Positions 1 through 64,000 of a stretch of 64,000 bases of DNA are shown here, one piece after another. The notes under the pieces are model-generated. The model was given only the letters and a program-made list of their open reading frames with translations, did no database searches and was not told the DNA's origin. Where the stretch lies: NCBI RefSeq assembly GCF_004570865.1, contig NZ_SPQS01000007.1:62001-126000 (forward strand), written 5' to 3'. Every line of letters starts with the position of its first letter. Positions within the stretch are counted from its first letter, which is position 1. This DNA comes from Bradyrhizobium frederickii. Lineage in GTDB: Bacteria; Pseudomonadota; Alphaproteobacteria; Rhizobiales; Xanthobacteraceae. A program made the translations under genes and the position numbers.

Positions 1-1
1 T

Positions 2-427
2 CGCGCGCAGACCTATCTTGGGCCCGCTGAAGAAGCGCGCTACGCAAAACTCTCGGTCAATCTGATGATCGCGGTCTCGGCCGCGATGATGGCAGAGAGC
101 CTCGCGCTGGCGCGCAAAGGCGGCATCGCCTGGCCGGACATCCTGAAGGTGCTGGACGACAGCGCGGTTGCCTCGCCGATGGTGAAGTACAAGACCGCGC
201 CGCTCAGGACGCGCGATTTCGCATCGACCTTCTCCTGCAAGCAGATGGCCAAGGATCTCGACCTGATCTTAGGTGCCGGCCACGCCGTCGGCGTGCCGCT
301 TCAGCTCGCCGCGCAAGTGCGCGAGACCTATGGCTCGCTGGTCGCCCAAGGCGACGGCGACACCGACTTCATCGCCACCGTCAAGCATCTCGAGCGGCTG
401 TCCGGCCTCGGCGAGCCAGAACTCTGA
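2..427 (+). CDS. 3-hydroxyisobutyrate dehydrogenase-like NAD(P) oxidoreductase, 3' part
   Basis: The open frame runs in from the left edge, so only the C-terminal ~141 residues are seen. The segment KLSVNLMIAVSAAMMAES carries the KxxxN signature (catalytic Lys) of the beta-hydroxyacid dehydrogenase family (HIBADH, tartronate semialdehyde reductase). The all-helical C-terminal domain follows, with KDLDLILGAG and a GDGDTDFIA stretch typical of the family end. The N-terminal Rossmann domain lies outside the window, so the substrate cannot be told. It ends 14 bases before a dioxygenase gene and is probably the upstream member of the same operon. Confidence 0.85.
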   Translation, partial: RAQTYLGPAEEARYAKLSVNLMIAVSAAMMAESLALARKGGIAWPDILKVLDDSAVASPMVKYKTAPLRTRDFASTFSCKQMAKDLDLILGAGHAVGVPLQLAAQVRETYGSLVAQGDGDTDFIATVKHLERLSGLGEPEL

Positions 428-441
428 CCCACGGAGTCCCT

Positions 442-1326
442 ATGCGCAACTTCAACGAGAACACGATCACGGATGCGGTGCTGGAGCGGATCGCGGGCGC
501 AACCGATCCTCGGATCAAAGAGGTGAGCGAAGCGCTGGTGCGTCACCTTCACGCCTTCGTCCGCGAGGTGCGGCCGACCCAGAAGGAATGGGAGTTCGGC
601 ATCGACTTTCTGACCCGCACAGGACACATGTGCAACGACAAGCGCCAGGAGTTCATCCTGCTGTCGGACACGCTCGGCGTCTCCATGCTGGTGGATGCCA
701 TCAACCATCCGGTGCCGGAAGGCGCGACCGAGACCACCGTGCTCGGGCCGTTCTTCGTGCAGGCCGCGCCCGAGAAGGACAACGGCGCCGACATCTCCGG
801 CCCGATGGAGGGCGACCCGATGCTGGTCACCGGTTCGGTCTCGACCGTCGACGGCAAGCCGCTGACGGGCGCCGTCGTCGACGTCTGGCACTCCGACGAT
901 GACGGCTATTACGACGTGCAGCAGCTCGACCGGATCGGCGATCTCGCAATGCGCGCCCGCTTCCACACCGATGCCAACGGGCGCTTCCATTTCTGGTCGA
1001 TCAAGCCCGCCGCCTATCCGATCCCGCATGACGGGCCGGTCGGCGACATGCTGGAGGCGCAGGGACGCCATCCCTGGCGCCCGGCGCATGTGCACTTCAT
1101 GATCTCGGCGCCCGGTTTCGAGCAACTCGTGACGCACGTGTTCGTTGCCGGCGACCAGTATCTCGACAGCGACGTGGTGTTCGGCGTCAAGGACAGCCTG
1201 ATCCGGGAGTTCGTCCGACATCCCGCCGGCCGTGCGCCGGATGGTCGCATGGTGGAGCGCGAGTATTTTCATCTCAACTATGATTTCGGCTTGAAGCAGG
1301 TTGCGAGCAACGCAAGAGCCGCCTAA
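442..1326 (+). CDS. Intradiol ring-cleavage dioxygenase (hydroxyquinol/catechol 1,2-dioxygenase type)
   Basis: A 294-residue protein with the N-terminal intradiol dioxygenase domain (about 20-105) followed by the catalytic beta-sandwich. The expected Fe(III) ligands are visible: Tyr156 or Tyr157 in DDDGYYD, Tyr192 in AAYPIPHDGP, and His216 and His218 in WRPAHVHF. The family cleaves catechol or hydroxyquinol between the two hydroxyls to a muconate or maleylacetate. Length and N-terminal domain fit the hydroxyquinol/chlorocatechol branch, but specificity is inferred. The start has GGAG five bases upstream. No maleylacetate reductase is visible in the window. It sits in a plus-strand operon with a flavoprotein dehydrogenase and a ribose-type importer, which is unusual company. 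Confidence 0.9.
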   Translation: MRNFNENTITDAVLERIAGATDPRIKEVSEALVRHLHAFVREVRPTQKEWEFGIDFLTRTGHMCNDKRQEFILLSDTLGVSMLVDAINHPVPEGATETTVLGPFFVQAAPEKDNGADISGPMEGDPMLVTGSVSTVDGKPLTGAVVDVWHSDDDGYYDVQQLDRIGDLAMRARFHTDANGRFHFWSIKPAAYPIPHDGPVGDMLEAQGRHPWRPAHVHFMISAPGFEQLVTHVFVAGDQYLDSDVVFGVKDSLIREFVRHPAGRAPDGRMVEREYFHLNYDFGLKQVASNARAA

Positions 1327-1385
1327 GCCGGACGACACCACAGCGGACCGCAAGAGTCCGCGATCGGGCAGACAGGGAGCTGAGG

Positions 1386-2780
1386 ATGGGACCGCAGGTC
1401 AGCACGAGCATATTGGCCGATCGCCTCACCGGCATGATCGGCCCGCGCGCGAGCGTTGCGCGCGGCGTGCTCGATCAGCATGGGCAGAGCGAATCGCATT
1501 ATCGCAATCTGCCGCCTGACATCGTCGTCTTTCCCGAGACGACGCAGGAAGTGGCCGAGATCGTCAAGCTGTGCGCCGGCGCAGCCATGCCGATCGTGCC
1601 GTTCGGCGCCGGCACCTCGCTCGAAGGTAACGCGGCCGCGGTCGCGGGCGGCGTCTGCCTCGACTTCGCACGCATGAACAGAGTGCTGGCGGTGCACGAC
1701 AGCGACATGGACGTCGTGGTGCAGCCCGGCATCACCCGCAAGCAGCTCAATGCGGAGCTGCGCAATACCGGCCTGTTCTTCCCGATCGATCCCGGCGCCG
1801 ACGCTTCGATCGGCGGCATGGCCTCGACGCGCGCCTCCGGCACCATGGCCGTGCGCTACGGCACCATGAAGGACAACGTCATGGCGCTGGAGGTGGTGCT
1901 GGCCGACGGCCGCGTGATCCGCACCGCCAGGCGCGCGCGGAAATCGGCAGCGGGCTATGACCTGACCCGCATGTTCGTCGGCGCGGAAGGCACGCTCGGC
2001 GTGATCACTGAAATCACGCTGAAGGTGCATCCGGTGCCGCAGGCGATCTCGGCTGCCGTGTGCAGCTTCGACACGCTGCATGACGCTGTCGAGACCGCGA
2101 TCTCCGTGATCCAGTCCGCGATCCCCGTGGCCCGCATCGAGCTGCTCGACGACGTTATGATGCGCGGCATCAACGCCTACGCCAAGCTCGGCTATCGCGA
2201 GGCACCCACCTTGTTCTTCGAATTCCATGGTTCCGAGAGCTCCGTCGCCGAGCAAGCCGAGGCCGCACAGGCGATCGCCGCCGATCATGGCGGCCATGGC
2301 TTTGCCTGGGCCAAAGCACCGGAGGACCGCAGCCGGCTCTGGCACGCCCGCGACAACACGCTCTATGCCGGCCTGGGCCTGCGGCCGGGTGCGCGCGCGG
2401 TGATCACCGATGTCTGCGTGCCGATCTCGCGGCTGGCGGAATGCCTGACCGAGACGCGGCGGGACGCGGACGAGCACGGCTTCACCGCACCGATCGTCGG
2501 CCATGTCGGCGACGGCAACTTTCACATGCTGATCCTGATTGATCCGGCCAAGCCGGAGGAAGCCGAAGGCGCCAAGGCGCTGCAGGCCCGCATGGTCGCC
2601 CGTGCCATCGCAATGGACGGCAGCTGCACCGGAGAGCACGGCATCGGGCTCGGCAAGATCGACTATCTCACCGACGAGCTCGGCGAGGCCGTCGACGTGA
2701 TGCGGTCGATCAAGACCGCACTCGATCCGAATGGCCTGATGAATCCCGGCAAGATCTTTGCGAGCGGAGCCAGAGCATGA
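1386..2780 (+). CDS. FAD-linked D-lactate/2-hydroxyacid dehydrogenase (GlcD/Dld family)
   Basis: A 464-residue protein of the VAO/PCMH flavoprotein family. The FAD pyrophosphate-binding loop PFGAGTSLEGN lies at about residues 72-82. The C-terminal FAD-oxidase domain has GHVGDGNFH (about 371) and EHGIGLGK (about 416), which carry the metal- and substrate-binding histidines of D-lactate dehydrogenase (cytochrome) relatives. It probably oxidises a D-2-hydroxyacid made in the same pathway and passes electrons to the respiratory chain. The start is supported by GGAG six bases upstream. Its stop lies 10 bases before the importer ATPase gene. D-lactate, glycolate-type or another hydroxyacid substrate cannot be separated from sequence. 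Confidence 0.9.
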   Translation: MGPQVSTSILADRLTGMIGPRASVARGVLDQHGQSESHYRNLPPDIVVFPETTQEVAEIVKLCAGAAMPIVPFGAGTSLEGNAAAVAGGVCLDFARMNRVLAVHDSDMDVVVQPGITRKQLNAELRNTGLFFPIDPGADASIGGMASTRASGTMAVRYGTMKDNVMALEVVLADGRVIRTARRARKSAAGYDLTRMFVGAEGTLGVITEITLKVHPVPQAISAAVCSFDTLHDAVETAISVIQSAIPVARIELLDDVMMRGINAYAKLGYREAPTLFFEFHGSESSVAEQAEAAQAIAADHGGHGFAWAKAPEDRSRLWHARDNTLYAGLGLRPGARAVITDVCVPISRLAECLTETRRDADEHGFTAPIVGHVGDGNFHMLILIDPAKPEEAEGAKALQARMVARAIAMDGSCTGEHGIGLGKIDYLTDELGEAVDVMRSIKTALDPNGLMNPGKIFASGARA

Positions 2781-2790
2781 AGGAGACGGC

Positions 2791-4306
<1,516 letters not shown>

Positions 4307-4314
<8 letters not shown>

Positions 4315-5257
4315 GGCCGCAGTCGCTTCAGAGCCCAATCCGCTGCAACGCATTCCCGGCGTTGCCATCGTGCTGGTGCTGCTCATCGCCCTGTTCGGCG
4401 CGATCGCGCCCGGATTCCTGTCGGTCGCGAACCTCTCCAACGTGCTGGTCCAGTCCACCATTCTGACCATGCTCGCGCTGCCGATGACGCTGATCATCAT
4501 GACCGAGGGGCTCGACCTGTCGATGGGCGCGGTGCTGACGCTGACCTCGCTCTGCGTCGCCATCGTCTCGCTCGCGACCAAGTCGATGCTGCTGGGCCTG
4601 GGTGCCGGCCTGCTGGTCGGCGTGGCCTTCGGCACCGTCAACGGCTGGCTGGTCGCCATCCTCGGCATTCCGCCCTTCGTCGCGACGCTGGGCACGCTCG
4701 GCATGGCGCAGGGCCTGTCACTGATCGTCAGCGACGGCCAGAGCGTGGTCGGCATCCCCCACAGCGTGCGCGACATCTATTCGGCGACGCTTGTCGGCAT
4801 ACCCGTGCCGATCGTGATGGCGCTGGTCACCTACGCTGCGTTCCACGGCCTGCTCTATCATACCCGCTTCGGCACCTACATTTTCGCGCTCGGCGGCAAC
4901 CGCGAAGCCTTGCGCTATGCCGGGCTGTCGCCGAACCGGCTGTTGATCGCCGTCTACGCGATCGGCGGCGCCATGGCCGGCATCGCGGGTCTCCTGATGA
5001 CCGCGCGGATGAACTCCGGTCACCCCACCGCCGGCCTCGGCCTCGAATTCGATGCCATCGCGGCCGTCGCCGTCGGCGGCACCTCGTTCGAGCGCGGTAA
5101 TGGCTGGTTGCTCGGCACCCTGCTCGGCGTCCTCTCCGTCGGCGTGCTCCGCAACGGGCTGAACCTGATCTCGCTGCCCTCCTCGGTGCAGGTCGCCAGC
5201 GTCGGCGTCCTCGTCATCGTCGCGCTGTTCCTCGATGGTCTCAGGAGCCGCGCATGA
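4307..5257 (+). CDS. Sugar ABC transporter permease, RbsC type
   Basis: A 316-residue polytopic membrane protein of the branched-chain amino acid/ribose permease superfamily (RbsC/XylH). It starts with a short cytoplasmic tail, then about eight to ten hydrophobic segments. Family landmarks are LIIMTEGLDLSMGA and, near the end, AAVAVGGTSFERG. It forms the inner-membrane pore with the next permease. It overlaps both neighbours (8 bases upstream, 4 downstream), so translation is probably coupled. Confidence 0.92.
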
Positions 5258-6231
5258 CCGACATCAGCAAAGAGGCGATCATGCCGCCCCGCTCCTTCCT
5301 GTCGCAGGACGCGATCCAGGTGTTCTACCGCCTGCTGGCGGCGCTTCTGATTTGTGCCGTGCTCGCCGTGCTCAGCGATTCCTTCCTCAGCCTCGGCAAC
5401 ATCCTCAACGTGCTGCGCCAGGCGAGCCTGACTTTCTTCATCGCCTCCGGACTGACGCTGGTTGTGCTGACAGCCGGCCTCGATCTTTCCGTCGGCGCCA
5501 ATGTGGCGCTGTCCGCCTGCATCGCCGGCACCGTGATCCACAAGACCGGCTCGCCGGCGCTCGGCATCCTCACCGGGCTTGCCTGCGGCGGCATCGTCGG
5601 ACTGCTCAACGGCATCATGGTCACCGCGCTCCGCATCCCCTCCTTCATCGCCACCTACGGCATGCTCTGGGTGCTGAACGGCCTGACCTATTGGTACATG
5701 GCCGGCGAGACCCTGCACGGCTTCCCGGCCGGCTTCCGCCAGATCGGCAGCGGCTATCTGTTCGGCCTTCCGATCCCGGTCTATCTGCTGCTGGTGTTTC
5801 TCGGGATCGGCACGTTCTTCGCGCAGCGCACGATCTGGGGCCAGGAGATCTATGCGATCGGCGCCAATCCGGTCGCGGCGCGGCTCTCCGGCATTCCGGT
5901 CGCGCGGCGCCTGCTGCTGGTCTATGCCGTCTCCGGCCTCATGGCGGGGCTCGCCTCGATCATCTTCCTGTCGCGGCTCAATTCAGCCGAAGCCGACATC
6001 GGCGAAAGCCTGACGTTGCCGGCGATCGCGGCCGTGCTGATCGGCGGCACCTCGCTGTTCGGCGGCGTCGGCACCGTGTTCGGCACCTTCATCGGCGCGT
6101 TGATCCTGACACTGGTGCTGAACGGCATGAACCTGCTCTCGGTCAGCGCCAACTGGCAGCCGCTGGTGACCGGCATCATCGTCATTCTCGCGGTCTGGCT
6201 CGACATGAAGACGCGCCGGCGCACGCAATGA
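5254..6231 (+). CDS. Sugar ABC transporter permease, RbsC type (second)
   Basis: A 325-residue paralogue of the preceding permease with the same landmarks (LTLVVLTAGLDLSVGANVAL, then AAVLIGGTSLFGG near the C-terminus). Its start overlaps the previous stop in an ATGA. Two distinct permease genes suggest a heterodimeric pore, as opposed to the single RbsC homodimer of E. coli ribose uptake. It is followed 43 bases later by the binding protein. Confidence 0.92.
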   Translation: MTDISKEAIMPPRSFLSQDAIQVFYRLLAALLICAVLAVLSDSFLSLGNILNVLRQASLTFFIASGLTLVVLTAGLDLSVGANVALSACIAGTVIHKTGSPALGILTGLACGGIVGLLNGIMVTALRIPSFIATYGMLWVLNGLTYWYMAGETLHGFPAGFRQIGSGYLFGLPIPVYLLLVFLGIGTFFAQRTIWGQEIYAIGANPVAARLSGIPVARRLLLVYAVSGLMAGLASIIFLSRLNSAEADIGESLTLPAIAAVLIGGTSLFGGVGTVFGTFIGALILTLVLNGMNLLSVSANWQPLVTGIIVILAVWLDMKTRRRTQ

Positions 6232-6274
6232 GTTTCCAAGAAGTCCAACAAGCAAAACGAGGGATGGAGGCAAC

Positions 6275-7249
6275 ATGAAACAGAAACTGGGATATTTGGC
6301 AGTGCCGTTATTGGTGGCTGCCGCGTTCACGACACAGGCCCGTGCCGACGGCGAGACCATCGCCGTCTTCACCAAGAACCAGACCAATCCGTTCTTCCAG
6401 ACGGTGCGGGTCGGCGCCGACAACATGGCGAAGACGCTGAACGCGAAGACGCTTCAGTACATCCCGACCAAGCCGGACTCGATCCCCGAGCAGCTCAGCC
6501 AGATCGAGGACGTCGTGGTGAAGAAGCCGAGCGCGATCGTGTTCACGCCGGTCGATTACAAGGCGATGGTGCCGGGGGTCGAGAAGATCAACGAGGCCAA
6601 GATCCCGGTCGTCAACATCACCGACCGCTCCGCGGGCGGCAAGTTCCTGTCCTTCGTCGGCGCCGACGATTACAGCCTCGGCCTGGAGACCGCGCGCTTC
6701 CTGCTGAAGACGCTCGGCGGCAAGGGCAACATCGTCATCATCGAGGGCGTCAAGGGCTCGCTGACCAATGTCGACCGCGTCCGCGGCTTCAACGACGCGC
6801 TGAAGGAAGTCCCCGGCGCCAAACTGCTGGCTTCACAGCCCGGCAACTACCAGCGGCTCCAGGCGCTCCAGGTGATGGAGAACCTGATGCAGTCGAACTC
6901 GCAGATCGACGGCGTGCTCGCCGCCAACGACGCCATGGCGGTCGGCGCGATCGAGGCGCTCGACGGCGCCAATCGCAAGGCGCAGGTGATCGGCATCAAC
7001 GGCACCAAGGAGGCGATCGACGCGATCAAGTCCGGCAAGCTGCTCGCCAGCGGCGACTACAACGGATTTGCCCAGGGTTGCCTCGGCACCATGATGGCGA
7101 TCCGCGCCTTGCGCAACCAGCCTGTGATCGCCGAGATCGTGCTGAAGCCGACCGTCATCACCAAGGACAATTACCAGCCGTTCGACGTGCCGCTGGAGCA
7201 GCGCACCTGCCCGACCTTCGAGGACGCCGGCAAGCTCGGCGCCAAATAA
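6275..7249 (+). CDS. Sugar-type periplasmic binding protein (PBP1 fold)
   Basis: A 324-residue protein with a classical signal peptide (MKQK, a hydrophobic stretch, likely cleavage after ARA near residue 24). The mature part begins ETIAVFTKNQTNPFFQTVRVGA, as in ribose/xylose-binding proteins. Further landmarks are VFTPVDYKAM, IVIIEGVKGS, the hinge DGVLAANDAMAVGAIEAL and QVIGINGTKEAI. It delivers the ligand to the double-permease importer encoded upstream. The start has GGAGG upstream. A 10-bp perfect hairpin follows the stop and may protect the mRNA 3' end, as is common after binding-protein genes. Confidence 0.92.
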   Translation: MKQKLGYLAVPLLVAAAFTTQARADGETIAVFTKNQTNPFFQTVRVGADNMAKTLNAKTLQYIPTKPDSIPEQLSQIEDVVVKKPSAIVFTPVDYKAMVPGVEKINEAKIPVVNITDRSAGGKFLSFVGADDYSLGLETARFLLKTLGGKGNIVIIEGVKGSLTNVDRVRGFNDALKEVPGAKLLASQPGNYQRLQALQVMENLMQSNSQIDGVLAANDAMAVGAIEALDGANRKAQVIGINGTKEAIDAIKSGKLLASGDYNGFAQGCLGTMMAIRALRNQPVIAEIVLKPTVITKDNYQPFDVPLEQRTCPTFEDAGKLGAK

Positions 7250-7266
7250 GTCCACCCATCACGTCC

Positions 7267-7290
7267 GGACGGCCGCCGTAGCGGCCGTCC
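7267..7290 (+). terminator. Strong hairpin after the binding-protein gene
   Basis: GGACGGCCGC, loop CGTA, GCGGCCGTCC: a perfect 10-bp stem between the binding-protein stop and the YciI-like gene. No T-run follows, so it is more likely an mRNA-stabilising or attenuating stem than an efficient intrinsic terminator. Confidence 0.5.
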
Positions 7291-7318
7291 CAAAACCAAG
7301 TCAAGAAACGGAGACCCT

Positions 7319-7606
7319 ATGCTGTTCGCCATTCACGCCCTCGACCGCGCCGGAGCGCTGCCGACCCGGCTCGCCAATTACGATGCCCACAAGGCGTTCC
7401 TGAGCGACACCTCGCGCTTCGGCATCAAGATCGTGATGTCGGGACCGCTGGTCTCCGACGACGGCCAGACGATGATCGGCAGCCTGTTCCTGATCGAGGC
7501 CCCCGGCCGCAGCGAGGTCGAGGCCTTCAACCGCGCCGATCCCTTCGCCGCGGCCGGGATCTGGGACAAGGTCACAATCACCGGCTTCCTGCGCCGCCAG
7601 GGCTGA
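7319..7606 (+). CDS. YciI-like (DGPF/ferredoxin-fold) protein
   Basis: A 95-residue protein of the YciI family. A conserved His is at residue 24 (YDAHKAFL), GPLVSDDGQ is in the middle, and NRADPFAAAGIWDKVTI covers residues ~71-87; the His and the Asp of the DPF motif are the family's proposed active-site pair. Family members include domains attached to aromatic-degradation enzymes and stand-alone proteins with chloromuconolactone dehalogenase or dehydratase-like activity. Next to an intradiol dioxygenase operon it may act on a lactone or muconate intermediate; this is inference. The start is preceded by GGAG. Confidence 0.82.
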   Translation: MLFAIHALDRAGALPTRLANYDAHKAFLSDTSRFGIKIVMSGPLVSDDGQTMIGSLFLIEAPGRSEVEAFNRADPFAAAGIWDKVTITGFLRRQG

Positions 7607-7629
7607 GGCCGGCCACGTCAAAAAATGCG

Positions 7630-7667
7630 AAAACAACCCCATGCACAGTAGAACGGGGGTTGTTTTT
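7630..7667. terminator. Bidirectional intrinsic terminator
   Basis: An 11-bp stem (AAAACAACCCC pairing with GGGGTTGTTTT) with a 15-base loop, A-rich on the left arm and T-rich on the right. It lies between the convergent YciI-like gene and the peptide-transporter operon, so it can serve both strands. The left arm and loop contain the core CCCATGCACAGTAG, which recurs at 48216-48237. Confidence 0.75.
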
Positions 7668-7690
7668 GCTGACGAATTCCAACGCGAATC

Positions 7691-8685
7691 TCACCCTTCA
7701 GGGCTCGCCGCTGGCGCGCCCTCTTCGAGATGACAGGCAACCCATTGCTCGGCTCCGGCTGCGCGAAGCACCGGCTCTTCGACCCGGCAGCGATCGAAGA
7801 CGAGCGGGCAGCGGGTGTGGAAGCGGCAACCCTTCGGCGGGTTGATCGGGCTCGGCACGTCGCCCTTGAGGATGATCGGATTGCGCTGGGCACCCGGCTC
7901 CGGCAGCGGCACCGCGGACAGCAGCGCCTTGGTATAGGGATGTCTGGGCGCGGCAAAGATCTCGCGGCGCGGCGCCACCTCCACGATCTTGCCGAGATAC
8001 ATCACCGCAACCCGGTGGGTCATGTGCTCGACGATCGCGAGATCGTGGCTGATGAACAAAAGCGCGAGGCCGAACTCGCTCTGGAGATCCTGCAGCAGAT
8101 TGACGATCTGCGCCTTGACCGAGACGTCGAGCGCCGACACCGCCTCGTCGCACACGATCAGCTCGGGTTCGGCTGCCAGCGCCCGGGCGATGCCGATGCG
8201 CTGACGCTGGCCGCCGGAGAATTCGTGCGGCCTGCGATTGAGCGCCTCGCGCGGCAATCGCACGGTGTCCATCAGCGCCGTGAGGCGAACTTCGAGATCC
8301 TCTGCGGATTTGGCGAGGCCGAAATTGCGGATCGGCTCGGCCAGGATATCGCGCACCCGCATGCGCGGGTTGAGGCTGGAGAACGGATCCTGGAACACCA
8401 CCTGCACGCGCCGTCGCATCTGGCGCATCGTGCTCGGCGCGGCGTCGTCGATACGCTGGCCGTCGAGGATCACCTGTCCCGCGGTGATGTCGAACAGCCG
8501 CAGGATGGCGCGGCCGACCGTCGACTTGCCGCAGCCGGACTCGCCGACCAGCGACAGCGTCTCGCCGCGCGCGATCTCGAAGGAGACGCCGTCGACCGCA
8601 TAGACGAATTCGGACTTGCGGCTGAACAGCCCGGCCTTGACCGGAAAATGCTTCTTGAGGTCGTTGACCTGGAGCAGCGGAAGGC

Positions 8686-8689
<4 letters not shown>
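7691..8689 (-). CDS. Peptide ABC transporter ATP-binding protein, DppF/OppF type
   Basis: A 332-residue ATPase with Walker [16 protein letters not shown], signature LSGGQRQR-like [15 protein letters not shown] and Walker [13 protein letters not shown]. The C-terminal oligopeptide/dipeptide extension has Cys-containing [10 protein letters not shown]. It starts at the ATG that overlaps the upstream ATPase stop (ATGA), not at an in-frame codon further upstream inside that gene. It is the last gene of a five-gene Dpp/Opp operon and ends against the bidirectional terminator. Confidence 0.93.
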
Positions 8690-9675
<986 letters not shown>

Positions 9676-9706
9676 TGCGATCAGCCTCGATCCATCACAG
9701 GCAACA

Positions 9707-10630
9707 TCACAGGCTTTTGGCCATGCGCGGGTCGAGCGCATCGCGAAGGCCGTCGCCGAGGAGATTCACGGCGAGCACGGTCACGGACAGGAACGCCGCC
9801 GGGAAGAACACGATGTAGGGCTTGACCTGCCACAGCGCGCGGCCCTCGGCCATGATGTTGCCCCAGGACGGAATGGTCGGCGGCGTGCCGGCGCCGATGA
9901 AGGACAGGATCGCCTCGGTGATCATGGCGCTGGCGCAGATATAGGTCGCCTGCACCAGCATGGGCGCCACCGTGTTGGGCAGGATGTGGCGCAGGATGAT
10001 CATCGGCGTGCGCGTGCCGCAGGCGACCGCAGCATCCACGTAAGGCTGCTCGCGGAGCGACAACACGACGCTGCGGACGAGACGGGAGACGCGCGGGATC
10101 TCGGCAACGGTGATGGCGAGGATGACGTTGCCGACGCTGCCCCGTGTCAGCGCCATCAGCGCGATCGCGAGCAGGATCGGCGGGATCGACATCAGCCCGT
10201 CCATGAAGCGCATCAGAATGCCGTCGGCCCAGCGGATAAAGCCGGAGACCATGCCGATGGCAAGGCCGGCAGCAGACGCAAAGATCGCCACCGACAGTCC
10301 GACCGTGAGCGAAACCCGCGCGCCGAACAGCACGCGCGAATAGATATCGCGTCCGAGCACGTCGGTGCCGAACCAGAAATCGGCCGACGGCGCACGCGTG
10401 CGTTTGGCCGGCGCGAGCGCGGTCGGATCGACCGACCCGAGATAGGGCGCAAAAATCGCGATCAGCACCAGCGTCAGCAGCAATGCGCCGCCGATCGCAA
10501 CGGTGGGATGGCCGCGCAAGAACCCGAGGAAGCCGCGCCGGATCGTGACCGGTCGCAGGATTTCAGGCAGTTGTGGTGCAAGGACGAACCCGGCTGGAAG
10601 CGATTGCGGATTGACGGTCGTGTCGGTCAA
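9707..10630 (-). CDS. Peptide ABC transporter permease, DppC/OppC type
   Basis: A 307-residue inner-membrane permease. A long N-terminal cytoplasmic tail with a proline-rich start leads into TM1, followed by the family motif [20 protein letters not shown]. The ATPase-contacting EAA loop lies around [19 protein letters not shown]. It overlaps the DppB-type permease stop by four bases. Confidence 0.93.
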
Positions 10631-11568
10631 TAGCGGATCCTCGGGTCAACGAGCGTGTAAATGACGTCGATCATCAGATTGACGAGGACGTAGACGAAGC
10701 TGAACAGCAGCACGATGCCCTGGATGACGGGATAGTCGCGCCGCAGGATCGCATCGATCGTGAGCCGGCCGAGGCCGGGAATCGCGAACACGCTCTCGGT
10801 CACGACCGCGCCGCCGATCAGCAGCGCGATGCCGATCCCGATCACCGTCACGATCGGCACCGCCGCGTTCTTCAGCGCGTGAATGAACAGGATGCCGCCC
10901 TGCCCGAGGCCCTTCGCCTTGGCCGTGCGGATATAATCCTGCTGCAACACTTCGAGCATGGACGCGCGGGTGATGCGCGCGACCAGCGCGATGTAGACGC
11001 AGCCGAGCGCAATCGCCGGCAGGATCAGGTTTTCCAGCCACGGCCAGAAGCCTGAGCTGAGCGGCGTGTAGCCTTGCACCGGCAGCCATTCGAGCTCGAG
11101 TGCGAAGATGTAGGCGAGCATGTAGCCGACCACGAAGACGGGCAGCGAGAAGCCGAACACGGCAAAGCCCATGATGACGCGGTCGATCAGGCTGCCGGCC
11201 TTCCACGCCGCCACCACGCCGAGCGGCACCGCCACCACGATCGTGAGCAGCAGCGTGACGATCATCAGCGACAGCGTCGGTCCGAGACGCTGCCCGATCA
11301 TCGCCGACACCGGCAGATTGGTGAAGATCGAGGTGCCGAGATCGCCGTGCAGGATGCGCCAGACCCAGCTTCCGAACTGGACCAGGAACGGCCGATCCAG
11401 ACCGAGGCTCTGGCGGATGCGCTCCACATCCTCCGGACTGGCCTGGTCGCCCGCGATCACCACGGCGGGATCACCCGGCGCGATGTAGAGCAGGCTGAAC
11501 ACGAACAGCGCGACGATGGCCATGACCGGCAGGGTCGCGGCGATGCGGCGGAGGATGTAGGAGAGCAT
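10627..11568 (-). CDS. Peptide ABC transporter permease, DppB/OppB type
   Basis: A 313-residue permease with six predicted membrane spans, starting [20 protein letters not shown]. It has the family segment [20 protein letters not shown] and the EAA loop [25 protein letters not shown]. It heterodimerises with the DppC-type subunit encoded next. Confidence 0.93.
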
Positions 11569-11585
11569 CTGGCCTCAGCGCACGA

Positions 11586-13187
11586 TCATGCAGACTTGGA
11601 GACGCCCCAGAAGAACGGCAGCGGCCCCTTGGTGATGCCGGAGACGTTCTTGCGCCACGCAGTGTAGCTCAGGAAGAAGCCCGTCGGCGCGTAGACGACG
11701 TCATCGAGGGCCGCCTTGTTGAGGCGGCCGATGGCGGCCTTCTCCTCGTCGAGGTTCTTGGCCTCGAACCAGGACGCGACCTCCTTCTCCGTGGCGGGGC
11801 TGTTCGGCCAGCCGAACCAGGCCTTGTCGCCGTTGGCGCGAATGGCGGTGTACGGTGCCGGATTGATGCAGTCGGCGCCCGCGTGCCAGGTGTGGAACAT
11901 GTTCCAGCCGCCCTGCCCCGGCGGGGTCTTCTGCGCGCGGCGCGAGCCGACCGTGCCCCAATCGGTAGCGACGAAGTCGACATTCATGCCGAGCCTCTTC
12001 AGCAGGTCGGCGGTGACGTCGCCCAGCGCCTTGGTGATCGGCTGGTCCTGCGCCACGATGCACGTCACTGGCTGCCCGGAATAGCCGCTCTCGGCGAGCA
12101 GTTTCTTGGCCGCATCGAGATCGCGCTTGCCCTTCAGGATCTCGCCGCCCACCTCGCTATAGAGCGGCGTATCCGGCGTGAAGAAGCCGGGCAGCGGCTT
12201 CCAGAGCGCGTTGTCGTCGCCGACGATCGCGCGCATGTAGTCTTCCTGGCTGAGCGCCATCAGCACCGCGCGCCGCGCCCGCACGTCGTTGAAGGGCGCG
12301 AACAGATGGTTCATGCGGAACGAGCCGATATTGCCGAGCGGATCGCCGATGTCGACGCTGATGTTCTTGTTCTTCTTCAGGACCGGAACGAGGTCCGCAA
12401 TCGGGTTTTCCCACCAGTCGACCTCGCCGTTCTGCAACGCCGCGGCTGCCGTGGCCGGATCCGGCATCACGATCCATTCGATGCGGTCGAGCTGCATCTG
12501 CTTGCCCCCGGCAAGCCAGGAGGCCTTCTCCTGCCGCGGCACGTAGTCCGCAAACTTCTCGAACACGGCCTTTGCGCCGGGAACCCACTCGCCCTTGGCA
12601 AACTTCATCGGCCCCGAGCCGACATATTCGGTGATCTGCTTGAACGGATCGGTCTGCGCGATTCGCTCCGGCATGATGAAGCCGCACGGCGAGTTGTTCT
12701 TAGCCAGCGCGTAAAGCATCTTCGGGAAGGGCTGCTTGAGCACCCATTTGAAGGTGCGGTCGTCGACGGCAGTGAGCTCCTGCTGGAGCGCCTTGATCAT
12801 CAATCCCATGGGGTCGCGCGCCGACCAGCGCGTCAGGCTCGCAACGACGTCCTTGCTCAGCACCGGTTCGCCGTCATGAAACTTGAGGCCCGGACGCAAT
12901 TTGAACGTCCAGGTCGTGCCGTCGTCGGTCACTTCCTCGGACTCGACCATCTGCCGCTGCGGCTGAAGCTGCGCATCGATGCCGTAGAGCGTGTCCCAGA
13001 CCATCGCGGCGGCATTGCGCACGACATATTGCGTGCCCCAGATCGGATCGAAATTGGCGAGATTGGCCTGGGGCACGAAGCGCAGGGTGCGGGCTGATGC
13101 GCCTTGCGCGATCGCCGGGGCCGAGAGGCCGGTCAATGCCAGACCGCCCGCCCCAGCCAATCCCTTCAATACGGTCCTGCGATCCAT
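11586..13187 (-). CDS. Peptide ABC transporter substrate-binding protein (SBP family 5), Tat-exported
   Basis: A 533-residue extracellular solute-binding protein family 5 member. The start has GGGAGG upstream and gives a twin-arginine signal (DRRTVLKG), a hydrophobic run and an AIAQG cleavage region near residue 28. The mature part has ANLANFDPIWGTQYV, the DGTTWTFKLRPGLKFHDGEP motif and LYGIDAQLQPQRQM. Tat export implies it folds before translocation. It is the first gene of its operon; no regulator adjoins it. The open frame continues upstream of this ATG, but without SD or signal logic. Confidence 0.92.
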   Translation of the reverse strand: MDRRTVLKGLAGAGGLALTGLSAPAIAQGASARTLRFVPQANLANFDPIWGTQYVVRNAAAMVWDTLYGIDAQLQPQRQMVESEEVTDDGTTWTFKLRPGLKFHDGEPVLSKDVVASLTRWSARDPMGLMIKALQQELTAVDDRTFKWVLKQPFPKMLYALAKNNSPCGFIMPERIAQTDPFKQITEYVGSGPMKFAKGEWVPGAKAVFEKFADYVPRQEKASWLAGGKQMQLDRIEWIVMPDPATAAAALQNGEVDWWENPIADLVPVLKKNKNISVDIGDPLGNIGSFRMNHLFAPFNDVRARRAVLMALSQEDYMRAIVGDDNALWKPLPGFFTPDTPLYSEVGGEILKGKRDLDAAKKLLAESGYSGQPVTCIVAQDQPITKALGDVTADLLKRLGMNVDFVATDWGTVGSRRAQKTPPGQGGWNMFHTWHAGADCINPAPYTAIRANGDKAWFGWPNSPATEKEVASWFEAKNLDEEKAAIGRLNKAALDDVVYAPTGFFLSYTAWRKNVSGITKGPLPFFWGVSKSA

Positions 13188-13417
13188 GGAAGTCCTCCCA
13201 GTAATGCCGTGATGCTGGCCATCGTTGGCCAAGAGTAGTTGAAACCAGAGCCCATTCGCTTGCAAATGGTATGCCACTAACCGGCCCTTCGCCAGCAGGA
13301 TCTCATCGCGATTTTGAGCCGCCCGGGGCCTCAAAGAGTTGTCGCCAGCGTTGCGATCCACGAGGGTACGATCGCAGAGCGTGTGCACCGCGTCGAGATC
13401 GCGGCTGGTTCGCCCGG
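13188..13417. other. Intergenic region, 230 bases
   Basis: It separates the peptide-transporter binding-protein gene from the 3' end of the PepSY gene. It must hold the promoter of the peptide operon. A small palindrome TGGCCA-TCGT-TGGCCA (13216-13231) is the only clear symmetry. I find no convincing gene, promoter boxes or terminator in it. Confidence 0.4.
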
Positions 13418-14842
13418 TCAGACCATCAGAGAGAGCCGCAAGCGGCGCCAGCCGATGACGACGCCGGTCATGGAGAACGCGAAACCCAGCGCACAGAGCC
13501 CGACGATCACGATATCGCGCAATCGTGGATGCGCCATGAGGACCGGGAAATCGAGCGTGTGCAGCGCGCTGTAGAACCAGCGATAGGCGCGCCGCGAGGC
13601 GTCCAGCCGTTGCAGCACCTGGCCGCCGGCACCGTCGATGTCGAGCCAGAGATCGCCGCAGCGCGCGCGGTAGACGGGTGCTCCGGGAACGGCGGAATGC
13701 GCGGGATAATCGTCGCTTCCGGCAACAACGGACGGCGTGCCGCATCCGGCGGCGAGCCGCACCGCGAGCCCCTCGACCTCGCGCGCGGTCAGAAATTCCG
13801 CGCGGGAGGCATCCCCCGCCATGGCCAAGGTCTGGACGCCGAGGGCGGAGCGATCGCGGCGATAGACATGACCGCCGAAGGCGAACCATTCAACCTCGCG
13901 GACCGACGATGTTGTCGGCTGTCGATCGAATGACGGGGCCGCCGTCCAGTCCGGTGCCGCGTTCATCACGCCGGCTTCGGTGGGGCTCAGCTCCCCGCGC
14001 GAGAACAGCCGGCCGTGATCCATCGAAAGCCAGCCGCTGAAAATCCAGGTCAACACGAAGACCGTTACTGCAAGGCCAACGAGGTGATGCAGCGCATGCC
14101 AGCCGCGGTAGGGCGTCGAGATCCGGCGATCTCGCATCCTGATCCGCACCATCCCGAGCAACGCGCCCAGCGAAGCCGCGAGCAAGGCCAGCAGCGACAG
14201 CGTCCAGACGACGCGATCCCACAGCGACCAATTGCTCCGCAGGACCGTGGGATAGATCCAGTGCAGCACACTGCCGGCCCAATTCCAGCCGCGCTCGCCT
14301 CGCGTCGTATCGAGGACGACCTCGCCGGTGCGCGACGACAGATAGATCTCCGTTCCAGCGGCATCGCCGAGCGCGATGCGAAACAAGGGCCGATGGCGGT
14401 CGAAGCCGTTCGGCACGCTCCATTGATCGTAATCTTCCAGCGCGACGATCCCGGCCCGCGCGGCATCGAGCCCGCGGCGGCGGGCGTGATCTTGCGCGAT
14501 GGCGAGCGCGAGATCGGCAGACATCAAAGCTGCGTCCTGCCCGTCGGCGGCACGGACCGCACGAACGCGCGATGACCCCGACACGATATAGACCGATCCC
14601 CCGCTCCGCTGGACCAGACGCACGCGCGTGGCATCGATGACCCCGCTCGCGGCGACTGCGTCGGCGATTGAGATCCTTGCTTCCGCGTACACCACCGGCG
14701 CAAGGCCGGCAAAGCGCTCCGCTTCCGTCAGCGACGGAAACGGAACGAAGTGCATCACGATACCGGTCGCGAACCACATCGCGAACAGCAGGCAGAACGC
14801 GACCCCTAGCCAGCGATGCAACAGGACGACCGCGCCCAGCAT
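13418..14842 (-). CDS. PepSY-associated transmembrane protein
   Basis: A 474-residue membrane protein of the PepSY_TM (FsrB/PiuB-like) group. Hydrophobic segments lie at about 10-30, 210-232, 250-272 and 445-468, separated by two periplasmic domains. Membrane-adjacent histidines (HRWLG at 9, GIVMHF at 31, LHWIYP near 193, WHALHHLVG near 246, ALHTLDFP near 426) fit the di-haem or quinone-linked arrangement proposed for this family. Members reduce ferric siderophores delivered by TonB receptors. Here the gene starts 12 bases after the receptor stop and shares its B12-riboswitch-controlled mRNA. A role in releasing cobalt or corrinoid cargo by reduction is therefore possible, but it is inference. 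Confidence 0.85.
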   Translation of the reverse strand: MLGAVVLLHRWLGVAFCLLFAMWFATGIVMHFVPFPSLTEAERFAGLAPVVYAEARISIADAVAASGVIDATRVRLVQRSGGSVYIVSGSSRVRAVRAADGQDAALMSADLALAIAQDHARRRGLDAARAGIVALEDYDQWSVPNGFDRHRPLFRIALGDAAGTEIYLSSRTGEVVLDTTRGERGWNWAGSVLHWIYPTVLRSNWSLWDRVVWTLSLLALLAASLGALLGMVRIRMRDRRISTPYRGWHALHHLVGLAVTVFVLTWIFSGWLSMDHGRLFSRGELSPTEAGVMNAAPDWTAAPSFDRQPTTSSVREVEWFAFGGHVYRRDRSALGVQTLAMAGDASRAEFLTAREVEGLAVRLAAGCGTPSVVAGSDDYPAHSAVPGAPVYRARCGDLWLDIDGAGGQVLQRLDASRRAYRWFYSALHTLDFPVLMAHPRLRDIVIVGLCALGFAFSMTGVVIGWRRLRLSLMV

Positions 14843-14854
14843 GCGGTCAGCGTC

Positions 14855-17212
14855 CTACCATTTGAACGCCGCCGAGAGCTCGTAGGTGCGCGGCGCGCCA
14901 AGGAGGATCTGGTCGGGATAGAACGGATCGCCCCAGATCGCATAGCGCTTGTCGGTGACGTTGCGGACGCGGAAGGTCAGGCGGGCCTGGTCGACTGCGT
15001 TGAACACCGTCTTGGGGATGTCGACGAAGGCATAGACGTCGGCCACGGTGTAGGCCTTCATCGTCACGACATTGGCATCGGTGTTGTAGCGGTCGCCGAC
15101 ATGGCGGCCGGTGATGCCGAGCTCCACCGGCCAGGGCGTGAAGAAGCGCCAGGACGCGCCGGCATTGGCGACGATGCGCGGGACGTTGGGCGGCGTGTTG
15201 CCGGAGAACGAGCCGCCAACGAAATTGTAATCGGCATAGCGCGCATCGACATAGGCGATGTTGCCCCAGAGCCGCAGCGGCTCGATCGGGCGCACGGACG
15301 CCGCAAGCTCGACGCCTTTGGACTCCTGCCGCCCGGCGATGTTGAGCGCCTGTCCGCCGGCCGCGGCATAGACGTTCCTGCGCACGATATCGTAGGCCGA
15401 GAACGACCACTCCGCCCGGTTGTCCCAGAACAGATGCTTGACGCCGGTCTCGTAGGTGCGTGCGGTGGTGAGGTCCAGCGGCTGGGTCGGCGTGAGCAGG
15501 AAGATGTTGTTGGCCGACACATCCGCGCCGGTCGCGTACTGGCTGAAGAAGGTCAGGCCGGGCACGGCCTCCCAGGTGTAGCCGATGCGCCCCGTCACAG
15601 GCGCCCAGTCCTTCGTGTACGGGAAGCCTGCTTTCTCCAAGCCGCTCTTGTCGGTCGAGTTGCGATCGAGTCCGATATGCTCGACGCGGATGCCGCCGAT
15701 CAGCGCGAAGGTCCGGGTCAGCTTCAGCCGGTCCTCGAACGAGAGGGCTTCGTTGTCGATACGCGCAGTCTGTTGCTGCGTCGTGAGAAGGCCGTAGAAG
15801 CCGCGGTTGGGATCGACCAGGGAAACGGAATCGCCGGGGAAATTGGCCGCGCCCGGCCTGACGAAATCGAGATAGCTCGAGGACAACGTCGTGACCAGCC
15901 GATTGTCGAAACCTGCGATGTTCGTGTCCCAGATCAGGTCGGTGATGTTGCCGACGAGACGCTGGCTGTGTGCGACGTAGAAGCGCTCGCGATCGACCAG
16001 GTTCGTTCCGGAATTGAACGCCTCGACCTCGTTGTTGAACCAGCTGCGTTCCGCGCCATAGCCATAGGCCTGACTTTTCAGCGTGAGATCGGGCGCGAGC
16101 TTCAGCTCGAAGCCGCCACGCAGCCAGACTTCCTGCGCGACGTTGCGATTGTCGAGGACGTTGTAGTTGGTGTTGAAGGTGCGGTCGTCGATGGTGACGG
16201 CGCCGAGGTCGGTCTTGTTGTAGTTCGAGACGTAATTGCCCGAAACGATCCCGCTCGTCGCATGCGAGCCGCTGAAGGCGATCGGCACCAGCGGCGCGCC
16301 CCAATAGGCCTTCGAACGGTCCTCGCGATATTCGATCGCGCCCCAGACCTTGAGGCTGTCGGAGATGCGGTAGTTGAGCTGGCCGGACACATCCAGCATC
16401 TTGGTGTTGGTGTCGTCGGCAAAGCCGTTGAGCGCGGAGCGGCTGACGTCGAAGCGGTAGTCGAGGCCTTGCACGTTGGTGCTGCCGCCCGAGCCGTAAT
16501 GCGCGCGGAACGAGTTCAGGGAATCCCAGGAGAAATCGGCTTCGTTCCGGATCGGTCCCGTGTGCGGCTGCCTGGTGACCAAATTGATCGCGCCGCCCGC
16601 GGCCCCCTCGCCCGAGATCAGCGAGGCCGGGCCTTTCAAGAATTCCACGGCCTCCAGATTGGCGGTGTCCATGATCCGCGAGGTCATGTTCTGCGGGCCG
16701 ATCTTGATGCCGTTGTAGAGCGTGTTGATCTGGCTGTTGGTGAAACCGCGCATCGAGAAGGCGGAAGGCTCGGCCGGATTGTCACCGGAGGTGACGCCGA
16801 CCGCGCCCTGGGCCACGTCGGAGACGGTGCGATAGCCCTGCTCGCGCATGGTCTCGGCCGAGATCACCTCGACGGTCGCGGGCATCTCGCGCACCGTCAG
16901 GCCGAGCCGCGAGGCGCTTTCGGCCACGGCATTGCTGTTAAGCGGCGTCTGCGCCGTCGCAGCCGGGGCGAGGGGCTTGGGCGCTGCGGATGCGGCAGCA
17001 GGCCTGCGCGCCGCCGCGCGGCGTGGGCCTTGCGCCTCCCGGCCGGCTGATCTGGCTGGCTTGCGGGATTGCGCGGGCGACACTTCGACCGGCGGCAGCG
17101 GTTCGCGAGCCTGCTGCGCCTGTGCGGCGGGCAGATCGAGCGCTGCAAAGAACGTGAGAGCCGCGGAAGCAAGCAGGAAATGGCGCGGTCGGAAGATGCG
17201 GATGGAAGACAC
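14855..17212 (-). CDS. TonB-dependent outer-membrane receptor under B12 riboswitch control
   Basis: A 785-residue receptor. It has a signal peptide (about 1-32, ending AAQAQ), then an Arg/Ala/Pro-rich linker to about residue 90. The plug follows, with MPATVEVISAETMREQG, SAFSMRGF and LEAVEFLKGPASLISGEGAAGG, and then the beta-barrel ending YELSAAFKW. By these motifs it looks like a ferric-siderophore receptor (FhuE/FcuA group) rather than a short BtuB. The start is GTG with GAGG nine bases upstream. The cobalamin riboswitch and SD-sequestering hairpin in its leader argue that its cargo is a corrinoid or cobalt complex. It is the first gene of a two-gene operon with the PepSY protein. Confidence 0.92.
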   Translation of the reverse strand: MSSIRIFRPRHFLLASAALTFFAALDLPAAQAQQAREPLPPVEVSPAQSRKPARSAGREAQGPRRAAARRPAAASAAPKPLAPAATAQTPLNSNAVAESASRLGLTVREMPATVEVISAETMREQGYRTVSDVAQGAVGVTSGDNPAEPSAFSMRGFTNSQINTLYNGIKIGPQNMTSRIMDTANLEAVEFLKGPASLISGEGAAGGAINLVTRQPHTGPIRNEADFSWDSLNSFRAHYGSGGSTNVQGLDYRFDVSRSALNGFADDTNTKMLDVSGQLNYRISDSLKVWGAIEYREDRSKAYWGAPLVPIAFSGSHATSGIVSGNYVSNYNKTDLGAVTIDDRTFNTNYNVLDNRNVAQEVWLRGGFELKLAPDLTLKSQAYGYGAERSWFNNEVEAFNSGTNLVDRERFYVAHSQRLVGNITDLIWDTNIAGFDNRLVTTLSSSYLDFVRPGAANFPGDSVSLVDPNRGFYGLLTTQQQTARIDNEALSFEDRLKLTRTFALIGGIRVEHIGLDRNSTDKSGLEKAGFPYTKDWAPVTGRIGYTWEAVPGLTFFSQYATGADVSANNIFLLTPTQPLDLTTARTYETGVKHLFWDNRAEWSFSAYDIVRRNVYAAAGGQALNIAGRQESKGVELAASVRPIEPLRLWGNIAYVDARYADYNFVGGSFSGNTPPNVPRIVANAGASWRFFTPWPVELGITGRHVGDRYNTDANVVTMKAYTVADVYAFVDIPKTVFNAVDQARLTFRVRNVTDKRYAIWGDPFYPDQILLGAPRTYELSAAFKW

Positions 17213-17217
17213 GGCTG

Positions 17218-17264
17218 GAAACCTCGGTATGACGTCAGTGGCACGTCACAGCGAACGAGGTCTC
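17218..17264 (-). promoter_or_regulatory. SD-sequestering hairpin (riboswitch 1 expression platform)
   Basis: On the minus-strand RNA, GAGACCUCG (17264-17256) can pair with CGAGGUUUC (17226-17218), a 9-bp stem with one G-U. The 3' arm contains the GAGG Shine-Dalgarno of the receptor gene, and the loop holds a second small stem (TGACG/CGTCA). This indicates a translational off-switch downstream of the cobalamin aptamer. Confidence 0.7.
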
Positions 17265-17340
17265 ACCCTTGGCCTTGCGGCCGTCCGATGAAGCCGAATG
17301 TCTGTACTCCCCGACCGACATCTTCGCGTGTGACCACGGC

Positions 17341-17514
17341 TGACGGCAGGTCTCCTGGCTCGCGGGTCATCACCACTTCGTCGCCTTCCCGGGACCGAGG
17401 ACCCAGTGGCTTCTGACGAAGGATTATCCGCTCACAGTTGCGGGGGCAGCCACGGCATTGGGGACAACGTCCCCGCACCGCATTCCCTTTTCATCCCCTC
17501 TCGGGGAAACCGTC
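17341..17514 (-). ncRNA. Cobalamin riboswitch 1 (receptor/PepSY operon)
   Basis: The minus-strand RNA shows the aptamer landmarks in order. These are a GGGAAUGCGG entry, CCCCCGCAACUGUGAGCGG, GCCACUGGG, CCCGGGAAGGCGAC, and the B12 box GCGAGCCAGGAGACCUGCC (17365-17345). The ends can pair as P1 (GACGG with CCGUC). It lies about 130 bases upstream of the receptor start. Confidence 0.95.
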
Positions 17515-17519
17515 GCGAG

Positions 17520-17549
17520 CATCTAGGATTACCGTCACGACAGAGTCAA
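17520..17549 (-). promoter_or_regulatory. Probable sigma-70 promoter of the riboswitch-1 transcript
   Basis: TTGACT (17549-17544) and TAGATG (17525-17520) are separated by 18 bases. Transcription from here would begin at about 17513, which coincides with the 5' end of the aptamer P1 stem. The -10 is a weak match. Confidence 0.45.
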
Positions 17550-17601
17550 TGTGCCAGTTGCGGCGTTATTGCCACAGCGACCAACTTCCTTGGAGATGAG
17601 C

Positions 17602-18174
17602 ATGGAAGGCGAGACCTTCCTCTGGCTGATACGGCATGCGCCGGTCGATGGCGTCAAAGGGACGATCCATGCCGCCGATGCGCCGGCCGATCTCCGCGAT
17701 CGCGCGCAACTGGAGGCGCTGCGGCAGCGCCTGCCGCGGGACACTGCGAGCTACGCCAGCCCGTCGCGGCGCACGGTCGAGACGGCGCGCGCGCTGGGGC
17801 ACGAACCGGAGCAGGTCAGCGAATTCCGCGAGCAGGATTTCGGCGACTGGACCGGCCATCGGCACGACGCGCTCGCTGCCGCGGGCGGCGAGGCCTATGC
17901 GCAGTTCTGGAACGATCCGGCCGGCGGACGGCCGCCGGGCGGCGAAAGCTTTGCGGATCAGGTCGCGCGCGTGCAGCTCGGTCTGTCGCGGATCGGAGCG
18001 GGACCAGCCACGCTCATCGTGCATTCCGGCACCATCCGCGCCGCGCTGTGCATCGCGCTCGATCTCACGCCACAAGCCGCCTTGCGCTTCGTGATCGAGC
18101 CGCTGTCGCTGACCCGGATCGATCGCCTCGCGGCCGGCTGGCGCGTCGTCTCGGTCAATCAGCGGATCAGCTAG
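17602..18174 (+). CDS. cobC: Histidine phosphatase, probable alpha-ribazole phosphatase (CobC)
   Basis: A 190-residue member of the histidine phosphatase (phosphoglycerate mutase-like) superfamily. The phospho-accepting His is in LIRHAPVD near residue 9, the Arg in SPSRRTVETA, the acid in EFREQDFGDWTG, and the second His in VHSGTIRAAL. The match to CobC/PhpB and the cob neighbourhood suggest dephosphorylation of alpha-ribazole-5'-phosphate or adenosylcobalamin-5'-phosphate. I chose the ATG six bases after GGAG; an in-frame ATG two codons earlier has no spacing. Its last 8 bases overlap the end of the convergent cobT. Confidence 0.82.
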   Translation: MEGETFLWLIRHAPVDGVKGTIHAADAPADLRDRAQLEALRQRLPRDTASYASPSRRTVETARALGHEPEQVSEFREQDFGDWTGHRHDALAAAGGEAYAQFWNDPAGGRPPGGESFADQVARVQLGLSRIGAGPATLIVHSGTIRAALCIALDLTPQAALRFVIEPLSLTRIDRLAAGWRVVSVNQRIS

Positions 18175-19219
18175 GCCGATCGGGCACATTGGCCTCTGCA
18201 AAGGTGGCCATGCCGTTATGAAGCGCGCAGGCGACGCGCACCAGCGGCAGCGCGATGGCGGCGCCCGATCCCTCACCGAGCCTGAGATCGAGGCTGATCA
18301 GCGGCTGCACGTTCAGGGCGCGCAGCATCAGGCGATGGCCCTGCTCGGCCGATTGATGCGACGGCAGCAGATAGGGCTGACATGACGGGTTCAGCCGCAC
18401 CGCTGCGAGCGCTGCGACCGACACGATGAAGCCATCGATCAGCACGGGGATGCGGCGCTGCGCGGCCGCGATGATCGCGCCCGAGATCGCGGCGATTTCG
18501 AGCCCGCCGACGGCACACAGGATCTTTTCCGGCGCCGCGCCCGAAACGCCGTGACGTGCAATCGCCGCATCGATCACGCGCGCCTTGTGCGCCCGGCCGG
18601 CCGCGTCGACGCCGGTGCCGCTGCCCGCGATCTCCTCGGCGCTGATGCCGAGCAGGCTCGCCGCAATCGCTGCCGACGTCGTGGTGTTGCCGATCCCCAT
18701 TTCGCCGAAGATCAACAGGTCGGGCTGGTTGGCCTCCGCCCGCGCAACCGCGCGCTGGCCGGCCTCGAAGGCAAACGCCAGCTCGGCCGGTGTGAGCGCA
18801 GCCTCCACGCTGAAATCGCGGGTGCCGTGGCGCGGCTTGTCGGTGACGATCCCCGCCATCTCCTGTTGCGCCAGCGTGCCGGCGTCGACCACCTCCAGGC
18901 TGGAGCCAAGCTCGCGCGCCAGCACCGAGATCGCAGCACCGCCGGAGGCAAAATTCGCCATCATCGCGATGGTCACTTCTTGCGGATAGGCCGAGACGCC
19001 CTGCACGACGATGCCGTGGTCGCCGGCGAAGACGATGATCGGCACGCGCGCCGCGCGCGGCTGCTCGGTTGCCTGCAGACCTGCGAGCTCGATCGCGAGC
19101 TGCTCGAGCCGGCCGAGCGCGCCGGTCGGCTTTGTCAGCTGCGCCTGACGCGCGATCGCCGCCTCGCGATGGAGCGCGGAGATCGCGGGGCAGTTCCGGG
19201 TGACCCATTCGGGGAGCAT
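18167..19219 (-). CDS. cobT: Nicotinate-nucleotide-dimethylbenzimidazole phosphoribosyltransferase
   Basis: A 350-residue enzyme that transfers phosphoribose from nicotinate mononucleotide to dimethylbenzimidazole, giving alpha-ribazole phosphate. Diagnostic segments are TKPTGALGRLEQLA, FAGDHGIVVQGVSAYP, GEMGIGNTTTSAAI and the C-terminal LRLGEGSGAAIALPL with the catalytic Glu. The start at the MLPEW methionine has GAGG upstream. Upstream open frame was rejected because it lies in cobF. This CobT is not the cobaltochelatase subunit of the same name. Confidence 0.96.
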   Translation of the reverse strand: MLPEWVTRNCPAISALHREAAIARQAQLTKPTGALGRLEQLAIELAGLQATEQPRAARVPIIVFAGDHGIVVQGVSAYPQEVTIAMMANFASGGAAISVLARELGSSLEVVDAGTLAQQEMAGIVTDKPRHGTRDFSVEAALTPAELAFAFEAGQRAVARAEANQPDLLIFGEMGIGNTTTSAAIAASLLGISAEEIAGSGTGVDAAGRAHKARVIDAAIARHGVSGAAPEKILCAVGGLEIAAISGAIIAAAQRRIPVLIDGFIVSVAALAAVRLNPSCQPYLLPSHQSAEQGHRLMLRALNVQPLISLDLRLGEGSGAAIALPLVRVACALHNGMATFAEANVPDRPS

Positions 19220-19229
19220 GCTGCCTCGC

Positions 19230-19979
19230 TTAACGCCTGCGCTTGAGAATGTAGCTATCCATGATCCAGCCATGCCGCGCGCGCGCTTCCTGCCGTGCCG
19301 CGACGATGCGCGGGCCGGTTTCGGCGAGGGCGCCGGACATGATGATCTGATCGGGCATGCCGAGATAGGCGCCCCAGTAGATGTGAATCCCTGCCGGATC
19401 CAACGATTCGAATGCCGTGCCACCGTCGAGCATCACCACCACGGTGTCGACGCCTTGCGGCCAGCCGCCTTCGCGCAAGCGCCGGCCCGTCGTGACCAGA
19501 AACGGCTCGCCGATATCGTTCAGCGGCAGCGCATGTGCCGCACACAGCGCCTGGATCGACGTGATGCCGGGCACAACCTCGATCTTGGGCAAGGGATCGA
19601 GCCGCCGCGCAATGCGCAGCGAGGAATCATACAGCGAAGGATCGCCCCAGATCAGCAGCGCGACCTTGCCCTTGCTTCCGAGATGATCTGCGATCGTCCG
19701 CGACCAGGTCGCGGCGACCGCATCGTGCCAGTCGTCCACGCCCTTGCGGTAATCCGCCTCGGCGGCATCGCGCACGGGAAGATCGAACTCGGCAATGGCT
19801 GTCGTGTCGCTGGTGAGCACATCCGCGCAGATCGTCCGCCTGAGATCGGCGAGATCGGACTTCGCCGTTCCCTTGCGTGGGATCAGGACGAGGTCGGCGG
19901 CGTTGATGGCTTGAACGGCGGCGCGCGTGAGCTGGCCAGGATCGCCGCAACCGATGCCGATCAGGGAGAGCGTGAGCAT
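19230..19979 (-). CDS. cobF: Precorrin-6A synthase (deacetylating)
   Basis: A 249-residue SAM-dependent tetrapyrrole methylase that methylates C1 of precorrin-5 and extrudes acetate in the aerobic pathway. The N-terminal SAM-site motif is LIGIGCGDPGQL; LIWGDPSLYDSSLRI, EVVPGITSIQALCA and IYWGAYLGMPDQ match CobF. It is diagnostic for the oxygen-dependent route. I see no Shine-Dalgarno: the start codon lies seven bases after a perfect 10-bp GC hairpin. cobT follows after 10 bases. Confidence 0.95.
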   Translation of the reverse strand: MLTLSLIGIGCGDPGQLTRAAVQAINAADLVLIPRKGTAKSDLADLRRTICADVLTSDTTAIAEFDLPVRDAAEADYRKGVDDWHDAVAATWSRTIADHLGSKGKVALLIWGDPSLYDSSLRIARRLDPLPKIEVVPGITSIQALCAAHALPLNDIGEPFLVTTGRRLREGGWPQGVDTVVVMLDGGTAFESLDPAGIHIYWGAYLGMPDQIIMSGALAETGPRIVAARQEARARHGWIMDSYILKRRR

Positions 19980-19986
19980 CGCGCGT

Positions 19987-20011
19987 GGGGGCGGCCATGA
20001 CGGCCGCCCCC
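19987..20011 (-). terminator. 10-bp GC hairpin between cbiM and cobF
   Basis: GGGGGCGGCC, loop GTCAT on the minus strand, GGCCGCCCCC. It starts a few bases after the cbiM stop and ends seven bases before the cobF ATG, without a T-run. It could terminate or attenuate the cbiM transcript, or shape translation of cobF. Confidence 0.5.
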
Positions 20012-20019
20012 TGTCTCGC

Positions 20020-20697
20020 TTAAGCTGCGTTGTGCAGGCGCGGGGTGACGAGGCCGGGCGCGGTGACGCCGCGCAGCGACTTCGCCAGCGCCAGCACGGC
20101 GAGATCGGCGAGCGGCTCGATCACGATCACCAGCGCGTAGGAAGCCGCAAACGTCGCGATGCTGGCGAGGTTGCTCATCGCAAAGCCGGAGCCATAGAGC
20201 GCCCAGAACGCCACCCAGGCGATCACGCCGGCCTGATAGGTGGTCGACAGCGCCAATGCCTGCCGATACTTCAGGTCGACATAGGCCGTGTTGCGCGGAA
20301 TGATCCGCGTGGCGATCGCCTGGATCGCGAACAGCGGCACCAGCAGCGTCGTGACGTTCATGCCGTATTGCGGCAGGTCGGCCGGCTCGAACAACACGCC
20401 CTGAAGCAGCAGGCCGAACGCGAGGCCGAAGGCCGCGGGCGCAGCACCGAACAGCAGGAACAGCGTCGAGCCGAGGATGAAGTGCACCTCGGAGACGCCG
20501 ACCGGGAAGTGCGGCAGGATCTCGAAGAAGGTGAAGACGAGGATCGTGGTGGCGAGCGTCCGCGCCGCGAACGAGCCGATGCCCTGCTCGCGCACAGTCT
20601 CGGCTGCGAGCTTCAAGGCAACGCCGCCTGCGGCGATGCCGGTTGCGTAACTCAACACGAGCTTGGCGCCCGTCACTACCCCGGGTTCGATATGCAT
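20020..20697 (-). CDS. cbiM: CbiM-like cobalt transport permease (ECF-type)
   Basis: A 225-residue membrane protein that starts MHIEPG, the N-terminal metal-binding signature (His2) of CbiM/NikM substrate-specific components. About six hydrophobic segments follow, including FPVGVSEVHFILGSTLFLL, the CbiM landmark around the conserved His. It would bring Co2+ across the inner membrane. No cbiN, cbiQ or cbiO adjoins it, so it is an orphan S-component in this window. SD AAGGA lies eight bases upstream. It has its own cobalamin riboswitch. Confidence 0.85.
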   Translation of the reverse strand: MHIEPGVVTGAKLVLSYATGIAAGGVALKLAAETVREQGIGSFAARTLATTILVFTFFEILPHFPVGVSEVHFILGSTLFLLFGAAPAAFGLAFGLLLQGVLFEPADLPQYGMNVTTLLVPLFAIQAIATRIIPRNTAYVDLKYRQALALSTTYQAGVIAWVAFWALYGSGFAMSNLASIATFAASYALVIVIEPLADLAVLALAKSLRGVTAPGLVTPRLHNAA

Positions 20698-20747
20698 GGC
20701 TCAGATCCTTCCTGCCGTCACACCCGACGGCCTTGGCCTCAAAACGT

Positions 20748-20913
20748 GCAGGGCCGGTCTCCTGGCTCGCGGTTCACTGGTTCTCCGGCCTTCCCGGACC
20801 TTGCGGCCCAGTGGCTGATCGGAGCCCCTCACCGCTTACAGTCGCGGGGGCGGCTGGGGTTTTGGGCGCCGCAACTTGGTCCGCCCATCCCCATTCCCGA
20901 TTATGCTCCGGCG
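20748..20913 (-). ncRNA. Cobalamin riboswitch 2 (cbiM)
   Basis: The minus-strand RNA contains GGGAAUGGGG, CCCCCGCGACUGUAAGCGG, GCCACUGGGCC, CCGGGAAGGCCGG and the B12 box CCGCGAGCCAGGAGACCGGC (20772-20753). The ends GCCGG and CCGGC can form P1. The leader then has a GCCGTC/GACGGC hairpin (20731-20714) directly abutting the cbiM SD. No extensive SD-pairing arm is obvious; CCUGC/GCAGG is a weak candidate. Confidence 0.94.
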
Positions 20914-20997
20914 CTTTGCGCCGCGTCGAGCACCTTGCCGCTCCTGTGTGCCCCTTTCGCCGAGCCTGCGTCAAGGGGCGAGGCGCGCCCGAGACAA

Positions 20998-21729
20998 TCA
21001 TGACGGATAATCCCCCGCCAGCGCGCCGAACAGGATCACGGCGGCGGTGGAAGCGGCGCCGCCGCGGGCAAGCTGCTCGGCAAGCTCGGCAATCGTGGTG
21101 CGGACCAGCCGCTCGTCGGGGCGGCCGAGGGATTCGGCGAACAGCGCCGGGGTATTCGCGGCGAGACCGTGCGCGATCAATTTTGCGGCAAGCGCCGGAA
21201 AGGTGCGCCGGCCCATATAGACCACGGTCGTCGCCTCAGGATCGGCCAGCGCCGCCCAGTTCAGATTCGGCGGCAGCTCGCCGGTGACGTCGGCCCCGGT
21301 GATGAACTGCACCCGGCGGGAGGTATGGCGTCGGGTCAGGGGAATGCCGGCCTGCGCGGCGGCGACACAAGCCGAGGTGACGCCCGGCACGATCTCATAG
21401 CCGATGCCGGCCTCGCGCAACGTCTCGATCTCCTCCTCGAGCCGGCCGAAAATGCCGGCATCGCCGGACTTGAGCCGCACCACGCGCGCGCCGGTCGCGG
21501 CATAGTCGACCAGCAGGCGGTTGACGTGATGCTGCTTGGTCGAGGGCCGCCCTGCGCGCTTGCCGACCGCGACGAGATTGGCGCCCGGCCGGGCGAGATC
21601 GAGGATCGCGCCGGAGGCAAGATCGTCATAGAGCACGACGTCGGCCTCGCGCAGCCGCGCGGCGCCCTTGAGCGTGAGCAGCTCGGGGTCGCCGGGTCCG
21701 GCGGAGATGAAGGAAACGAACCCGCTCAC
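20998..21729 (-). CDS. cobA: Uroporphyrinogen-III C-methyltransferase (SUMT)
   Basis: A 243-residue SAM methylase making precorrin-2 by methylation at C2 and C7, the first committed step. SAM-site motifs are SAGPGDPELLTLKGA, VVRLKSGDAGIFGR and EIVPGVTSACVAAA, with the SUMT-specific PLTRRHTSRRVQFITGAD. It is a stand-alone CobA without CysG oxidase/ferrochelatase domains. It is the last gene of the cobL-E-M-B-A run and overlaps cobB by four bases. Confidence 0.95.
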   Translation of the reverse strand: MSGFVSFISAGPGDPELLTLKGAARLREADVVLYDDLASGAILDLARPGANLVAVGKRAGRPSTKQHHVNRLLVDYAATGARVVRLKSGDAGIFGRLEEEIETLREAGIGYEIVPGVTSACVAAAQAGIPLTRRHTSRRVQFITGADVTGELPPNLNWAALADPEATTVVYMGRRTFPALAAKLIAHGLAANTPALFAESLGRPDERLVRTTIAELAEQLARGGAASTAAVILFGALAGDYPS

Positions 21730-23039
21730 CGGTCCTCCGCGATCAGATGAAAGAAGGTGCCGCTGACGTAGCCGCGCTGCGAGCCGGTCTCGGCGATGAC
21801 CGCGCCCGTTGCATCATGCACGACCGCCAGCGGCGTGTCAGGCTGGGCAACAATGGTCGAATAGTGAAACTCGTGGCCGCGCAGACGCGCGCCGGGACGA
21901 TGGCCCGGCATCGGCGCGGCGAGCGCCGCGAGGCGATAGCCCAGATGCATGCGGCGTTTGGCAAAGCTGGTCTCGAGGCCAAGCAGGCCTGTCATCGCAT
22001 GGCGGATCCCGTCCGCATCGGTCAAAGCGGCTCCCAGCACCATATAGCCCCCGCATTCGCCGTGCACCGGCCGCGTTTCCGCGAAGGCGCGCAGGCCGTC
22101 GCGAAACCGGGCATTGGACGCGATCCTGCCGGCATGAAGCTCGGGATAGCCCCCGGGCAACCAGCACACATCGGCGCTCGCATGAGGCGTTTCATCGGCC
22201 AGCGGCGAGAACGGCAAGATCTCGGCGCCCGCCGCGCGCCAGGCTTCCAGCATATGCGGATAGACGAAGGAGAACGCGGCATCGCGCGCCAGCGCAATGC
22301 GCTGCCCCGGCGGCGCCACGTTCAGGCCGCTCGCCGCCGGTTGCGGCGACCATCCGGCTGCGGAGCGCAACACCGCATCGAGATCGACATGCTCGGCGAC
22401 GAAGCGCGCGGCCTCGTCGATCAGCTTGCCGATCTCGGCCTGCTCTTCGGCCTGCACCAGACCGAGATGCCGCTTCGGCAGGCTGATCTCGGCATGGCGC
22501 GGCAGCGCGCCGAACACGGCGATGCCGGCATCAACAAGCGCGCGCCGCACCAGGTCTTCGTGGCGCGGGCTGGCGACGCGATTGAGCACGACGCCCGCAA
22601 GTCTGACGCCGGGGCGATAATCGCGCAGGCCCGCAGCGATTGCGGCGGCAGTCTGCGCCTGGCCCGAGGGATCGATCACCAGCAGCACCGGCCAGCCCAG
22701 CATCTCCGCGATGTCGGCGGTGGCACCGGTGCCGCAGACGCCGCGCGCGGCGACGCCGTCGAACAGGCCCATCGAGCCCTCGGCGAGCACAATATCGGCA
22801 TCCCTGCCGCGGCTGACCAGATGCAGAATCGTCCCGCGGTCCATCGCCCAGCTGTCGACGTTGACGGAGGCGCGTCCCGTGGCGGCGGCGTGAAAGGCCG
22901 GATCGATGTAATCCGGCCCGCTCTTGAAGCACTGCACGTTCAAGCCGCGATCGCGCCAGGCCCGCGCCAGCGCCAGCGTCAGCGTGGTCTTGCCGACGCC
23001 GGAGGCCGGTGCGGAGATGACGAGGCCTGCCGCCATCAC
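21726..23039 (-). CDS. cobB: Hydrogenobyrinic acid a,c-diamide synthase
   Basis: A 437-residue glutamine-dependent amidase of the CobB/CbiA family. It has an N-terminal P-loop in [17 protein letters not shown] and [14 protein letters not shown], and a C-terminal class-I glutaminase domain with Cys in [11 protein letters not shown] and His in HEFHYSTI. It amidates the a and c side chains using ATP and glutamine. In the aerobic route it acts before cobalt insertion by CobNST. It overlaps both neighbours by four bases. Confidence 0.95.
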
Positions 23040-23818
23040 GATGCCTCCGGAAAGCGCGGCTCGGCGCCAACAGGCCGATAGCGGCGGTCGTAGTCAGCAG
23101 CGTAGAGACGGCTCTCGTCGAAATCCGCAGCGCCAAGCGTTTTGCCGACCAGGATCAGCGCAGTGCGCTCCATCTCCGTGCCGATTGCGGCATCCAGCGT
23201 CGCCAGCGTCGCGCGCACGATACGCTGGTCCGGCCAGCTCGCGCGCCAGACAATGGCGACGGGGCAATCCCCGCCGTAATGCGGCGTGAGCTCGGCGACG
23301 ACCTTGTCGAGCAGGTGGATCGACAGATGGATCGCGAGCACCGCGCCGGTCGCGGCGAATGCGGCGAGCTTCTCGCCTTCGGGCATTGCGCTGGCGCGGC
23401 CCGGCGTGCGCGTCAGCACCACCGTCTGGGCAAGCCCCGGCAGCGTCAGCTCGGCCTCCAGCGCTGCCGCAGCGGCGGAAAAGGACGGCACACCAGGCGT
23501 GACCGTATAGGGAATGCCGAGCGCGCGGAGGCGGCGGAGCTGCTCGCCCATCGCCGACCAGATCGAGAGATCGCCGGAATGCAGCCGCGCGACATCCTTG
23601 CCGTCCGCATGCGCGGCGGCAATCTCCGCGATGATCTCGTCGAGCGACAGCGGCGCCGTGTTGACGATGCGCGCGCCGGGCGGGCAATGCGCCAGCACGC
23701 CTTCAGGGATCAGGGAGCCGGCATAGAGGCAGACCGGACAGGCCGCGATCAGATCGCGTCCGCGCAAGGTCAGCAAATCAGGTGCGCCTGGCCCTGCGCC
23801 GATGAAATGCACCGTCAT
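23036..23818 (-). CDS. cobM: Precorrin-4 C11-methyltransferase
   Basis: A 260-residue tetrapyrrole methylase with [54 protein letters not shown] and [17 protein letters not shown], all characteristic of CobM/CbiF. It converts precorrin-4 to precorrin-5. It overlaps cobE upstream and cobB downstream by four bases each. Confidence 0.95.
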
Positions 23819-24183
23819 GCCCCGTCTCCTTCCGCGATTGCGGCGGTTGCGGTGCGATCCCGCGAGACCACGCGGGTCGCGATCAGCCGCGCCCGAGGGC
23901 CAGCCGCCGCGAGCGCCACGGCTTCGGCAACCGATCCTGCGCCGAACTTCTCCACGACGAGCTTCGATTGCGTAAACGTGTCAATGCCAGCCAGCGTCTC
24001 GGCCGGAATAGGCCTGATCGGCACGCCGCACTCGCGCGCGAGCTGCTTCAGCGATTCTGTATCGGCCTTGTCTCCGACGGTTGCCACCGCGTCGAGTCCC
24101 GCAGGGCCGCCCGCTGCCAGCAACGCCTCGCGCAGCGAAGCCAGCGTGACGTCCTTTCTGAATCCGAGCCCGGCCACCTTCAT
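23815..24183 (-). CDS. cobE: CobE (CbiG C-terminal-domain-like cobalamin biosynthesis protein)
   Basis: A 122-residue protein resembling the C-terminal domain of CbiG ([44 protein letters not shown]). CobE is found in aerobic cob operons; its exact role is not settled and binding of pathway intermediates has been proposed. I placed the start at the ATG that overlaps the cobL stop (ATGA, 24180-24183); a second in-frame start five codons upstream lies inside cobL. Confidence 0.88.
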
Positions 24184-25361
24184 CGGACCGCGCTCCACTG
24201 CACCACCGGCCGTGTCGCCTCCCAGGAACGATAGCGGCCGAGCGGGCCAGCATGCGCGATCTCGACCCGCATCAGCTCGCCACCGTGGCGCTGCTGCAGA
24301 TCGCCAAGCAGGGCTTCCGTCTCCAGCGTGACGGAATGTACAACGAGCCGCGTTCCAGGTGCGAGGCGCGACCAGATCGCATCGAACATCGCGCTGTCGA
24401 GACCGCCGCCAATGAAGACGGCATCCGGCGCTTCCAACCCGGCAAGAGCTTCCGGCGCCCTCCCGGTGACGACAGCAACCCGATGCGCCAGTCCGAACGC
24501 GGCTGCATTCTTACGAATGTTCGCGACGCGATCCTCGCGCGGCTCGATGGCGGTCGCCGTCCCCCCGCACAGCGCCCACTCGACCGAGATCGATCCCGAG
24601 CCGGCGCCGACGTCCCACAGTCGCTCGCCCGGACGTGGCGCCAGCGCCGAGAGCGCCAGCGCGCGGACCGGCCGCTTGGTGATCTGGCCGTCGTGCACGA
24701 ACAGATCGTCAAGCAGGCCCGAGCTGCGGGGAATGCCCTGCGTCCCCCTCGCCCACACCGCCACCGCGACCAGATTTGCGGCGACCTCCTCGGCAAAGAG
24801 GTCGACGCGATGCTGGTCAATGTATTCTCGCGGCCCGCCAAGCGCCTCGAGCGTCCACAACATTGAGGCGCCCCATCCGCGTTCCGTCAGCCATTTCGCG
24901 AGATCGCCGACCGCTCTTGCGTCACGCATCAGGCAGATGATGCGCGCATCTCGCACCAGATGCGGTATCAGGCGCTCGAACGGCGCGGCATGGAGGCCGA
25001 TGCATGTCGTGGTCTCCAGCCGCCAGCCCAACCGGGCGGCCGCGAGCGAGAAGGTCGACGGTGCCGGATGCGCGATCCACTCGTCGCTGCCGAGCCTCTC
25101 GGCGAGGACGGCGCCGGCACCGTGCCAGAACGGATCGCCGGAGGCGAGCACCACCGTTGGCCGGCCGCGACAGCTCAGAACGACAGCGGCGTCGAACGGC
25201 GCCGGCCACGGTCGGCCACGGCTGCCGACGCCGGCAAGCGCAAGGTGCCGCTCACCGCCGAACGCGGTTTCGGCCTCATCGAGCGCCTTTCGGCTTGCCT
25301 CGGACAGGCCGGCAAGGCCATCTTCGCCGATACCGATGATGGTCAGCCAGGGATCAGACAC
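24180..25361 (-). CDS. cobL: Precorrin-6Y C5,C15-methyltransferase (decarboxylating)
   Basis: A bifunctional 393-residue protein. The N-terminal CbiE-like methylase (LTIIGIGEDGLAGLSEASRKA) acts on C5, and the C-terminal CbiT-like domain (RLWDVGAGSGSISVEWAL, SAM motif) methylates C15 and decarboxylates. I favour the GTG start at 25361 because GAGGG lies eight bases upstream. An ATG 15 bases earlier has no SD and would overlap the divergent cobK start. Either way the SD lies inside cobK codons. It heads the cobL-E-M-B-A run. Confidence 0.93.
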   Translation of the reverse strand: MSDPWLTIIGIGEDGLAGLSEASRKALDEAETAFGGERHLALAGVGSRGRPWPAPFDAAVVLSCRGRPTVVLASGDPFWHGAGAVLAERLGSDEWIAHPAPSTFSLAAARLGWRLETTTCIGLHAAPFERLIPHLVRDARIICLMRDARAVGDLAKWLTERGWGASMLWTLEALGGPREYIDQHRVDLFAEEVAANLVAVAVWARGTQGIPRSSGLLDDLFVHDGQITKRPVRALALSALAPRPGERLWDVGAGSGSISVEWALCGGTATAIEPREDRVANIRKNAAAFGLAHRVAVVTGRAPEALAGLEAPDAVFIGGGLDSAMFDAIWSRLAPGTRLVVHSVTLETEALLGDLQQRHGGELMRVEIAHAGPLGRYRSWEATRPVVQWSAVR

Positions 25362-25362
25362 G

Positions 25363-26106
25363 ATGCGCGCCCTCATACTGGGCGGAACGGCCGATGCGAG
25401 CCTGCTCGCCGCGGAGATCGCGCGCGCCGGGCTTGATGCCGTTTATTCCTATGGCGGCCGCACCCGCACGCCGGCGGACCAGCCGCTGCCGACTCGCATC
25501 GGCGGCTTCGGCGGCGTGAGCGGGCTTGCCGACTACATCGGTCGCGAGGGAATCACCCACGTGATCGACGCGACGCATCCGTTCGCAGCCGAGATGAGCC
25601 GTCATGCGGTCAAGGCGTGCGCGGAAACCACCACGCCGCTGATCGCATTGGAGCGCGCGCCCTGGACGAGGGCCTCCGGCGACAATTGGATAGACGTCGC
25701 CGATGTCAACACAGCGGCCGCTGCGCTGCCCGAGGCGCCGGCAAACGTGTTCCTCGCCATCGGCCGCCAGCATATCGCGCCGTTTGCGACGAAGCCGCAG
25801 CACACCTACACGCTGCGCTTCGTCGATCCGCCCGAAGCGCCCCTGCCCTTTGCGGCCGACGTGATCGTATCGCGTGGACCGTTCACGCTTCATAGCGAGC
25901 TTGAGATGATGCGGAGGCGCGGCATCGCCTGGATCGTCGCCCGCAATTCCGGCGGCGACGGCGCGCGCGCCAAGATCGACGCGGCCCGGAGGCTCGGCCT
26001 GCCCGTGCTCATGATCTCGCGGCCGCAACTGCCCGAGCGGCGGCGGGTCGAGCGCGTTGCTGACGTGATGCAATGGCTCGGTCATCGCGCCTGCCTCGGC
26101 GCATAG
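25363..26106 (+). CDS. cobK: Precorrin-6A reductase
   Basis: A 247-residue NADPH-dependent reductase with MRALILGGTADASLLAAEI at the N-terminus, THVIDATHPFAAEMS and RGPFTLHSELEMMRR, all CobK/CbiJ landmarks. It reduces precorrin-6A to dihydro-precorrin-6A. It is the only plus-strand gene inside the minus-strand cob block. Its start is one base from the cobL GTG, and its 3' end overlaps the 3' end of cobJ by 25 bases. AGGGA lies about nine bases before the ATG. Its promoter would have to lie inside cobL coding sequence. Confidence 0.94.
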   Translation: MRALILGGTADASLLAAEIARAGLDAVYSYGGRTRTPADQPLPTRIGGFGGVSGLADYIGREGITHVIDATHPFAAEMSRHAVKACAETTTPLIALERAPWTRASGDNWIDVADVNTAAAALPEAPANVFLAIGRQHIAPFATKPQHTYTLRFVDPPEAPLPFAADVIVSRGPFTLHSELEMMRRRGIAWIVARNSGGDGARAKIDAARRLGLPVLMISRPQLPERRRVERVADVMQWLGHRACLGA

Positions 26107-26816
26107 ACCCAGCGGCCGACGCAGCGTGTCTGCGAATTGCCGACGATCACCAGCGTGCGCATGTCGGCCATTTCTGGCGTCGCTTCATTCAGCGTCACGA
26201 TCTCGATCTTCTCATCAGCCGCGCTGATCGCGCGCGCAAAAATCACGAGGCGCTCGCCACAGCGCGCGTCCCTCAGCACCGCAAGCGCGCGGCCAAATCC
26301 TTCCGGCCGGCTCGCCGAGCGCGGATTGTACATCGCGATCGCGAAATCAGCTTCGGCCGCGAGGCGCAAGCGCTTCTCGATCACGGCCCAGGGCTTGAGA
26401 TTGTCGGAAAGGTTGATGGCGCAGAAATCATGGCCGAGCGGCGCGCCGGCGCGGGCGGCGGCCGCCAGCATCGCGGTGATGCCGGGCAGCACGCGGATCG
26501 GAAGGGCCTGATAGTGCGGCGCCTGTTCGAGCGCCTCGAACACGGCGGAGGCCATCGCGAACACGCCGGGATCGCCGGAGGACACGACGACCACCTGCCC
26601 GCCTTCGGACGCAAGCCGCAATGCCTCGCGGGCGCGCTGCAGCTCCTCGCGGTTATCTGAAGGGTGCAGGTTAAGTCCAACTCGCGGCGGCACGCGCGCG
26701 ACATAGGGCGCGTAGCCCAGAATGTCGGTCGCGGCTGCAAGCGCCGCCGAGACTTCCGGCGTCACCAGCGCCTCGCTGCCCGGGCCGAGACCCGCGATGG
26801 TCAGCGTGCCCGTCAT
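26082..26816 (-). CDS. cobJ: Precorrin-3B C17-methyltransferase
   Basis: A 244-residue tetrapyrrole methylase with LTIAGLGPGSEALVTPEVS, VVVVSSGDPGVFAMASAV, RVLPGITAMLAAAARAGAP and DFCAINLSDNLKPW, diagnostic for CobJ/CbiH. It methylates C17 with ring contraction to precorrin-4. It overlaps cobI by four bases upstream and the tail of the convergent cobK by 25 bases downstream. Confidence 0.95.
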   Translation of the reverse strand: MTGTLTIAGLGPGSEALVTPEVSAALAAATDILGYAPYVARVPPRVGLNLHPSDNREELQRAREALRLASEGGQVVVVSSGDPGVFAMASAVFEALEQAPHYQALPIRVLPGITAMLAAAARAGAPLGHDFCAINLSDNLKPWAVIEKRLRLAAEADFAIAMYNPRSASRPEGFGRALAVLRDARCGERLVIFARAISAADEKIEIVTLNEATPEMADMRTLVIVGNSQTRCVGRWVYAPRQAR

Positions 26817-27544
26817 TCGGCGGCATCCAGATGCCGGCCCTTGCCGTGTACGAGCACGATCGCGAAGTACGGACAGTCGGCGGCATCGATCTCGGCCAGC
26901 CGCGCGACGCGCTCACCCGGCATGGTGCCCTGCTCGACCAGCCAGGCATCGTCCAGCCGGCCGGCTGAGCTGAGCGCGCGGCGCACCTTTGCGAGATTGC
27001 GGCCGGTCTTCATGACGACGAGCGCATCGGAATCGCGCATGCGCCGCTCGAGCTCGCTTTCAGCCAGCGTCCCCATCAGCACGGTCGTCACGTCGTCGCC
27101 GAGCGCGATCGGCTGTCCGACGCCGTTCCAGCAGCCGACCATGCCGGGAATGCCCGCGATCACCTCGATCTCGACGCGGCCTTGCAGGCGCGTATGGAGA
27201 TGCATGAAGGAGCCGTAGAAGTAGGGATCGCCCTCGCAGAGCACGACGACATCGACGGCGCGCGCGAGCCGCGCCAGGCGCTCGGCCCATTCATCGTAGA
27301 AACCGGCGAGCAAGTGGATGTATTCGGGACTGTCGAATGCGATCTCGGTCGTGACCGGATATTCCATCGGAAATTCGGTGACGCCGGCCGCCAGCATGCC
27401 CTCGACGATGCGCCGCGCCTGGCCCGGCCGGCCCCTCTTGCGGAAATAGGCGACGTGGCTGGCGCCGCGCACGGTGCGATCGGCGCGCACGCTCATCAAA
27501 TCAGGGTCGCCGGGGCCAAGACCGCAGCAGATGATGCGTCCCAT
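26813..27544 (-). CDS. cobI: Precorrin-2 C20-methyltransferase
   Basis: A 243-residue methylase beginning MGRIICCGLGPGDPDLMSVR. It has VVLCEGDPYFYGSFMHLH, EVIAGIPGMVGCW and TVLMGTLAESELERRM, the CobI/CbiL pattern. It makes precorrin-3A. The open frame extends upstream into cobH; the start given follows the cobH stop by two bases and matches the family N-terminus. Confidence 0.95.
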   Translation of the reverse strand: MGRIICCGLGPGDPDLMSVRADRTVRGASHVAYFRKRGRPGQARRIVEGMLAAGVTEFPMEYPVTTEIAFDSPEYIHLLAGFYDEWAERLARLARAVDVVVLCEGDPYFYGSFMHLHTRLQGRVEIEVIAGIPGMVGCWNGVGQPIALGDDVTTVLMGTLAESELERRMRDSDALVVMKTGRNLAKVRRALSSAGRLDDAWLVEQGTMPGERVARLAEIDAADCPYFAIVLVHGKGRHLDAAE

Positions 27545-27546
27545 CG

Positions 27547-28176
27547 CTATTCGCTCCGGCTCGCCAGCGCGTTCACGGCCGCGACCGTGATTGCGGAACC
27601 GCCGAGGCGGCCCGCGACGGTCAGCGCCGGCGCCGGCGGATCGGCCATCAGCGCCGCCTTGGATTCGGCCGCACCGACGAAGCCGACAGGGCAACCGATG
27701 ATCGCGGCGGGCCGCGGGCAGTCACGATCCTCCAGCATGTTGAGCAGATGAAACAGCGCCGTCGGCGCATTGCCGATCGCAACGATCGCACCGGCGAGAT
27801 GCGGCCGCCACAGCTCGAGCGCCGCGGCCGACCGGGTGTTGCGCATCGATTGCGCGAGCGCGGGCACGGTCTCGTCGCCAAGGGTGCAGATGACGGCGTT
27901 GGCCGCGGGCAGCCTCGCGCGCGTGATCCCTTCGGAGACCATGCGCGCGTCGCACAGGATCGGCGCCCCCTTCTGCAAGGCCGCGCGCGCGGCGATCGCC
28001 ATGCCTGGCGTGAAGCGGATATACGACTCCAGGCCGACCATGCCGGCGGCGTGGATCATCCGCACCACCACCTGCTCCTCGTCCGGCGTGAAGCGGGCAA
28101 GATCGGCCTCGGCCCGGATCGTGGCGAAGGACTGCCGGTAGATCGCCGCGCCATCGGTCTCGTAGCTGTGCGGCAT
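27547..28176 (-). CDS. cobH: Precorrin-8X methylmutase
   Basis: A 209-residue enzyme that moves the C11 methyl group to C12, giving hydrogenobyrinic acid. The catalytic His is in VVRMIHAAGMVGLESYIRF, followed by PILCDARMVSEGITR and the C-terminal IIGCPVGFVGAAESKAAL. It shares one base with the cobG stop. Confidence 0.96.
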   Translation of the reverse strand: MPHSYETDGAAIYRQSFATIRAEADLARFTPDEEQVVVRMIHAAGMVGLESYIRFTPGMAIAARAALQKGAPILCDARMVSEGITRARLPAANAVICTLGDETVPALAQSMRNTRSAAALELWRPHLAGAIVAIGNAPTALFHLLNMLEDRDCPRPAAIIGCPVGFVGAAESKAALMADPPAPALTVAGRLGGSAITVAAVNALASRSE

Positions 28177-29339
28177 CAGTTCCCTCCCACCAGGATGGAG
28201 GGGTCGCTGACGATGTCGGCGCCGTTGAGGCCACGCAGGACCGGCTCATCGCGCGTCGAGCCGTCGCGAACGAGATCGAAGCCGGCACGCGTCGCAACCA
28301 GCGTGACTGCGGCCGTGCCGGAATGGGCACAGCCTTTGCCGCAGCCCGAGACGTGCAACCGCGCATCGGCGGCGATGCGCGGCGCGAGCGCCGCGGCCAG
28401 CGCGCGCGTATCGGCATGGGCTTCGCGGCAGCGCGGCGCGCCGCTGCAGGCGATGACGCGCAACGCAGGATCGAACGGCTCGGTGATGAGGCCCGGCGCG
28501 CTCGGCATCTCGCGCTTGCCTTCGCTCAGCAGCATCCGCCAGGGCGTCATGCGCAGCGCGTGTCCGCAACCGGCGAACTGATGCAGCGTCGTGTGCAGCA
28601 TCTGCCCGAACGCAACGCCGACCATCGCGCCTTGCGGATAGTGCCCGGGCCGCGAGGCGGCCATCACGGGCGCAGGCTCGGTCTCGCCGCGCAGAGATTG
28701 AGGCAATGCCGCACCGGACGCGATGTGGGCCGCCATCCGCCCTCGCCCGCTCCTCGCGCCGCCGGAGACCAGGAACCAGCTTGCGAGCGCCAGCGCCGTG
28801 CTCACGGCCTCGCCGCGCGCGACGGAGCGGCCAAGCCTCGCACCGTCGGCCCGCACCAGGAGACGGCCCGAGCGATCGCGCTCGATGCGGATGTCGGCGG
28901 AATCGCCGACGAGGACCCGTGACCTTCCGTCATCGATGGCGAACCCGAACTTGGTCGGAAGAGCGAGGCCGCTATCGGCGAGCGCCTCCTCCAGCTCGGC
29001 AGCCAGCGACTGCGTTTCGTCGCCGCCGCCCCAGAACGGCATCACCAGAATGTTGCGCCGAGCTTCGATCTCGGCGTCGGGGTCGAGCAGCGCCAGTTGT
29101 GCAAGGCCGTCGAGCAGCGGCCGATGGCCTTGCTCGCTGACGCCTCTGATCTGGAGATTGGCGCGGCTCGTGACGTCGATCAGGCCATTGCCGTGCCGCC
29201 CGGCGAGCTCGGCAAGCCCGGTGATCTGTGGGGGTTCGAGGCGCCCGCCGAACGGGCGCACCCGCACCACGAGCCCATCGCCCGACAGCATCGGACGCAG
29301 CGCGCCGGGACACCAGCCCTTGACCGCGGCCGCACTCAT
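28176..29339 (-). CDS. cobG: Precorrin-3B synthase (oxygen-dependent)
   Basis: A 387-residue member of the sulfite/nitrite reductase-like family. The N-terminal ferredoxin-like repeat has GLIDVTSRANLQIRGV. The 4Fe-4S ligands are in CSGAPRC and SGCGKGCAH. CobG hydroxylates precorrin-3A at C20 with O2, so the pathway here is aerobic. The start overlaps the cobN stop (ATGA, 29336-29339); in-frame upstream codons lie in cobN. No alternative monooxygenase (CobZ) is seen. Confidence 0.94.
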   Translation of the reverse strand: MSAAAVKGWCPGALRPMLSGDGLVVRVRPFGGRLEPPQITGLAELAGRHGNGLIDVTSRANLQIRGVSEQGHRPLLDGLAQLALLDPDAEIEARRNILVMPFWGGGDETQSLAAELEEALADSGLALPTKFGFAIDDGRSRVLVGDSADIRIERDRSGRLLVRADGARLGRSVARGEAVSTALALASWFLVSGGARSGRGRMAAHIASGAALPQSLRGETEPAPVMAASRPGHYPQGAMVGVAFGQMLHTTLHQFAGCGHALRMTPWRMLLSEGKREMPSAPGLITEPFDPALRVIACSGAPRCREAHADTRALAAALAPRIAADARLHVSGCGKGCAHSGTAAVTLVATRAGFDLVRDGSTRDEPVLRGLNGADIVSDPSILVGGN

Positions 29340-32300
29340 GAGGCCTCCCGCAGCGCCGCGGCGATCGAGTTGCGACGCGTCTGCCACAACGCCGCATCGT
29401 GCAGGCGCGCAAAACAGGTCTGCATCGCGGCGAGCGCCGACGGATTTTCGCGCGCCATGAAAGCACGGATATCGTCATTGCCGAGCGTCGCATCGTAATA
29501 GAGATCGAACAGATGTGGCGGCACGGCGCCGGCAAGATGGGCGAAGGCGGCCATGTGCTCCAGCGTCGCGGCGATCTCGGCGGCGCCGCGAAAACCATGA
29601 CGCATCATGCCGGCGATCCAGGCCGGATTGGCGGCGCGCGCCCGGACGACGCGGGAAATCTCCTCGGTCAGCGTACGCGCGTGCGGCTGTTCGGGACGTG
29701 TCGTGTCGAGGTGATAGAGCGCCGGTCCTGCCGCACCGAGATGCGCTGCGGCCGCCGCAATGCCGGCTTCATGCGCGGCATAGTCGGCGGCGAGCAGCAG
29801 GTCGGTTTCCGGCAAATCCTGGACGTGGACGAAGGCGTCGGCAGAGGCAAGCCGCGCCTCGATCCCGGCGCGATCGTGCTGCATCTCGCCATCGACCGCG
29901 AATGCCCAGGACGAGGCCGACAGCCAGGCTTCGCCGGCGGCCTCGCGCGTCTCCGGCGTGAACGCATCGGGGATCGCCGAGAGGCCGACACCATATTGGC
30001 CGGGACGCGGCGCGAACACACGGGAGACGCGGTGGCGATACGGATTCTCCTCGCCCTCGTCCTCGCGCGCGGCGAGCGCCTCGGAGGCGGCCTCGAACAA
30101 TTGCGCAAGGCCCGAAAAAACGTCGCGGAACAGGCCCGACACCCGCAACGTGACGTCGATGCGGGGGCGGCCGAGCTCGGCCGGGGCGATGATGTCATAG
30201 CCGGTGACGCGGCCCGAGGCGTGATCCCAGCGCGGCGCGAGGCCGGCCAGATGCAGCGCCATCGCAAATTCCTCGCCCGCCGTGCGCATCGTCGCCGAGC
30301 CCCAGAGATCGACGACGAGGCCCTTCGGCCAGTCGCCATGATCCTGCAGGTGACGGCGCAGCAGCTCCTCGGCGAGTTTTATCCCTTGCGCATGCGCCGA
30401 CGGGGTCGGCACCGCGCGCGGGTCGACGGCAAAGAGATTGCGCCCGGTCGGCAGCACGTCCTGGCGGCCGCGATAGGGCGAGCCCGACGGCCCGGGTGCG
30501 ACGCGCTTGCCGCCAAGTGCGGAACGCAGCGCATCGCGCTCGGCGTCGCCGCAGGCGCCGCGGCCGAACACATGGAGGCCGTCGCCGAACTGGCTTTCCT
30601 TGAGATCGCAGACGAAGCGATCGATCCGTGGAATGGCTTCGGCCGGCGCGGCCGAGGCATCGAGGCCGAGATCGTCTTCGAGACCTGCCGCGCGTGCCTC
30701 GTCGCGGATCGCCGCGATCAACCGCTGGCGGCGCGCGGGATCGAGACCATCGGCGGTCGAATATTCGTCGAGCAGACGTTCGAGCCGCCGCAACCCCTCC
30801 GGCACCACAGATTGCGCGAGCGGCGGCGGCAGATGGCCGATGGTGACCGCACCGATGCGGCGCTTGGCCTGCGCGGCTTCACCGGGATCGTTGACGATGA
30901 AGGGATAGATGACGGGCAGATCGCCGATCAGCGCTTCCGGCCAGCACGCGGACGACAGCGCGACGGATTTTCCGGGCAGCCATTCCAGCGTGCCATGCGC
31001 GCCCATATGCACGACGGCATCGATCCCCTGCGCGCGGAGCCAGAGATAGAACGCGACATAAGCGTGGCGCGGCGTGCGGGCGAGATCGTGATAATCGGCA
31101 TCGCGCGTGACCGCATCGCCCCGCTCCGGCTGCACCGCGATGATGGACCGGCCGCTTGCGATGGCCGCGAATTGAAACGCACCGCCGTTGCAGCTCGGAT
31201 CGATTTCCGGCGCGCCCCAGGCCTGCGCGAGATCGTCTTGCAGGGATTGCGGCAGGCGCGAAAGGGCCGCGCGATAATCGGCCACGTTCCAGGCGAGCTT
31301 CTGCTTCAAGAGAGTCCCACCGAGTGCTTGAACCGGCGCAGCAGCGAAGCCGGCCTCGGTGAGATCGGACAGTAATGCTTCCACCGAAGCCAGCGCATCG
31401 AGCCCGACCGCATGCGCGATCTGGTGCGGCCGACCCGGATAATTCGAGAGCACGATCGCCACCCGTTTCTCGGCGGCGGGCTTCTGTGCAAGTCGCCGCC
31501 AGGCCGCAACGCGCGCGGTGACGGCCTTGACGCGCTCATCGTCGGGCCCGTGCGCCAGATGGGCGAATTGCAGATCGGGATCGCGCATCCCTGCCGACTT
31601 GAAGCTCACAACGCCGGCGAACAGCCGGCCGTCGACCTCGGGCAGCACCACATGCATCGCGAGATCGCCGGGCGAGAGACCTCGCAGCGACTCTGCCCAA
31701 TCCTCGCGCCGCGCCGTCGAGAGCGCGACCTGGAACACCGGACAGGATGCGGCATCGAACGGCGTCGTGCCATCGTCGCCGATGGCCGAGAACGCCGTCG
31801 CATTGACGATCGCGGCCGGAGGATTATGCGCGAGATGCGCGCGCAACCAATCGGCAACGCCCGGCGCCTTCAAAGAGGTGACGAACGCGCCATATGCGTC
31901 AAAGCCCTTCTCGCGCAGCGCGGCGATCAGGGCATCGACCGGGCCTGCATCTGCGGCGGTAAGGTACGAGCGATAGAACGTCACCAGCGCGAGCGGCCTG
32001 TCCTCACGCGAGGCCGGCGCAGCAATGACGCCGCGCGTGGGATCGTAGAAGCCCATCTCCGGCACGGTCAGCTCGCCGGTGACGGGCCCGGCATAAAGCC
32101 CCGAGGCCAGTGCGAGCTGCGCGATCGCCGCTTGCGCGGCGACCGGGCCGCCGGTGTCGCAGAGCACCTTGAGCCGGCGCAGCGTCGAGACCGGCAAGGT
32201 CGAATATGAATCGAGCCGCGTGTCATCGCGACCGTCGGCCGGCAGCACGGCGAGCACGATGTTGCGGTCCTTCGCGAGCTGTTGGAGCGCAGCGAGCCCG

Positions 32301-32584
32301 TATTGCCAATAGGATTCGCCGCCGATCAGCCGCACCAGAATGCCGCGCGCCTGCGACAGCGTCTTTTCGATGTAGGTGTCGACGGACAGCGGATGACGCA
32401 GCTCCGCGAGATTGGCGAGCCGCAGCGACGGCAGGCTATCGCGGCCCCGGCGCCAGCCGGCAGCGAACGCGGCAAGGTCGGAATCCGAATACGAGAGCAC
32501 CACGAGATCGGCCGGGTCCTGGCCGATGTCTCTGGGTGTCGCGGTCTCCTCCAGACCGCGGCTCTCGCGGAAGACGACGTGCAT
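29336..32584 (-). CDS. cobN: Cobaltochelatase subunit CobN
   Basis: A 1082-residue large subunit of the ATP-dependent aerobic cobaltochelatase, homologous to the magnesium chelatase H subunit. It has HMGAHGTLEWLPGKSVAL, VIYPFIVNDPGEAAQAKRR and the C-terminal YGVGLSAIPDAFTPETREAAGEAW. It inserts Co2+ into hydrogenobyrinic acid a,c-diamide together with CobS and CobT (AAA-type subunits), which are not in this window. It is preceded by cobW, whose stop overlaps its start by one base, which implies coupled synthesis. Confidence 0.95.
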   Translation of the reverse strand: MHVVFRESRGLEETATPRDIGQDPADLVVLSYSDSDLAAFAAGWRRGRDSLPSLRLANLAELRHPLSVDTYIEKTLSQARGILVRLIGGESYWQYGLAALQQLAKDRNIVLAVLPADGRDDTRLDSYSTLPVSTLRRLKVLCDTGGPVAAQAAIAQLALASGLYAGPVTGELTVPEMGFYDPTRGVIAAPASREDRPLALVTFYRSYLTAADAGPVDALIAALREKGFDAYGAFVTSLKAPGVADWLRAHLAHNPPAAIVNATAFSAIGDDGTTPFDAASCPVFQVALSTARREDWAESLRGLSPGDLAMHVVLPEVDGRLFAGVVSFKSAGMRDPDLQFAHLAHGPDDERVKAVTARVAAWRRLAQKPAAEKRVAIVLSNYPGRPHQIAHAVGLDALASVEALLSDLTEAGFAAAPVQALGGTLLKQKLAWNVADYRAALSRLPQSLQDDLAQAWGAPEIDPSCNGGAFQFAAIASGRSIIAVQPERGDAVTRDADYHDLARTPRHAYVAFYLWLRAQGIDAVVHMGAHGTLEWLPGKSVALSSACWPEALIGDLPVIYPFIVNDPGEAAQAKRRIGAVTIGHLPPPLAQSVVPEGLRRLERLLDEYSTADGLDPARRQRLIAAIRDEARAAGLEDDLGLDASAAPAEAIPRIDRFVCDLKESQFGDGLHVFGRGACGDAERDALRSALGGKRVAPGPSGSPYRGRQDVLPTGRNLFAVDPRAVPTPSAHAQGIKLAEELLRRHLQDHGDWPKGLVVDLWGSATMRTAGEEFAMALHLAGLAPRWDHASGRVTGYDIIAPAELGRPRIDVTLRVSGLFRDVFSGLAQLFEAASEALAAREDEGEENPYRHRVSRVFAPRPGQYGVGLSAIPDAFTPETREAAGEAWLSASSWAFAVDGEMQHDRAGIEARLASADAFVHVQDLPETDLLLAADYAAHEAGIAAAAAHLGAAGPALYHLDTTRPEQPHARTLTEEISRVVRARAANPAWIAGMMRHGFRGAAEIAATLEHMAAFAHLAGAVPPHLFDLYYDATLGNDDIRAFMARENPSALAAMQTCFARLHDAALWQTRRNSIAAALREAS

Positions 32585-33618
32585 CAGATACCAAGTCCTG
32601 ACCTGATCGCGGCCTCATCGATATCGCCGTGCTCGCCGATCACGACGAGCTTGGACTGCCTGAGACCTGCGCCCCAGGGCTTGTCGAACTGGTGGCGCAC
32701 GCGCTCGCCCACGGCCTGAAGCAAGAGACGCATCGGCTTGCCCGCGACCGCGATATAGCCCTTGGCGCGCAGCACGTTCTGCTCGCGCGCTAGGCGCTGC
32801 ACGGAGGCAACGAGCGTATCGATGTCGGCGACTTCCGGAAGGTCGATCACGACGGAAGCGAAATCGTCATGCTCGTGCTCCTCCTCGCCGTCATGATGCG
32901 AGGGGCGCGCGGCGAGATCGTTCTCCGCGGCAGCGCCGAGGCCGAGGATGACGCGGGCGTCGATCGCGCCGTCGGTGACGGGCAGCATCGGCACGCGGCG
33001 CGGCATCTCGGCCGTGATCGCCGCCCTGGCGGCTTCGATGCCGGCCGCGCCCGCGAGATCGGCCTTGGTCAGCAGCACGATGTCGGCGCAGGCGATCTGG
33101 TCCTCGAACACTTCCGACAGCGGCGTCTCGTGGTCGAGATTGGCGTCGGCCGCGCGCTGCGCCTCGACGGCGTCAGGATCGGGCGCGAAGCGGCCCGCCG
33201 CCACGGCCTCGGCATCGGCGAGTGCGATCACGCCGTCGACCGTGATGCGCGAGCGGATCTGTGGCCAGTCGAACGCCTTCAGCAGCGGCTTCGGCAGCGC
33301 CAGGCCCGAGGTCTCGATCAGGATGTGATCGGGCCGCACCGGCCGCGCCAGCAATTTCTCCATCGTCGGAATGAAATCGTCGGCAACGGTGCAGCAGATG
33401 CAGCCATTGGCGAGCTCGACGATGTTCTCTTCCGGGCAGTTCGCATCGGCGCAGGACTTCAGGATCTCGCCGTCGACGCCCTCGCTGCCGAACTCGTTGA
33501 CGAGCACGGCGAGCTTCTTGCCGTTGGGATTTGCGAGAAGATGCTGGATCAGCGTCGTCTTGCCGGAGCCGAGGAAACCGGTGACCACCGTGACCGGGAC
33601 TTTTGCGAGCGAGCTCAT
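32584..33618 (-). CDS. cobW: CobW-family GTPase (metal chaperone)
   Basis: A 344-residue G3E P-loop GTPase. Walker A is in TGFLGSGKTTLIQHLL and the CxCC metal site in NGCICCTVADDF. A His/Asp/Glu-rich loop (SHHDGEEEHEHDD) follows, then a CobW C-terminal domain. CobW proteins bind Co(II) with GTP and are proposed to hand it to the chelatase; position directly before cobN fits. The start overlaps the DUF1636 stop by four bases (33615-33618). A longer in-frame extension into the DUF1636 gene was rejected. Confidence 0.94.
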   Translation of the reverse strand: MSSLAKVPVTVVTGFLGSGKTTLIQHLLANPNGKKLAVLVNEFGSEGVDGEILKSCADANCPEENIVELANGCICCTVADDFIPTMEKLLARPVRPDHILIETSGLALPKPLLKAFDWPQIRSRITVDGVIALADAEAVAAGRFAPDPDAVEAQRAADANLDHETPLSEVFEDQIACADIVLLTKADLAGAAGIEAARAAITAEMPRRVPMLPVTDGAIDARVILGLGAAAENDLAARPSHHDGEEEHEHDDFASVVIDLPEVADIDTLVASVQRLAREQNVLRAKGYIAVAGKPMRLLLQAVGERVRHQFDKPWGAGLRQSKLVVIGEHGDIDEAAIRSGLGI

Positions 33619-33989
33619 TCGGCGGCCTCCGGCACGATTGCAATGGGGGGAATGCGGGCAAGCGACTGCTTGCGGAAGATTTCGGGGCGGCTGCGCCAGG
33701 GCACGAGCCCGTCCGGCGCGGCCGCATAGGCCGCAGCGCCCGCGACAACGTCCTGCGCATTCGCATCCGACAGGCGGCCATAGACATAGGACCAGCGGCC
33801 GGGTGCGCTCAGCGCCACCGAGCAGCCCTGGCTGCAGGCCGACAGGCATTCGACGGGAACCACATTGACGCCGTCGGGCACGCCGGCGTCGAGGATCGCA
33901 CCATGCAGGCGCTTGCCGGGCGTGGTCTCGCCCTCGCCAAGCGTCTGGCCGGCACGGCAGGTGATGCAGACGTGAAGTGTGACGGTCAT
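33615..33989 (-). CDS. DUF1636 protein, thioredoxin-like Cys-rich metal-binding candidate
   Basis: A 124-residue protein that begins TVTLHVCITCRAGQTL and has VECLSACSQGCSVALS, so the spacing CxxC...CxxxCxxxC resembles thioredoxin-like 2Fe-2S ferredoxins. This family (DUF1636) occurs in cobalamin operons but has no assigned role that I know of. It is the first gene after riboswitch 3 and is coupled to cobW and cobN, which suggests cobalt handling or an electron-transfer task. Its SD and start codon are buried in an 8-bp hairpin. Confidence 0.85.
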   Translation of the reverse strand: MTVTLHVCITCRAGQTLGEGETTPGKRLHGAILDAGVPDGVNVVPVECLSACSQGCSVALSAPGRWSYVYGRLSDANAQDVVAGAAAYAAAPDGLVPWRSRPEIFRKQSLARIPPIAIVPEAAE

Positions 33990-34019
33990 CGCCTCTTCCA
34001 GATAACAGCGGGAGGCGAT
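33988..34019 (-). promoter_or_regulatory. SD/AUG-sequestering hairpin (riboswitch 3 expression platform)
   Basis: The minus-strand RNA carries AUCGCCUC, a 16-base loop and GAGGCGAU. This is a perfect 8-bp stem whose 3' arm includes the GAGG Shine-Dalgarno and the first two bases of the DUF1636 AUG. It fits a translational off state under B12. Confidence 0.75.
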
Positions 34020-34098
34020 GAGGCACACGGACCGTTCGTCAGAAGGCCCGTTTCCCCGTCGCGGAACACCCCGTCCGCCGGTCCAAAACTCGTCCGCG

Positions 34099-34271
34099 CT
34101 GGCAGGTCTCCCGGCTTGCGGAGCAGGGTTTTGCCCTTCGATCCCCGCCTTCCCGATTCCCTGGGGAATCAGTGGCTTTGGGCATCTCTCCGGTCACGGT
34201 CGCGGGGGCGGCTGCAGTTTGGACCCAAATCTTGCCGATTCGGACCCTATCGCATTCCCTCTTCGCCTGTC
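34099..34271 (-). ncRNA. Cobalamin riboswitch 3 (DUF1636-cobW-cobN operon)
   Basis: The minus-strand RNA has GGGAAUGCGAUAGGG, CCCCCGCGACCGUGACCGG, GCCACUGAUU, UCGGGAAGGCGGGG and the B12 box CGCAAGCCGGGAGACCUGCC (34120-34101). CAGG and CCUG can close P1. It controls at least seven genes down to cobJ. Confidence 0.94.
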
Positions 34272-34292
34272 ATAGGACAGGAACCAACGCCG

Positions 34293-34325
34293 GGCCACCA
34301 TTTGCCGGTGGCCGCCTCTTGTCAA
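34293..34325 (-). promoter_or_regulatory. Divergent cobO / riboswitch-3 promoter with palindrome
   Basis: A consensus -35 TTGACA reads on the minus strand at 34325-34320. Just downstream lies the perfect inverted repeat GGCCACC-ATTTGCC-GGTGGCC (34293-34313), placed over the expected -10. It could be an operator shared with cobO. No good -10 is seen. Confidence 0.35.
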
Positions 34326-34343
34326 GCCGAAGGACCGGATCCA

Positions 34344-34979
34344 ATGACGCCTGAACCGGACACCCAAACACCTGAGGAAACCGACGCCCGGCACGCCCAG
34401 AAAATGGCGAAGAAGAAAGCCGCCCGCGACAAGATCATGGCGACCAAGAGCGGCGAAAAGGGCCTCATCATCGTCCACACCGGCGCCGGCAAGGGCAAGT
34501 CCTCTTCCGCCTTCGGCATGATCGTGCGTTGCGTCGCCCATGGCTTCCCCTGCGCGGTGGTGCAATTCATCAAGGGCGCCTGGGACACCGGCGAGCGCCG
34601 CCTGCTCACCGGCCATTTCGGCGAGCTCTGCCAGTTCCATGCGATGGGCGAAGGCTTCACCTGGGAGACGCAGGACCGCGCCCGCGACATCGCCGCGGCG
34701 CGCGCCGGCTGGGAGAAGGCCAAGGAGCTGATCCTCGATGAGAACTTGCGCATGGTCGTGCTCGACGAGATCAACATCGCGCTGCGTTACGATTACCTCG
34801 ACATCGCCGAGGTCGTCGACTTCCTGACCACCTCGAAGCCGCCGATGACTCACGTCGTGCTCACCGGGCGCAACGCCAAGGACGAGCTGATCGAGATCGC
34901 CGACCTCGTCACCGAGATGACGCTGGTCAAGCATCCCTTCCGCTCCGGCATCAAGGCGCAGGCCGGCGTCGAGTTCTGA
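34344..34979 (+). CDS. cobO: Cob(I)yrinic acid a,c-diamide adenosyltransferase
   Basis: A 211-residue CobA/CobO/BtuR-type corrinoid adenosyltransferase. The P-loop is in IVHTGAGKGKSSSAFGM, then VVQFIKGAWDTGERR, MVVLDEINIALRYDYLD and VLTGRNAKDELIEIADLVTE. A Lys-rich N-terminal tail (KMAKKKAARDK) precedes the fold. It attaches the adenosyl ligand to Co(I). AAGGA lies nine bases before the ATG. It is divergent from the riboswitch-3 operon and leads cobQ by six bases. Confidence 0.95.
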   Translation: MTPEPDTQTPEETDARHAQKMAKKKAARDKIMATKSGEKGLIIVHTGAGKGKSSSAFGMIVRCVAHGFPCAVVQFIKGAWDTGERRLLTGHFGELCQFHAMGEGFTWETQDRARDIAAARAGWEKAKELILDENLRMVVLDEINIALRYDYLDIAEVVDFLTTSKPPMTHVVLTGRNAKDELIEIADLVTEMTLVKHPFRSGIKAQAGVEF

Positions 34980-34985
34980 ACCACG

Positions 34986-36434
34986 ATGGCGCGCGCGCTG
35001 ATGATCCAGGGAGCCGGTTCCGACGTGGGCAAATCGCTCATCGTCGCCGGCCTCGCGCGCGCGTTCACGCGGCGGGACTTGCGCGTGCTCCCGTTCAAGC
35101 CGCAGAACATGTCGAACAACGCGGCTGTCACGATCGACGGCGGCGAGATCGGCCGCGCCCAGGCATTGCAGGCGCTCGCCGCAGGCGTGGAGCCGCACAC
35201 CGACATGAACCCGGTGCTGCTGAAGCCCGAGACCGATGTCGGCGCGCAGGTCATCGTTCACGGCAAACGCATTGCCACGGCGCGTGCGCGCGACTACGCG
35301 GCTATGAAGCCATCATTGATGGGCGCGGTGCTGGAGAGCTTCGAGCGCCTGAAGGCGCGCGCCGATCTCGTGCTGGTCGAGGGCGCCGGCAGTCCGGCCG
35401 AAGTCAACCTGCGCAAGTCCGACATCGCCAATATGGGCTTTGCCCGCAAGGCGGACGTGCCGGTCGTGCTGGTCGGCGACATCGACCGCGGCGGCGTCAT
35501 CGCGCAGCTCGTCGGCATCAAGACGGTGATCGACCCCGACGATGCCGCCATGGTCCAGGGTTTTGTCATCAACAAGTTCCGCGGCGATCCCACCCTGTTC
35601 GACGACGGCTACAGGCTGATCGAACAAAAGACCGCCTGGCGCGGCTTCGGCGTGCTGCCCTGGTTCGCCCGCGCCGGCGAGCTGCCGGCCGAGGACGCGC
35701 TGGGCCTGAGCGACGCGCGCAAGCCTGGCCAATGCAAGATCGCCTGTCTTGCGCTGTCGCGGATCGCCAATTTCGACGATCTCGATCCGCTGAAGCTAGA
35801 GCCTGGCGTCGATCTCGTCATGGTGCGCCCGGGTGAAGCGATTCCGGGCGACGTGCGCCTCGTCATCATCCCCGGCTCGAAATCCACCCGCGGCGATCTC
35901 GCCTTTTTGCGCGCGCAGGGCTGGGACATCGACCTGCTCGCACACCATCGCCGCGGCGGCCACGTGCTCGGCCTCTGCGGCGGCTATCAGATGCTGGGGC
36001 GCAGCGTTGCTGACCCTGATGGCATCGAAGGGCCCGCGGGCGATACGCCGGGACTTGGGCTGCTCGATGTCGAGACGGTGATGAGCCCGCAGAAGACGCT
36101 GACGCGTGTCGCGGCCGTGCATGCCGCCACGAAGCAGGCGATCGAGGCTTACGAAATCCACATCGGGCGCACCGACGGACCGGATCGCATCCGCCCCTTC
36201 GCGACGCTGAACGGGGAGCCGGAAGGCGCGGTCTCGCGCGACGGCCGCGTGCAGGGCAGCTATCTGCACGGCCTGTTCACGTCGGATGATTTCCGCAAGG
36301 CGTATCTGGCCAAGCTCGACATTCCCGCCGGCAACGAGCCGTATATGGCCCGGGTCGAAAGCGCGCTCGAGGCGCTGGCCGATCACATCGAAAAACATCT
36401 CGACGTCGCAGGCCTGCTCGCGCTAGCGCGCTAG
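34986..36434 (+). CDS. cobQ: Adenosylcobyric acid synthase (glutamine-hydrolysing)
   Basis: A 482-residue amidase of the CobQ/CbiP family. The N-terminal P-loop domain has [17 protein letters not shown] and [14 protein letters not shown]. The C-terminal glutaminase domain has Cys in [12 protein letters not shown] and His in GSYLHGLF. It amidates side chains b, d, e and g. Its last 12 bases overlap the end of the convergent aminotransferase gene. Confidence 0.96.
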
Positions 36435-37385
36435 GGCTTCGGCGAGGCGCGTCCATTCGGCTTCGCTGCCGGGAAGCCCGAGGCGCAGCCATGTCGGCTG
36501 TTGTGCAAACACGCGTGACCAGATCTGGCCATGAGCCAGGTTCTCCTGCGCAGCACGTGCGTCAGGCGTCTCGTAAAGACGAAACAGCGGGGTGCCGCCG
36601 ACCAAGGTCCAGCCCTGCACTCGCGCCATCTCGTCGAGGCGAACGCAGTCGCGGGCAAGCCGCGCGGATGTGGCCTCGGCCCAGGCATCGTCATGCAGCG
36701 CGCGACAACCGATTGCGATCGCTGCCCCTGAGACCGGCCATGGCCCTGAAGCCGCCGCGAGCTTGGCCACATCAGCCGCATCGCCAAGAGCAAAGCCCAG
36801 CCGCAGGCCGGCAAGGCCATAAAACTTTCCGAACGAGCGCAGGACCAGCAGCCCCGGCCGTCCCGCCTCAGGTGCAAGCGACAGCGGAACCGCGTCGGCA
36901 AAGCTCTCGTCGATCACGAGACGGCCGACGCGCGGCAGCAGCGCCAGCAAGTCCTTTGGCGCATGAGTCCGGCCGTCGGGATTGTTGGGATTGACGACGA
37001 CGGCGAGGTCGGCGCCCGCCAGCGCGTCGAGCTCGCCGGCCTCCTGAACATTCCAGCCCGCGGCCGACAGCACGCCGGCATATTCATTATAGGTCGGCGC
37101 GAGGATGCGCGCGCGGCCGGGCGGCGCGAGTTGCGGCAGCAATTGAATGGCGGCCTGCGCGCCGCCGAGCGCGACGATCGGCGCGCTGGTGCGGTAGGCG
37201 TGCCGCGCGGCCTGATGAAGAGCGTCGATCTCGGCGCGCGAGGGCAGCGCGCTCCACGCACGCGCGCTCAGCTCGCCGACGGGATAAGGCGACCGGTTGA
37301 TCCCGGTCGACAGATCGATCCAGTGCTCGGCGCGTCCGCCAAAACGCTCTTGGGCTTGATCGAGATTTCCACCGTGCTCGCGCAT
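36423..37385 (-). CDS. cobC: CobC-type PLP enzyme (threonine-phosphate decarboxylase-like)
   Basis: A 320-residue fold-type I aminotransferase homologue. [13 protein letters not shown] at the N-terminus, [13 protein letters not shown] and the PLP lysine in [16 protein letters not shown] are the CobC/CobD signature. It supplies (R)-1-amino-2-propanol phosphate or equivalent for the lower loop. It is unrelated to the phosphatase cobC at 17602. The start may instead be a GTG at 37400, which would overlap the CbiB stop as GTGA; the ATG used here leaves a near-abutting GGAG. Confidence 0.92.
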
Positions 37386-37396
37386 GCTCCGTTCTT

Positions 37397-38338
37397 TCAC
37401 GCGAAGGCCAGGATCGCAAGCACGCCGGCGAGCAGCAGCATGGCACGACGGTAGACCGTTAGTCCCTCGCCGATATCCGCGGCAAGCGGATTGCGCGCGC
37501 CCTCGTTGAGCCAGGGTTCGTTCGTGATGCTGCCCTGATAGATGCGGGGACCGCTGAGCCGTACGCCAAGTGCGCCGGCCATCGCCGCTTCGGGCCAGCC
37601 GGCATTGGGCGAGCGGTGACGGCGCGCATCGCGCGTCATGCTTGACAGCGCCTCGGACCGCCTTGGCGCCAGCAGCACGAACAGAAATCCGGTCAGGCGC
37701 GCCGGAATGAAATTGGCGACATCGTCGATGCGCGCCGCGGCCCAGCCGAAGGCTTCGTGCCGCTCGCTGCGATGGCCGATCATGGAGTCCAGCGTATTGA
37801 TCGCCTTGTAACCCAAAATGCCCGGAAGGCCGAACAGCGCGCCCCAGAACACCGGCGCAACGATGCCGTCCGAGGCGTTTTCCGCGAGGCTCTCGATCGC
37901 CGCACGCGCGATTCCGGCCTCATCGAGCGCTGTGGGATCGCGACCGACGATCCGCGAGACCGCCTCGCGTGCGGCGGCGATGTCGCCGGCGCGCAGCGGC
38001 TTCGCCACGGCAGCCACATGATCATGCAGCGAACGCAGCGCGACCAGCGGCCAGGAGAGGATGCCAACCAGCACGATCTCGATCCAACCCTTGGGAAGCA
38101 AGGACTGAATCATCCAGCCGATCACAACGGAGACTGCAATCACCAAAAGCGCTCCGGCGATGCCGGCCGCACGGCGCAGCGCCGGGGGATCGGCTGCACG
38201 ATTCCAGCTGCGATCGATGGCGCCGATCAGCCGGCCCAGCCAGGTCACGGGATGACCGACGCGCGCGAACAGCCCTGACGGCCAGCCCAGGAAGGCGTCC
38301 ACCGCCATCGCCACCACCATCGCGCCCGCAAAGCCCAA
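37397..38338 (-). CDS. cobD: Adenosylcobinamide-phosphate synthase (CbiB/CobD)
   Basis: A 313-residue integral membrane protein. It has DAFLGWPSGLFARVGHPVTW, LAENASDGIVAPVFWGALFG, INTLDSMIGHRSERHEAFGW and PSPNAGWPEA-like RSPNAGWPEAAMAGAL, all CbiB landmarks. It joins the aminopropanol linker to adenosylcobyric acid. I infer a TTG start at 38338 because AGGAGG lies five bases upstream; an ATG six codons later and a GTG 20 codons earlier lack an SD. Confidence 0.93.
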   Translation of the reverse strand: MGFAGAMVVAMAVDAFLGWPSGLFARVGHPVTWLGRLIGAIDRSWNRAADPPALRRAAGIAGALLVIAVSVVIGWMIQSLLPKGWIEIVLVGILSWPLVALRSLHDHVAAVAKPLRAGDIAAAREAVSRIVGRDPTALDEAGIARAAIESLAENASDGIVAPVFWGALFGLPGILGYKAINTLDSMIGHRSERHEAFGWAAARIDDVANFIPARLTGFLFVLLAPRRSEALSSMTRDARRHRSPNAGWPEAAMAGALGVRLSGPRIYQGSITNEPWLNEGARNPLAADIGEGLTVYRRAMLLLAGVLAILAFA

Positions 38339-38460
38339 TCCTGCCTCCTGTCCCCGCCCCTGTTGCGCAAAGCAAGGCGCGAGCGCAAGCCCCTCCACGC
38401 CCGATTTCGGCTTTGTCTTTGGCCGCGATTGGTGGTTAGTCAGGCCTCCAGGAGACCTTC

Positions 38461-38964
38461 ATGGCTGTCATCTTGATCACCGGCGGAGCGCGATCGGGCA
38501 AGAGCAAGCGCGCGGAAATGCGCACGCGCGCCTTTCCCGGACAGCCGGTCTATGTCGCAACGGCCGAGGCGCTCGACACCGAGATGGAAGCACGTATTGC
38601 CAAGCATCGCGCGCGGCGCGGAGCCGACTGGATCGAGCGCGAGGTACCGCTCGATCTCGTGTCCGCGCTGGTCGCGAGCGATGGCGACGGCGCACGGCTG
38701 GTGGATTGCCTGACGCTGTGGCTTTCCAACCTGATGCATGCGAGGCGCGACTGGGAGCGTGACGTGACCGAGCTCGCCAGCGCCTTGCCCGGTTTGAAGA
38801 GCCCCGTCGTCCTCGTCACCAACGAGGTCGGCCTCGGCATCGTGCCCGACAATGCACTGGCGCGCAGTTTTCGCGACGCCGCCGGGATCATGAACCAGAC
38901 GATCGCGGCCGCCGCCGATGAAGTCGAGTTCGTCGTCGCCGGCCTTCCCATGAAATTGAAATGA
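38461..38964 (+). CDS. cobU: Adenosylcobinamide kinase / adenosylcobinamide-phosphate guanylyltransferase
   Basis: A 167-residue bifunctional enzyme (also called CobP). The P-loop is ITGGARSGKSKRAE, the guanylylated His is in AKHRARRGADW, and DCLTLWLSNLM and LVTNEVGLGIVP are conserved. It phosphorylates and then GMP-activates adenosylcobinamide. It overlaps cobV by four bases (ATGA) and is divergent from cobD across 122 bases. Confidence 0.95.
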   Translation: MAVILITGGARSGKSKRAEMRTRAFPGQPVYVATAEALDTEMEARIAKHRARRGADWIEREVPLDLVSALVASDGDGARLVDCLTLWLSNLMHARRDWERDVTELASALPGLKSPVVLVTNEVGLGIVPDNALARSFRDAAGIMNQTIAAAADEVEFVVAGLPMKLK

Positions 38965-39743
38965 TGCCGCGCGCCGAGCTCCTCAAGGACATCGTCGCCG
39001 ATCTCAGGATGGCGGCATCGTTCGTCACGATCCTTCCCGTGGCATCGTCGAAGCCGGCGCCTGACGGCGCCGTCGCGCGCGCGACCTGGGCGCTTCCCGT
39101 CGCGGGACTGCTGGTCGGCCTTGCCGGCGCTTTCGTCTACAAGGTCGCCATCCGGTTCGGGCTGACGCCGAGCCTTGCTGCCCTGCTCGCCCTGGCGACC
39201 ACCGCCCTCATCACCGGCGCGCTGCACGAAGATGGTCTCGCAGATGCCGCCGACGGGCTCGGCGGCGGCCGCACGCGCGAGCGCAAACTGGAGATCATGC
39301 GCGACAGCCGGATCGGCACCTACGGCGTCTGCGCGCTGATCCTGTCGTTCGGCCTGCGCTGGAGCGCGCTCGCGACCATCGCCAATCCGTATTCCGTCGC
39401 ACTCGCGCTTTGCGCCGCGCATGCTGCTGCCCGCGCCGGCGTGCCGGCCTTCATGGCGCTGGTCCCGCCCGCCCGGCCGGACGGGCTGTCGGCAAGCGCC
39501 GGCGCGCCGCCGGGCCGGAGCATCGCCATCGCCTTTGCAGTCGGAACGCTCGCGCTCGCTCTGGCTTTGGGGCCGGGCAAGGCGCTGGTCAGCCTGATCC
39601 TGCTGTCGCTCGCTGGATTGATGCTGGCGCGGCTTGCGATCCGCCAGATCGGCGGGCAGACCGGCGACATCCTCGGCGCGTTCGAGCAGCTGGGCGAGAT
39701 CATCATCCTGCTCGTTGCCGCTTCCTTCCAGACGGGAGGCTGA
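38961..39743 (+). CDS. cobV: Adenosylcobinamide-GDP ribazoletransferase (cobalamin synthase)
   Basis: A 260-residue membrane enzyme of the CobS/CobV family. The Asp-rich active-site segment LHEDGLADAADGLGGGRTRE and IMRDSRIGTYG are diagnostic; six or so hydrophobic spans follow. It joins GDP-cobinamide and alpha-ribazole (phosphate). It sits between cobU and bluB. Confidence 0.95.
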   Translation: MMPRAELLKDIVADLRMAASFVTILPVASSKPAPDGAVARATWALPVAGLLVGLAGAFVYKVAIRFGLTPSLAALLALATTALITGALHEDGLADAADGLGGGRTRERKLEIMRDSRIGTYGVCALILSFGLRWSALATIANPYSVALALCAAHAAARAGVPAFMALVPPARPDGLSASAGAPPGRSIAIAFAVGTLALALALGPGKALVSLILLSLAGLMLARLAIRQIGGQTGDILGAFEQLGEIIILLVAASFQTGG

Positions 39744-39747
39744 CCTC

Positions 39748-40380
39748 ATGGCCGAATTCGACGACACCTTCCGCCGGCAATTGCGCGAGCTGTTCGTGTG
39801 GCGCCGCGACGTGCGCCGCTTTCGCAGCGATCCCCTGCCGGACGGCGCCATGGACCGCCTGATCGAGACCGCCTGCCTCTCGCCCTCGGTCGGCCTCAGC
39901 CAGCCCTGGCGCTTCGTCATCGTCGACGATGCCGTGCGCCGCCGCGCCGTGACCGACGATTTCAAGGCGTGCAACGCCGATGCGTTGAGTTGCTATTCCG
40001 GCGAACGCGCCGCGCGCTATGCCACGCTGAAACTGTCGGGCCTTGAACAGGCGCCCGGCCATCTCGCGGTGTTCGCCGACAAGAGCAGCGACATCGGCCA
40101 CGGTCTCGGTCGCGCGACCATGCCGGAGACCACGGAATATTCCGTAGTCGCCGCCATCACCGCGATGTGGCTCGCCGCGCGCGCGGAAGGCATCGGCCTC
40201 GGCTGGGTGTCGATCCTCAATCCGGATCGCGTGCACGCCGTCCTCGACGTGCCAGATCCCTGGAAGTTCATCGCCTATCTCTGCATCGGCTATCCCGAGA
40301 CCGAATGCGACCGGCCGGAGCTGGAGCAGGCGAAATGGGAGCATCGGCGCGGGGCGGACGAGTTTACCTTGCGGCGTTAG
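39748..40380 (+). CDS. bluB: 5,6-dimethylbenzimidazole synthase (BluB)
   Basis: A 210-residue flavin-destroying nitroreductase-fold enzyme that makes the cobalamin lower ligand from reduced FMN and O2. RRDVRRFRSDPLP, SPSVGLSQPWRFVIVDD, YATLKLSGLEQAP, TMPETTEYSVVAAI and GLGWVSILNP match BluB. The start has GGGAGG upstream and lies four bases after cobV. It completes the aerobic pathway and is followed by an intrinsic-terminator-like hairpin. Confidence 0.95.
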   Translation: MAEFDDTFRRQLRELFVWRRDVRRFRSDPLPDGAMDRLIETACLSPSVGLSQPWRFVIVDDAVRRRAVTDDFKACNADALSCYSGERAARYATLKLSGLEQAPGHLAVFADKSSDIGHGLGRATMPETTEYSVVAAITAMWLAARAEGIGLGWVSILNPDRVHAVLDVPDPWKFIAYLCIGYPETECDRPELEQAKWEHRRGADEFTLRR

Positions 40381-40428
40381 CGCACCGGACCATCCCTCGG
40401 GCCGGGTACGAATACGGTATCGAGTGCC

Positions 40429-40462
40429 AAGCGCTGCGAATGAACATTCACAAGCGCTTTTT
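40429..40462 (+). terminator. Intrinsic terminator after bluB
   Basis: AAGCGCT pairs with AGCGCTT, with an inner GAATG/CATTC stem, followed by TTTTTG. It sits 48 bases after the bluB stop and separates the cob genes from the next operon. Confidence 0.65.
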
Positions 40463-40532
40463 GATCAATTGTGGACACCGGCCGTTCGCGCTAAGCATCC
40501 GAACCGGGGCAAGCCATCATGCAAAGCACTCC

Positions 40533-41564
40533 ATGACCAAACTGCCTTCCGCTTTCGCGGTCGATCGCCGCGGCTTCATTCGTGTTGCGGGAGCAACCGC
40601 CGCGGGATGGATCGCGCTCGGCGCAACGTCGGACCGCATGCGGATCGTCGCATCGTTGACCGCATTGCCGCTCGACGACGAGCTGACGAGGCGGAGCATG
40701 ATCGACAGCGCGACCTCTCGTCTCGGCAGCCTCATCGTCGGCTTGAGACAGCGCGGCTGGGTCGAAGGCGTCAACTTCCGCCTCGAGCTGCGTTCGAGCT
40801 TCGGCGCACCGGACCGGCTGAAGGCGGCCGTTCAGGAACTGCTCGAGCTCAAGCCGGATGTGATCCTGACGGGATCGACCGTCGAAACCGCAGCGGTCCT
40901 CGCCGCCACCAAGACCGTTCCGATCGTCTTTGCGACCGCCAACGATCCCGTCGGCAATGGCTTCGTCGATAGCCTTGCCCATCCCGGCGGCAACGTGACC
41001 GGCTTCACCAACAGCACCGCCGAGATGGGCGGCAAATGGCTTCAGCTCATCCGGGAGGCCGTGCCGGATCTCGCGCGCGTGGGCGTTCTGTTCAATCCGG
41101 CGAGCACGCCTCGGGCGGGACGCTTCTTCCTCGACTCCATCGAGCAACAGGCGGCCCAGTCCGGCGTGTCGGTCCTCCCCGCCCCCGTCAATGCGCCGGC
41201 GGACATCGACGAAGCCGTCAGGCGCTTCTCCGAACCGCCCAAGGCGGCGATGATTGCGCTGGTCGACAGCTTCCTCGTCGTCAACCGGCAGGCGGTCGTC
41301 GCGGCGGCAGTCAAGTATCGCGTGCCGACGATCTATCCGTTCCATTACTTCGTGGATGCCGGCGGGCTGATGAGCTACGGGCCGACGCTGGAAGTACGCT
41401 CGGCCGACTACGTCGATCTCATCCTGCGCGGCACCAAGGCAGGTGATCTTCCGGTGCAGTCGCCTCGGAAATACGAGCTCCTGATCAACCGCACGGTTGC
41501 GCGCTCGCTGGGATTGACCATTCCGTTCACGCTGCTCGCGCGCGCCGACGAGATCCGCGAGTGA
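40533..41564 (+). CDS. ABC-type substrate-binding protein (TrpX/ABC_sub_bind family), Tat-exported
   Basis: A 343-residue periplasmic protein of the ABC_sub_bind (PF04392-like) family. It has a twin-arginine signal (DRRGFIRVAG) ending near ALGATS. Then MRIVASLTALPLDDE, LRQRGWVEGVNFRLELR, KPDVILTGSTVETAAVLAATK, VPIVFATANDPVGNGFVDSL and HPGGNVTGFTNSTAEMGGKW are the family pattern. There is no permease or ATPase gene beside it. Its stop overlaps the start of a hybrid sensor kinase (GTGA), so it probably serves as a ligand-sensing partner. No convincing SD precedes the ATG. Confidence 0.9.
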   Translation: MTKLPSAFAVDRRGFIRVAGATAAGWIALGATSDRMRIVASLTALPLDDELTRRSMIDSATSRLGSLIVGLRQRGWVEGVNFRLELRSSFGAPDRLKAAVQELLELKPDVILTGSTVETAAVLAATKTVPIVFATANDPVGNGFVDSLAHPGGNVTGFTNSTAEMGGKWLQLIREAVPDLARVGVLFNPASTPRAGRFFLDSIEQQAAQSGVSVLPAPVNAPADIDEAVRRFSEPPKAAMIALVDSFLVVNRQAVVAAAVKYRVPTIYPFHYFVDAGGLMSYGPTLEVRSADYVDLILRGTKAGDLPVQSPRKYELLINRTVARSLGLTIPFTLLARADEIRE

Positions 41565-44254
41565 ACGAGACGGTCGACCAGGGACATTTGCGGACGCCTC
41601 CCGGGCGGCTGTTCCGCAAATATCTCTACTCGATCCTCGCCCTCGCCTTTGCCGCGCTCGCCATCAACACCGGCTTCGACGTCTGGTTCTCCTATCGCGA
41701 GCAGAAGCAGCTTCTGGCGGCAACCCAGCGCGAGCAGGCAGCGTCCGCGGCGATCCAGATCGGCCAGTTCGTCGGCCAGATCGAGAACCAGATCAGATGG
41801 CTCTCGCGCCTGCCGCCGGAGCTGTCGACCAACGAGGACGAGCGCCTCAACGCCATCCGTCTCCTGCGCCTTTCGCCGGCGATCGCGGAAATCGCCGAGC
41901 TCGACTCGCGCGGGCTCGAGCAGGTGCGCGTGTCCCGCCGTGTCGCCGACAGGATCGGCAGCAAGGCCGATCTGTCGGCTTCGCCCGCCTTCCGCGGCGC
42001 CAACGAAAGCCGCGCCTATTACGGGCCGGTCTATTTCTTCGCCGACACCGAGCCGTTCATGACGCTCGCCACGCGCGGCACCGGCCGCAATCCGAATGTG
42101 ATCGTCGCCGAGGTCAATCTGCGTTTCATCTGGGACCTCGTCACCGGGATCAGGGTCGGCAACACCGGCAAGGCCTATGTGGTCGACCGCATGGGGGTCC
42201 TGATCGCCCATCCCGATCTGTGGCGGGCACTGCAGCGCAGCGATCTCTCCGGCCATGCGGACGTGCGCGCCGCGCTCGACGGCGTGGGGCCGCCCTCGGG
42301 CGGGTTGGTCAAGGAGGATCTGACCGGCCAGCGCGTGCTGTCGACCTATGCGACGGTGCCCTCGCTCGGCTGGCTGGTGTTCGTCGAGCTGCCGCTCAGC
42401 GAAGCCTATGCGCCGATCTATGCATCGATCGGCCGTTCGACCTTTCTCCTCGTCGTCCTGCTGATCGGTGCGGTGCCGGTCTCGCTCTTCCTCAGCCGGC
42501 GCATGACCGGGCCGATCCAGCTGCTGACGCAGGGCGCCCGGCGGATCGGCAGCGGCGATCTCGGTCTGCGGCTCGCGATCAGGACCGGCGACGAGCTGGA
42601 AGCGCTCGGCGACCAGTTCAACCGGATGGCGGCGCACTTGCGCGAGTCCTACGCGACGCTCGAGCGCAAGGTGATCGAGCGCACCTCGGAGCTGGAGAAG
42701 GCTCGCGATCACGCGCTCGCCGAGCACGACGCCGCCGAGCGCGCGCGCAGCGCGGCGGTGGCGGCCAACGAGACCAAGTCGCGCTTCCTCGCCGTCGTCA
42801 GCCACGAGCTGCGCACGCCGCTGAACGGCGTCATGGGCGTTGTGCAGCTGCTCGACGACGGCAGCCTCGGTGAGGCGCAGCGGCGCCACCTCGCGACTGC
42901 GGCCGCGTCGGGCGAGACGCTGATCGCGCTGGTCGACACCATCCTCGAATATGCGCGCCTGGAGGCCAGCGCTGAAACGCTGGAGCCGCGCAATTTCCGC
43001 CTCGACCAGCTGATCGAGACGACCGCCGAGCTGATGCGTCCGCAGGCCGTCGGCAAGGGACTGACCTTCGACCTTGCCTGCGATGCGTCGGTCCATACCT
43101 CGGTGCATGGCGATCCAGTCAGGCTCAATCGGATCCTGCTCAACCTGATCGGCAACGCCGTCAAGTTCACGCCGTCGGGCGGGATCGCCGTGGCCGCAGC
43201 CGCCGAGCGGCACGACGATCATGTCCTGCTGCACCTCACCGTGCGCGACACCGGCATCGGCATTGCCCCCGAGATGCACGAGCGGATTTTTGAGGATTTC
43301 GTGCAGGCCGACGACAGCATCGCGCGGCGGTTCGGCGGCACGGGCCTCGGCCTTGCGATCGCGCGGCGTCTGGCCCGCCTGATGCGCGGCCAGTTGACGG
43401 TTGCGAGCACGCCAGGGGTGGGCAGCACATTCAGCTTCGAGGTGCCGCTGGGCCTGGCCACGAGCGGCGTCGCGCAAGGCGCGCTTCCGCCGCCGTCGCG
43501 GCCGCGCCGCGTGCTGCTGGTTGACGACGACCCCGTCAATTGCGAGGTCGGGGAGGCGATCCTGAAGCGGCTCGGCCATGACCCCACGATCGCCAGGAAC
43601 GGCGCATCGGCCGTCGAGCTCGCCGGCGATCATTCGTTCGACGTCATCCTGATGGATCTGCACATGCCCGACATGGACGGCGTCGAGGCCGCGACCCGGA
43701 TCGGCGCACTCGATCTGCCGAAGATACCGCGCATCATCGCCGTGACGGCGGACGTGTCGTCCAGCGCGCGCGAGCGGCTCGCAGACGCCGGCATCGTCCG
43801 GATCATCAGCAAGCCGATCCTGATCGGCGCGCTGCGCGAGGCGATCGAGGACGATCCGGAAGCCGAGCCGGCCGCCGCGCAGCTTGCCGCGGGCGCATTG
43901 ATCGACCGGCATTTTTTCGACGACCAGCGCGAGCTGCTGGGGGCCGCACAGATCGCAAGCCTGCACCGTCTGCTGCGGGAAACCAGCGACAGGCTGATCG
44001 CCGACATCGTCAGCGCCGCGGCGGCCGGCGATCACAAGCAGCTGGCGCGTTCCGCGCACCAGCTCGGCAGCGCCGCCGGCGCGCTCGGCCTCGTCCGCCT
44101 GTTCGAACGCTGCCGCGAAGTCGAACTGGCTGCGCCCTCGATGTCTCCCGCCGAATGCGAAGAAGCCGCGCAGGGACTCGCTGCGCTTCAGGAGGCCTCG
44201 ATGAACGCATTGGACCAATTGCTGCGGCCGGCCGAGCAGCGTACGGTCGGCTAG
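41561..44254 (+). CDS. Hybrid sensor histidine kinase with Cache, HAMP, REC and Hpt domains
   Basis: An 897-residue GTG-start protein. TM1 is at about 17-37, a periplasmic Cache-like sensor at 40-285, TM2 at 291-312 and HAMP at 312-365. HisKA has His415 in SHELRTPLNGV; the HATPase has LNLIGNAVKF, RDTGIGI and GGTGLGLAIARRL. The receiver has VLLVDDDPVN and phospho-acceptor Asp699 in LMDLHMPDMDG. The C-terminal Hpt has His833 in AHQLGSAAGALG, where the usual Lys two residues after the Leu is Gly. A phosphorelay must end on an output regulator not found here. It is coupled to the binding protein upstream. Confidence 0.93.
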   Translation: MNETVDQGHLRTPPGRLFRKYLYSILALAFAALAINTGFDVWFSYREQKQLLAATQREQAASAAIQIGQFVGQIENQIRWLSRLPPELSTNEDERLNAIRLLRLSPAIAEIAELDSRGLEQVRVSRRVADRIGSKADLSASPAFRGANESRAYYGPVYFFADTEPFMTLATRGTGRNPNVIVAEVNLRFIWDLVTGIRVGNTGKAYVVDRMGVLIAHPDLWRALQRSDLSGHADVRAALDGVGPPSGGLVKEDLTGQRVLSTYATVPSLGWLVFVELPLSEAYAPIYASIGRSTFLLVVLLIGAVPVSLFLSRRMTGPIQLLTQGARRIGSGDLGLRLAIRTGDELEALGDQFNRMAAHLRESYATLERKVIERTSELEKARDHALAEHDAAERARSAAVAANETKSRFLAVVSHELRTPLNGVMGVVQLLDDGSLGEAQRRHLATAAASGETLIALVDTILEYARLEASAETLEPRNFRLDQLIETTAELMRPQAVGKGLTFDLACDASVHTSVHGDPVRLNRILLNLIGNAVKFTPSGGIAVAAAAERHDDHVLLHLTVRDTGIGIAPEMHERIFEDFVQADDSIARRFGGTGLGLAIARRLARLMRGQLTVASTPGVGSTFSFEVPLGLATSGVAQGALPPPSRPRRVLLVDDDPVNCEVGEAILKRLGHDPTIARNGASAVELAGDHSFDVILMDLHMPDMDGVEAATRIGALDLPKIPRIIAVTADVSSSARERLADAGIVRIISKPILIGALREAIEDDPEAEPAAAQLAAGALIDRHFFDDQRELLGAAQIASLHRLLRETSDRLIADIVSAAAAGDHKQLARSAHQLGSAAGALGLVRLFERCREVELAAPSMSPAECEEAAQGLAALQEASMNALDQLLRPAEQRTVG

Positions 44255-44272
44255 ACAATCACTTGGTATGCC

Positions 44273-44436
44273 ATGCACGACATACAACTCGATGCAAGCA
44301 GTTGGAAAACGGCTCAGGATTTTCGACTAGCGCTCAAGGCTGCAATGGGAGCGCCTCAGCGATTGCGGAGACACGAGCGCGCAGGCTTGCCCGCATTGGT
44401 GAGGATGTGGAAGTTCGGCTCGAAATCGAGACCTGA
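44273..44436 (+). pseudogene. Possible barstar-like gene remnant
   Basis: The frame from 44273 begins MHDIQLDASSWKTAQDF and continues ALKAAMGAPQ, which resembles the N-terminus of barstar-type ribonuclease inhibitors (I.LDG..W.T..DFY.AL..ALGAP). The expected WHG.NLDAL part is then garbled. A second frame gives a plausible tail (GEDVEVRLEIET, stop at about 44434). A small frameshift would join them. It lies between two well-supported genes and is offered as decayed sequence only. Confidence 0.35.
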
Positions 44437-44460
44437 CATGGGCGCGATCATGAGTTGTCC

Positions 44461-45369
44461 TCAACGCGTTCGCACGCCCTCGTCCTCGCGGCCAAACCGC
44501 TCGACCAGGAAGTCGATAAAGAGCCGCACCTTCACCGACAGATGCCGCGTCGGCGGATACACCGCATAGAGCGCGAGCGGCGGCGCGGCATAGTCGTCGA
44601 GCACGGTTCGCAGCTCGCCCTTCGTCAACGCGTCGGCAGCGATGAACTCCGGCAGCAGCGCCAGCCCCCTGCCCTTGATCGCGACATCACGCAGCACCTC
44701 GGCATTGTTGACGCAAAGCGACCAGGCCGGCTGGATCCAGTGGTCGCCGTCGCGGCCTGTGAGCTTCCACTGATTGCCGGTCAGCAGGAAGCCGTAGGTC
44801 AGCGAGACATGCTCGCGCAGATCCTGCGGATGCTTCGGCGTGCCGTGACGGGCGAGATAATCCGGCGAAGCGCAGACCATGCGCGCCACCGGCATGATCT
44901 TTCGCGCGATCAGGCTCGACGATTCCAATTCCGCGATCCGCAACGTCACGTCAAAGCCGTCCTGGACCGGATCGAGCAGGTCGTCGCTGAGCACGATCTG
45001 GAGCTGAAGCTCCGGATATCGCGCCATGAAATCGGCGAGCACGGGACCGAGCCGCATCGTGCCGAACGACATCGGCGCATTGACGCGCAGCAGCCCGCGT
45101 GGCGCCGACTGCGCCTGCGTCACCGCCTGGTCGGCCGCCTCGACCTCCGAGAGGATGACGAGCGCGCGTTCGAAATAGCGCTTGCCGTTCTCGGTCGGGC
45201 TGGCGTGCCGCGTGGTCCGGATAAGCAACTGGACCCCGAGGCTCTCCTCGAGGTCGGCGATGTATTTGCTGATCGCCGAGCGCGACAGCCGCAGCTGCCG
45301 GCCGGCTTCCGCAAAGCTGCCGCTTTCCACCACCTTCACGAAGGCCCGGAGGCTGCCGAGCTTATCCAA
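44461..45369 (-). CDS. LysR family transcriptional regulator
   Basis: A 302-residue LTTR. The N-terminal winged helix-turn-helix is MDKLGSLRAFVKVVESGSF and RLSRSAISKYIADLEE, followed by the effector-binding domain (RGLLRVNAPMSFG, HWIQPAWSLCVNN). The start is TTG with AAGG seven bases upstream and fits the family N-terminus. It is divergent from the ring-cleaving dioxygenase/esterase operon, with paired operator-like repeats between them. Confidence 0.92.
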   Translation of the reverse strand: MDKLGSLRAFVKVVESGSFAEAGRQLRLSRSAISKYIADLEESLGVQLLIRTTRHASPTENGKRYFERALVILSEVEAADQAVTQAQSAPRGLLRVNAPMSFGTMRLGPVLADFMARYPELQLQIVLSDDLLDPVQDGFDVTLRIAELESSSLIARKIMPVARMVCASPDYLARHGTPKHPQDLREHVSLTYGFLLTGNQWKLTGRDGDHWIQPAWSLCVNNAEVLRDVAIKGRGLALLPEFIAADALTKGELRTVLDDYAAPPLALYAVYPPTRHLSVKVRLFIDFLVERFGREDEGVRTR

Positions 45370-45383
45370 GGGCCGCCTTCGCC

Positions 45384-45439
45384 GATTGTTTCCAAATCGT
45401 AGACATTGTGGTCATATTTGCATGGATTGTCTCCAATCC
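45384..45439. promoter_or_regulatory. Paired LysR-type operators
   Basis: Two near-identical sites, GATTGTTTCCAAATC (45384-45398) and GGATTGTCTCCAATCC (45424-45439), start about 41 bases apart, close to four helical turns. The second is a perfect 6-bp inverted repeat around TCTC. They lie in the 128-base divergent region, as expected for recognition and activation sites of the adjacent LysR protein. Confidence 0.6.
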
Positions 45440-45497
45440 AAAGCGGAACAATATTTCCGGCCAGAGCAAGACGCTCCCCGAACTCAGGAGGACGACC

Positions 45498-46436
45498 ATG
45501 TCTGGACTGCACCATGTCACCGCGATCGCCGGCGACCCGATCCGCAATTTCGGCTTCTACACCCGGGATCTGGGCCTGCGCTTCGTCAAGAAGACGGTCA
45601 ATTTCGACGATCCCGGCACCTATCACTTCTATTATGGCGATGAGACCGGCCGCCCCGGCACCATCCTGACCTTCTTTCCCTGGGCCGGCGTGTCGCCCGG
45701 CCGCCGCGGCGTCGGCGAGACCCATCAGACCGCCTTCCGCGTGCCGGAGCGCTCGCTCGGCTACTGGACCCAGCGCTTCACCGAGAAGGGCATTGCCTAT
45801 GAGGCATTGGAGAAGCGCTTCGGCGAATCCGTGCTGCCGTTCACCGATCCTGACGGCATGGCGCTCGCGCTGGTCGGGGTATCAGGCGCCGAAGGCGAAC
45901 CCGGCTGGAGCAATGGCGACGTGCCGGCGGAGCATGCCATCCGCGGCTTCCACGGCGTGACCCTGCTGCTCGACAGCGCGGCGAAGACCGCCGCCGTTCT
46001 CACCGACGTCTTCGGCTTCAAGGAGACCGGCCGCGAAGGCTCGGTGATCCGCTTCAAGGCTGCGGGCGATGCCGAAGGCAGCATCGTCGACATCTACGAG
46101 GCCAAGGGATTTTTGCGCGGGCATCAGGGCGGCGGGTCGGTCCATCACATCGCGTTCCGCGCGGCCGACGATGCCGAGCAAGGCAACATGGCGCAAAAGC
46201 TCGTGAGCAATCACGGCCTGCATCCGACCGAGCAGAGGGACCGCAACTACTTCCGCTCGATCTACTTCCGTGAGCCCGGCGGCGTGCTGTTCGAGATCGC
46301 GACCGACATCCCCGGCTTCGCCGTCGACGAGCCCGTCGCGACGCTGGGGCAGGACCTCAAGCTGCCTGCTTTCCTCGAGCAGCACCGCAAGCAGATCGAG
46401 GGCGTGCTGCCGAGCCTGGAAGAGACCGCGTCATGA
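45498..46436 (+). CDS. Ring-cleaving dioxygenase, glyoxalase-fold (MhqO-like)
   Basis: A 312-residue protein with two vicinal-oxygen-chelate domains. The first starts GLHHVTAIAGDPIRNFGFYT and the second IRGFHGVTLLLDSAAKT, with metal ligands His5/His6, a His in SVHHIAFRA and Glu in GVLFEIATD. It matches the MhqO/LinE-like group that opens hydroquinone rings. AGGAGG precedes the start. It overlaps the esterase gene by four bases, the same pairing as mhqO-mhqD in Bacillus quinone resistance. Confidence 0.88.
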   Translation: MSGLHHVTAIAGDPIRNFGFYTRDLGLRFVKKTVNFDDPGTYHFYYGDETGRPGTILTFFPWAGVSPGRRGVGETHQTAFRVPERSLGYWTQRFTEKGIAYEALEKRFGESVLPFTDPDGMALALVGVSGAEGEPGWSNGDVPAEHAIRGFHGVTLLLDSAAKTAAVLTDVFGFKETGREGSVIRFKAAGDAEGSIVDIYEAKGFLRGHQGGGSVHHIAFRAADDAEQGNMAQKLVSNHGLHPTEQRDRNYFRSIYFREPGGVLFEIATDIPGFAVDEPVATLGQDLKLPAFLEQHRKQIEGVLPSLEETAS

Positions 46437-47059
46437 CCGAGAGTGCCTTCATCCACCGCTTCGAGCCCGCGACCCGCGCGGGCTCCCCTCCGCTGCTGCT
46501 GTTGCACGGCACCGGCGGCGACGAGAACGACCTGCTCGGGCTCGGCAAGATGATCTCGCCCGGCTCCGCCCTGCTCTCGCCGCGCGGCCGCGTGCTCGAG
46601 CACGGCATGCCGCGGTTCTTCCGCCGCCTCGCCGAAGGCGTGTTCGACGAGGCCGATGTGCGCCGCCGCGCGCACGAGCTCGGCGACTTCGTGAGCGAGG
46701 CGCGGCAGCGCTATGGCATCGGCGCGCCTGTCGCGGTCGGCTTCTCCAACGGCGCCAACATCGCCGCCGCGCTGTTGCTGCTGGAGCCGGACGTGCTTGC
46801 CGGCGCGATCCTGCTGCGCGCGATGGTGCCGCTGTCTGATGCGCCAACGGCGGATCTTGCAGGCAAGCCGATTCTGCTGTTGTCCGGGCAAGGCGACCCG
46901 ATCGTGCCGGCTGGCAATTCGGCGCGGCTCGCGGCCCTGCTCTCGCAAGCAGGCGCGAGCGTGACCCACAGGGTCCTGCCGGCGGGCCATCAATTGTCGC
47001 AAGCCGACGTGACCCTCGCCCGCGACTGGATCGGCAATCTTGAAGCGAAAGCCGCATGA
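46433..47059 (+). CDS. Alpha/beta hydrolase (phospholipase/carboxylesterase, MhqD-like)
   Basis: A 208-residue serine hydrolase. It has LLLLHGTGGDENDLLGLG (oxyanion region), the nucleophile in AVGFSNGANIAAALL, and the C-terminal Asp and His in GDPIVPAG and LPAGHQLSQAD. It belongs to the YpfH/MhqD group. It is co-translated with the ring-cleaving dioxygenase (ATGA overlap) and probably hydrolyses its product or a quinone-derived ester; this is inferred from the pairing. Confidence 0.88.
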   Translation: MTESAFIHRFEPATRAGSPPLLLLHGTGGDENDLLGLGKMISPGSALLSPRGRVLEHGMPRFFRRLAEGVFDEADVRRRAHELGDFVSEARQRYGIGAPVAVGFSNGANIAAALLLLEPDVLAGAILLRAMVPLSDAPTADLAGKPILLLSGQGDPIVPAGNSARLAALLSQAGASVTHRVLPAGHQLSQADVTLARDWIGNLEAKAA

Positions 47060-47064
47060 GAGAA

Positions 47065-47095
47065 GCGGCGCATCGTTGTCCGAACGATGCGCCGC
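47065..47095. terminator. 13-bp hairpin between convergent genes
   Basis: GCGGCGCATCGTT, loop GTCCG, AACGATGCGCCGC is a perfect 13-bp stem just after the esterase stop and before the convergent transpeptidase 3' end. It lacks a T-run but is well placed as a bidirectional terminator or transcript end. Confidence 0.6.
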
Positions 47096-47121
47096 CGCCT
47101 TCACTCGTACGAAGAGGTGAG

Positions 47122-47982
47122 CTACTGGACCTCGGCGATTTCCGGTGCAAACGACGGCGTCTTCGCGTGAGCCGCCAAGGACCGGTTCGACGGCGATGCC
47201 GGGTCCGGCAACCGGAAAGCGGCGTCGGACGGCACGCCCTGGGAAGGTCGACGCGCAGCATTCGTCGGAAGCACGATCACTTTCGCTCCGATCTTCACCC
47301 GCTCATAGAGGTCAACGACATCCTCATTGGTCAGCCGGATACAGCCGGACGAAACCCGCTTCCCGATCGTATCGGGCTTGTTGGTGCCGTGAATTCGATA
47401 TTCGGTCTCGCCCAGATACATCGCCCGGGCGCCGAGCGGGTTGCCGGGGCCACCTGCCATGAACCGCGGCAGATAAGGCTGACGGGAGACCATCTCCGCG
47501 GGCGGATGCCAATCCGGCCATTCTGCCTTACGGGCCACAGTCTGCTCACCGGACCATGTGAAACCTTCGCGGCCGACACCGATGCCGTAGCGCATCGCTT
47601 GCGTGTCGTTCAGGACGAAATAAAGAAACGTGTTCTTGGTATCGATGATCACGGTGCCCGGTGCCTGGCGGCTTGCATAGTCAACCACCTGCCGGACAAA
47701 AGCGCCGGGACCGTCAGCGGCTTTTGGTGGCTCGACCAGAGGCGCCGGGGCCGGAATCGGAGCCGGAGCCGACACTGATGCATGAACCGGAGGTGCCACG
47801 TAAACCGGAGTTGACGATGCCTGGGCTTGAGGCGCGGACGGCTTCCGCGCCGTTTGCACGCTCGCTGGGCGAGACAGCAAGCCGTAGCCCAATGCGGCGA
47901 CCGCCACGGCGCCAATTGCAACTCTGGCGGCCATTGGTATTGCGAGCGTCTCCGCCTTCCTGCGTTTGGCCCGCTTGCTCAT
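47122..47982 (-). CDS. L,D-transpeptidase (YkuD domain)
   Basis: A 286-residue envelope protein. A basic N-terminus (SKRAKRRK), one membrane segment at about 17-36 and a Pro/Ala-rich linker lead to a YkuD domain. That domain has the catalytic motif YRIHGTNKP...VSSGCIRLTNEDV with the nucleophilic Cys. It forms 3-3 peptidoglycan cross-links or anchors proteins in the periplasm. I chose the ATG at MSKRAKRR; an in-frame codon 14 residues upstream gives a longer acidic tail without support. Confidence 0.9.
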   Translation of the reverse strand: MSKRAKRRKAETLAIPMAARVAIGAVAVAALGYGLLSRPASVQTARKPSAPQAQASSTPVYVAPPVHASVSAPAPIPAPAPLVEPPKAADGPGAFVRQVVDYASRQAPGTVIIDTKNTFLYFVLNDTQAMRYGIGVGREGFTWSGEQTVARKAEWPDWHPPAEMVSRQPYLPRFMAGGPGNPLGARAMYLGETEYRIHGTNKPDTIGKRVSSGCIRLTNEDVVDLYERVKIGAKVIVLPTNAARRPSQGVPSDAAFRLPDPASPSNRSLAAHAKTPSFAPEIAEVQ

Positions 47983-48323
47983 ATGCTTCCCCAGGTCACC
48001 ATGCCCAAGAGAAGTATCCAGCAAGTTTTAAGAAACTTCGAAGCGAGTTCGTTCAGATTGGAACCGGCAGCGATGGTTAACGCCGAACTATTTTCCGTCG
48101 TTGCGTCCAAACCAACTCGCTCAAACGAGAAGTCGGCCCAATGCAGGCTAGCCCGCCCTGACGCGTCAGCCATTGAACGGCGCAACGCGCAAGCCATTGA
48201 AATGACTACGCCCGGCTACTGTGCATGGGGTTGTTTTTCAGTTTTTGTCTTGGCCCCCCGTGATCTTCTCTCTCATCGGGAGAAATCGACAAGTAGATCA
48301 TCTCGACCTGATCTCGCCGCCCC
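47983..48323. other. Intergenic region, 341 bases
   Basis: It holds the upstream region of the L,D-transpeptidase, one copy of a dispersed repeat (48216-48237) and, near 48264-48280, a weak TTCTCTC/GGGAGAA hairpin that may end the peptide-transporter operon on the minus strand. I find no supported gene. Confidence 0.5.
48216..48237 (-). repeat. Dispersed intergenic repeat, second copy
   Basis: A 22-base perfect match, in inverted orientation, to 7630-7651, containing the core CCCATGCACAGTAG. In the first copy the element forms half of a terminator stem; here the partner arm is missing. Sequences like this recur in Bradyrhizobium intergenic regions as I recall them. Confidence 0.6.
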
Positions 48324-49826
48324 CTACTCCCAATACCAGGTCGAGAAATCGTTCTCGTATTGAGGCACGTCCTTCCAGACGCCCTTGAGCTTCTTGTTGG
48401 TGATGGTGATCAGCTGCGGCTGGTAGAGGTAGGCGGAGACCGCGTCGGTGGCCAGCATGCGCTGGGCGTCGCCGAGCAGCTTGGCGCGGGCGGCTTCCTC
48501 CGGCGTCGACACGATCTGCTTGTAGAGCGCGTTGAACTTCTCGTTGTTGTAGCCGAGATAGTAGTCCGGCTCGGTGATCTTGACGAGGTCGAACGGCTCG
48601 ACATGGCTGACGATGGTGAGATCGAAATTGTGCGGACCGTTGGGCGCGAACACCTGCGACAGCCACTGCGCCCATTCGACGTTCTCGATCTTGGCGACGA
48701 TGCCGACCTTGGCGAGCTGCGCCGCCAGGATCTCGCCGCCCTGCCGCGCGTAGGACGGCGGCGGCAGCTTGAGCGAGAGCTCGAGCGGCGTGGCGACGCC
48801 GGCCTCGGCCAGCAGCTTCTTGGCCTTCTCGGGGTCGTAGGGATTGATGCCGGTGGTGTCGACATAGCCTAGCGCGCCCGGGACGTAGAAACTGCCGATC
48901 GGCGTGCCGAAACCATCGACGGCGCCGTCGATCATCGCCTTGCGGTCGATCGCGGCGAGGATGGCGCGGCGGACGCGGACGTCGTCCAGCGGCTTCTTCC
49001 GGTGGTTGATGCCGACGATCGTCTTGGCCCTGGAGCCGCCGACCTGGACGTTGAAGCGCGGATCGGCCTTGAACTGCGCGATCGTCCGCTGGGCGGCAAC
49101 GCGCGGGAACGCATCGACGTCACCCGAGAGCAGCGCGGCGGTCTGCGCCGCCGGTTCGGAGATGAAGCGGATCGTCACCTTGGATAGCTTGACCGCAGCG
49201 GCACTGCGGTAGTCGGCCCATTTGGTCAGCGTGATCGAGGAGCCCTTGGCCCAGGCCCCGAGCTGGTAGGGCCCGGTGCCGACCGGCTGCGTGACGTTGG
49301 TGGCCGCGCTCTTCGGCTCCACGATCGAGCCGCTCGCCTGTCCCAGCAGGAACGGCAGGTTCGGCTCGCCATATTTCATGGTGATCGCAACGGTGTCGGC
49401 GTCGGGCGCATCGACCTTCTCGAAGGCCTGGAACAGGCTCTTGTCCTTGTTGGTGCTGGTCGGCGCGGCGTTGCGCTCGAACGAGAACTTCACCGCGGCG
49501 GAATTGAACGGCTCGCCGTTGTGGAATTTGACGCCCTTGCGCAGCTTGAACGTATAGGTCTTCAGGTCGGGCGAAGCGGTCCAGCTCTCGGCCAGCAGCG
49601 ACGCGACCGAGCCGTCCTCGTTGATCTTGGTCAGCGTCTCGTAGATGTTGTAGAGCGTGACCTCGGCGATCGCGGCGGCGGCGGCATTGGTGGGATCGAG
49701 GCCCGGCGGCTCCAGCGCCATCGCCATGACGACGCTGTCCTTCTTGCCTTGCGCCAGCACCGGCAAAGGCGCCGCGACGAGCGCGGCGGCAACGGCAACA
49801 ATCGACAATTTCCTCAACATGCGCAA
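48324..49826 (-). CDS. Peptide-type ABC transporter substrate-binding protein (SBP family 5)
   Basis: A 500-residue protein with a Sec signal (RMLRKLSIVAVAAALVAAPL, cleavage after LAQ near 26). It has LEPPGLDPTNAAAAAIAEVT and TYTFKLRKGVKFHNGEPF, plus the C-terminal family pattern. It is the last gene of the amidase-led operon, 49 bases after the DppF-type ATPase, an unusual position because the binding protein usually comes first. Confidence 0.92.
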   Translation of the reverse strand: MRMLRKLSIVAVAAALVAAPLPVLAQGKKDSVVMAMALEPPGLDPTNAAAAAIAEVTLYNIYETLTKINEDGSVASLLAESWTASPDLKTYTFKLRKGVKFHNGEPFNSAAVKFSFERNAAPTSTNKDKSLFQAFEKVDAPDADTVAITMKYGEPNLPFLLGQASGSIVEPKSAATNVTQPVGTGPYQLGAWAKGSSITLTKWADYRSAAAVKLSKVTIRFISEPAAQTAALLSGDVDAFPRVAAQRTIAQFKADPRFNVQVGGSRAKTIVGINHRKKPLDDVRVRRAILAAIDRKAMIDGAVDGFGTPIGSFYVPGALGYVDTTGINPYDPEKAKKLLAEAGVATPLELSLKLPPPSYARQGGEILAAQLAKVGIVAKIENVEWAQWLSQVFAPNGPHNFDLTIVSHVEPFDLVKITEPDYYLGYNNEKFNALYKQIVSTPEEAARAKLLGDAQRMLATDAVSAYLYQPQLITITNKKLKGVWKDVPQYENDFSTWYWE

Positions 49827-49875
49827 CTCCCCGGCCTGTTCCGTTCTTCAGCCTACGCCAATCCGGCTCCGGACA

Positions 49876-50876
<1,001 letters not shown>

Positions 50877-50880
<4 letters not shown>

Positions 50881-51896
50881 GCGGTCAGCGCTCCGACGCG
50901 TTCTGCCATCGACACATCAGTCCTGATGCAGCGCACGCCATGGCGCGGTCCGACCTCCACCATCGGCGGCAGCGCGGCGCGGCACGCATCGATCACCAGG
51001 GGACAGCGGTCGGAGAAGGTGCACCCCGCTGGCAGATCAGCCAGCTCCGGCACCGTGCCCGATATCGTCTGCAGCCGCGTCCCCTTGCGCGCGCCGAGCT
51101 TCGGCCGCGCGCGGAACAGGCCCTGCGTATAGGGATGGCCCATGCGGCGGAAGACCTCGTCGGTCGGTCCGCTCTCGACCACGGCGCCGCCATACATCAC
51201 CATCATGCGCTGCACGTTCTCGGCAATGACGCCGAGATCGTGTGAGATCAGGATCATCGACATGCCGCGCTCCTCGACGAGATCGGCAATGAGGTCGAGG
51301 ATCTGGCCCTGGATGGTGACGTCGAGCGCGGTGGTCGGCTCGTCCGCGATCAGGAGGTCCGGCTCGCAGGCGAGCGCCATCGCGATGGTGATGCGCTGGC
51401 GCTGGCCGCCGGAAAACTGGTGCGGATAGGCGTCGACACGCCGCGCCGGATCGGGCAGTCCGACGCGGTCGAGCAAGGCGATCGTCTCGCTGCGTGCCTG
51501 CGCCGCCGAGTATGTCTTGTGCCGCCGCAGCGGCTCGGCGACCTGGTTGCCGATCGTGTGCATCGGGTTGAGCGCGGTCATCGGCTCCTGGAAGATCATG
51601 CTGATGCGGTTGCCGCGCAGGCGGCAATATTCCGCATCCGGTAGCCCGGCGAGCTCGTGGCCGTCGAGCTTGATGCTGCCCGAGACCACGGCGCTATCAG
51701 GCAGCAGTCCCATCAGGGACATCGCGGTGACCGACTTGCCGCAACCGGACTCGCCGACGAGCCCGAGCGTCTCGCCGCGCTTCAGCGAGAAGCTGAGGCC
51801 ACGTACGGCCTGCGCCGGCCCGCGACTGGTGTTGAGGCGGACCCCGAGGTTTTCAACTTCGATCAGCGGCATGTCGGAGCGCTCGGCCATCGTCAT
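50877..51896 (-). CDS. Peptide-type ABC transporter ATP-binding protein (DppD/OppD)
   Basis: A 339-residue ATPase with Walker [17 protein letters not shown], signature [15 protein letters not shown], Walker [13 protein letters not shown] and the C-terminal GCTFSDRCPLVIDAC extension. The start is the ATG in an ATGA overlap with the permease stop (51893-51896); sequence upstream of it belongs to the permease. Confidence 0.92.
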
Positions 51897-52780
51897 CGCT
51901 CCCGCGCCAGTCTGGGATCGAGCAGGTCGCGCAAGCCGTCGCCGAGCAGATTGAGGCCCAGCACCGCGACCGCGATCGCCGCGCCCGGATAGACCGCGAG
52001 CATCGGCGATTGGAACAGCAGGCTCTGCGCATCGTTCAGCATCCGCCCCCAGGACGGCTGCGGCGGCTGCGTGCCGAGGCCGAGATAGGACAGCGCCGCT
52101 TCGGCGAGAATGGCGAGCGCGAACTGGATGGTGACCTGCACGATCAGGATCGACAGGATGTTCGGCAGCACGTGCTCGATGGTGATGCGGAAGCGCCCCT
52201 TGCCCGCGGCGCGCGCGGCCAGCACGAATTCGCGCGCCCAGATCGCATTGGCCGAGCCCCGCGTCAGCCGCGTCAACGTCGGGATCTGGAAGATGCCGAT
52301 TGCGATGATCGAGGTGACCATGCCCGGCCCCGCCACCGCGGCGAGCATGATCGCGGACAGCACGGCCGGAAAGGCGAAGGTGAAGTCGGAGAAGCGCATG
52401 ATGATCTCTTCGGTCCAGCCGCGCCGCGCCGAGGCGATCAGACCGAGCGTGACGCCGAAGGTGAGACCGATGCTGACGGCGATGATTCCGACCATGATGG
52501 TGGAGCGGGCGCCGGCGAGCAGCAGCGAGACGATGTCGCGGCCGAAGGAATCGGTGCCGAGCCAATGCGCCGCCGACGGCGGCCGCAGCTTCGAGGCGAT
52601 GTCGATCTCGTAAGGCGACCACGGCGTCCACACCAGCGACAGGAGCGCCGAGGCCAGCACGAGAAGGCTCAACGCGCCGCCGAGAACGAAGCTGCGGTGG
52701 CGCAGTGCGCGGCGCCAGAAGGTCCGGGCCGGCAGTGGCCGCGTTGCGAGCGGCGCGTCGATGGTCATAGGCGCGCTCAC
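51893..52780 (-). CDS. Peptide-type ABC transporter permease (DppC/OppC)
   Basis: A 295-residue permease. TM1 follows RRALRHRSFVLGG, then HWLGTDSFGRDIVSLLLAGA and the EAA loop AARAAGKGRFRITIEHVLPN. I prefer the GTG start at 52780. It forms a GTGA overlap with the upstream permease stop and has AAGG about 10 bases before it; an ATG four codons later has no SD. Confidence 0.91.
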   Translation of the reverse strand: MSAPMTIDAPLATRPLPARTFWRRALRHRSFVLGGALSLLVLASALLSLVWTPWSPYEIDIASKLRPPSAAHWLGTDSFGRDIVSLLLAGARSTIMVGIIAVSIGLTFGVTLGLIASARRGWTEEIIMRFSDFTFAFPAVLSAIMLAAVAGPGMVTSIIAIGIFQIPTLTRLTRGSANAIWAREFVLAARAAGKGRFRITIEHVLPNILSILIVQVTIQFALAILAEAALSYLGLGTQPPQPSWGRMLNDAQSLLFQSPMLAVYPGAAIAVAVLGLNLLGDGLRDLLDPRLARER

Positions 52781-53727
52781 AGGTCGTGGACCTTGATGCG
52801 GGGATCGATGAAGGCGTAGAGCACGTCGACCACGAAATTGACGATGACGACCATGGTCGCGAGCAGCATCACGCAATTGCGCACCACGATCAGGTCGCGG
52901 TTGGCGATCGACTGGAAGATCAGGCGGCCGAGACCAGGCAGGTAGAACACGTTCTCGATCACGATGGTGCCGGCCAGCAGATTGGCGAATTGCAGACCCA
53001 TCACCGTCATCACGGGGATCATGGCGTTGCGCAGCACGTGGCTCCACAGCACCTCGCGCTTGCCGAGCCCTTTGGCACGTGCGGTGCGGACGAAATCCTC
53101 GCGCAACACTTCCAGCACGGCGGAGCGCGTGACGCGCGCGAGGATCGCGGCCTGCACCACCGCGAGCGAGATCGCCGGCAGCAGCAGCGATTTGAAGCCG
53201 AGCCAGATGCCGTCCTCCCAGCCGGCAAAGCCGCCGGCCGAGAGCCATTGCAGCCGCACGGAGAACAAGAGCACCAGCAGGATCGCAAACCAGAAATTGG
53301 GCAGCGCGATGCCGATCTGCGTCAGCGACATCACGCCGACGTCGCCGAGCTTGTTGTGGTTGGCGGCGGTGTAGATGCCGGCGGACAGCGCCAGCGTCAC
53401 CGTGATCGCCATGGCCATGATCGCGAGCGGAACGGTCAGCAGCAGCCGCTCCCCGATCAGGCTGGCGACCGGCGTGCCGTAGACATAGGAATTGCCGAGA
53501 TCGCCGGAGAGAAGTCCCTTGATCCACTGCAGATAGCGAACCGCCAGGGGCTGGTCGAGCCCGAGCTTGATGGTGAGCGCGCGCACCGCGTCCGGCGAGG
53601 CATCGGCGCCCATCAGCATCTGCGCGGCATTGCCGGGAAGCGCGTCGAGCACCAGGAAGATGATCAGCGAGGCGCCGACCAGCGTCGCCAGCAAGGTCAC
53701 CAGACGTCGGAGGACAAATACGCTCAT
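52777..53727 (-). CDS. Peptide-type ABC transporter permease (DppB/OppB)
   Basis: A 316-residue permease starting MSVFVLRRLVTLLATLVGA. It has LDALPGNAAQMLMGADASPDA and the EAA loop DFVRTARAKGLGKREVLWSHV. It is separated from the amidase by 99 bases and leads the transporter part of the operon. Confidence 0.92.
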   Translation of the reverse strand: MSVFVLRRLVTLLATLVGASLIIFLVLDALPGNAAQMLMGADASPDAVRALTIKLGLDQPLAVRYLQWIKGLLSGDLGNSYVYGTPVASLIGERLLLTVPLAIMAMAITVTLALSAGIYTAANHNKLGDVGVMSLTQIGIALPNFWFAILLVLLFSVRLQWLSAGGFAGWEDGIWLGFKSLLLPAISLAVVQAAILARVTRSAVLEVLREDFVRTARAKGLGKREVLWSHVLRNAMIPVMTVMGLQFANLLAGTIVIENVFYLPGLGRLIFQSIANRDLIVVRNCVMLLATMVVIVNFVVDVLYAFIDPRIKVHDL

Positions 53728-53826
53728 GCGCGCTCGGCTTCAGGGCTCAGCTGCGGCACGATCAACATGTCCGGACGCCGGAGGCAAGTCCCTTGCGCAC
53801 GAGCCCTGTGCTTCATGCCCGTCCCC

Positions 53827-55248
53827 TCAAGCCGGCCAGCGGGACAGAAGGTCGCTCGACGGCTCGAACAGCGCGCTGACGCGCAGCAGCTCCGCATCAC
53901 CGCGGAAGCGGCCGACGAGCTGCAGGCCGATCGGCAGGCCGTCGCGGCCGAAGCCGCAGGGCACGCTGATGGCGGGATGGCCGGTCATATTGAAGGGCAT
54001 GGTCCAGGGGAACCAGTGCGGCCGGACGCTGTCGAAATGCCGTCCATCGATCTCGATGGTGCCGAACAGGTCCTGGCCGATCGGCAGTGCGGTCCGCGTC
54101 AGGGTCGGCATCGCCAGCAGGTGCCCGCGCACAAGTAGCGATTGCACGCGGCGGAACAGCGCGGTGCGCGCGAACATCGCTTCCTGATAGTCGACGCCGG
54201 TGACCTCGGTCGCGAGTGCGAGCTGCTTGAGAAAGGCCTCGCTCAGCTCGTCCTTGTGCTCGGCGGCGAGCTTGGCAAAGCGCGCGCGCCAGACCGTGTG
54301 GTTGATGGCGCGCCAGATCGGCTCGATGTCGAAACCGTCGCCCGAGAATTCCTCGAGCTCGGCCCCTAACCCTGCCAGCCGGTCGAGGCTCGCCTTGAAA
54401 CTGGCGGCGACTTCGGCCGACACCGGACGGCCCGGCGGCGTCAGGCAGTACAGGATCCTGAGCCCGCGCAGATCGCCGCGCGGGGCCGCGGTGCCGATGA
54501 AATCCGGCACGGGCACGCCGATCGACCAGGGATCACAGGCGTCCTCGCCCGCCATGGCCTGCATCATCAGCGCGGTGTCGGCGACGGTGCGCGTGGTCGG
54601 CGTGACATAGGTCTGGTTGCCGAATACGTCCAGCGCCTGGCTGTGCGGGATGATTCCGTTGCTCTGCTTCAAACCCACCACGCCATTGCAGGCGGCGGGA
54701 ATCCGCGTCGAGCCGCCGCCGTCGGTCGCAATCGCAAGCGGCGCGATGCCGCTGGCGACCGCAACCGCCGCGCCGCCGCTGGAGCCGCCGGACGAGCGGC
54801 AGGCGTCCCAGGCGTTGCGGGTCCGGCCGAACAAGGGCGAATCCGTCAGGCATTTGCTGCCGAATTCCGGCGTCGTGGTCTTGCCGATCAGGATGGCGCC
54901 TTCGCTGCGCAGCCGCGCCACCGCGACGGCATCCTCGGTCGGCACGTTGTCCTTGTAGGGAACGGCGCCGAAGGTGGTCTTGACGCCTTTGGTGTTGACG
55001 ATGTCCTTGACGGTGACCGGGATGCCGTGCAGCAGGCCGAGCGGCTCACCGGCCATCAGCTTGCGCTCGGCCGCGCGCGCCTGCGCCATCGCCTCGTCGC
55101 CACAGAGCGTGATGAAACAGTTCAACTCGGGTTGGAGCGCCTCGGCGCGCGCAAGCACGGCACGGACGATCTCGACCGGCGAAATCCGCTTTGCGGCGAC
55201 GAGGCCGCGCAGTTCGGTTGCGGACAAGAGACAGGGGTCGCCGTTCAT
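53827..55248 (-). CDS. Amidase (amidase signature family)
   Basis: A 473-residue Ser-Ser-Lys amidase. The catalytic Lys is in GIPVTVKDIVNTKG, the Gly/Ser-rich signature is CRSSGGSSGGAAVAVASG, and the nucleophile is in ATDGGGSTRIPAACNG. It hydrolyses an amide bond, perhaps of the compound imported by the peptide-type transporter encoded downstream. The start at MNGDPCLL was chosen over codons up to 34 residues upstream that run into the divergent regulator's promoter. The gene is divergent from a LysR regulator. Confidence 0.92.
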   Translation of the reverse strand: MNGDPCLLSATELRGLVAAKRISPVEIVRAVLARAEALQPELNCFITLCGDEAMAQARAAERKLMAGEPLGLLHGIPVTVKDIVNTKGVKTTFGAVPYKDNVPTEDAVAVARLRSEGAILIGKTTTPEFGSKCLTDSPLFGRTRNAWDACRSSGGSSGGAAVAVASGIAPLAIATDGGGSTRIPAACNGVVGLKQSNGIIPHSQALDVFGNQTYVTPTTRTVADTALMMQAMAGEDACDPWSIGVPVPDFIGTAAPRGDLRGLRILYCLTPPGRPVSAEVAASFKASLDRLAGLGAELEEFSGDGFDIEPIWRAINHTVWRARFAKLAAEHKDELSEAFLKQLALATEVTGVDYQEAMFARTALFRRVQSLLVRGHLLAMPTLTRTALPIGQDLFGTIEIDGRHFDSVRPHWFPWTMPFNMTGHPAISVPCGFGRDGLPIGLQLVGRFRGDAELLRVSALFEPSSDLLSRWPA

Positions 55249-55352
55249 CGCCACGTCACGCTCCGGAGCGGGCCGCCGTTGGCCCGAGGACATTGACAGC
55301 GAGAATGACAGTTTTGTTAACTCGCCGTCCAATACGATTTTGATCGCCAACC

Positions 55353-55369
55353 CATACGTTTTCGGTATG
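55353..55369. promoter_or_regulatory. LysR-box-like inverted repeat
   Basis: CATAC-GTTTTCG-GTATG, a 5-bp inverted repeat with T-N11-A geometry (ATAC-N7-GTAT), lies immediately before the LysR start in the 124-base divergent region with the amidase gene. It is a good candidate for autoregulation and activation. Confidence 0.6.
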
Positions 55370-55372
55370 CCA

Positions 55373-56260
55373 ATGGATCTTCGCCGGCTCCGCTATTTCG
55401 TCGCCGTCGCCGAGGCGCGCAGCATCGGCAAGGCCGCCGAGCGGCTGCGGATGGCGCAGCCTCCGCTGTCCGTCCAGATCCGCAAGCTCGAGGCCGAGAT
55501 CGGGGCGCCGCTGTTCCGCCGCGGCACCCGTGGCATGGATCTGACCGAGGCCGGCCAGGCGCTGCTGGCCCGCGCGAGCGAGGCGCTGGCGCTGGCCGTC
55601 GACGGCGCCGAAGCCGCGCGCGCGGTCGCCGCCGGCAAGCGCGGGCGGCTCTCGGTCGGCTACATGTTCGTGCTGGCGAATGCGATGCTGCCGCGGCTCA
55701 TCCCCGAGCTACGGCGCTCGGTTCCCGGCGTCGACCTCGAATTCGCCGAGCTCAGCGCATCGACGCGCGAGGCCCGGCTGCTCGATCGCAGCGTGACGGT
55801 CGCGCTGTGCATGCCGGCCATCAACCATCCCGAGATCCAGGTGGCTAGGATCGGCGCACAGCCCTTCATGCTGGCAATGCCGATCCGCTCGCCGCTCGCA
55901 CGGCTCGTCGCGGTGCCGATGGAGCGGTTGCAGGGCCGCCCGCTGATCGCGTTGCCGCCGCCGGAGCAGGATCCGGCCTCCTCCGCAGTCGCAGCCATGC
56001 TGCGCCGACATCAGATCGTGATGCCGATTGCGAGCCGGGTGGAGACAGTGCATTCGGCGATGAGCCTGGTTCTCGCCGGCGAAGGCTTTGCGATCGTGCC
56101 GGCCTGCGCCAAGCTCGGCGCGCCACGCGGCATCGTGTTCAGGCCGCTGCGCGATGCAGCCGATTCCATCGACATCGCGGTGTGCTGGCGAAGAGATTCC
56201 CAGAGCCCGCTGATCTCCAGATTTCTCAAATGCGCCGAGAAGGTTGTCGCGCGGATATGA
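55373..56260 (+). CDS. LysR family transcriptional regulator of the amidase/transporter operon
   Basis: A 295-residue LTTR. HTH: MDLRRLRYFVAVAEARSIGK and LRMAQPPLSVQIRKLE. The effector domain starts GRLSVGYMFVLANAMLPRL. I chose the ATG of MDLRRLRY; an ATG two codons earlier lies inside the operator-like repeat. It probably controls the divergent amidase-peptide transporter operon. It is convergent with the PfkB kinase gene, stops six bases apart. Confidence 0.92.
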   Translation: MDLRRLRYFVAVAEARSIGKAAERLRMAQPPLSVQIRKLEAEIGAPLFRRGTRGMDLTEAGQALLARASEALALAVDGAEAARAVAAGKRGRLSVGYMFVLANAMLPRLIPELRRSVPGVDLEFAELSASTREARLLDRSVTVALCMPAINHPEIQVARIGAQPFMLAMPIRSPLARLVAVPMERLQGRPLIALPPPEQDPASSAVAAMLRRHQIVMPIASRVETVHSAMSLVLAGEGFAIVPACAKLGAPRGIVFRPLRDAADSIDIAVCWRRDSQSPLISRFLKCAEKVVARI

Positions 56261-56266
56261 GGCGCG

Positions 56267-57202
56267 CTACCAGTTCCCACTCATCTCATGGCTCCAGGGC
56301 GGATCGGCGCCCGGGCGCGTGCAGGTGAGGCCGGCGCAACTGGCGGCAAAGGACAGCGCGCGGCGGAGCTCGTCGGCACCGATGTCCTTCAAGGCTTCCC
56401 GGGCAATACGACCCTGCTTGTGCAGGGCAAAGAGCAGCGCCGCCTGAAAGCTGTCGCCCGCGCCGATCGTGTCAGCGACTTCGACCTCGGGCGCTGCGAC
56501 CTCGATCTGCCCTGCCCCCGCGTGCCACGCGATCGCGCCGTTATTGCCGCGGGTGATGACGACGAGGCTGGTGCCCTGCCCGAGCAGCACGCGCGCGCGC
56601 TGCTGATACGGCTCGTCGCCGAAGAGATAGTCGAAGTCGACATCCGACATCTTGATCAGATCGGCCTGGTTCGCGAACTCGGCCATGCGCGCGAGATAGG
56701 CCGGCTTGTCCTTGACCAGATTGGGCCGGCAGTTTGGATCGAAGGAGATCGTCGAAGTCGGCCGTGCGTCCGCGATCAAGGCCCCGGTCTCGGCCGCGCC
56801 CTGGTCGTTGACCAGGGTGGTCGAGCCGATGTGGACGGCCTCAACCGTGTCGAAGGGAATGGACCCGCGCCGATAGGTCCAGTTCCGCGTCGCGGTCTCG
56901 GCATCGTAGAAGGCGTAGTGCGACTCGCCCGCGACGATGCGGACGAAAGCGAGCGTGGTCTGACGATCGCTGCGGGTCGCGAGATTGAGTTCGACGTGAG
57001 AGGCCGCGGCATGATCTGCGATCATCCGCCCGAACAAATCGGTCGAGATGCCGCCGACAAAGCCGGTCGGCGCGCCCAGCCGCGCCATGCCGATCGCGAC
57101 ATTGAGGCAGGAACCGCCGACGGCCGGCATCACGGCCTCGCGCCCCTCGCCGGTTCGCGTCGGCACGAAATCGATCAGCGCATCGCCGCAGGCAATCAGC
57201 AT
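56267..57202 (-). CDS. PfkB-family carbohydrate kinase (fructokinase-like)
   Basis: A 311-residue ribokinase/PfkB sugar kinase. The N-terminus is MLIACGDALIDFVPTRTGEG, with VGGSCLNVAIGMARLG, and the catalytic DTIGAGDSFQAALLFAL is near residue 250. It likely phosphorylates fructose or another ketose released by the SDR dehydrogenase. AGAGG precedes the ATG used; an in-frame TTG three codons earlier is less likely. It is the last gene of the polyol operon. Confidence 0.9.
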   Translation of the reverse strand: MLIACGDALIDFVPTRTGEGREAVMPAVGGSCLNVAIGMARLGAPTGFVGGISTDLFGRMIADHAAASHVELNLATRSDRQTTLAFVRIVAGESHYAFYDAETATRNWTYRRGSIPFDTVEAVHIGSTTLVNDQGAAETGALIADARPTSTISFDPNCRPNLVKDKPAYLARMAEFANQADLIKMSDVDFDYLFGDEPYQQRARVLLGQGTSLVVITRGNNGAIAWHAGAGQIEVAAPEVEVADTIGAGDSFQAALLFALHKQGRIAREALKDIGADELRRALSFAASCAGLTCTRPGADPPWSHEMSGNW

Positions 57203-57207
57203 GTCAT

Positions 57208-58854
57208 TCAACCTCTCGCGATGCCGCCCATCGCCGCGCGGCTGCCGCGATCGAGCTCGCGCAACAACTTGTAGACCTCGCGCTTGCGGGTGTGAAACGC
57301 CGCCATGTCAGGCGCGGTCGGCTCGCTCTTCCGTCCCAGCGCCGACATCTTGGCCATGGTCTCGCCGATCGACGCATAGGCACCGCCGGCCACCGCACCC
57401 AACATCGCGGCACCGAGCAGCACCGGCTCCTTGGTCTGCGGCAGCGCGACGGTGAGCCCCGTCGTGTCGGCCATGATCTGCCGCACCAGCGGGCTGCGGC
57501 TGGCGCCGCCGCCCATGATCATCATGCTGGAGCGCACGCCATGTGCGGCAAAGGCCTCGATCACCTCGGCGAGCCCATAGGCGAGCCCGCACAGGCCGGC
57601 GACGAACAGCCGCTCCATCGAGGCGATGTCGGTGTCGAGATCGAGGCCCGCGATCACCGCGCGCGTATCAGGATCGGCGTAGGGCGAGCGGTTGCCGATG
57701 AATTCAGGCAGGACATGAACGTCGCGCGCGAGCAGCGCGGCGCGGCTGGCATCGCCGGCACGCGCGATGATGCGGCGCTCGAGGAAGTCGATGAGGTCGA
57801 GCCCCTCGCTGCGCGCCCGCGCGCTGGCCTCGGCATGGGCCGGATGCGACTTGAGGAGATGGTCGATCGCCGCGCCCGCGGCAGACTGGCCGCCCTCGTT
57901 GAGCCAGAAGTCCGGGACCATGCCGGAGTAATAAGGTCCCCACACGCCCGGCACGAAGCACGGCTCCTTCGTCGTCGCCATGATGCAGGCCGACGTCCCC
58001 ATGATGTAGGCGAGCCGGTCGCAGACATCGCTGGCCCCGCCCGAGCCGTCGCGGCCGCCGATCGCGCCGATGCCGCCGGCATGGGCGTCGATCAGCGAGG
58101 CACCGACCGGCGTGCCCGGCGACAGGCCGAGCTCGGCCGCGGCCGTGCGGGTGAGACCGCTGCCGAGCCGCGTGCCGGGGGCGACGATCTCGGTGCCGAT
58201 GCGGGCGTATGTCTCGTTCACGAAGTCCGACAGGCCGATGCGCTTGAAGAACTGCGCGCTCCAGCCGCCGCCGTCATGGGCCAGATAATTCCACTTGCAG
58301 GTGACGGTACAGGTCGAGCGCTGCAGCGAGCCGGTCGCGCGCCAGGTCAAATAATCCGCCAGATCGAAGAAGTGGCCGGCGGCCTCGAAGCTGCCGCGAA
58401 TGTGCCGCTTCAGCCATAGCAGCTTCGGCATCTCCATCTCCGGCGAGATCGAGCCGCCGACATAGCTCAGCACGGCATCCTCGGTCTCGTTGATCAGCCG
58501 CGCCTCGGCAATGGCACGATGATCCATCCAGACGATGACATTGCGCTGCGCCTCGCCGGACGCGCTGACGGTGAGCGGCTCGCCCCGTCTGTCGAGGACA
58601 ACTAGCGAACACGTGGCGTCAAAGCCGATGCCGCCGATGCTGTCGGGCGCAATGCTCGCTTGCGCCATCGCGGCTCGCACCGACGTCGTGCAGGCTTCCC
58701 AGATGTCCTGAGACGACTGCTCGACGATGTCGCCGGCCTCGTGCCAGATTCGGATCGGATGCCGCGCGGTCGCAAGCAGGTTTCCGGCCTGGTCAAACAC
58801 CCCTGCCCGCGTGCTGGTGGTCCCCACGTCGACGCCGATATACGCTCGCGGCAT
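57208..58854 (-). CDS. FGGY-family carbohydrate kinase (ribulokinase/xylulokinase-like)
   Basis: A 548-residue sugar kinase. The N-terminal domain has AYIGVDVGTTSTRAGVFDQAG and GGIGFDATCSLVVLD. The C-terminal domain has IMGGGASRSPLVRQIMAD. DATCSLV and WMDHRA resemble the D-ribulokinase group, so a pentulose substrate is likely but not proven. It starts at MPRAYIG, 40 bases after the SDR gene. Confidence 0.9.
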   Translation of the reverse strand: MPRAYIGVDVGTTSTRAGVFDQAGNLLATARHPIRIWHEAGDIVEQSSQDIWEACTTSVRAAMAQASIAPDSIGGIGFDATCSLVVLDRRGEPLTVSASGEAQRNVIVWMDHRAIAEARLINETEDAVLSYVGGSISPEMEMPKLLWLKRHIRGSFEAAGHFFDLADYLTWRATGSLQRSTCTVTCKWNYLAHDGGGWSAQFFKRIGLSDFVNETYARIGTEIVAPGTRLGSGLTRTAAAELGLSPGTPVGASLIDAHAGGIGAIGGRDGSGGASDVCDRLAYIMGTSACIMATTKEPCFVPGVWGPYYSGMVPDFWLNEGGQSAAGAAIDHLLKSHPAHAEASARARSEGLDLIDFLERRIIARAGDASRAALLARDVHVLPEFIGNRSPYADPDTRAVIAGLDLDTDIASMERLFVAGLCGLAYGLAEVIEAFAAHGVRSSMMIMGGGASRSPLVRQIMADTTGLTVALPQTKEPVLLGAAMLGAVAGGAYASIGETMAKMSALGRKSEPTAPDMAAFHTRKREVYKLLRELDRGSRAAMGGIARG

Positions 58855-58894
58855 TGTCGCTCCCGGTCGCTTTCCGTCCGTTTTGACGGTGAGC

Positions 58895-59668
58895 CTACCA
58901 GCAAGTGTAGCCGCCATCCACCAGCACGATGCTGCCGGTCATCAGGCTCGCGGCCTCCGAGGAGAGGAACAGCACGACGGAGGCGATCTCCTCGACCTGC
59001 CCCATCCTCGCCATCGGAGTTCCACCGATCCAGGCGTCGTACATCTTGGCATTGCTCTTCACGAAAGCGTTGAGCGGCGTCTCGATGTATGTCGGCGCCA
59101 CCGCATTGACGCGGATGCCACGCGCGCCCCACTCGGCGGCCAGCGATTTGGTCAGGTGATGCACGGCAGCCTTGGAGGCGTTGTAGAAGCACTGCTCCTG
59201 CGGCTTGTTGACGATGAAGCCGGACATCGAGCCGACATTGACGATGGCGCCGCTTTTCGCCTTCAGCATGTGCTTGCCGAATTCGCGGCAGCACCAGAAG
59301 GTGCCGTTGAGATTGACGTCGATGACGTTGAGCCAGTGCTCGTCGGTGACGGTCTCGGCCGGGGTTTCGCTGCGGGCGATGCCGGCATTGTTGACGAGAA
59401 TGTCCACCTTGCCGTGGCGGGCGACGAGGTCGTTCGCGACCTCGGCCACGCGCTTGGTATCGGTCACGTCCATGATCGCGGTTTCGATGTCGAAGCCCTT
59501 CGCCTTCAGGCTGGCCTTGGCGCTGTCGGCGACCTTGCCGTCGCGGTCGCCGATGACGACCCTGGCGCCGGCTTCAGCCAGCGCTTCCGCGCAGCCAAGG
59601 CCGATGCCCTGGCCGCCGCCGGTGATGAACGCGGTCTTGCCGTTCAGCTTGAATTTTTCTAGGTACAT
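58895..59668 (-). CDS. SDR-family polyol dehydrogenase
   Basis: A 257-residue short-chain dehydrogenase. The NAD site is FITGGGQGIGLG, with Asp in VVIGDRDGK for NAD preference, NNAGIARSE, the catalytic Ser in NVGSMSGF and Tyr/Lys in FYNASKAAVHH. The C-terminus GSIVLVDGGYTCW, with a terminal Trp, is like sorbitol, arabitol and galactitol dehydrogenases. It oxidises the imported polyol to a ketose for the kinases downstream. Confidence 0.9.
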   Translation of the reverse strand: MYLEKFKLNGKTAFITGGGQGIGLGCAEALAEAGARVVIGDRDGKVADSAKASLKAKGFDIETAIMDVTDTKRVAEVANDLVARHGKVDILVNNAGIARSETPAETVTDEHWLNVIDVNLNGTFWCCREFGKHMLKAKSGAIVNVGSMSGFIVNKPQEQCFYNASKAAVHHLTKSLAAEWGARGIRVNAVAPTYIETPLNAFVKSNAKMYDAWIGGTPMARMGQVEEIASVVLFLSSEAASLMTGSIVLVDGGYTCW

Positions 59669-59699
59669 GATGGTGTTTCCGTTGTCTTGACGTTTCTTG

Positions 59700-60707
<1,008 letters not shown>

Positions 60708-60722
60708 GATCCGGCAGCCCCT

Positions 60723-61553
60723 CTACTTCACCGCGCCGAAGGTGAGCCCGCGCACGAGCTGCTTCTGGCTGAACCAACCGAGGACGAGAATGGGCGCGAT
60801 CGCCATCGTCGAGGCCGCCGACAGCTTTGCCCAGAACAGCCCTTCCGGGCTCGAATAGGAGGCGATGAACGTGGTCAGCGGCGCCGCGTTCGAGGTCGAC
60901 AGATTGAGCGTCCAGAACGCCTCGTTCCAGGCGAGGATCAGGTTCAACAGCATCGTGGACGCCAGCCCCGGGATCGCCATCGGCGTCAGCACGTAGACCA
61001 GCTCGCGGCCGATCGTGGCGCCGTCCATGCGCGCGGCTTCGAGAATGTCCCGCGGGATCTCCTTGAAATAGGTGAAGAGCATCCAGATCACGATCGGCAG
61101 ATTGCCGAGGCACAGGATGAAGACGAGGCCGATGCGGGAATCCAGCAGACCGAAGGACTTGTAGATCAGGTAGATCGGCACCAAGACGCCGACCGGCGGC
61201 ATCATCTTGGTTGAGAGCATCCAGAGCAGGATGTCCTTGGTGCGCTTCGTCGGCGAGAACGCCATCGACCAGGCCGCGGGAATGGCTATCAAGAGAGCGA
61301 TGAGCGTCGAGCCGCCGGCGATGATGATCGAGTTCATCGCGTGGTGAAAATAGTCGCTGCGCTCCTGCACGGTGGCATAGTTTTCCGTGGTCCAGTGGAA
61401 GAACAGGAAGGACGGCGGTATCGCAAACGCCTCGAGCTCGGTCTTGAAGCTCGTCAGCATCATCCACAGGATCGGGAAGAAGATCAGGAAGCCGAAGAAC
61501 CACGCTCCGATCGTCGAGGCCACCACCCGCCGTGTCGTCGCGATCCGCGCCAT
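60723..61553 (-). CDS. Polyol ABC transporter permease (MalG/SmoG type)
   Basis: A 276-residue permease with six spans. It has IGAWFFGFLIFFPILWMMLT at TM1 and the EAA loop ILEAARMDGATIGRELVYVL before LTPMAIPGL. It partners the MalF-like subunit and is four bases from its stop. Confidence 0.93.
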   Translation of the reverse strand: MARIATTRRVVASTIGAWFFGFLIFFPILWMMLTSFKTELEAFAIPPSFLFFHWTTENYATVQERSDYFHHAMNSIIIAGGSTLIALLIAIPAAWSMAFSPTKRTKDILLWMLSTKMMPPVGVLVPIYLIYKSFGLLDSRIGLVFILCLGNLPIVIWMLFTYFKEIPRDILEAARMDGATIGRELVYVLTPMAIPGLASTMLLNLILAWNEAFWTLNLSTSNAAPLTTFIASYSSPEGLFWAKLSAASTMAIAPILVLGWFSQKQLVRGLTFGAVK

Positions 61554-61556
61554 GCT

Positions 61557-62429
61557 TCAAGCCTCCAGATTGCGGCCGACGATGCGGACGAGGAAGAAGG
61601 CGACGACGTTGGCGATCGCCACCGCGACGAGGCCGCCCGCCGAGGCGCTGCCGACGTCGAACTGGATCAGCGCCTGCGAATAGATCAGGAAGGCGATGTT
61701 GGTGGTTTGCAGGCCCGGCCCTCCCCCGGTGGTGACGAAGATCTCGGCAAACACCGTCAGCAGGAAGATCGTCTCGATCAGGATCACCACCGTGATGGGG
61801 CGCGCCAGATGCGGCAGCGTGATGTAAATGAAGGTCGATACCGCGCTGGCGCCGTCCATCTCGGCGGCCTCCTTCTGCTCTTCGTCGAGCGATTGCAGCG
61901 CGGTGAGCAGGATCAGCGTCGCGAACGGCAGCCATTGCCAGGTCACGATCAGGATCACGGCGAAGAGCGGCACGTCGTTGAACCAGTCGATCGGCGTCAG
62001 GCCGAACAACGAGGCGAGCCAGGCAAACAGGCCGGACACCGGATGCATCAACAGATTCTTCCAGACCAGCGCGCTGACCGTCGGCATCACGAAGAACGGC
62101 GCGATCACCATCAGCCGCACGAAATTGCGCCCGATCACCGGCTGGTCCATCAACAGCGCGAGCGGAATGCCGAGCAGGATCGTCAGCGCGAGCACGGAGC
62201 CGACCAGCACCAGCGTGTTCTGAAGCGAGGCCAGGAACGCGGGATCGGTGAGGAAGTAGCGGAAATTCTCCAGGCCCACGAACGACTCGGAGCCGGGATC
62301 GAGCAGGCTGTAATGCAGGGTCGAGAAGTATATCGTCAGCGCGAGCGGAACGATCATCCAGATGAAGAGCAGCCCGACCGCAGGCGTCAGGAGCGAGCGC
62401 GCAAGAAGCTGCGTCTGCCGGGTTGCCAT
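61557..62429 (-). CDS. Polyol ABC transporter permease (MalF/SmoF type)
   Basis: A 290-residue permease with LLTPAVGLLFIWMIVPLAL at TM1 and the EAA loop EAAEMDGASAVSTFIYITLP. I start it at MATRQTQLL; in-frame codons further upstream lie in a repeat element. It follows the binding-protein gene after 152 bases. Confidence 0.93.
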   Translation of the reverse strand: MATRQTQLLARSLLTPAVGLLFIWMIVPLALTIYFSTLHYSLLDPGSESFVGLENFRYFLTDPAFLASLQNTLVLVGSVLALTILLGIPLALLMDQPVIGRNFVRLMVIAPFFVMPTVSALVWKNLLMHPVSGLFAWLASLFGLTPIDWFNDVPLFAVILIVTWQWLPFATLILLTALQSLDEEQKEAAEMDGASAVSTFIYITLPHLARPITVVILIETIFLLTVFAEIFVTTGGGPGLQTTNIAFLIYSQALIQFDVGSASAGGLVAVAIANVVAFFLVRIVGRNLEA

Positions 62430-62445
62430 CCCTGACTTCTCCTTC

Positions 62446-62500
62446 AGAGCGTTTTCGAGCGAAGTGGAGGCCGGTTCGCGGAGGGAAAACGCGTCAAAAT
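62446..62500 (+). repeat. REP-like palindromic intergenic element
   Basis: GCGTTTTC (62449-62456) and GAAAACGC (62485-62492) are perfect inverted arms around AGCGAAGTGG and CCGGTTCGCG. The element resembles a palindromic repeat I know from Bradyrhizobium intergenic regions. It sits between the binding-protein and permease genes, where a stem could tune relative expression. Confidence 0.6.
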
Positions 62501-62581
62501 GAAACCTCGGAAAGAAGGCGGCCATCCATCGGGGGATCGGCGGATGGCCGCAAGTCTGAGCTCAGGAGGTCGAGCTCGGGT

Positions 62582-63895
62582 TCACTTGATGTAGCCGGCG
62601 CGCTTCATCTCGCGCTCGGTTGCCGATTGCGCCGCCGTCAGCGCGGCTTCGACCGTCATCGAGCCGGCAAGCGCGGCCGAGAATTGCTGGCCGACCTGGG
62701 TGCCGATGCCCTGGAATTCGGGAATCGCGGCGTATTGCACCCCGACGTAAGGCACCGGCTTCACCGTCGGCTTGTTCGGATCGGCCGCGTCGATCGAGGC
62801 CAGCGTCAGCTTGGCGAACGGGGCGACCTTCAGATAGTCGGGGTTCTGGTAGAGCGAGGTGCGCGTGCCCGGCGGCACGTTGGCCCAGCCATCCTTCGAG
62901 GCGACGAGCTTGGTGTAGTCCTTGCTGGTTGCCCAGGCGATGAACTTCTCGGCCGCTTCAGTCTTCTTGGAGCCGGCGGGGATCGCGAGATTCCAGGCCC
63001 ACAGCCAGTTGGCGTTCTTGCCGAGGCCGGTGTTGGGCGCCAGCGCGAAACCGACCTTGTCGGCGACCTTGGAGTCCTTCGGGTTGGTGACGAAGGATGC
63101 CGCGACCGTGGCGTCGATCCACATCGCGCACTTGCCGGCGTTGAACAGCGCCAGATTCTCGTTGAAGCCGTTGGAGCTCGCGCCGGGCGGGCCGGCTTCC
63201 TTCATGAGATTGACGTACGTCGTCAGCGTCGCCTTCCATTCCGGCGTGTTGAACTGCGGCTGCCACTTCTCGTCGAACCAGCGCGCACCGTAGGAATTGG
63301 CCATGGCCGAGAGGAACGCCATGTTCTCGCCCCAGCCGGCCTTGCCGCGGAGGCAAATGCCGTAGGTGCCCGCACTCTTGTCGGTGAGCTTCCTGGCGGC
63401 GTCGACCACGAAATCCCAGGTCGGCTTTTCCGGCATCTTCAGGCCGGCCTTCTCGAACAGATCGGTGCGATACATCACCATCGAGCTTTCGCCGTAGAAC
63501 GGCGCGGCGTAGAGCTTGCCGTCGACGGAGACCGCGTCCTTGATCTTGGGCAGGAGGTCGGCGACGTCGTAATCGCTCCCGAGATTGGCGAGCGGCACCA
63601 GCCAGCCCTTCTTGGCCCAGATCGGCACCTCATAGGTGCCGATGGTGAGCACGTCGAATTGACCGCCCTTGGTGGCGATGTCGGTGGTGACGCGCTGGCG
63701 CAGCACGTTCTCCTCCAGCGTCACCCACTTCACCGTGATGTCGGGATTGTTCTTGGTGAACTCACTCGTCAGCCCCTGCATGCGGATCATGTCGCCGTTG
63801 TTGACGGTGGCGATCGTCAGGGTCGTTTCGGCCATCGCGGGAACGGCCAGCAAAAGTGCAGATGCGCCGCAGACGGCGCCCAGGATGTGTTTCAC
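62582..63895 (-). CDS. Polyol ABC transporter substrate-binding protein (MalE/SmoE type)
   Basis: A 437-residue family 1 extracellular binding protein. The signal peptide is MKHILGAVCGASALLLAVPA, cleaved after AMA near residue 22. It has NNGDMIRMQGLTSEFTKNNP, WVTLEENVLRQRVTTDIATK and DVLTIGTYEVPIWAKKGWLV, a pattern seen in sorbitol/mannitol binding proteins. It is the first gene of a seven-gene polyol operon; GGGGAGG precedes the ATG. Confidence 0.93.
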   Translation of the reverse strand: MKHILGAVCGASALLLAVPAMAETTLTIATVNNGDMIRMQGLTSEFTKNNPDITVKWVTLEENVLRQRVTTDIATKGGQFDVLTIGTYEVPIWAKKGWLVPLANLGSDYDVADLLPKIKDAVSVDGKLYAAPFYGESSMVMYRTDLFEKAGLKMPEKPTWDFVVDAARKLTDKSAGTYGICLRGKAGWGENMAFLSAMANSYGARWFDEKWQPQFNTPEWKATLTTYVNLMKEAGPPGASSNGFNENLALFNAGKCAMWIDATVAASFVTNPKDSKVADKVGFALAPNTGLGKNANWLWAWNLAIPAGSKKTEAAEKFIAWATSKDYTKLVASKDGWANVPPGTRTSLYQNPDYLKVAPFAKLTLASIDAADPNKPTVKPVPYVGVQYAAIPEFQGIGTQVGQQFSAALAGSMTVEAALTAAQSATEREMKRAGYIK

Positions 63896-63917
63896 GGTGA
63901 CCTCCCCTCAATCGCGT

Positions 63918-63974
63918 TTGAGCATATACCCACGCGTTGAGCGTATGTTCAACTCAAGGAAGGAGCCTTGTCAA
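63918..63974 (-). promoter_or_regulatory. Polyol operon promoter with operator-like repeats
   Basis: On the minus strand TTGACA (63974-63969) is a consensus -35. Where the -10 should be lies the near-palindrome TTGAGCGTATGTTCAA (63937-63952), 12 of 16 positions symmetric. Its left part repeats directly as TTGAGCATAT at 63918-63927, 19 bases away. This fits repression by a sugar-responsive regulator that is not in the window. Confidence 0.5.
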
Positions 63975-64000
63975 GCAGGCGCACGGGCGTTTGCGCAACT

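Follow-up and report, generated by a model that had tools for sequence, protein, structure and literature searches.

What does a cell import through an outer-membrane receptor whose gene is preceded by a vitamin B12 sensor? In Bradyrhizobium frederickii, a cobalamin riboswitch is followed by the gene for a TonB-dependent receptor, P0001, and then by that for a PepSY_TM membrane protein, P0002, all on the minus strand (Table 1). A sequence-only reading of the window (the entire 64,000-nucleotide stretch analyzed here) called the receptor siderophore-type and offered three explanations, namely, a corrinoid receptor with a periplasmic reduction step, uptake of chelated cobalt, and an iron system captured by B12 regulation. 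Our comparative analysis favors the second, weakens the first and provides little positive support for the third. We consider it probable, judging from sequence comparisons, that the operon serves to acquire cobalt for making B12 and that a cobalt-chelate receptor and a heme-dependent reductase are shut off by coenzyme B12.

Table 1. Features of the riboswitch-receptor-PepSY locus and of the adjacent B12 synthesis genes (window coordinates)
Feature	Position	Strand	Evidence
Cobalamin riboswitch aptamer, RF00174	17328..17529	minus	Rfam 135 bits, E 8.1e-34, full model 1-189
Possible expression platform, hairpin CCTCG...CGAGG	17222..17260	minus	Minimum-energy fold of 17190-17350
TonB-dependent receptor P0001, CrtA-related	14855..17212	minus	785 aa; Pfam Plug and TonB_dep_Rec barrel
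PepSY_TM membrane protein P0002	13418..14842	minus	474 aa; PF03929 36.4 bits (cut-off 28.8)
Second cobalamin riboswitch, upstream of CbiM-like gene and cob genes	20735..20952	minus	Rfam 100.3 bits
CbiM-like protein, candidate inner-membrane cobalt step	20020..20697	minus	PF01891 62.2 bits
CobN, aerobic cobalt chelatase subunit	29336..32584	minus	TIGR02257 1059.8 bits (cut-off 822); score includes neighbours in frame
B12 synthesis cluster	18167-39743		Contains CobN; CobT, CobF, CobA and CobB by HMM, others named by eye

The aptamer score exceeds the RF00174 gathering threshold of 31.5 bits, and 12 bases separate the P0001 stop codon from the P0002 start codon. The hairpin listed in Table 1 (z -1.77, with 9 of 200 shuffles folding equally well) would occlude the probable ribosome-binding site, 9 bases ahead of the GTG start, an arrangement that is suggestive only. 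Promoter and terminator scans of 13150-17700 gave scores no better than those of shuffles.

P0001 resembles the TonB-dependent siderophore receptor model TIGR01783 over its full length (179 bits), so the siderophore-type label fits only loosely; the score is below the cut-off of 223.5, and the closest solved structure by sequence is CrtA, neither BtuB nor a siderophore receptor. CrtA (BfrG) of Bordetella pertussis, a TonB-dependent importer of chelated copper (PMC12914433), is the best match in the Protein Data Bank (9rvq, E 2.2e-70) and aligns over the full length, whereas BtuB is detected in the plug region only (E 3e-4) and the two BtuB models yield 61 bits (TIGR01779, cut-off 599.7) and 36 bits (cut-off 836). 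The two loci share the order of receptor and PepSY_TM gene, but the Bordetella pair follows a cruR leader; a search upstream of the pair in the window for cruR-like frames with the terminal motif R[AGS][PS]P found none, the riboswitch being there instead. Four of the six CrtA site residues (W265, E337, H358 and R395) are kept in P0001, including the essential H358, and E395 and H415 of P0001 are the aligned counterparts of E337 and H358; Y130 and Q356 are replaced by P and V, the place of residue 130 being unsure in a larger alignment. The H358 counterpart also occurs in 31 of 32 relatives that lack a PepSY match, and three of 67 B12-type receptors do not have it; its occurrence in those relatives makes it a marker of the wider family, not of cargo. 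Residue 265 varies with the type of control, being E in all three Zur-type receptors and W, F, Y or L in the 67 B12-type ones, which hints at some selectivity. In its own genome, P0001 has no close receptor paralog (next best 117.9 bits, against 1300).

A structural comparison with a predicted model of P0001 (pLDDT 82.7) did not discriminate between cargoes: Fiu and FhuA align with Z 40-43 and BtuB structures with Z 39. As the siderophore, heme, colicin and B12 receptors among the 50 listed matches all fall within Z 35-43, the fold alone cannot pick the cargo of P0001; 9rvq is not among these 50 matches, which says nothing on kinship.

In P0002, four histidines (H9, H194, H252 and H428) are invariant in all 35 aligned rows, P0002 included, and these residues may bind heme. 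The best solved structural match of the predicted model (pLDDT 90.2) is the ferrioxamine reductase FoxB (7ABW), with Z 11.4 against 6.6 for the next row; despite a high rmsd of 10.5 over 281 residues at 18% identity, the top rank and the gap in Z point to a FoxB-like fold, although a sequence search of the PDB with P0002 returned nothing up to E 10. The PepSY_TM protein encoded in the crtA operon of B. pertussis, CrpH, has invariant histidines at FoxB-like positions according to its authors, who tie it to copper and heme-copper oxidases (PMC13038864). Compared by description, CrpH and P0002 are alike as histidine-bearing partners of CrtA-type receptors and differ in that P0002 is under B12 control.

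The arrangement is not peculiar to this genome. Among 27 fetched loci of the same family (a survey without G130, a 67-residue match), Rfam places the riboswitch directly upstream of the receptor-PepSY pair in 24, a recurrence that excludes chance association and confirms what the sequence-only reading had proposed. Class and phylum surveys found the riboswitch unit in 9 of 25 Rfam-scanned loci, and it extends to other Alpha-, Beta- and Gammaproteobacteria and to a Nitrospina bin. Carriers of the riboswitch-bearing unit include B. betae and B. manausense. A scan of genome contigs contributed the best 80 of at least 509 relatives. The B12 pattern, calibrated on Rfam, found 33 of 34 positive loci, matched none of 18 negative loci and had no matches in 445,717 bases of shuffled sequence; all 11 outlying pattern-positive loci were confirmed by Rfam, three of these being without a PepSY match. 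Three loci (L112, L129 and L133) were scanned by the pattern alone, and a match at 6118-6202 of L133, downstream of the receptor and outside the Rfam scan, was left uncounted. Three of the 67 B12-type receptors (L171, L178 and L213) have no PepSY match downstream, with only 2.2 kb of contig left in the case of L171.

The survey of riboswitch-PepSY pairs that had been suggested yielded 97 distinct receptors that have a PepSY partner. Of these, 64 are under a B12 riboswitch, 16 are cruR-like, three Zur-like, two in a cob operon and 12 have none of these features. B12 control or a cob operon accounts for 66 in all, and a zinc-type box for three; the set was gathered with queries centered on the window's clade, and these counts are not frequencies. 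Of 132 receptors, three were dropped as duplicates, and L111, L119 and L127, with a different receptor, were left out before labeling. Labels were assigned manually to the Zur rows (three), the cob operon rows (two) and the second receptor in L130. The cruR-like label denotes the C-terminal motif within 1250 bases upstream (at a distance of 871 bases in L190 and 818 bases in L208); when three of these frames were compared with Pfam, two matched DUF2946 and one had no match.

Judged by tree, whereas the published membership test is a similarity network, CrtA of B. pertussis and six relatives form one clade (100/100) and the window's clade another (100/100), again outside the CrtA clade in a larger tree of 101 rows (quick search, SH-aLRT support only). 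The Zur-type clade is sister to the riboswitch types, inside the window's clade, and genome G710 carries one cruR-type and one cob-operon copy. Control swaps readily among receptor-PepSY relatives, between copper (cruR-like), cobalt (B12 riboswitch or cob operon) and zinc (Zur-like) types. Even with up to three mismatches allowed, the Zur-like palindrome does not occur in the window's own genome. The idea that the Zur form arises where CobN has been lost was rejected, given that CobN scores above the cut-off in both Bradyrhizobium sp. BTAi1 and B. aeschynomenes; another genome considered in this connection, G122, yielded no CobN match.

Genes for B12 synthesis are present in the genome, and the neighbors of the unit are cob genes, not copper genes. 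A CobN match was found in 52 of 53 riboswitch-bearing genomes compared with 16 of 31 with riboswitch-free pairs (counts that leave out G021, G662, G353 and G781, where the receptor is absent or of another kind), and cob-pathway genes lie within 4.5 kb of 23 of the 64 riboswitch-type pairs and of none of the 16 cruR-type pairs. The nearest studied relatives handle chelated copper, also with a PepSY_TM partner, and others are under copper-, B12- and zinc-type control; hence, the probable cargo of the P0001/P0002 pair is chelated cobalt, destined for B12 synthesis.

Under the cobalt reading, plentiful coenzyme B12 would bind the riboswitch and turn the operon off, a direction suggested by the riboswitch class. 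When B12 is scarce, the receptor would bind a small chelated metal, most likely cobalt in a carboxylate-rich complex, partly via H415 and E395, and move it into the periplasm with TonB energy. Hemes bound by the PepSY_TM protein might carry electrons to the periplasmic face and help to free the cobalt, most simply by converting inert Co(III) chelates to labile Co(II). Cobalt would then cross the inner membrane, perhaps via the neighboring CbiM-like protein, to be inserted by CobN. Metal reduction is the weakest step of this explanation because zinc is not reduced in cells and yet all four putative heme histidines are retained in the Zur-type pairs.

Several observations count against cobalt. 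Besides these histidines and the lack of cargo specificity of H358, crtA mutants of Bordetella do not share the phenotype of crpH mutants (PMC13038864), and cob genes are absent within 4.5 kb of 41 of the 64 riboswitch-type pairs. In Variovorax ginsengisoli, the riboswitch and the pair are present, but CobN gave no match. No CbiQ partner for the CbiM-like protein was found by PF02361 (0 matches in its own genome), and 5 of 12 named riboswitch-bearing loci of the window's clade lack the CbiM-like protein.

The chief competitor is a corrinoid receptor that imports B12, cobinamide or another corrinoid, with the PepSY protein reducing the corrinoid cobalt or stripping the upper ligand in the periplasm. 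P0001 shares with BtuB both TonB dependence and riboswitch control, and btuB is a classic target of B12 riboswitches according to a 2021 review (PMC7689651). The Variovorax case would suit such a receptor, as would L127, where a PepSY gene and a weak riboswitch accompany a more BtuB-like receptor (TIGR01779 168.4 bits, below the cut-off). We nevertheless regard this reading as rather unlikely, given the low BtuB scores and the near-universal presence of CobN in riboswitch-bearing genomes; Zur-like and cruR-like control of close relatives, too, does not fit a corrinoid family. Moreover, a separate, unpaired BtuB-like receptor already has its own riboswitch, and the genome holds two FecCD permeases only, which the translations of adjacent genes place in heme-type and siderophore-like contexts, not in a B12-related one; no third FecCD, BtuCD-type permease or recognizable BtuC was detected there, although a far diverged importer may escape this search.

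The pair could, instead, scavenge several divalent-metal chelates, with B12 control reflecting merely cobalt limitation. The CrtA report raises the possibility that CrtA scavenges carboxylate chelates with low selectivity (PMC12914433), and the ready change of control among relatives speaks for such a role, but the behavior of residue 265 hints otherwise, and we deem such breadth improbable. Still smaller is the chance that a ferric-siderophore receptor and its reductase have come under B12 control: the TIGR01783 similarity, the Fiu and FhuA matches and the FoxB-like partner are what such a system would display, but the receptor scores below the family cut-off, BtuB structures align almost as well, and a scan of the window with an Irr-box-like motif found no such site. 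We give equally little credence to a copper supply system like CrtA/CrpH, in which B12 would switch between B12-dependent and copper-dependent metabolism; kinship and the common PepSY partner speak for it, whereas the window's clade lies outside that of CrtA, the surroundings are cob genes, and a cruR-pattern match occurs in just two of the 67 B12-labeled receptors (L066 and L116), with both frames at least 713 bases away.

Cobalt receptors have been sought elsewhere. The same review states that no cobalt-specific outer-membrane receptor had been confirmed to date (PMC7689651). Daro_1684, a Novosphingobium aromaticivorans receptor and IcuA (META1_1076) of Methylobacterium extorquens are described as predicted or genetically supported TonB-dependent cobalt receptors. 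The N. aromaticivorans receptor has a B12 riboswitch, as does P0001; IcuA, compared by description only, is followed by a CbiK/COG5266-like protein instead of PepSY_TM. In open-licence PubMed Central, we found no prior description of the riboswitch-receptor-PepSY combination; a mention in subscription-journal comparative genomics of B12 or of nickel/cobalt transporters is possible.

More tentatively, receptor-PepSY pairs might constitute one metal-chelate toolkit whose control has been switched among a CruR leader for copper, a B12 riboswitch for cobalt and Zur for zinc. The pair in the window would then be to cobalt what ferrisiderophore uptake is to iron, with heme-driven periplasmic reduction of inert Co(III) chelates. 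The Zur-type pairs raise the question of why a zinc-controlled system retains a putative heme protein. The CrtA/CrpH family is widened here beyond copper and respiratory oxidases, to B12 and zinc-type control, and the unit emerges as a widespread candidate cobalt outer-membrane receptor that comes with its own B12 sensor and a partner resembling reductases.

The arrangement proposed from sequence alone, a TonB-dependent receptor and a PepSY_TM protein under a cobalamin riboswitch, is borne out by an Rfam match directly upstream of the receptor gene, which the PepSY_TM gene follows. In the leader between aptamer and start codon, a predicted hairpin hides CGAGG, the likely ribosome-binding site (z -1.77; 9 of 200 shuffles were equally good), a fold that is compatible with, and only suggestive of, translational repression. 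The pair adjoins a B12 synthesis cluster in which CobT, CobF, CobA and CobB were identified with curated models, CobN with TIGR02257, and other members by eye. Six cobalamin riboswitches were found in this genome (8.29 Mb, 145 contigs), and for three of those outside the window the genes that follow are an unpaired BtuB-like receptor, one that reads as metE, and a set that reads as nrdAB. The products of metE and nrdAB are classic B12-independent substitutes. The BtuB-like receptor is solitary under its riboswitch, and only two FecCD permeases were found in the genome that encodes it.

Location of the riboswitch-controlled pair, its neighbors, and related loci
Feature	Location	Strand	Remarks
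Cobalamin riboswitch	17529-17328	minus	Rfam, 135 bits
TonB-dependent receptor, 785 aa	17212-14855	minus	begins 115 bases past the riboswitch
PepSY_TM protein, 474 aa	14842-13418	minus	starts 12 bases past the receptor stop
Peptide/nickel-type ABC transporter	8686-13187	minus	230 bases downstream of the PepSY gene; binding protein 89.6 bits to NikA (cut-off 393)
CbiM-like gene	20020-20697		under its own cobalamin riboswitch, beside the pair
Unpaired BtuB-like receptor (same genome, contig C59)	L007:6663-8900		TIGR01779, 82 bits (cut-off 599.7)
metE-like gene with B12 riboswitch (same genome)	L008:6525-9083		
nrdAB-like genes with B12 riboswitch (same genome)	L009:576-3640		
Weak riboswitch, receptor, PepSY gene	L127:2649-6978		receptor 168 bits to TIGR01779
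One riboswitch, two related tandem receptors, one PepSY gene	L130:4734-10889		receptor duplicated within the unit
COG0523 GTPase adjoining the receptor of a pair (Xanthomonas albilineans)	L150:3705-4670		

Curated models assign the receptor neither to BtuB (61 bits; cut-off 599.7) nor, by cut-off, to siderophore receptors (179 bits; cut-off 223.5). By far its best PDB sequence match is 9rvq (E 2.2e-70, residues 63-781), which is CrtA (BfrG) of Bordetella pertussis, an importer of chelated copper whose gene is followed by a PepSY_TM gene in more than 75% of loci (PMC12914433). FhuA, the next match (E 7.9e-25), is split into two shorter stretches. The site described for CrtA comprises an essential H358 with Y130, W265, E337, Q356 and R395 (PMC12914433); the window receptor retains the W, E, H and R, whereas P and V replace Y130 and Q356, position 130 shifting in a larger alignment. 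Of the 129 distinct receptors compared, 125 retain H358, and 128 have E or D at position 337. Because 31 of 32 relatives lacking a PepSY match have H358 too, and 3 of 67 B12-type receptors are without it, this residue marks the wider family, not a cargo. The window's genome holds no close paralog of the receptor (the runner-up scores 117.9 bits against 1300); the nearest receptors, among the matches listed and in a tree of 101 rows, come from Bradyrhizobium species.

The survey of such pairs that the sequence-only reading had called for showed the combination to be recurrent. Within the same family, a search with the PepSY protein matched 29 of 149 genomes, the window's own included, and an Rfam cobalamin riboswitch lies directly 5' of the receptor-PepSY pair in 24 of 27 fetched regions, the exceptions being a pair without a riboswitch (L048), a PepSY gene with no receptor of this type (L069), and a region at a contig edge (L070). 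Wider surveys matched 8 genomes out of 385 at class level and 30 out of 398 at phylum level; 28 regions were fetched from these and 25 scanned with Rfam, of which nine have a riboswitch with the pair, one (L127) a weak one, and 15 none. The weak riboswitch (48.5 bits) is beside a different, more BtuB-like receptor, on the basis of which PepSY proteins may be partners of another receptor type as well. Scanning of named genomes yielded 80 loci, the best 80 of at least 509 relatives. All 11 loci from outlying lineages that were positive by the B12 pattern were confirmed by Rfam (a Nitrospina bin, Filomicrobium, two Methylobacillus, Variovorax, Cupriavidus, Peristeroidobacter, Rhodoplanes, Methylorubrum, Sphingobium and Pseudomonas), with no PepSY match downstream in three of them (Cupriavidus, Rhodoplanes and Pseudomonas). 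In the open-licence literature searched, the PepSY protein, cobalamin riboswitch and TonB-dependent receptor are nowhere joined, older predictions in subscription journals lying beyond that search; the main texts on CrtA (PMC12914433) and its PepSY_TM partner CrpH (PMC13038864) contain no term starting with "cobal".

Each distinct receptor was labelled by its upstream element, using a B12 pattern calibrated on Rfam, a cruR-like (copper) label defined as a short upstream frame ending R[AGS][PS]P, and Zur (zinc) and cob-operon labels assigned by hand. The 97 distinct receptors with a PepSY partner comprise 64 with a B12 riboswitch, 16 with a cruR-like leader, three with a Zur-like palindrome, two inside a cob operon, and 12 with none of these. 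The B12 and cruR labels are unmixed, two apparent overlaps being frames 713 and 1055 bases off. The 101-row tree requires 13 label changes, against a shuffled mean of 32.1. Methylobacterium gregans, with a cruR-like leader, is nested in the riboswitch clade of Methylobacterium, and the Zur-type receptors of three Bradyrhizobium genomes group together next to the riboswitch types from the window's clade. Judged by these labels, control has changed locally within the receptor tree. A single genome (G710) illustrates the point with two copies, one belonging to the CrtA clade and preceded by a cruR-like leader, the other adjoining CobO and CobN. Two kinds of receptor occur next to cob genes in Bradyrhizobium, the window type and a second riboswitch-type clade (L062, G138), as if one had replaced the other there.

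The cargo of the window pair is probably a cobalt chelate. CobN (TIGR02257) is matched in 52 of 53 riboswitch-bearing genomes (49 above cut-off), the sole exception being Variovorax ginsengisoli, versus 16 of 31 genomes with riboswitch-free pairs (11 above cut-off), with Fisher p values, inflated by kinship, of 2.5e-7 for matches and 4.0e-8 above cut-off. Of 64 riboswitch-type pairs, 23 have genes of the cob pathway no more than 4.5 kb from the receptor, versus 0 of 16 cruR-type pairs. For a corrinoid cargo, the BtuCD import route is not visible in the window's genome, because the surroundings of its two FecCD permeases read as heme-type and siderophore-like. The cobalt picture is nonetheless untidy: of the 12 named loci in the window's clade that bear the riboswitch, 7 have a CbiM-like gene, and a whole-genome search found no CbiQ in the window's genome, where the CbiM-like protein could be either an orphan ECF substrate unit or a secondary transporter. 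A review records cobalt importers under riboswitch control and a single predicted receptor with the same type of control; where it treats cobalt-specific outer-membrane receptors, it gives none as confirmed (PMC7689651). TonB-dependent cobalt uptake has genetic support in IcuA of Methylobacterium, a receptor with an operon partner other than a PepSY_TM protein (PMC2732905, PMC2773004).

In all three Zur-type Bradyrhizobium genomes, AATGTAATGTTATAACATTACATT or a near copy lies upstream of the pair. With up to three mismatches, the Zur-like core occurs at six sites in one relative (G122), three in Bradyrhizobium sp. BTAi1, and none in the window's genome; the reversed pattern gave no site in G122 or BTAi1 in the same search. 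Beside the non-receptor sites, translations were read as a ZnuA-like gene, a Fur-family gene, COG0523 GTPases, and other receptor-like genes; the Fur-family gene is nearest Zur (91.2 bits, below the cut-off of 167; next model, 32.6). For Caulobacter, TonB receptors with boxes resembling these have been published as a Zur regulon (PMC4176598). COG0523 GTPases also adjoin the receptor of the pair in Xanthomonas albilineans (L150) and a Sphingomonas (L149), possibly further zinc-type members, where the pattern detected no Zur-like box.

The modelled PepSY protein (AlphaFold, pLDDT 90.2) finds its best solved structural match in the ferrioxamine reductase FoxB (Z 11.4, next row 6.6), with a high rmsd of 10.5 over 281 residues. 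H9, H194, H252 and H428 are present in all 35 aligned PepSY rows, the window protein included. In CrpH, the periplasmic-side H200 and H444 are reported to be required for function, but neither mutant, crtA or crpH, phenocopies the other (PMC13038864). From the order of the histidines alone, we infer that H194 and H428 are the counterparts of H200 and H444. Co(III) complexes are inert, and Fe(III) chelates are reduced by FoxB-like proteins, which makes reduction of a Co(III) chelate an attractive role. Against a metal-reduction step, the Zur-type pairs retain all four histidines, although zinc is not known to be reduced in cells; either these pairs carry a different metal, or the PepSY protein works on the ligand or elsewhere. 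Given a cobalt-chelate cargo, the chances of a reduction step appear roughly even. Because control varies among copper, B12 and zinc types while the PepSY partner stays, the receptor would most simply be a metal-chelate receptor.
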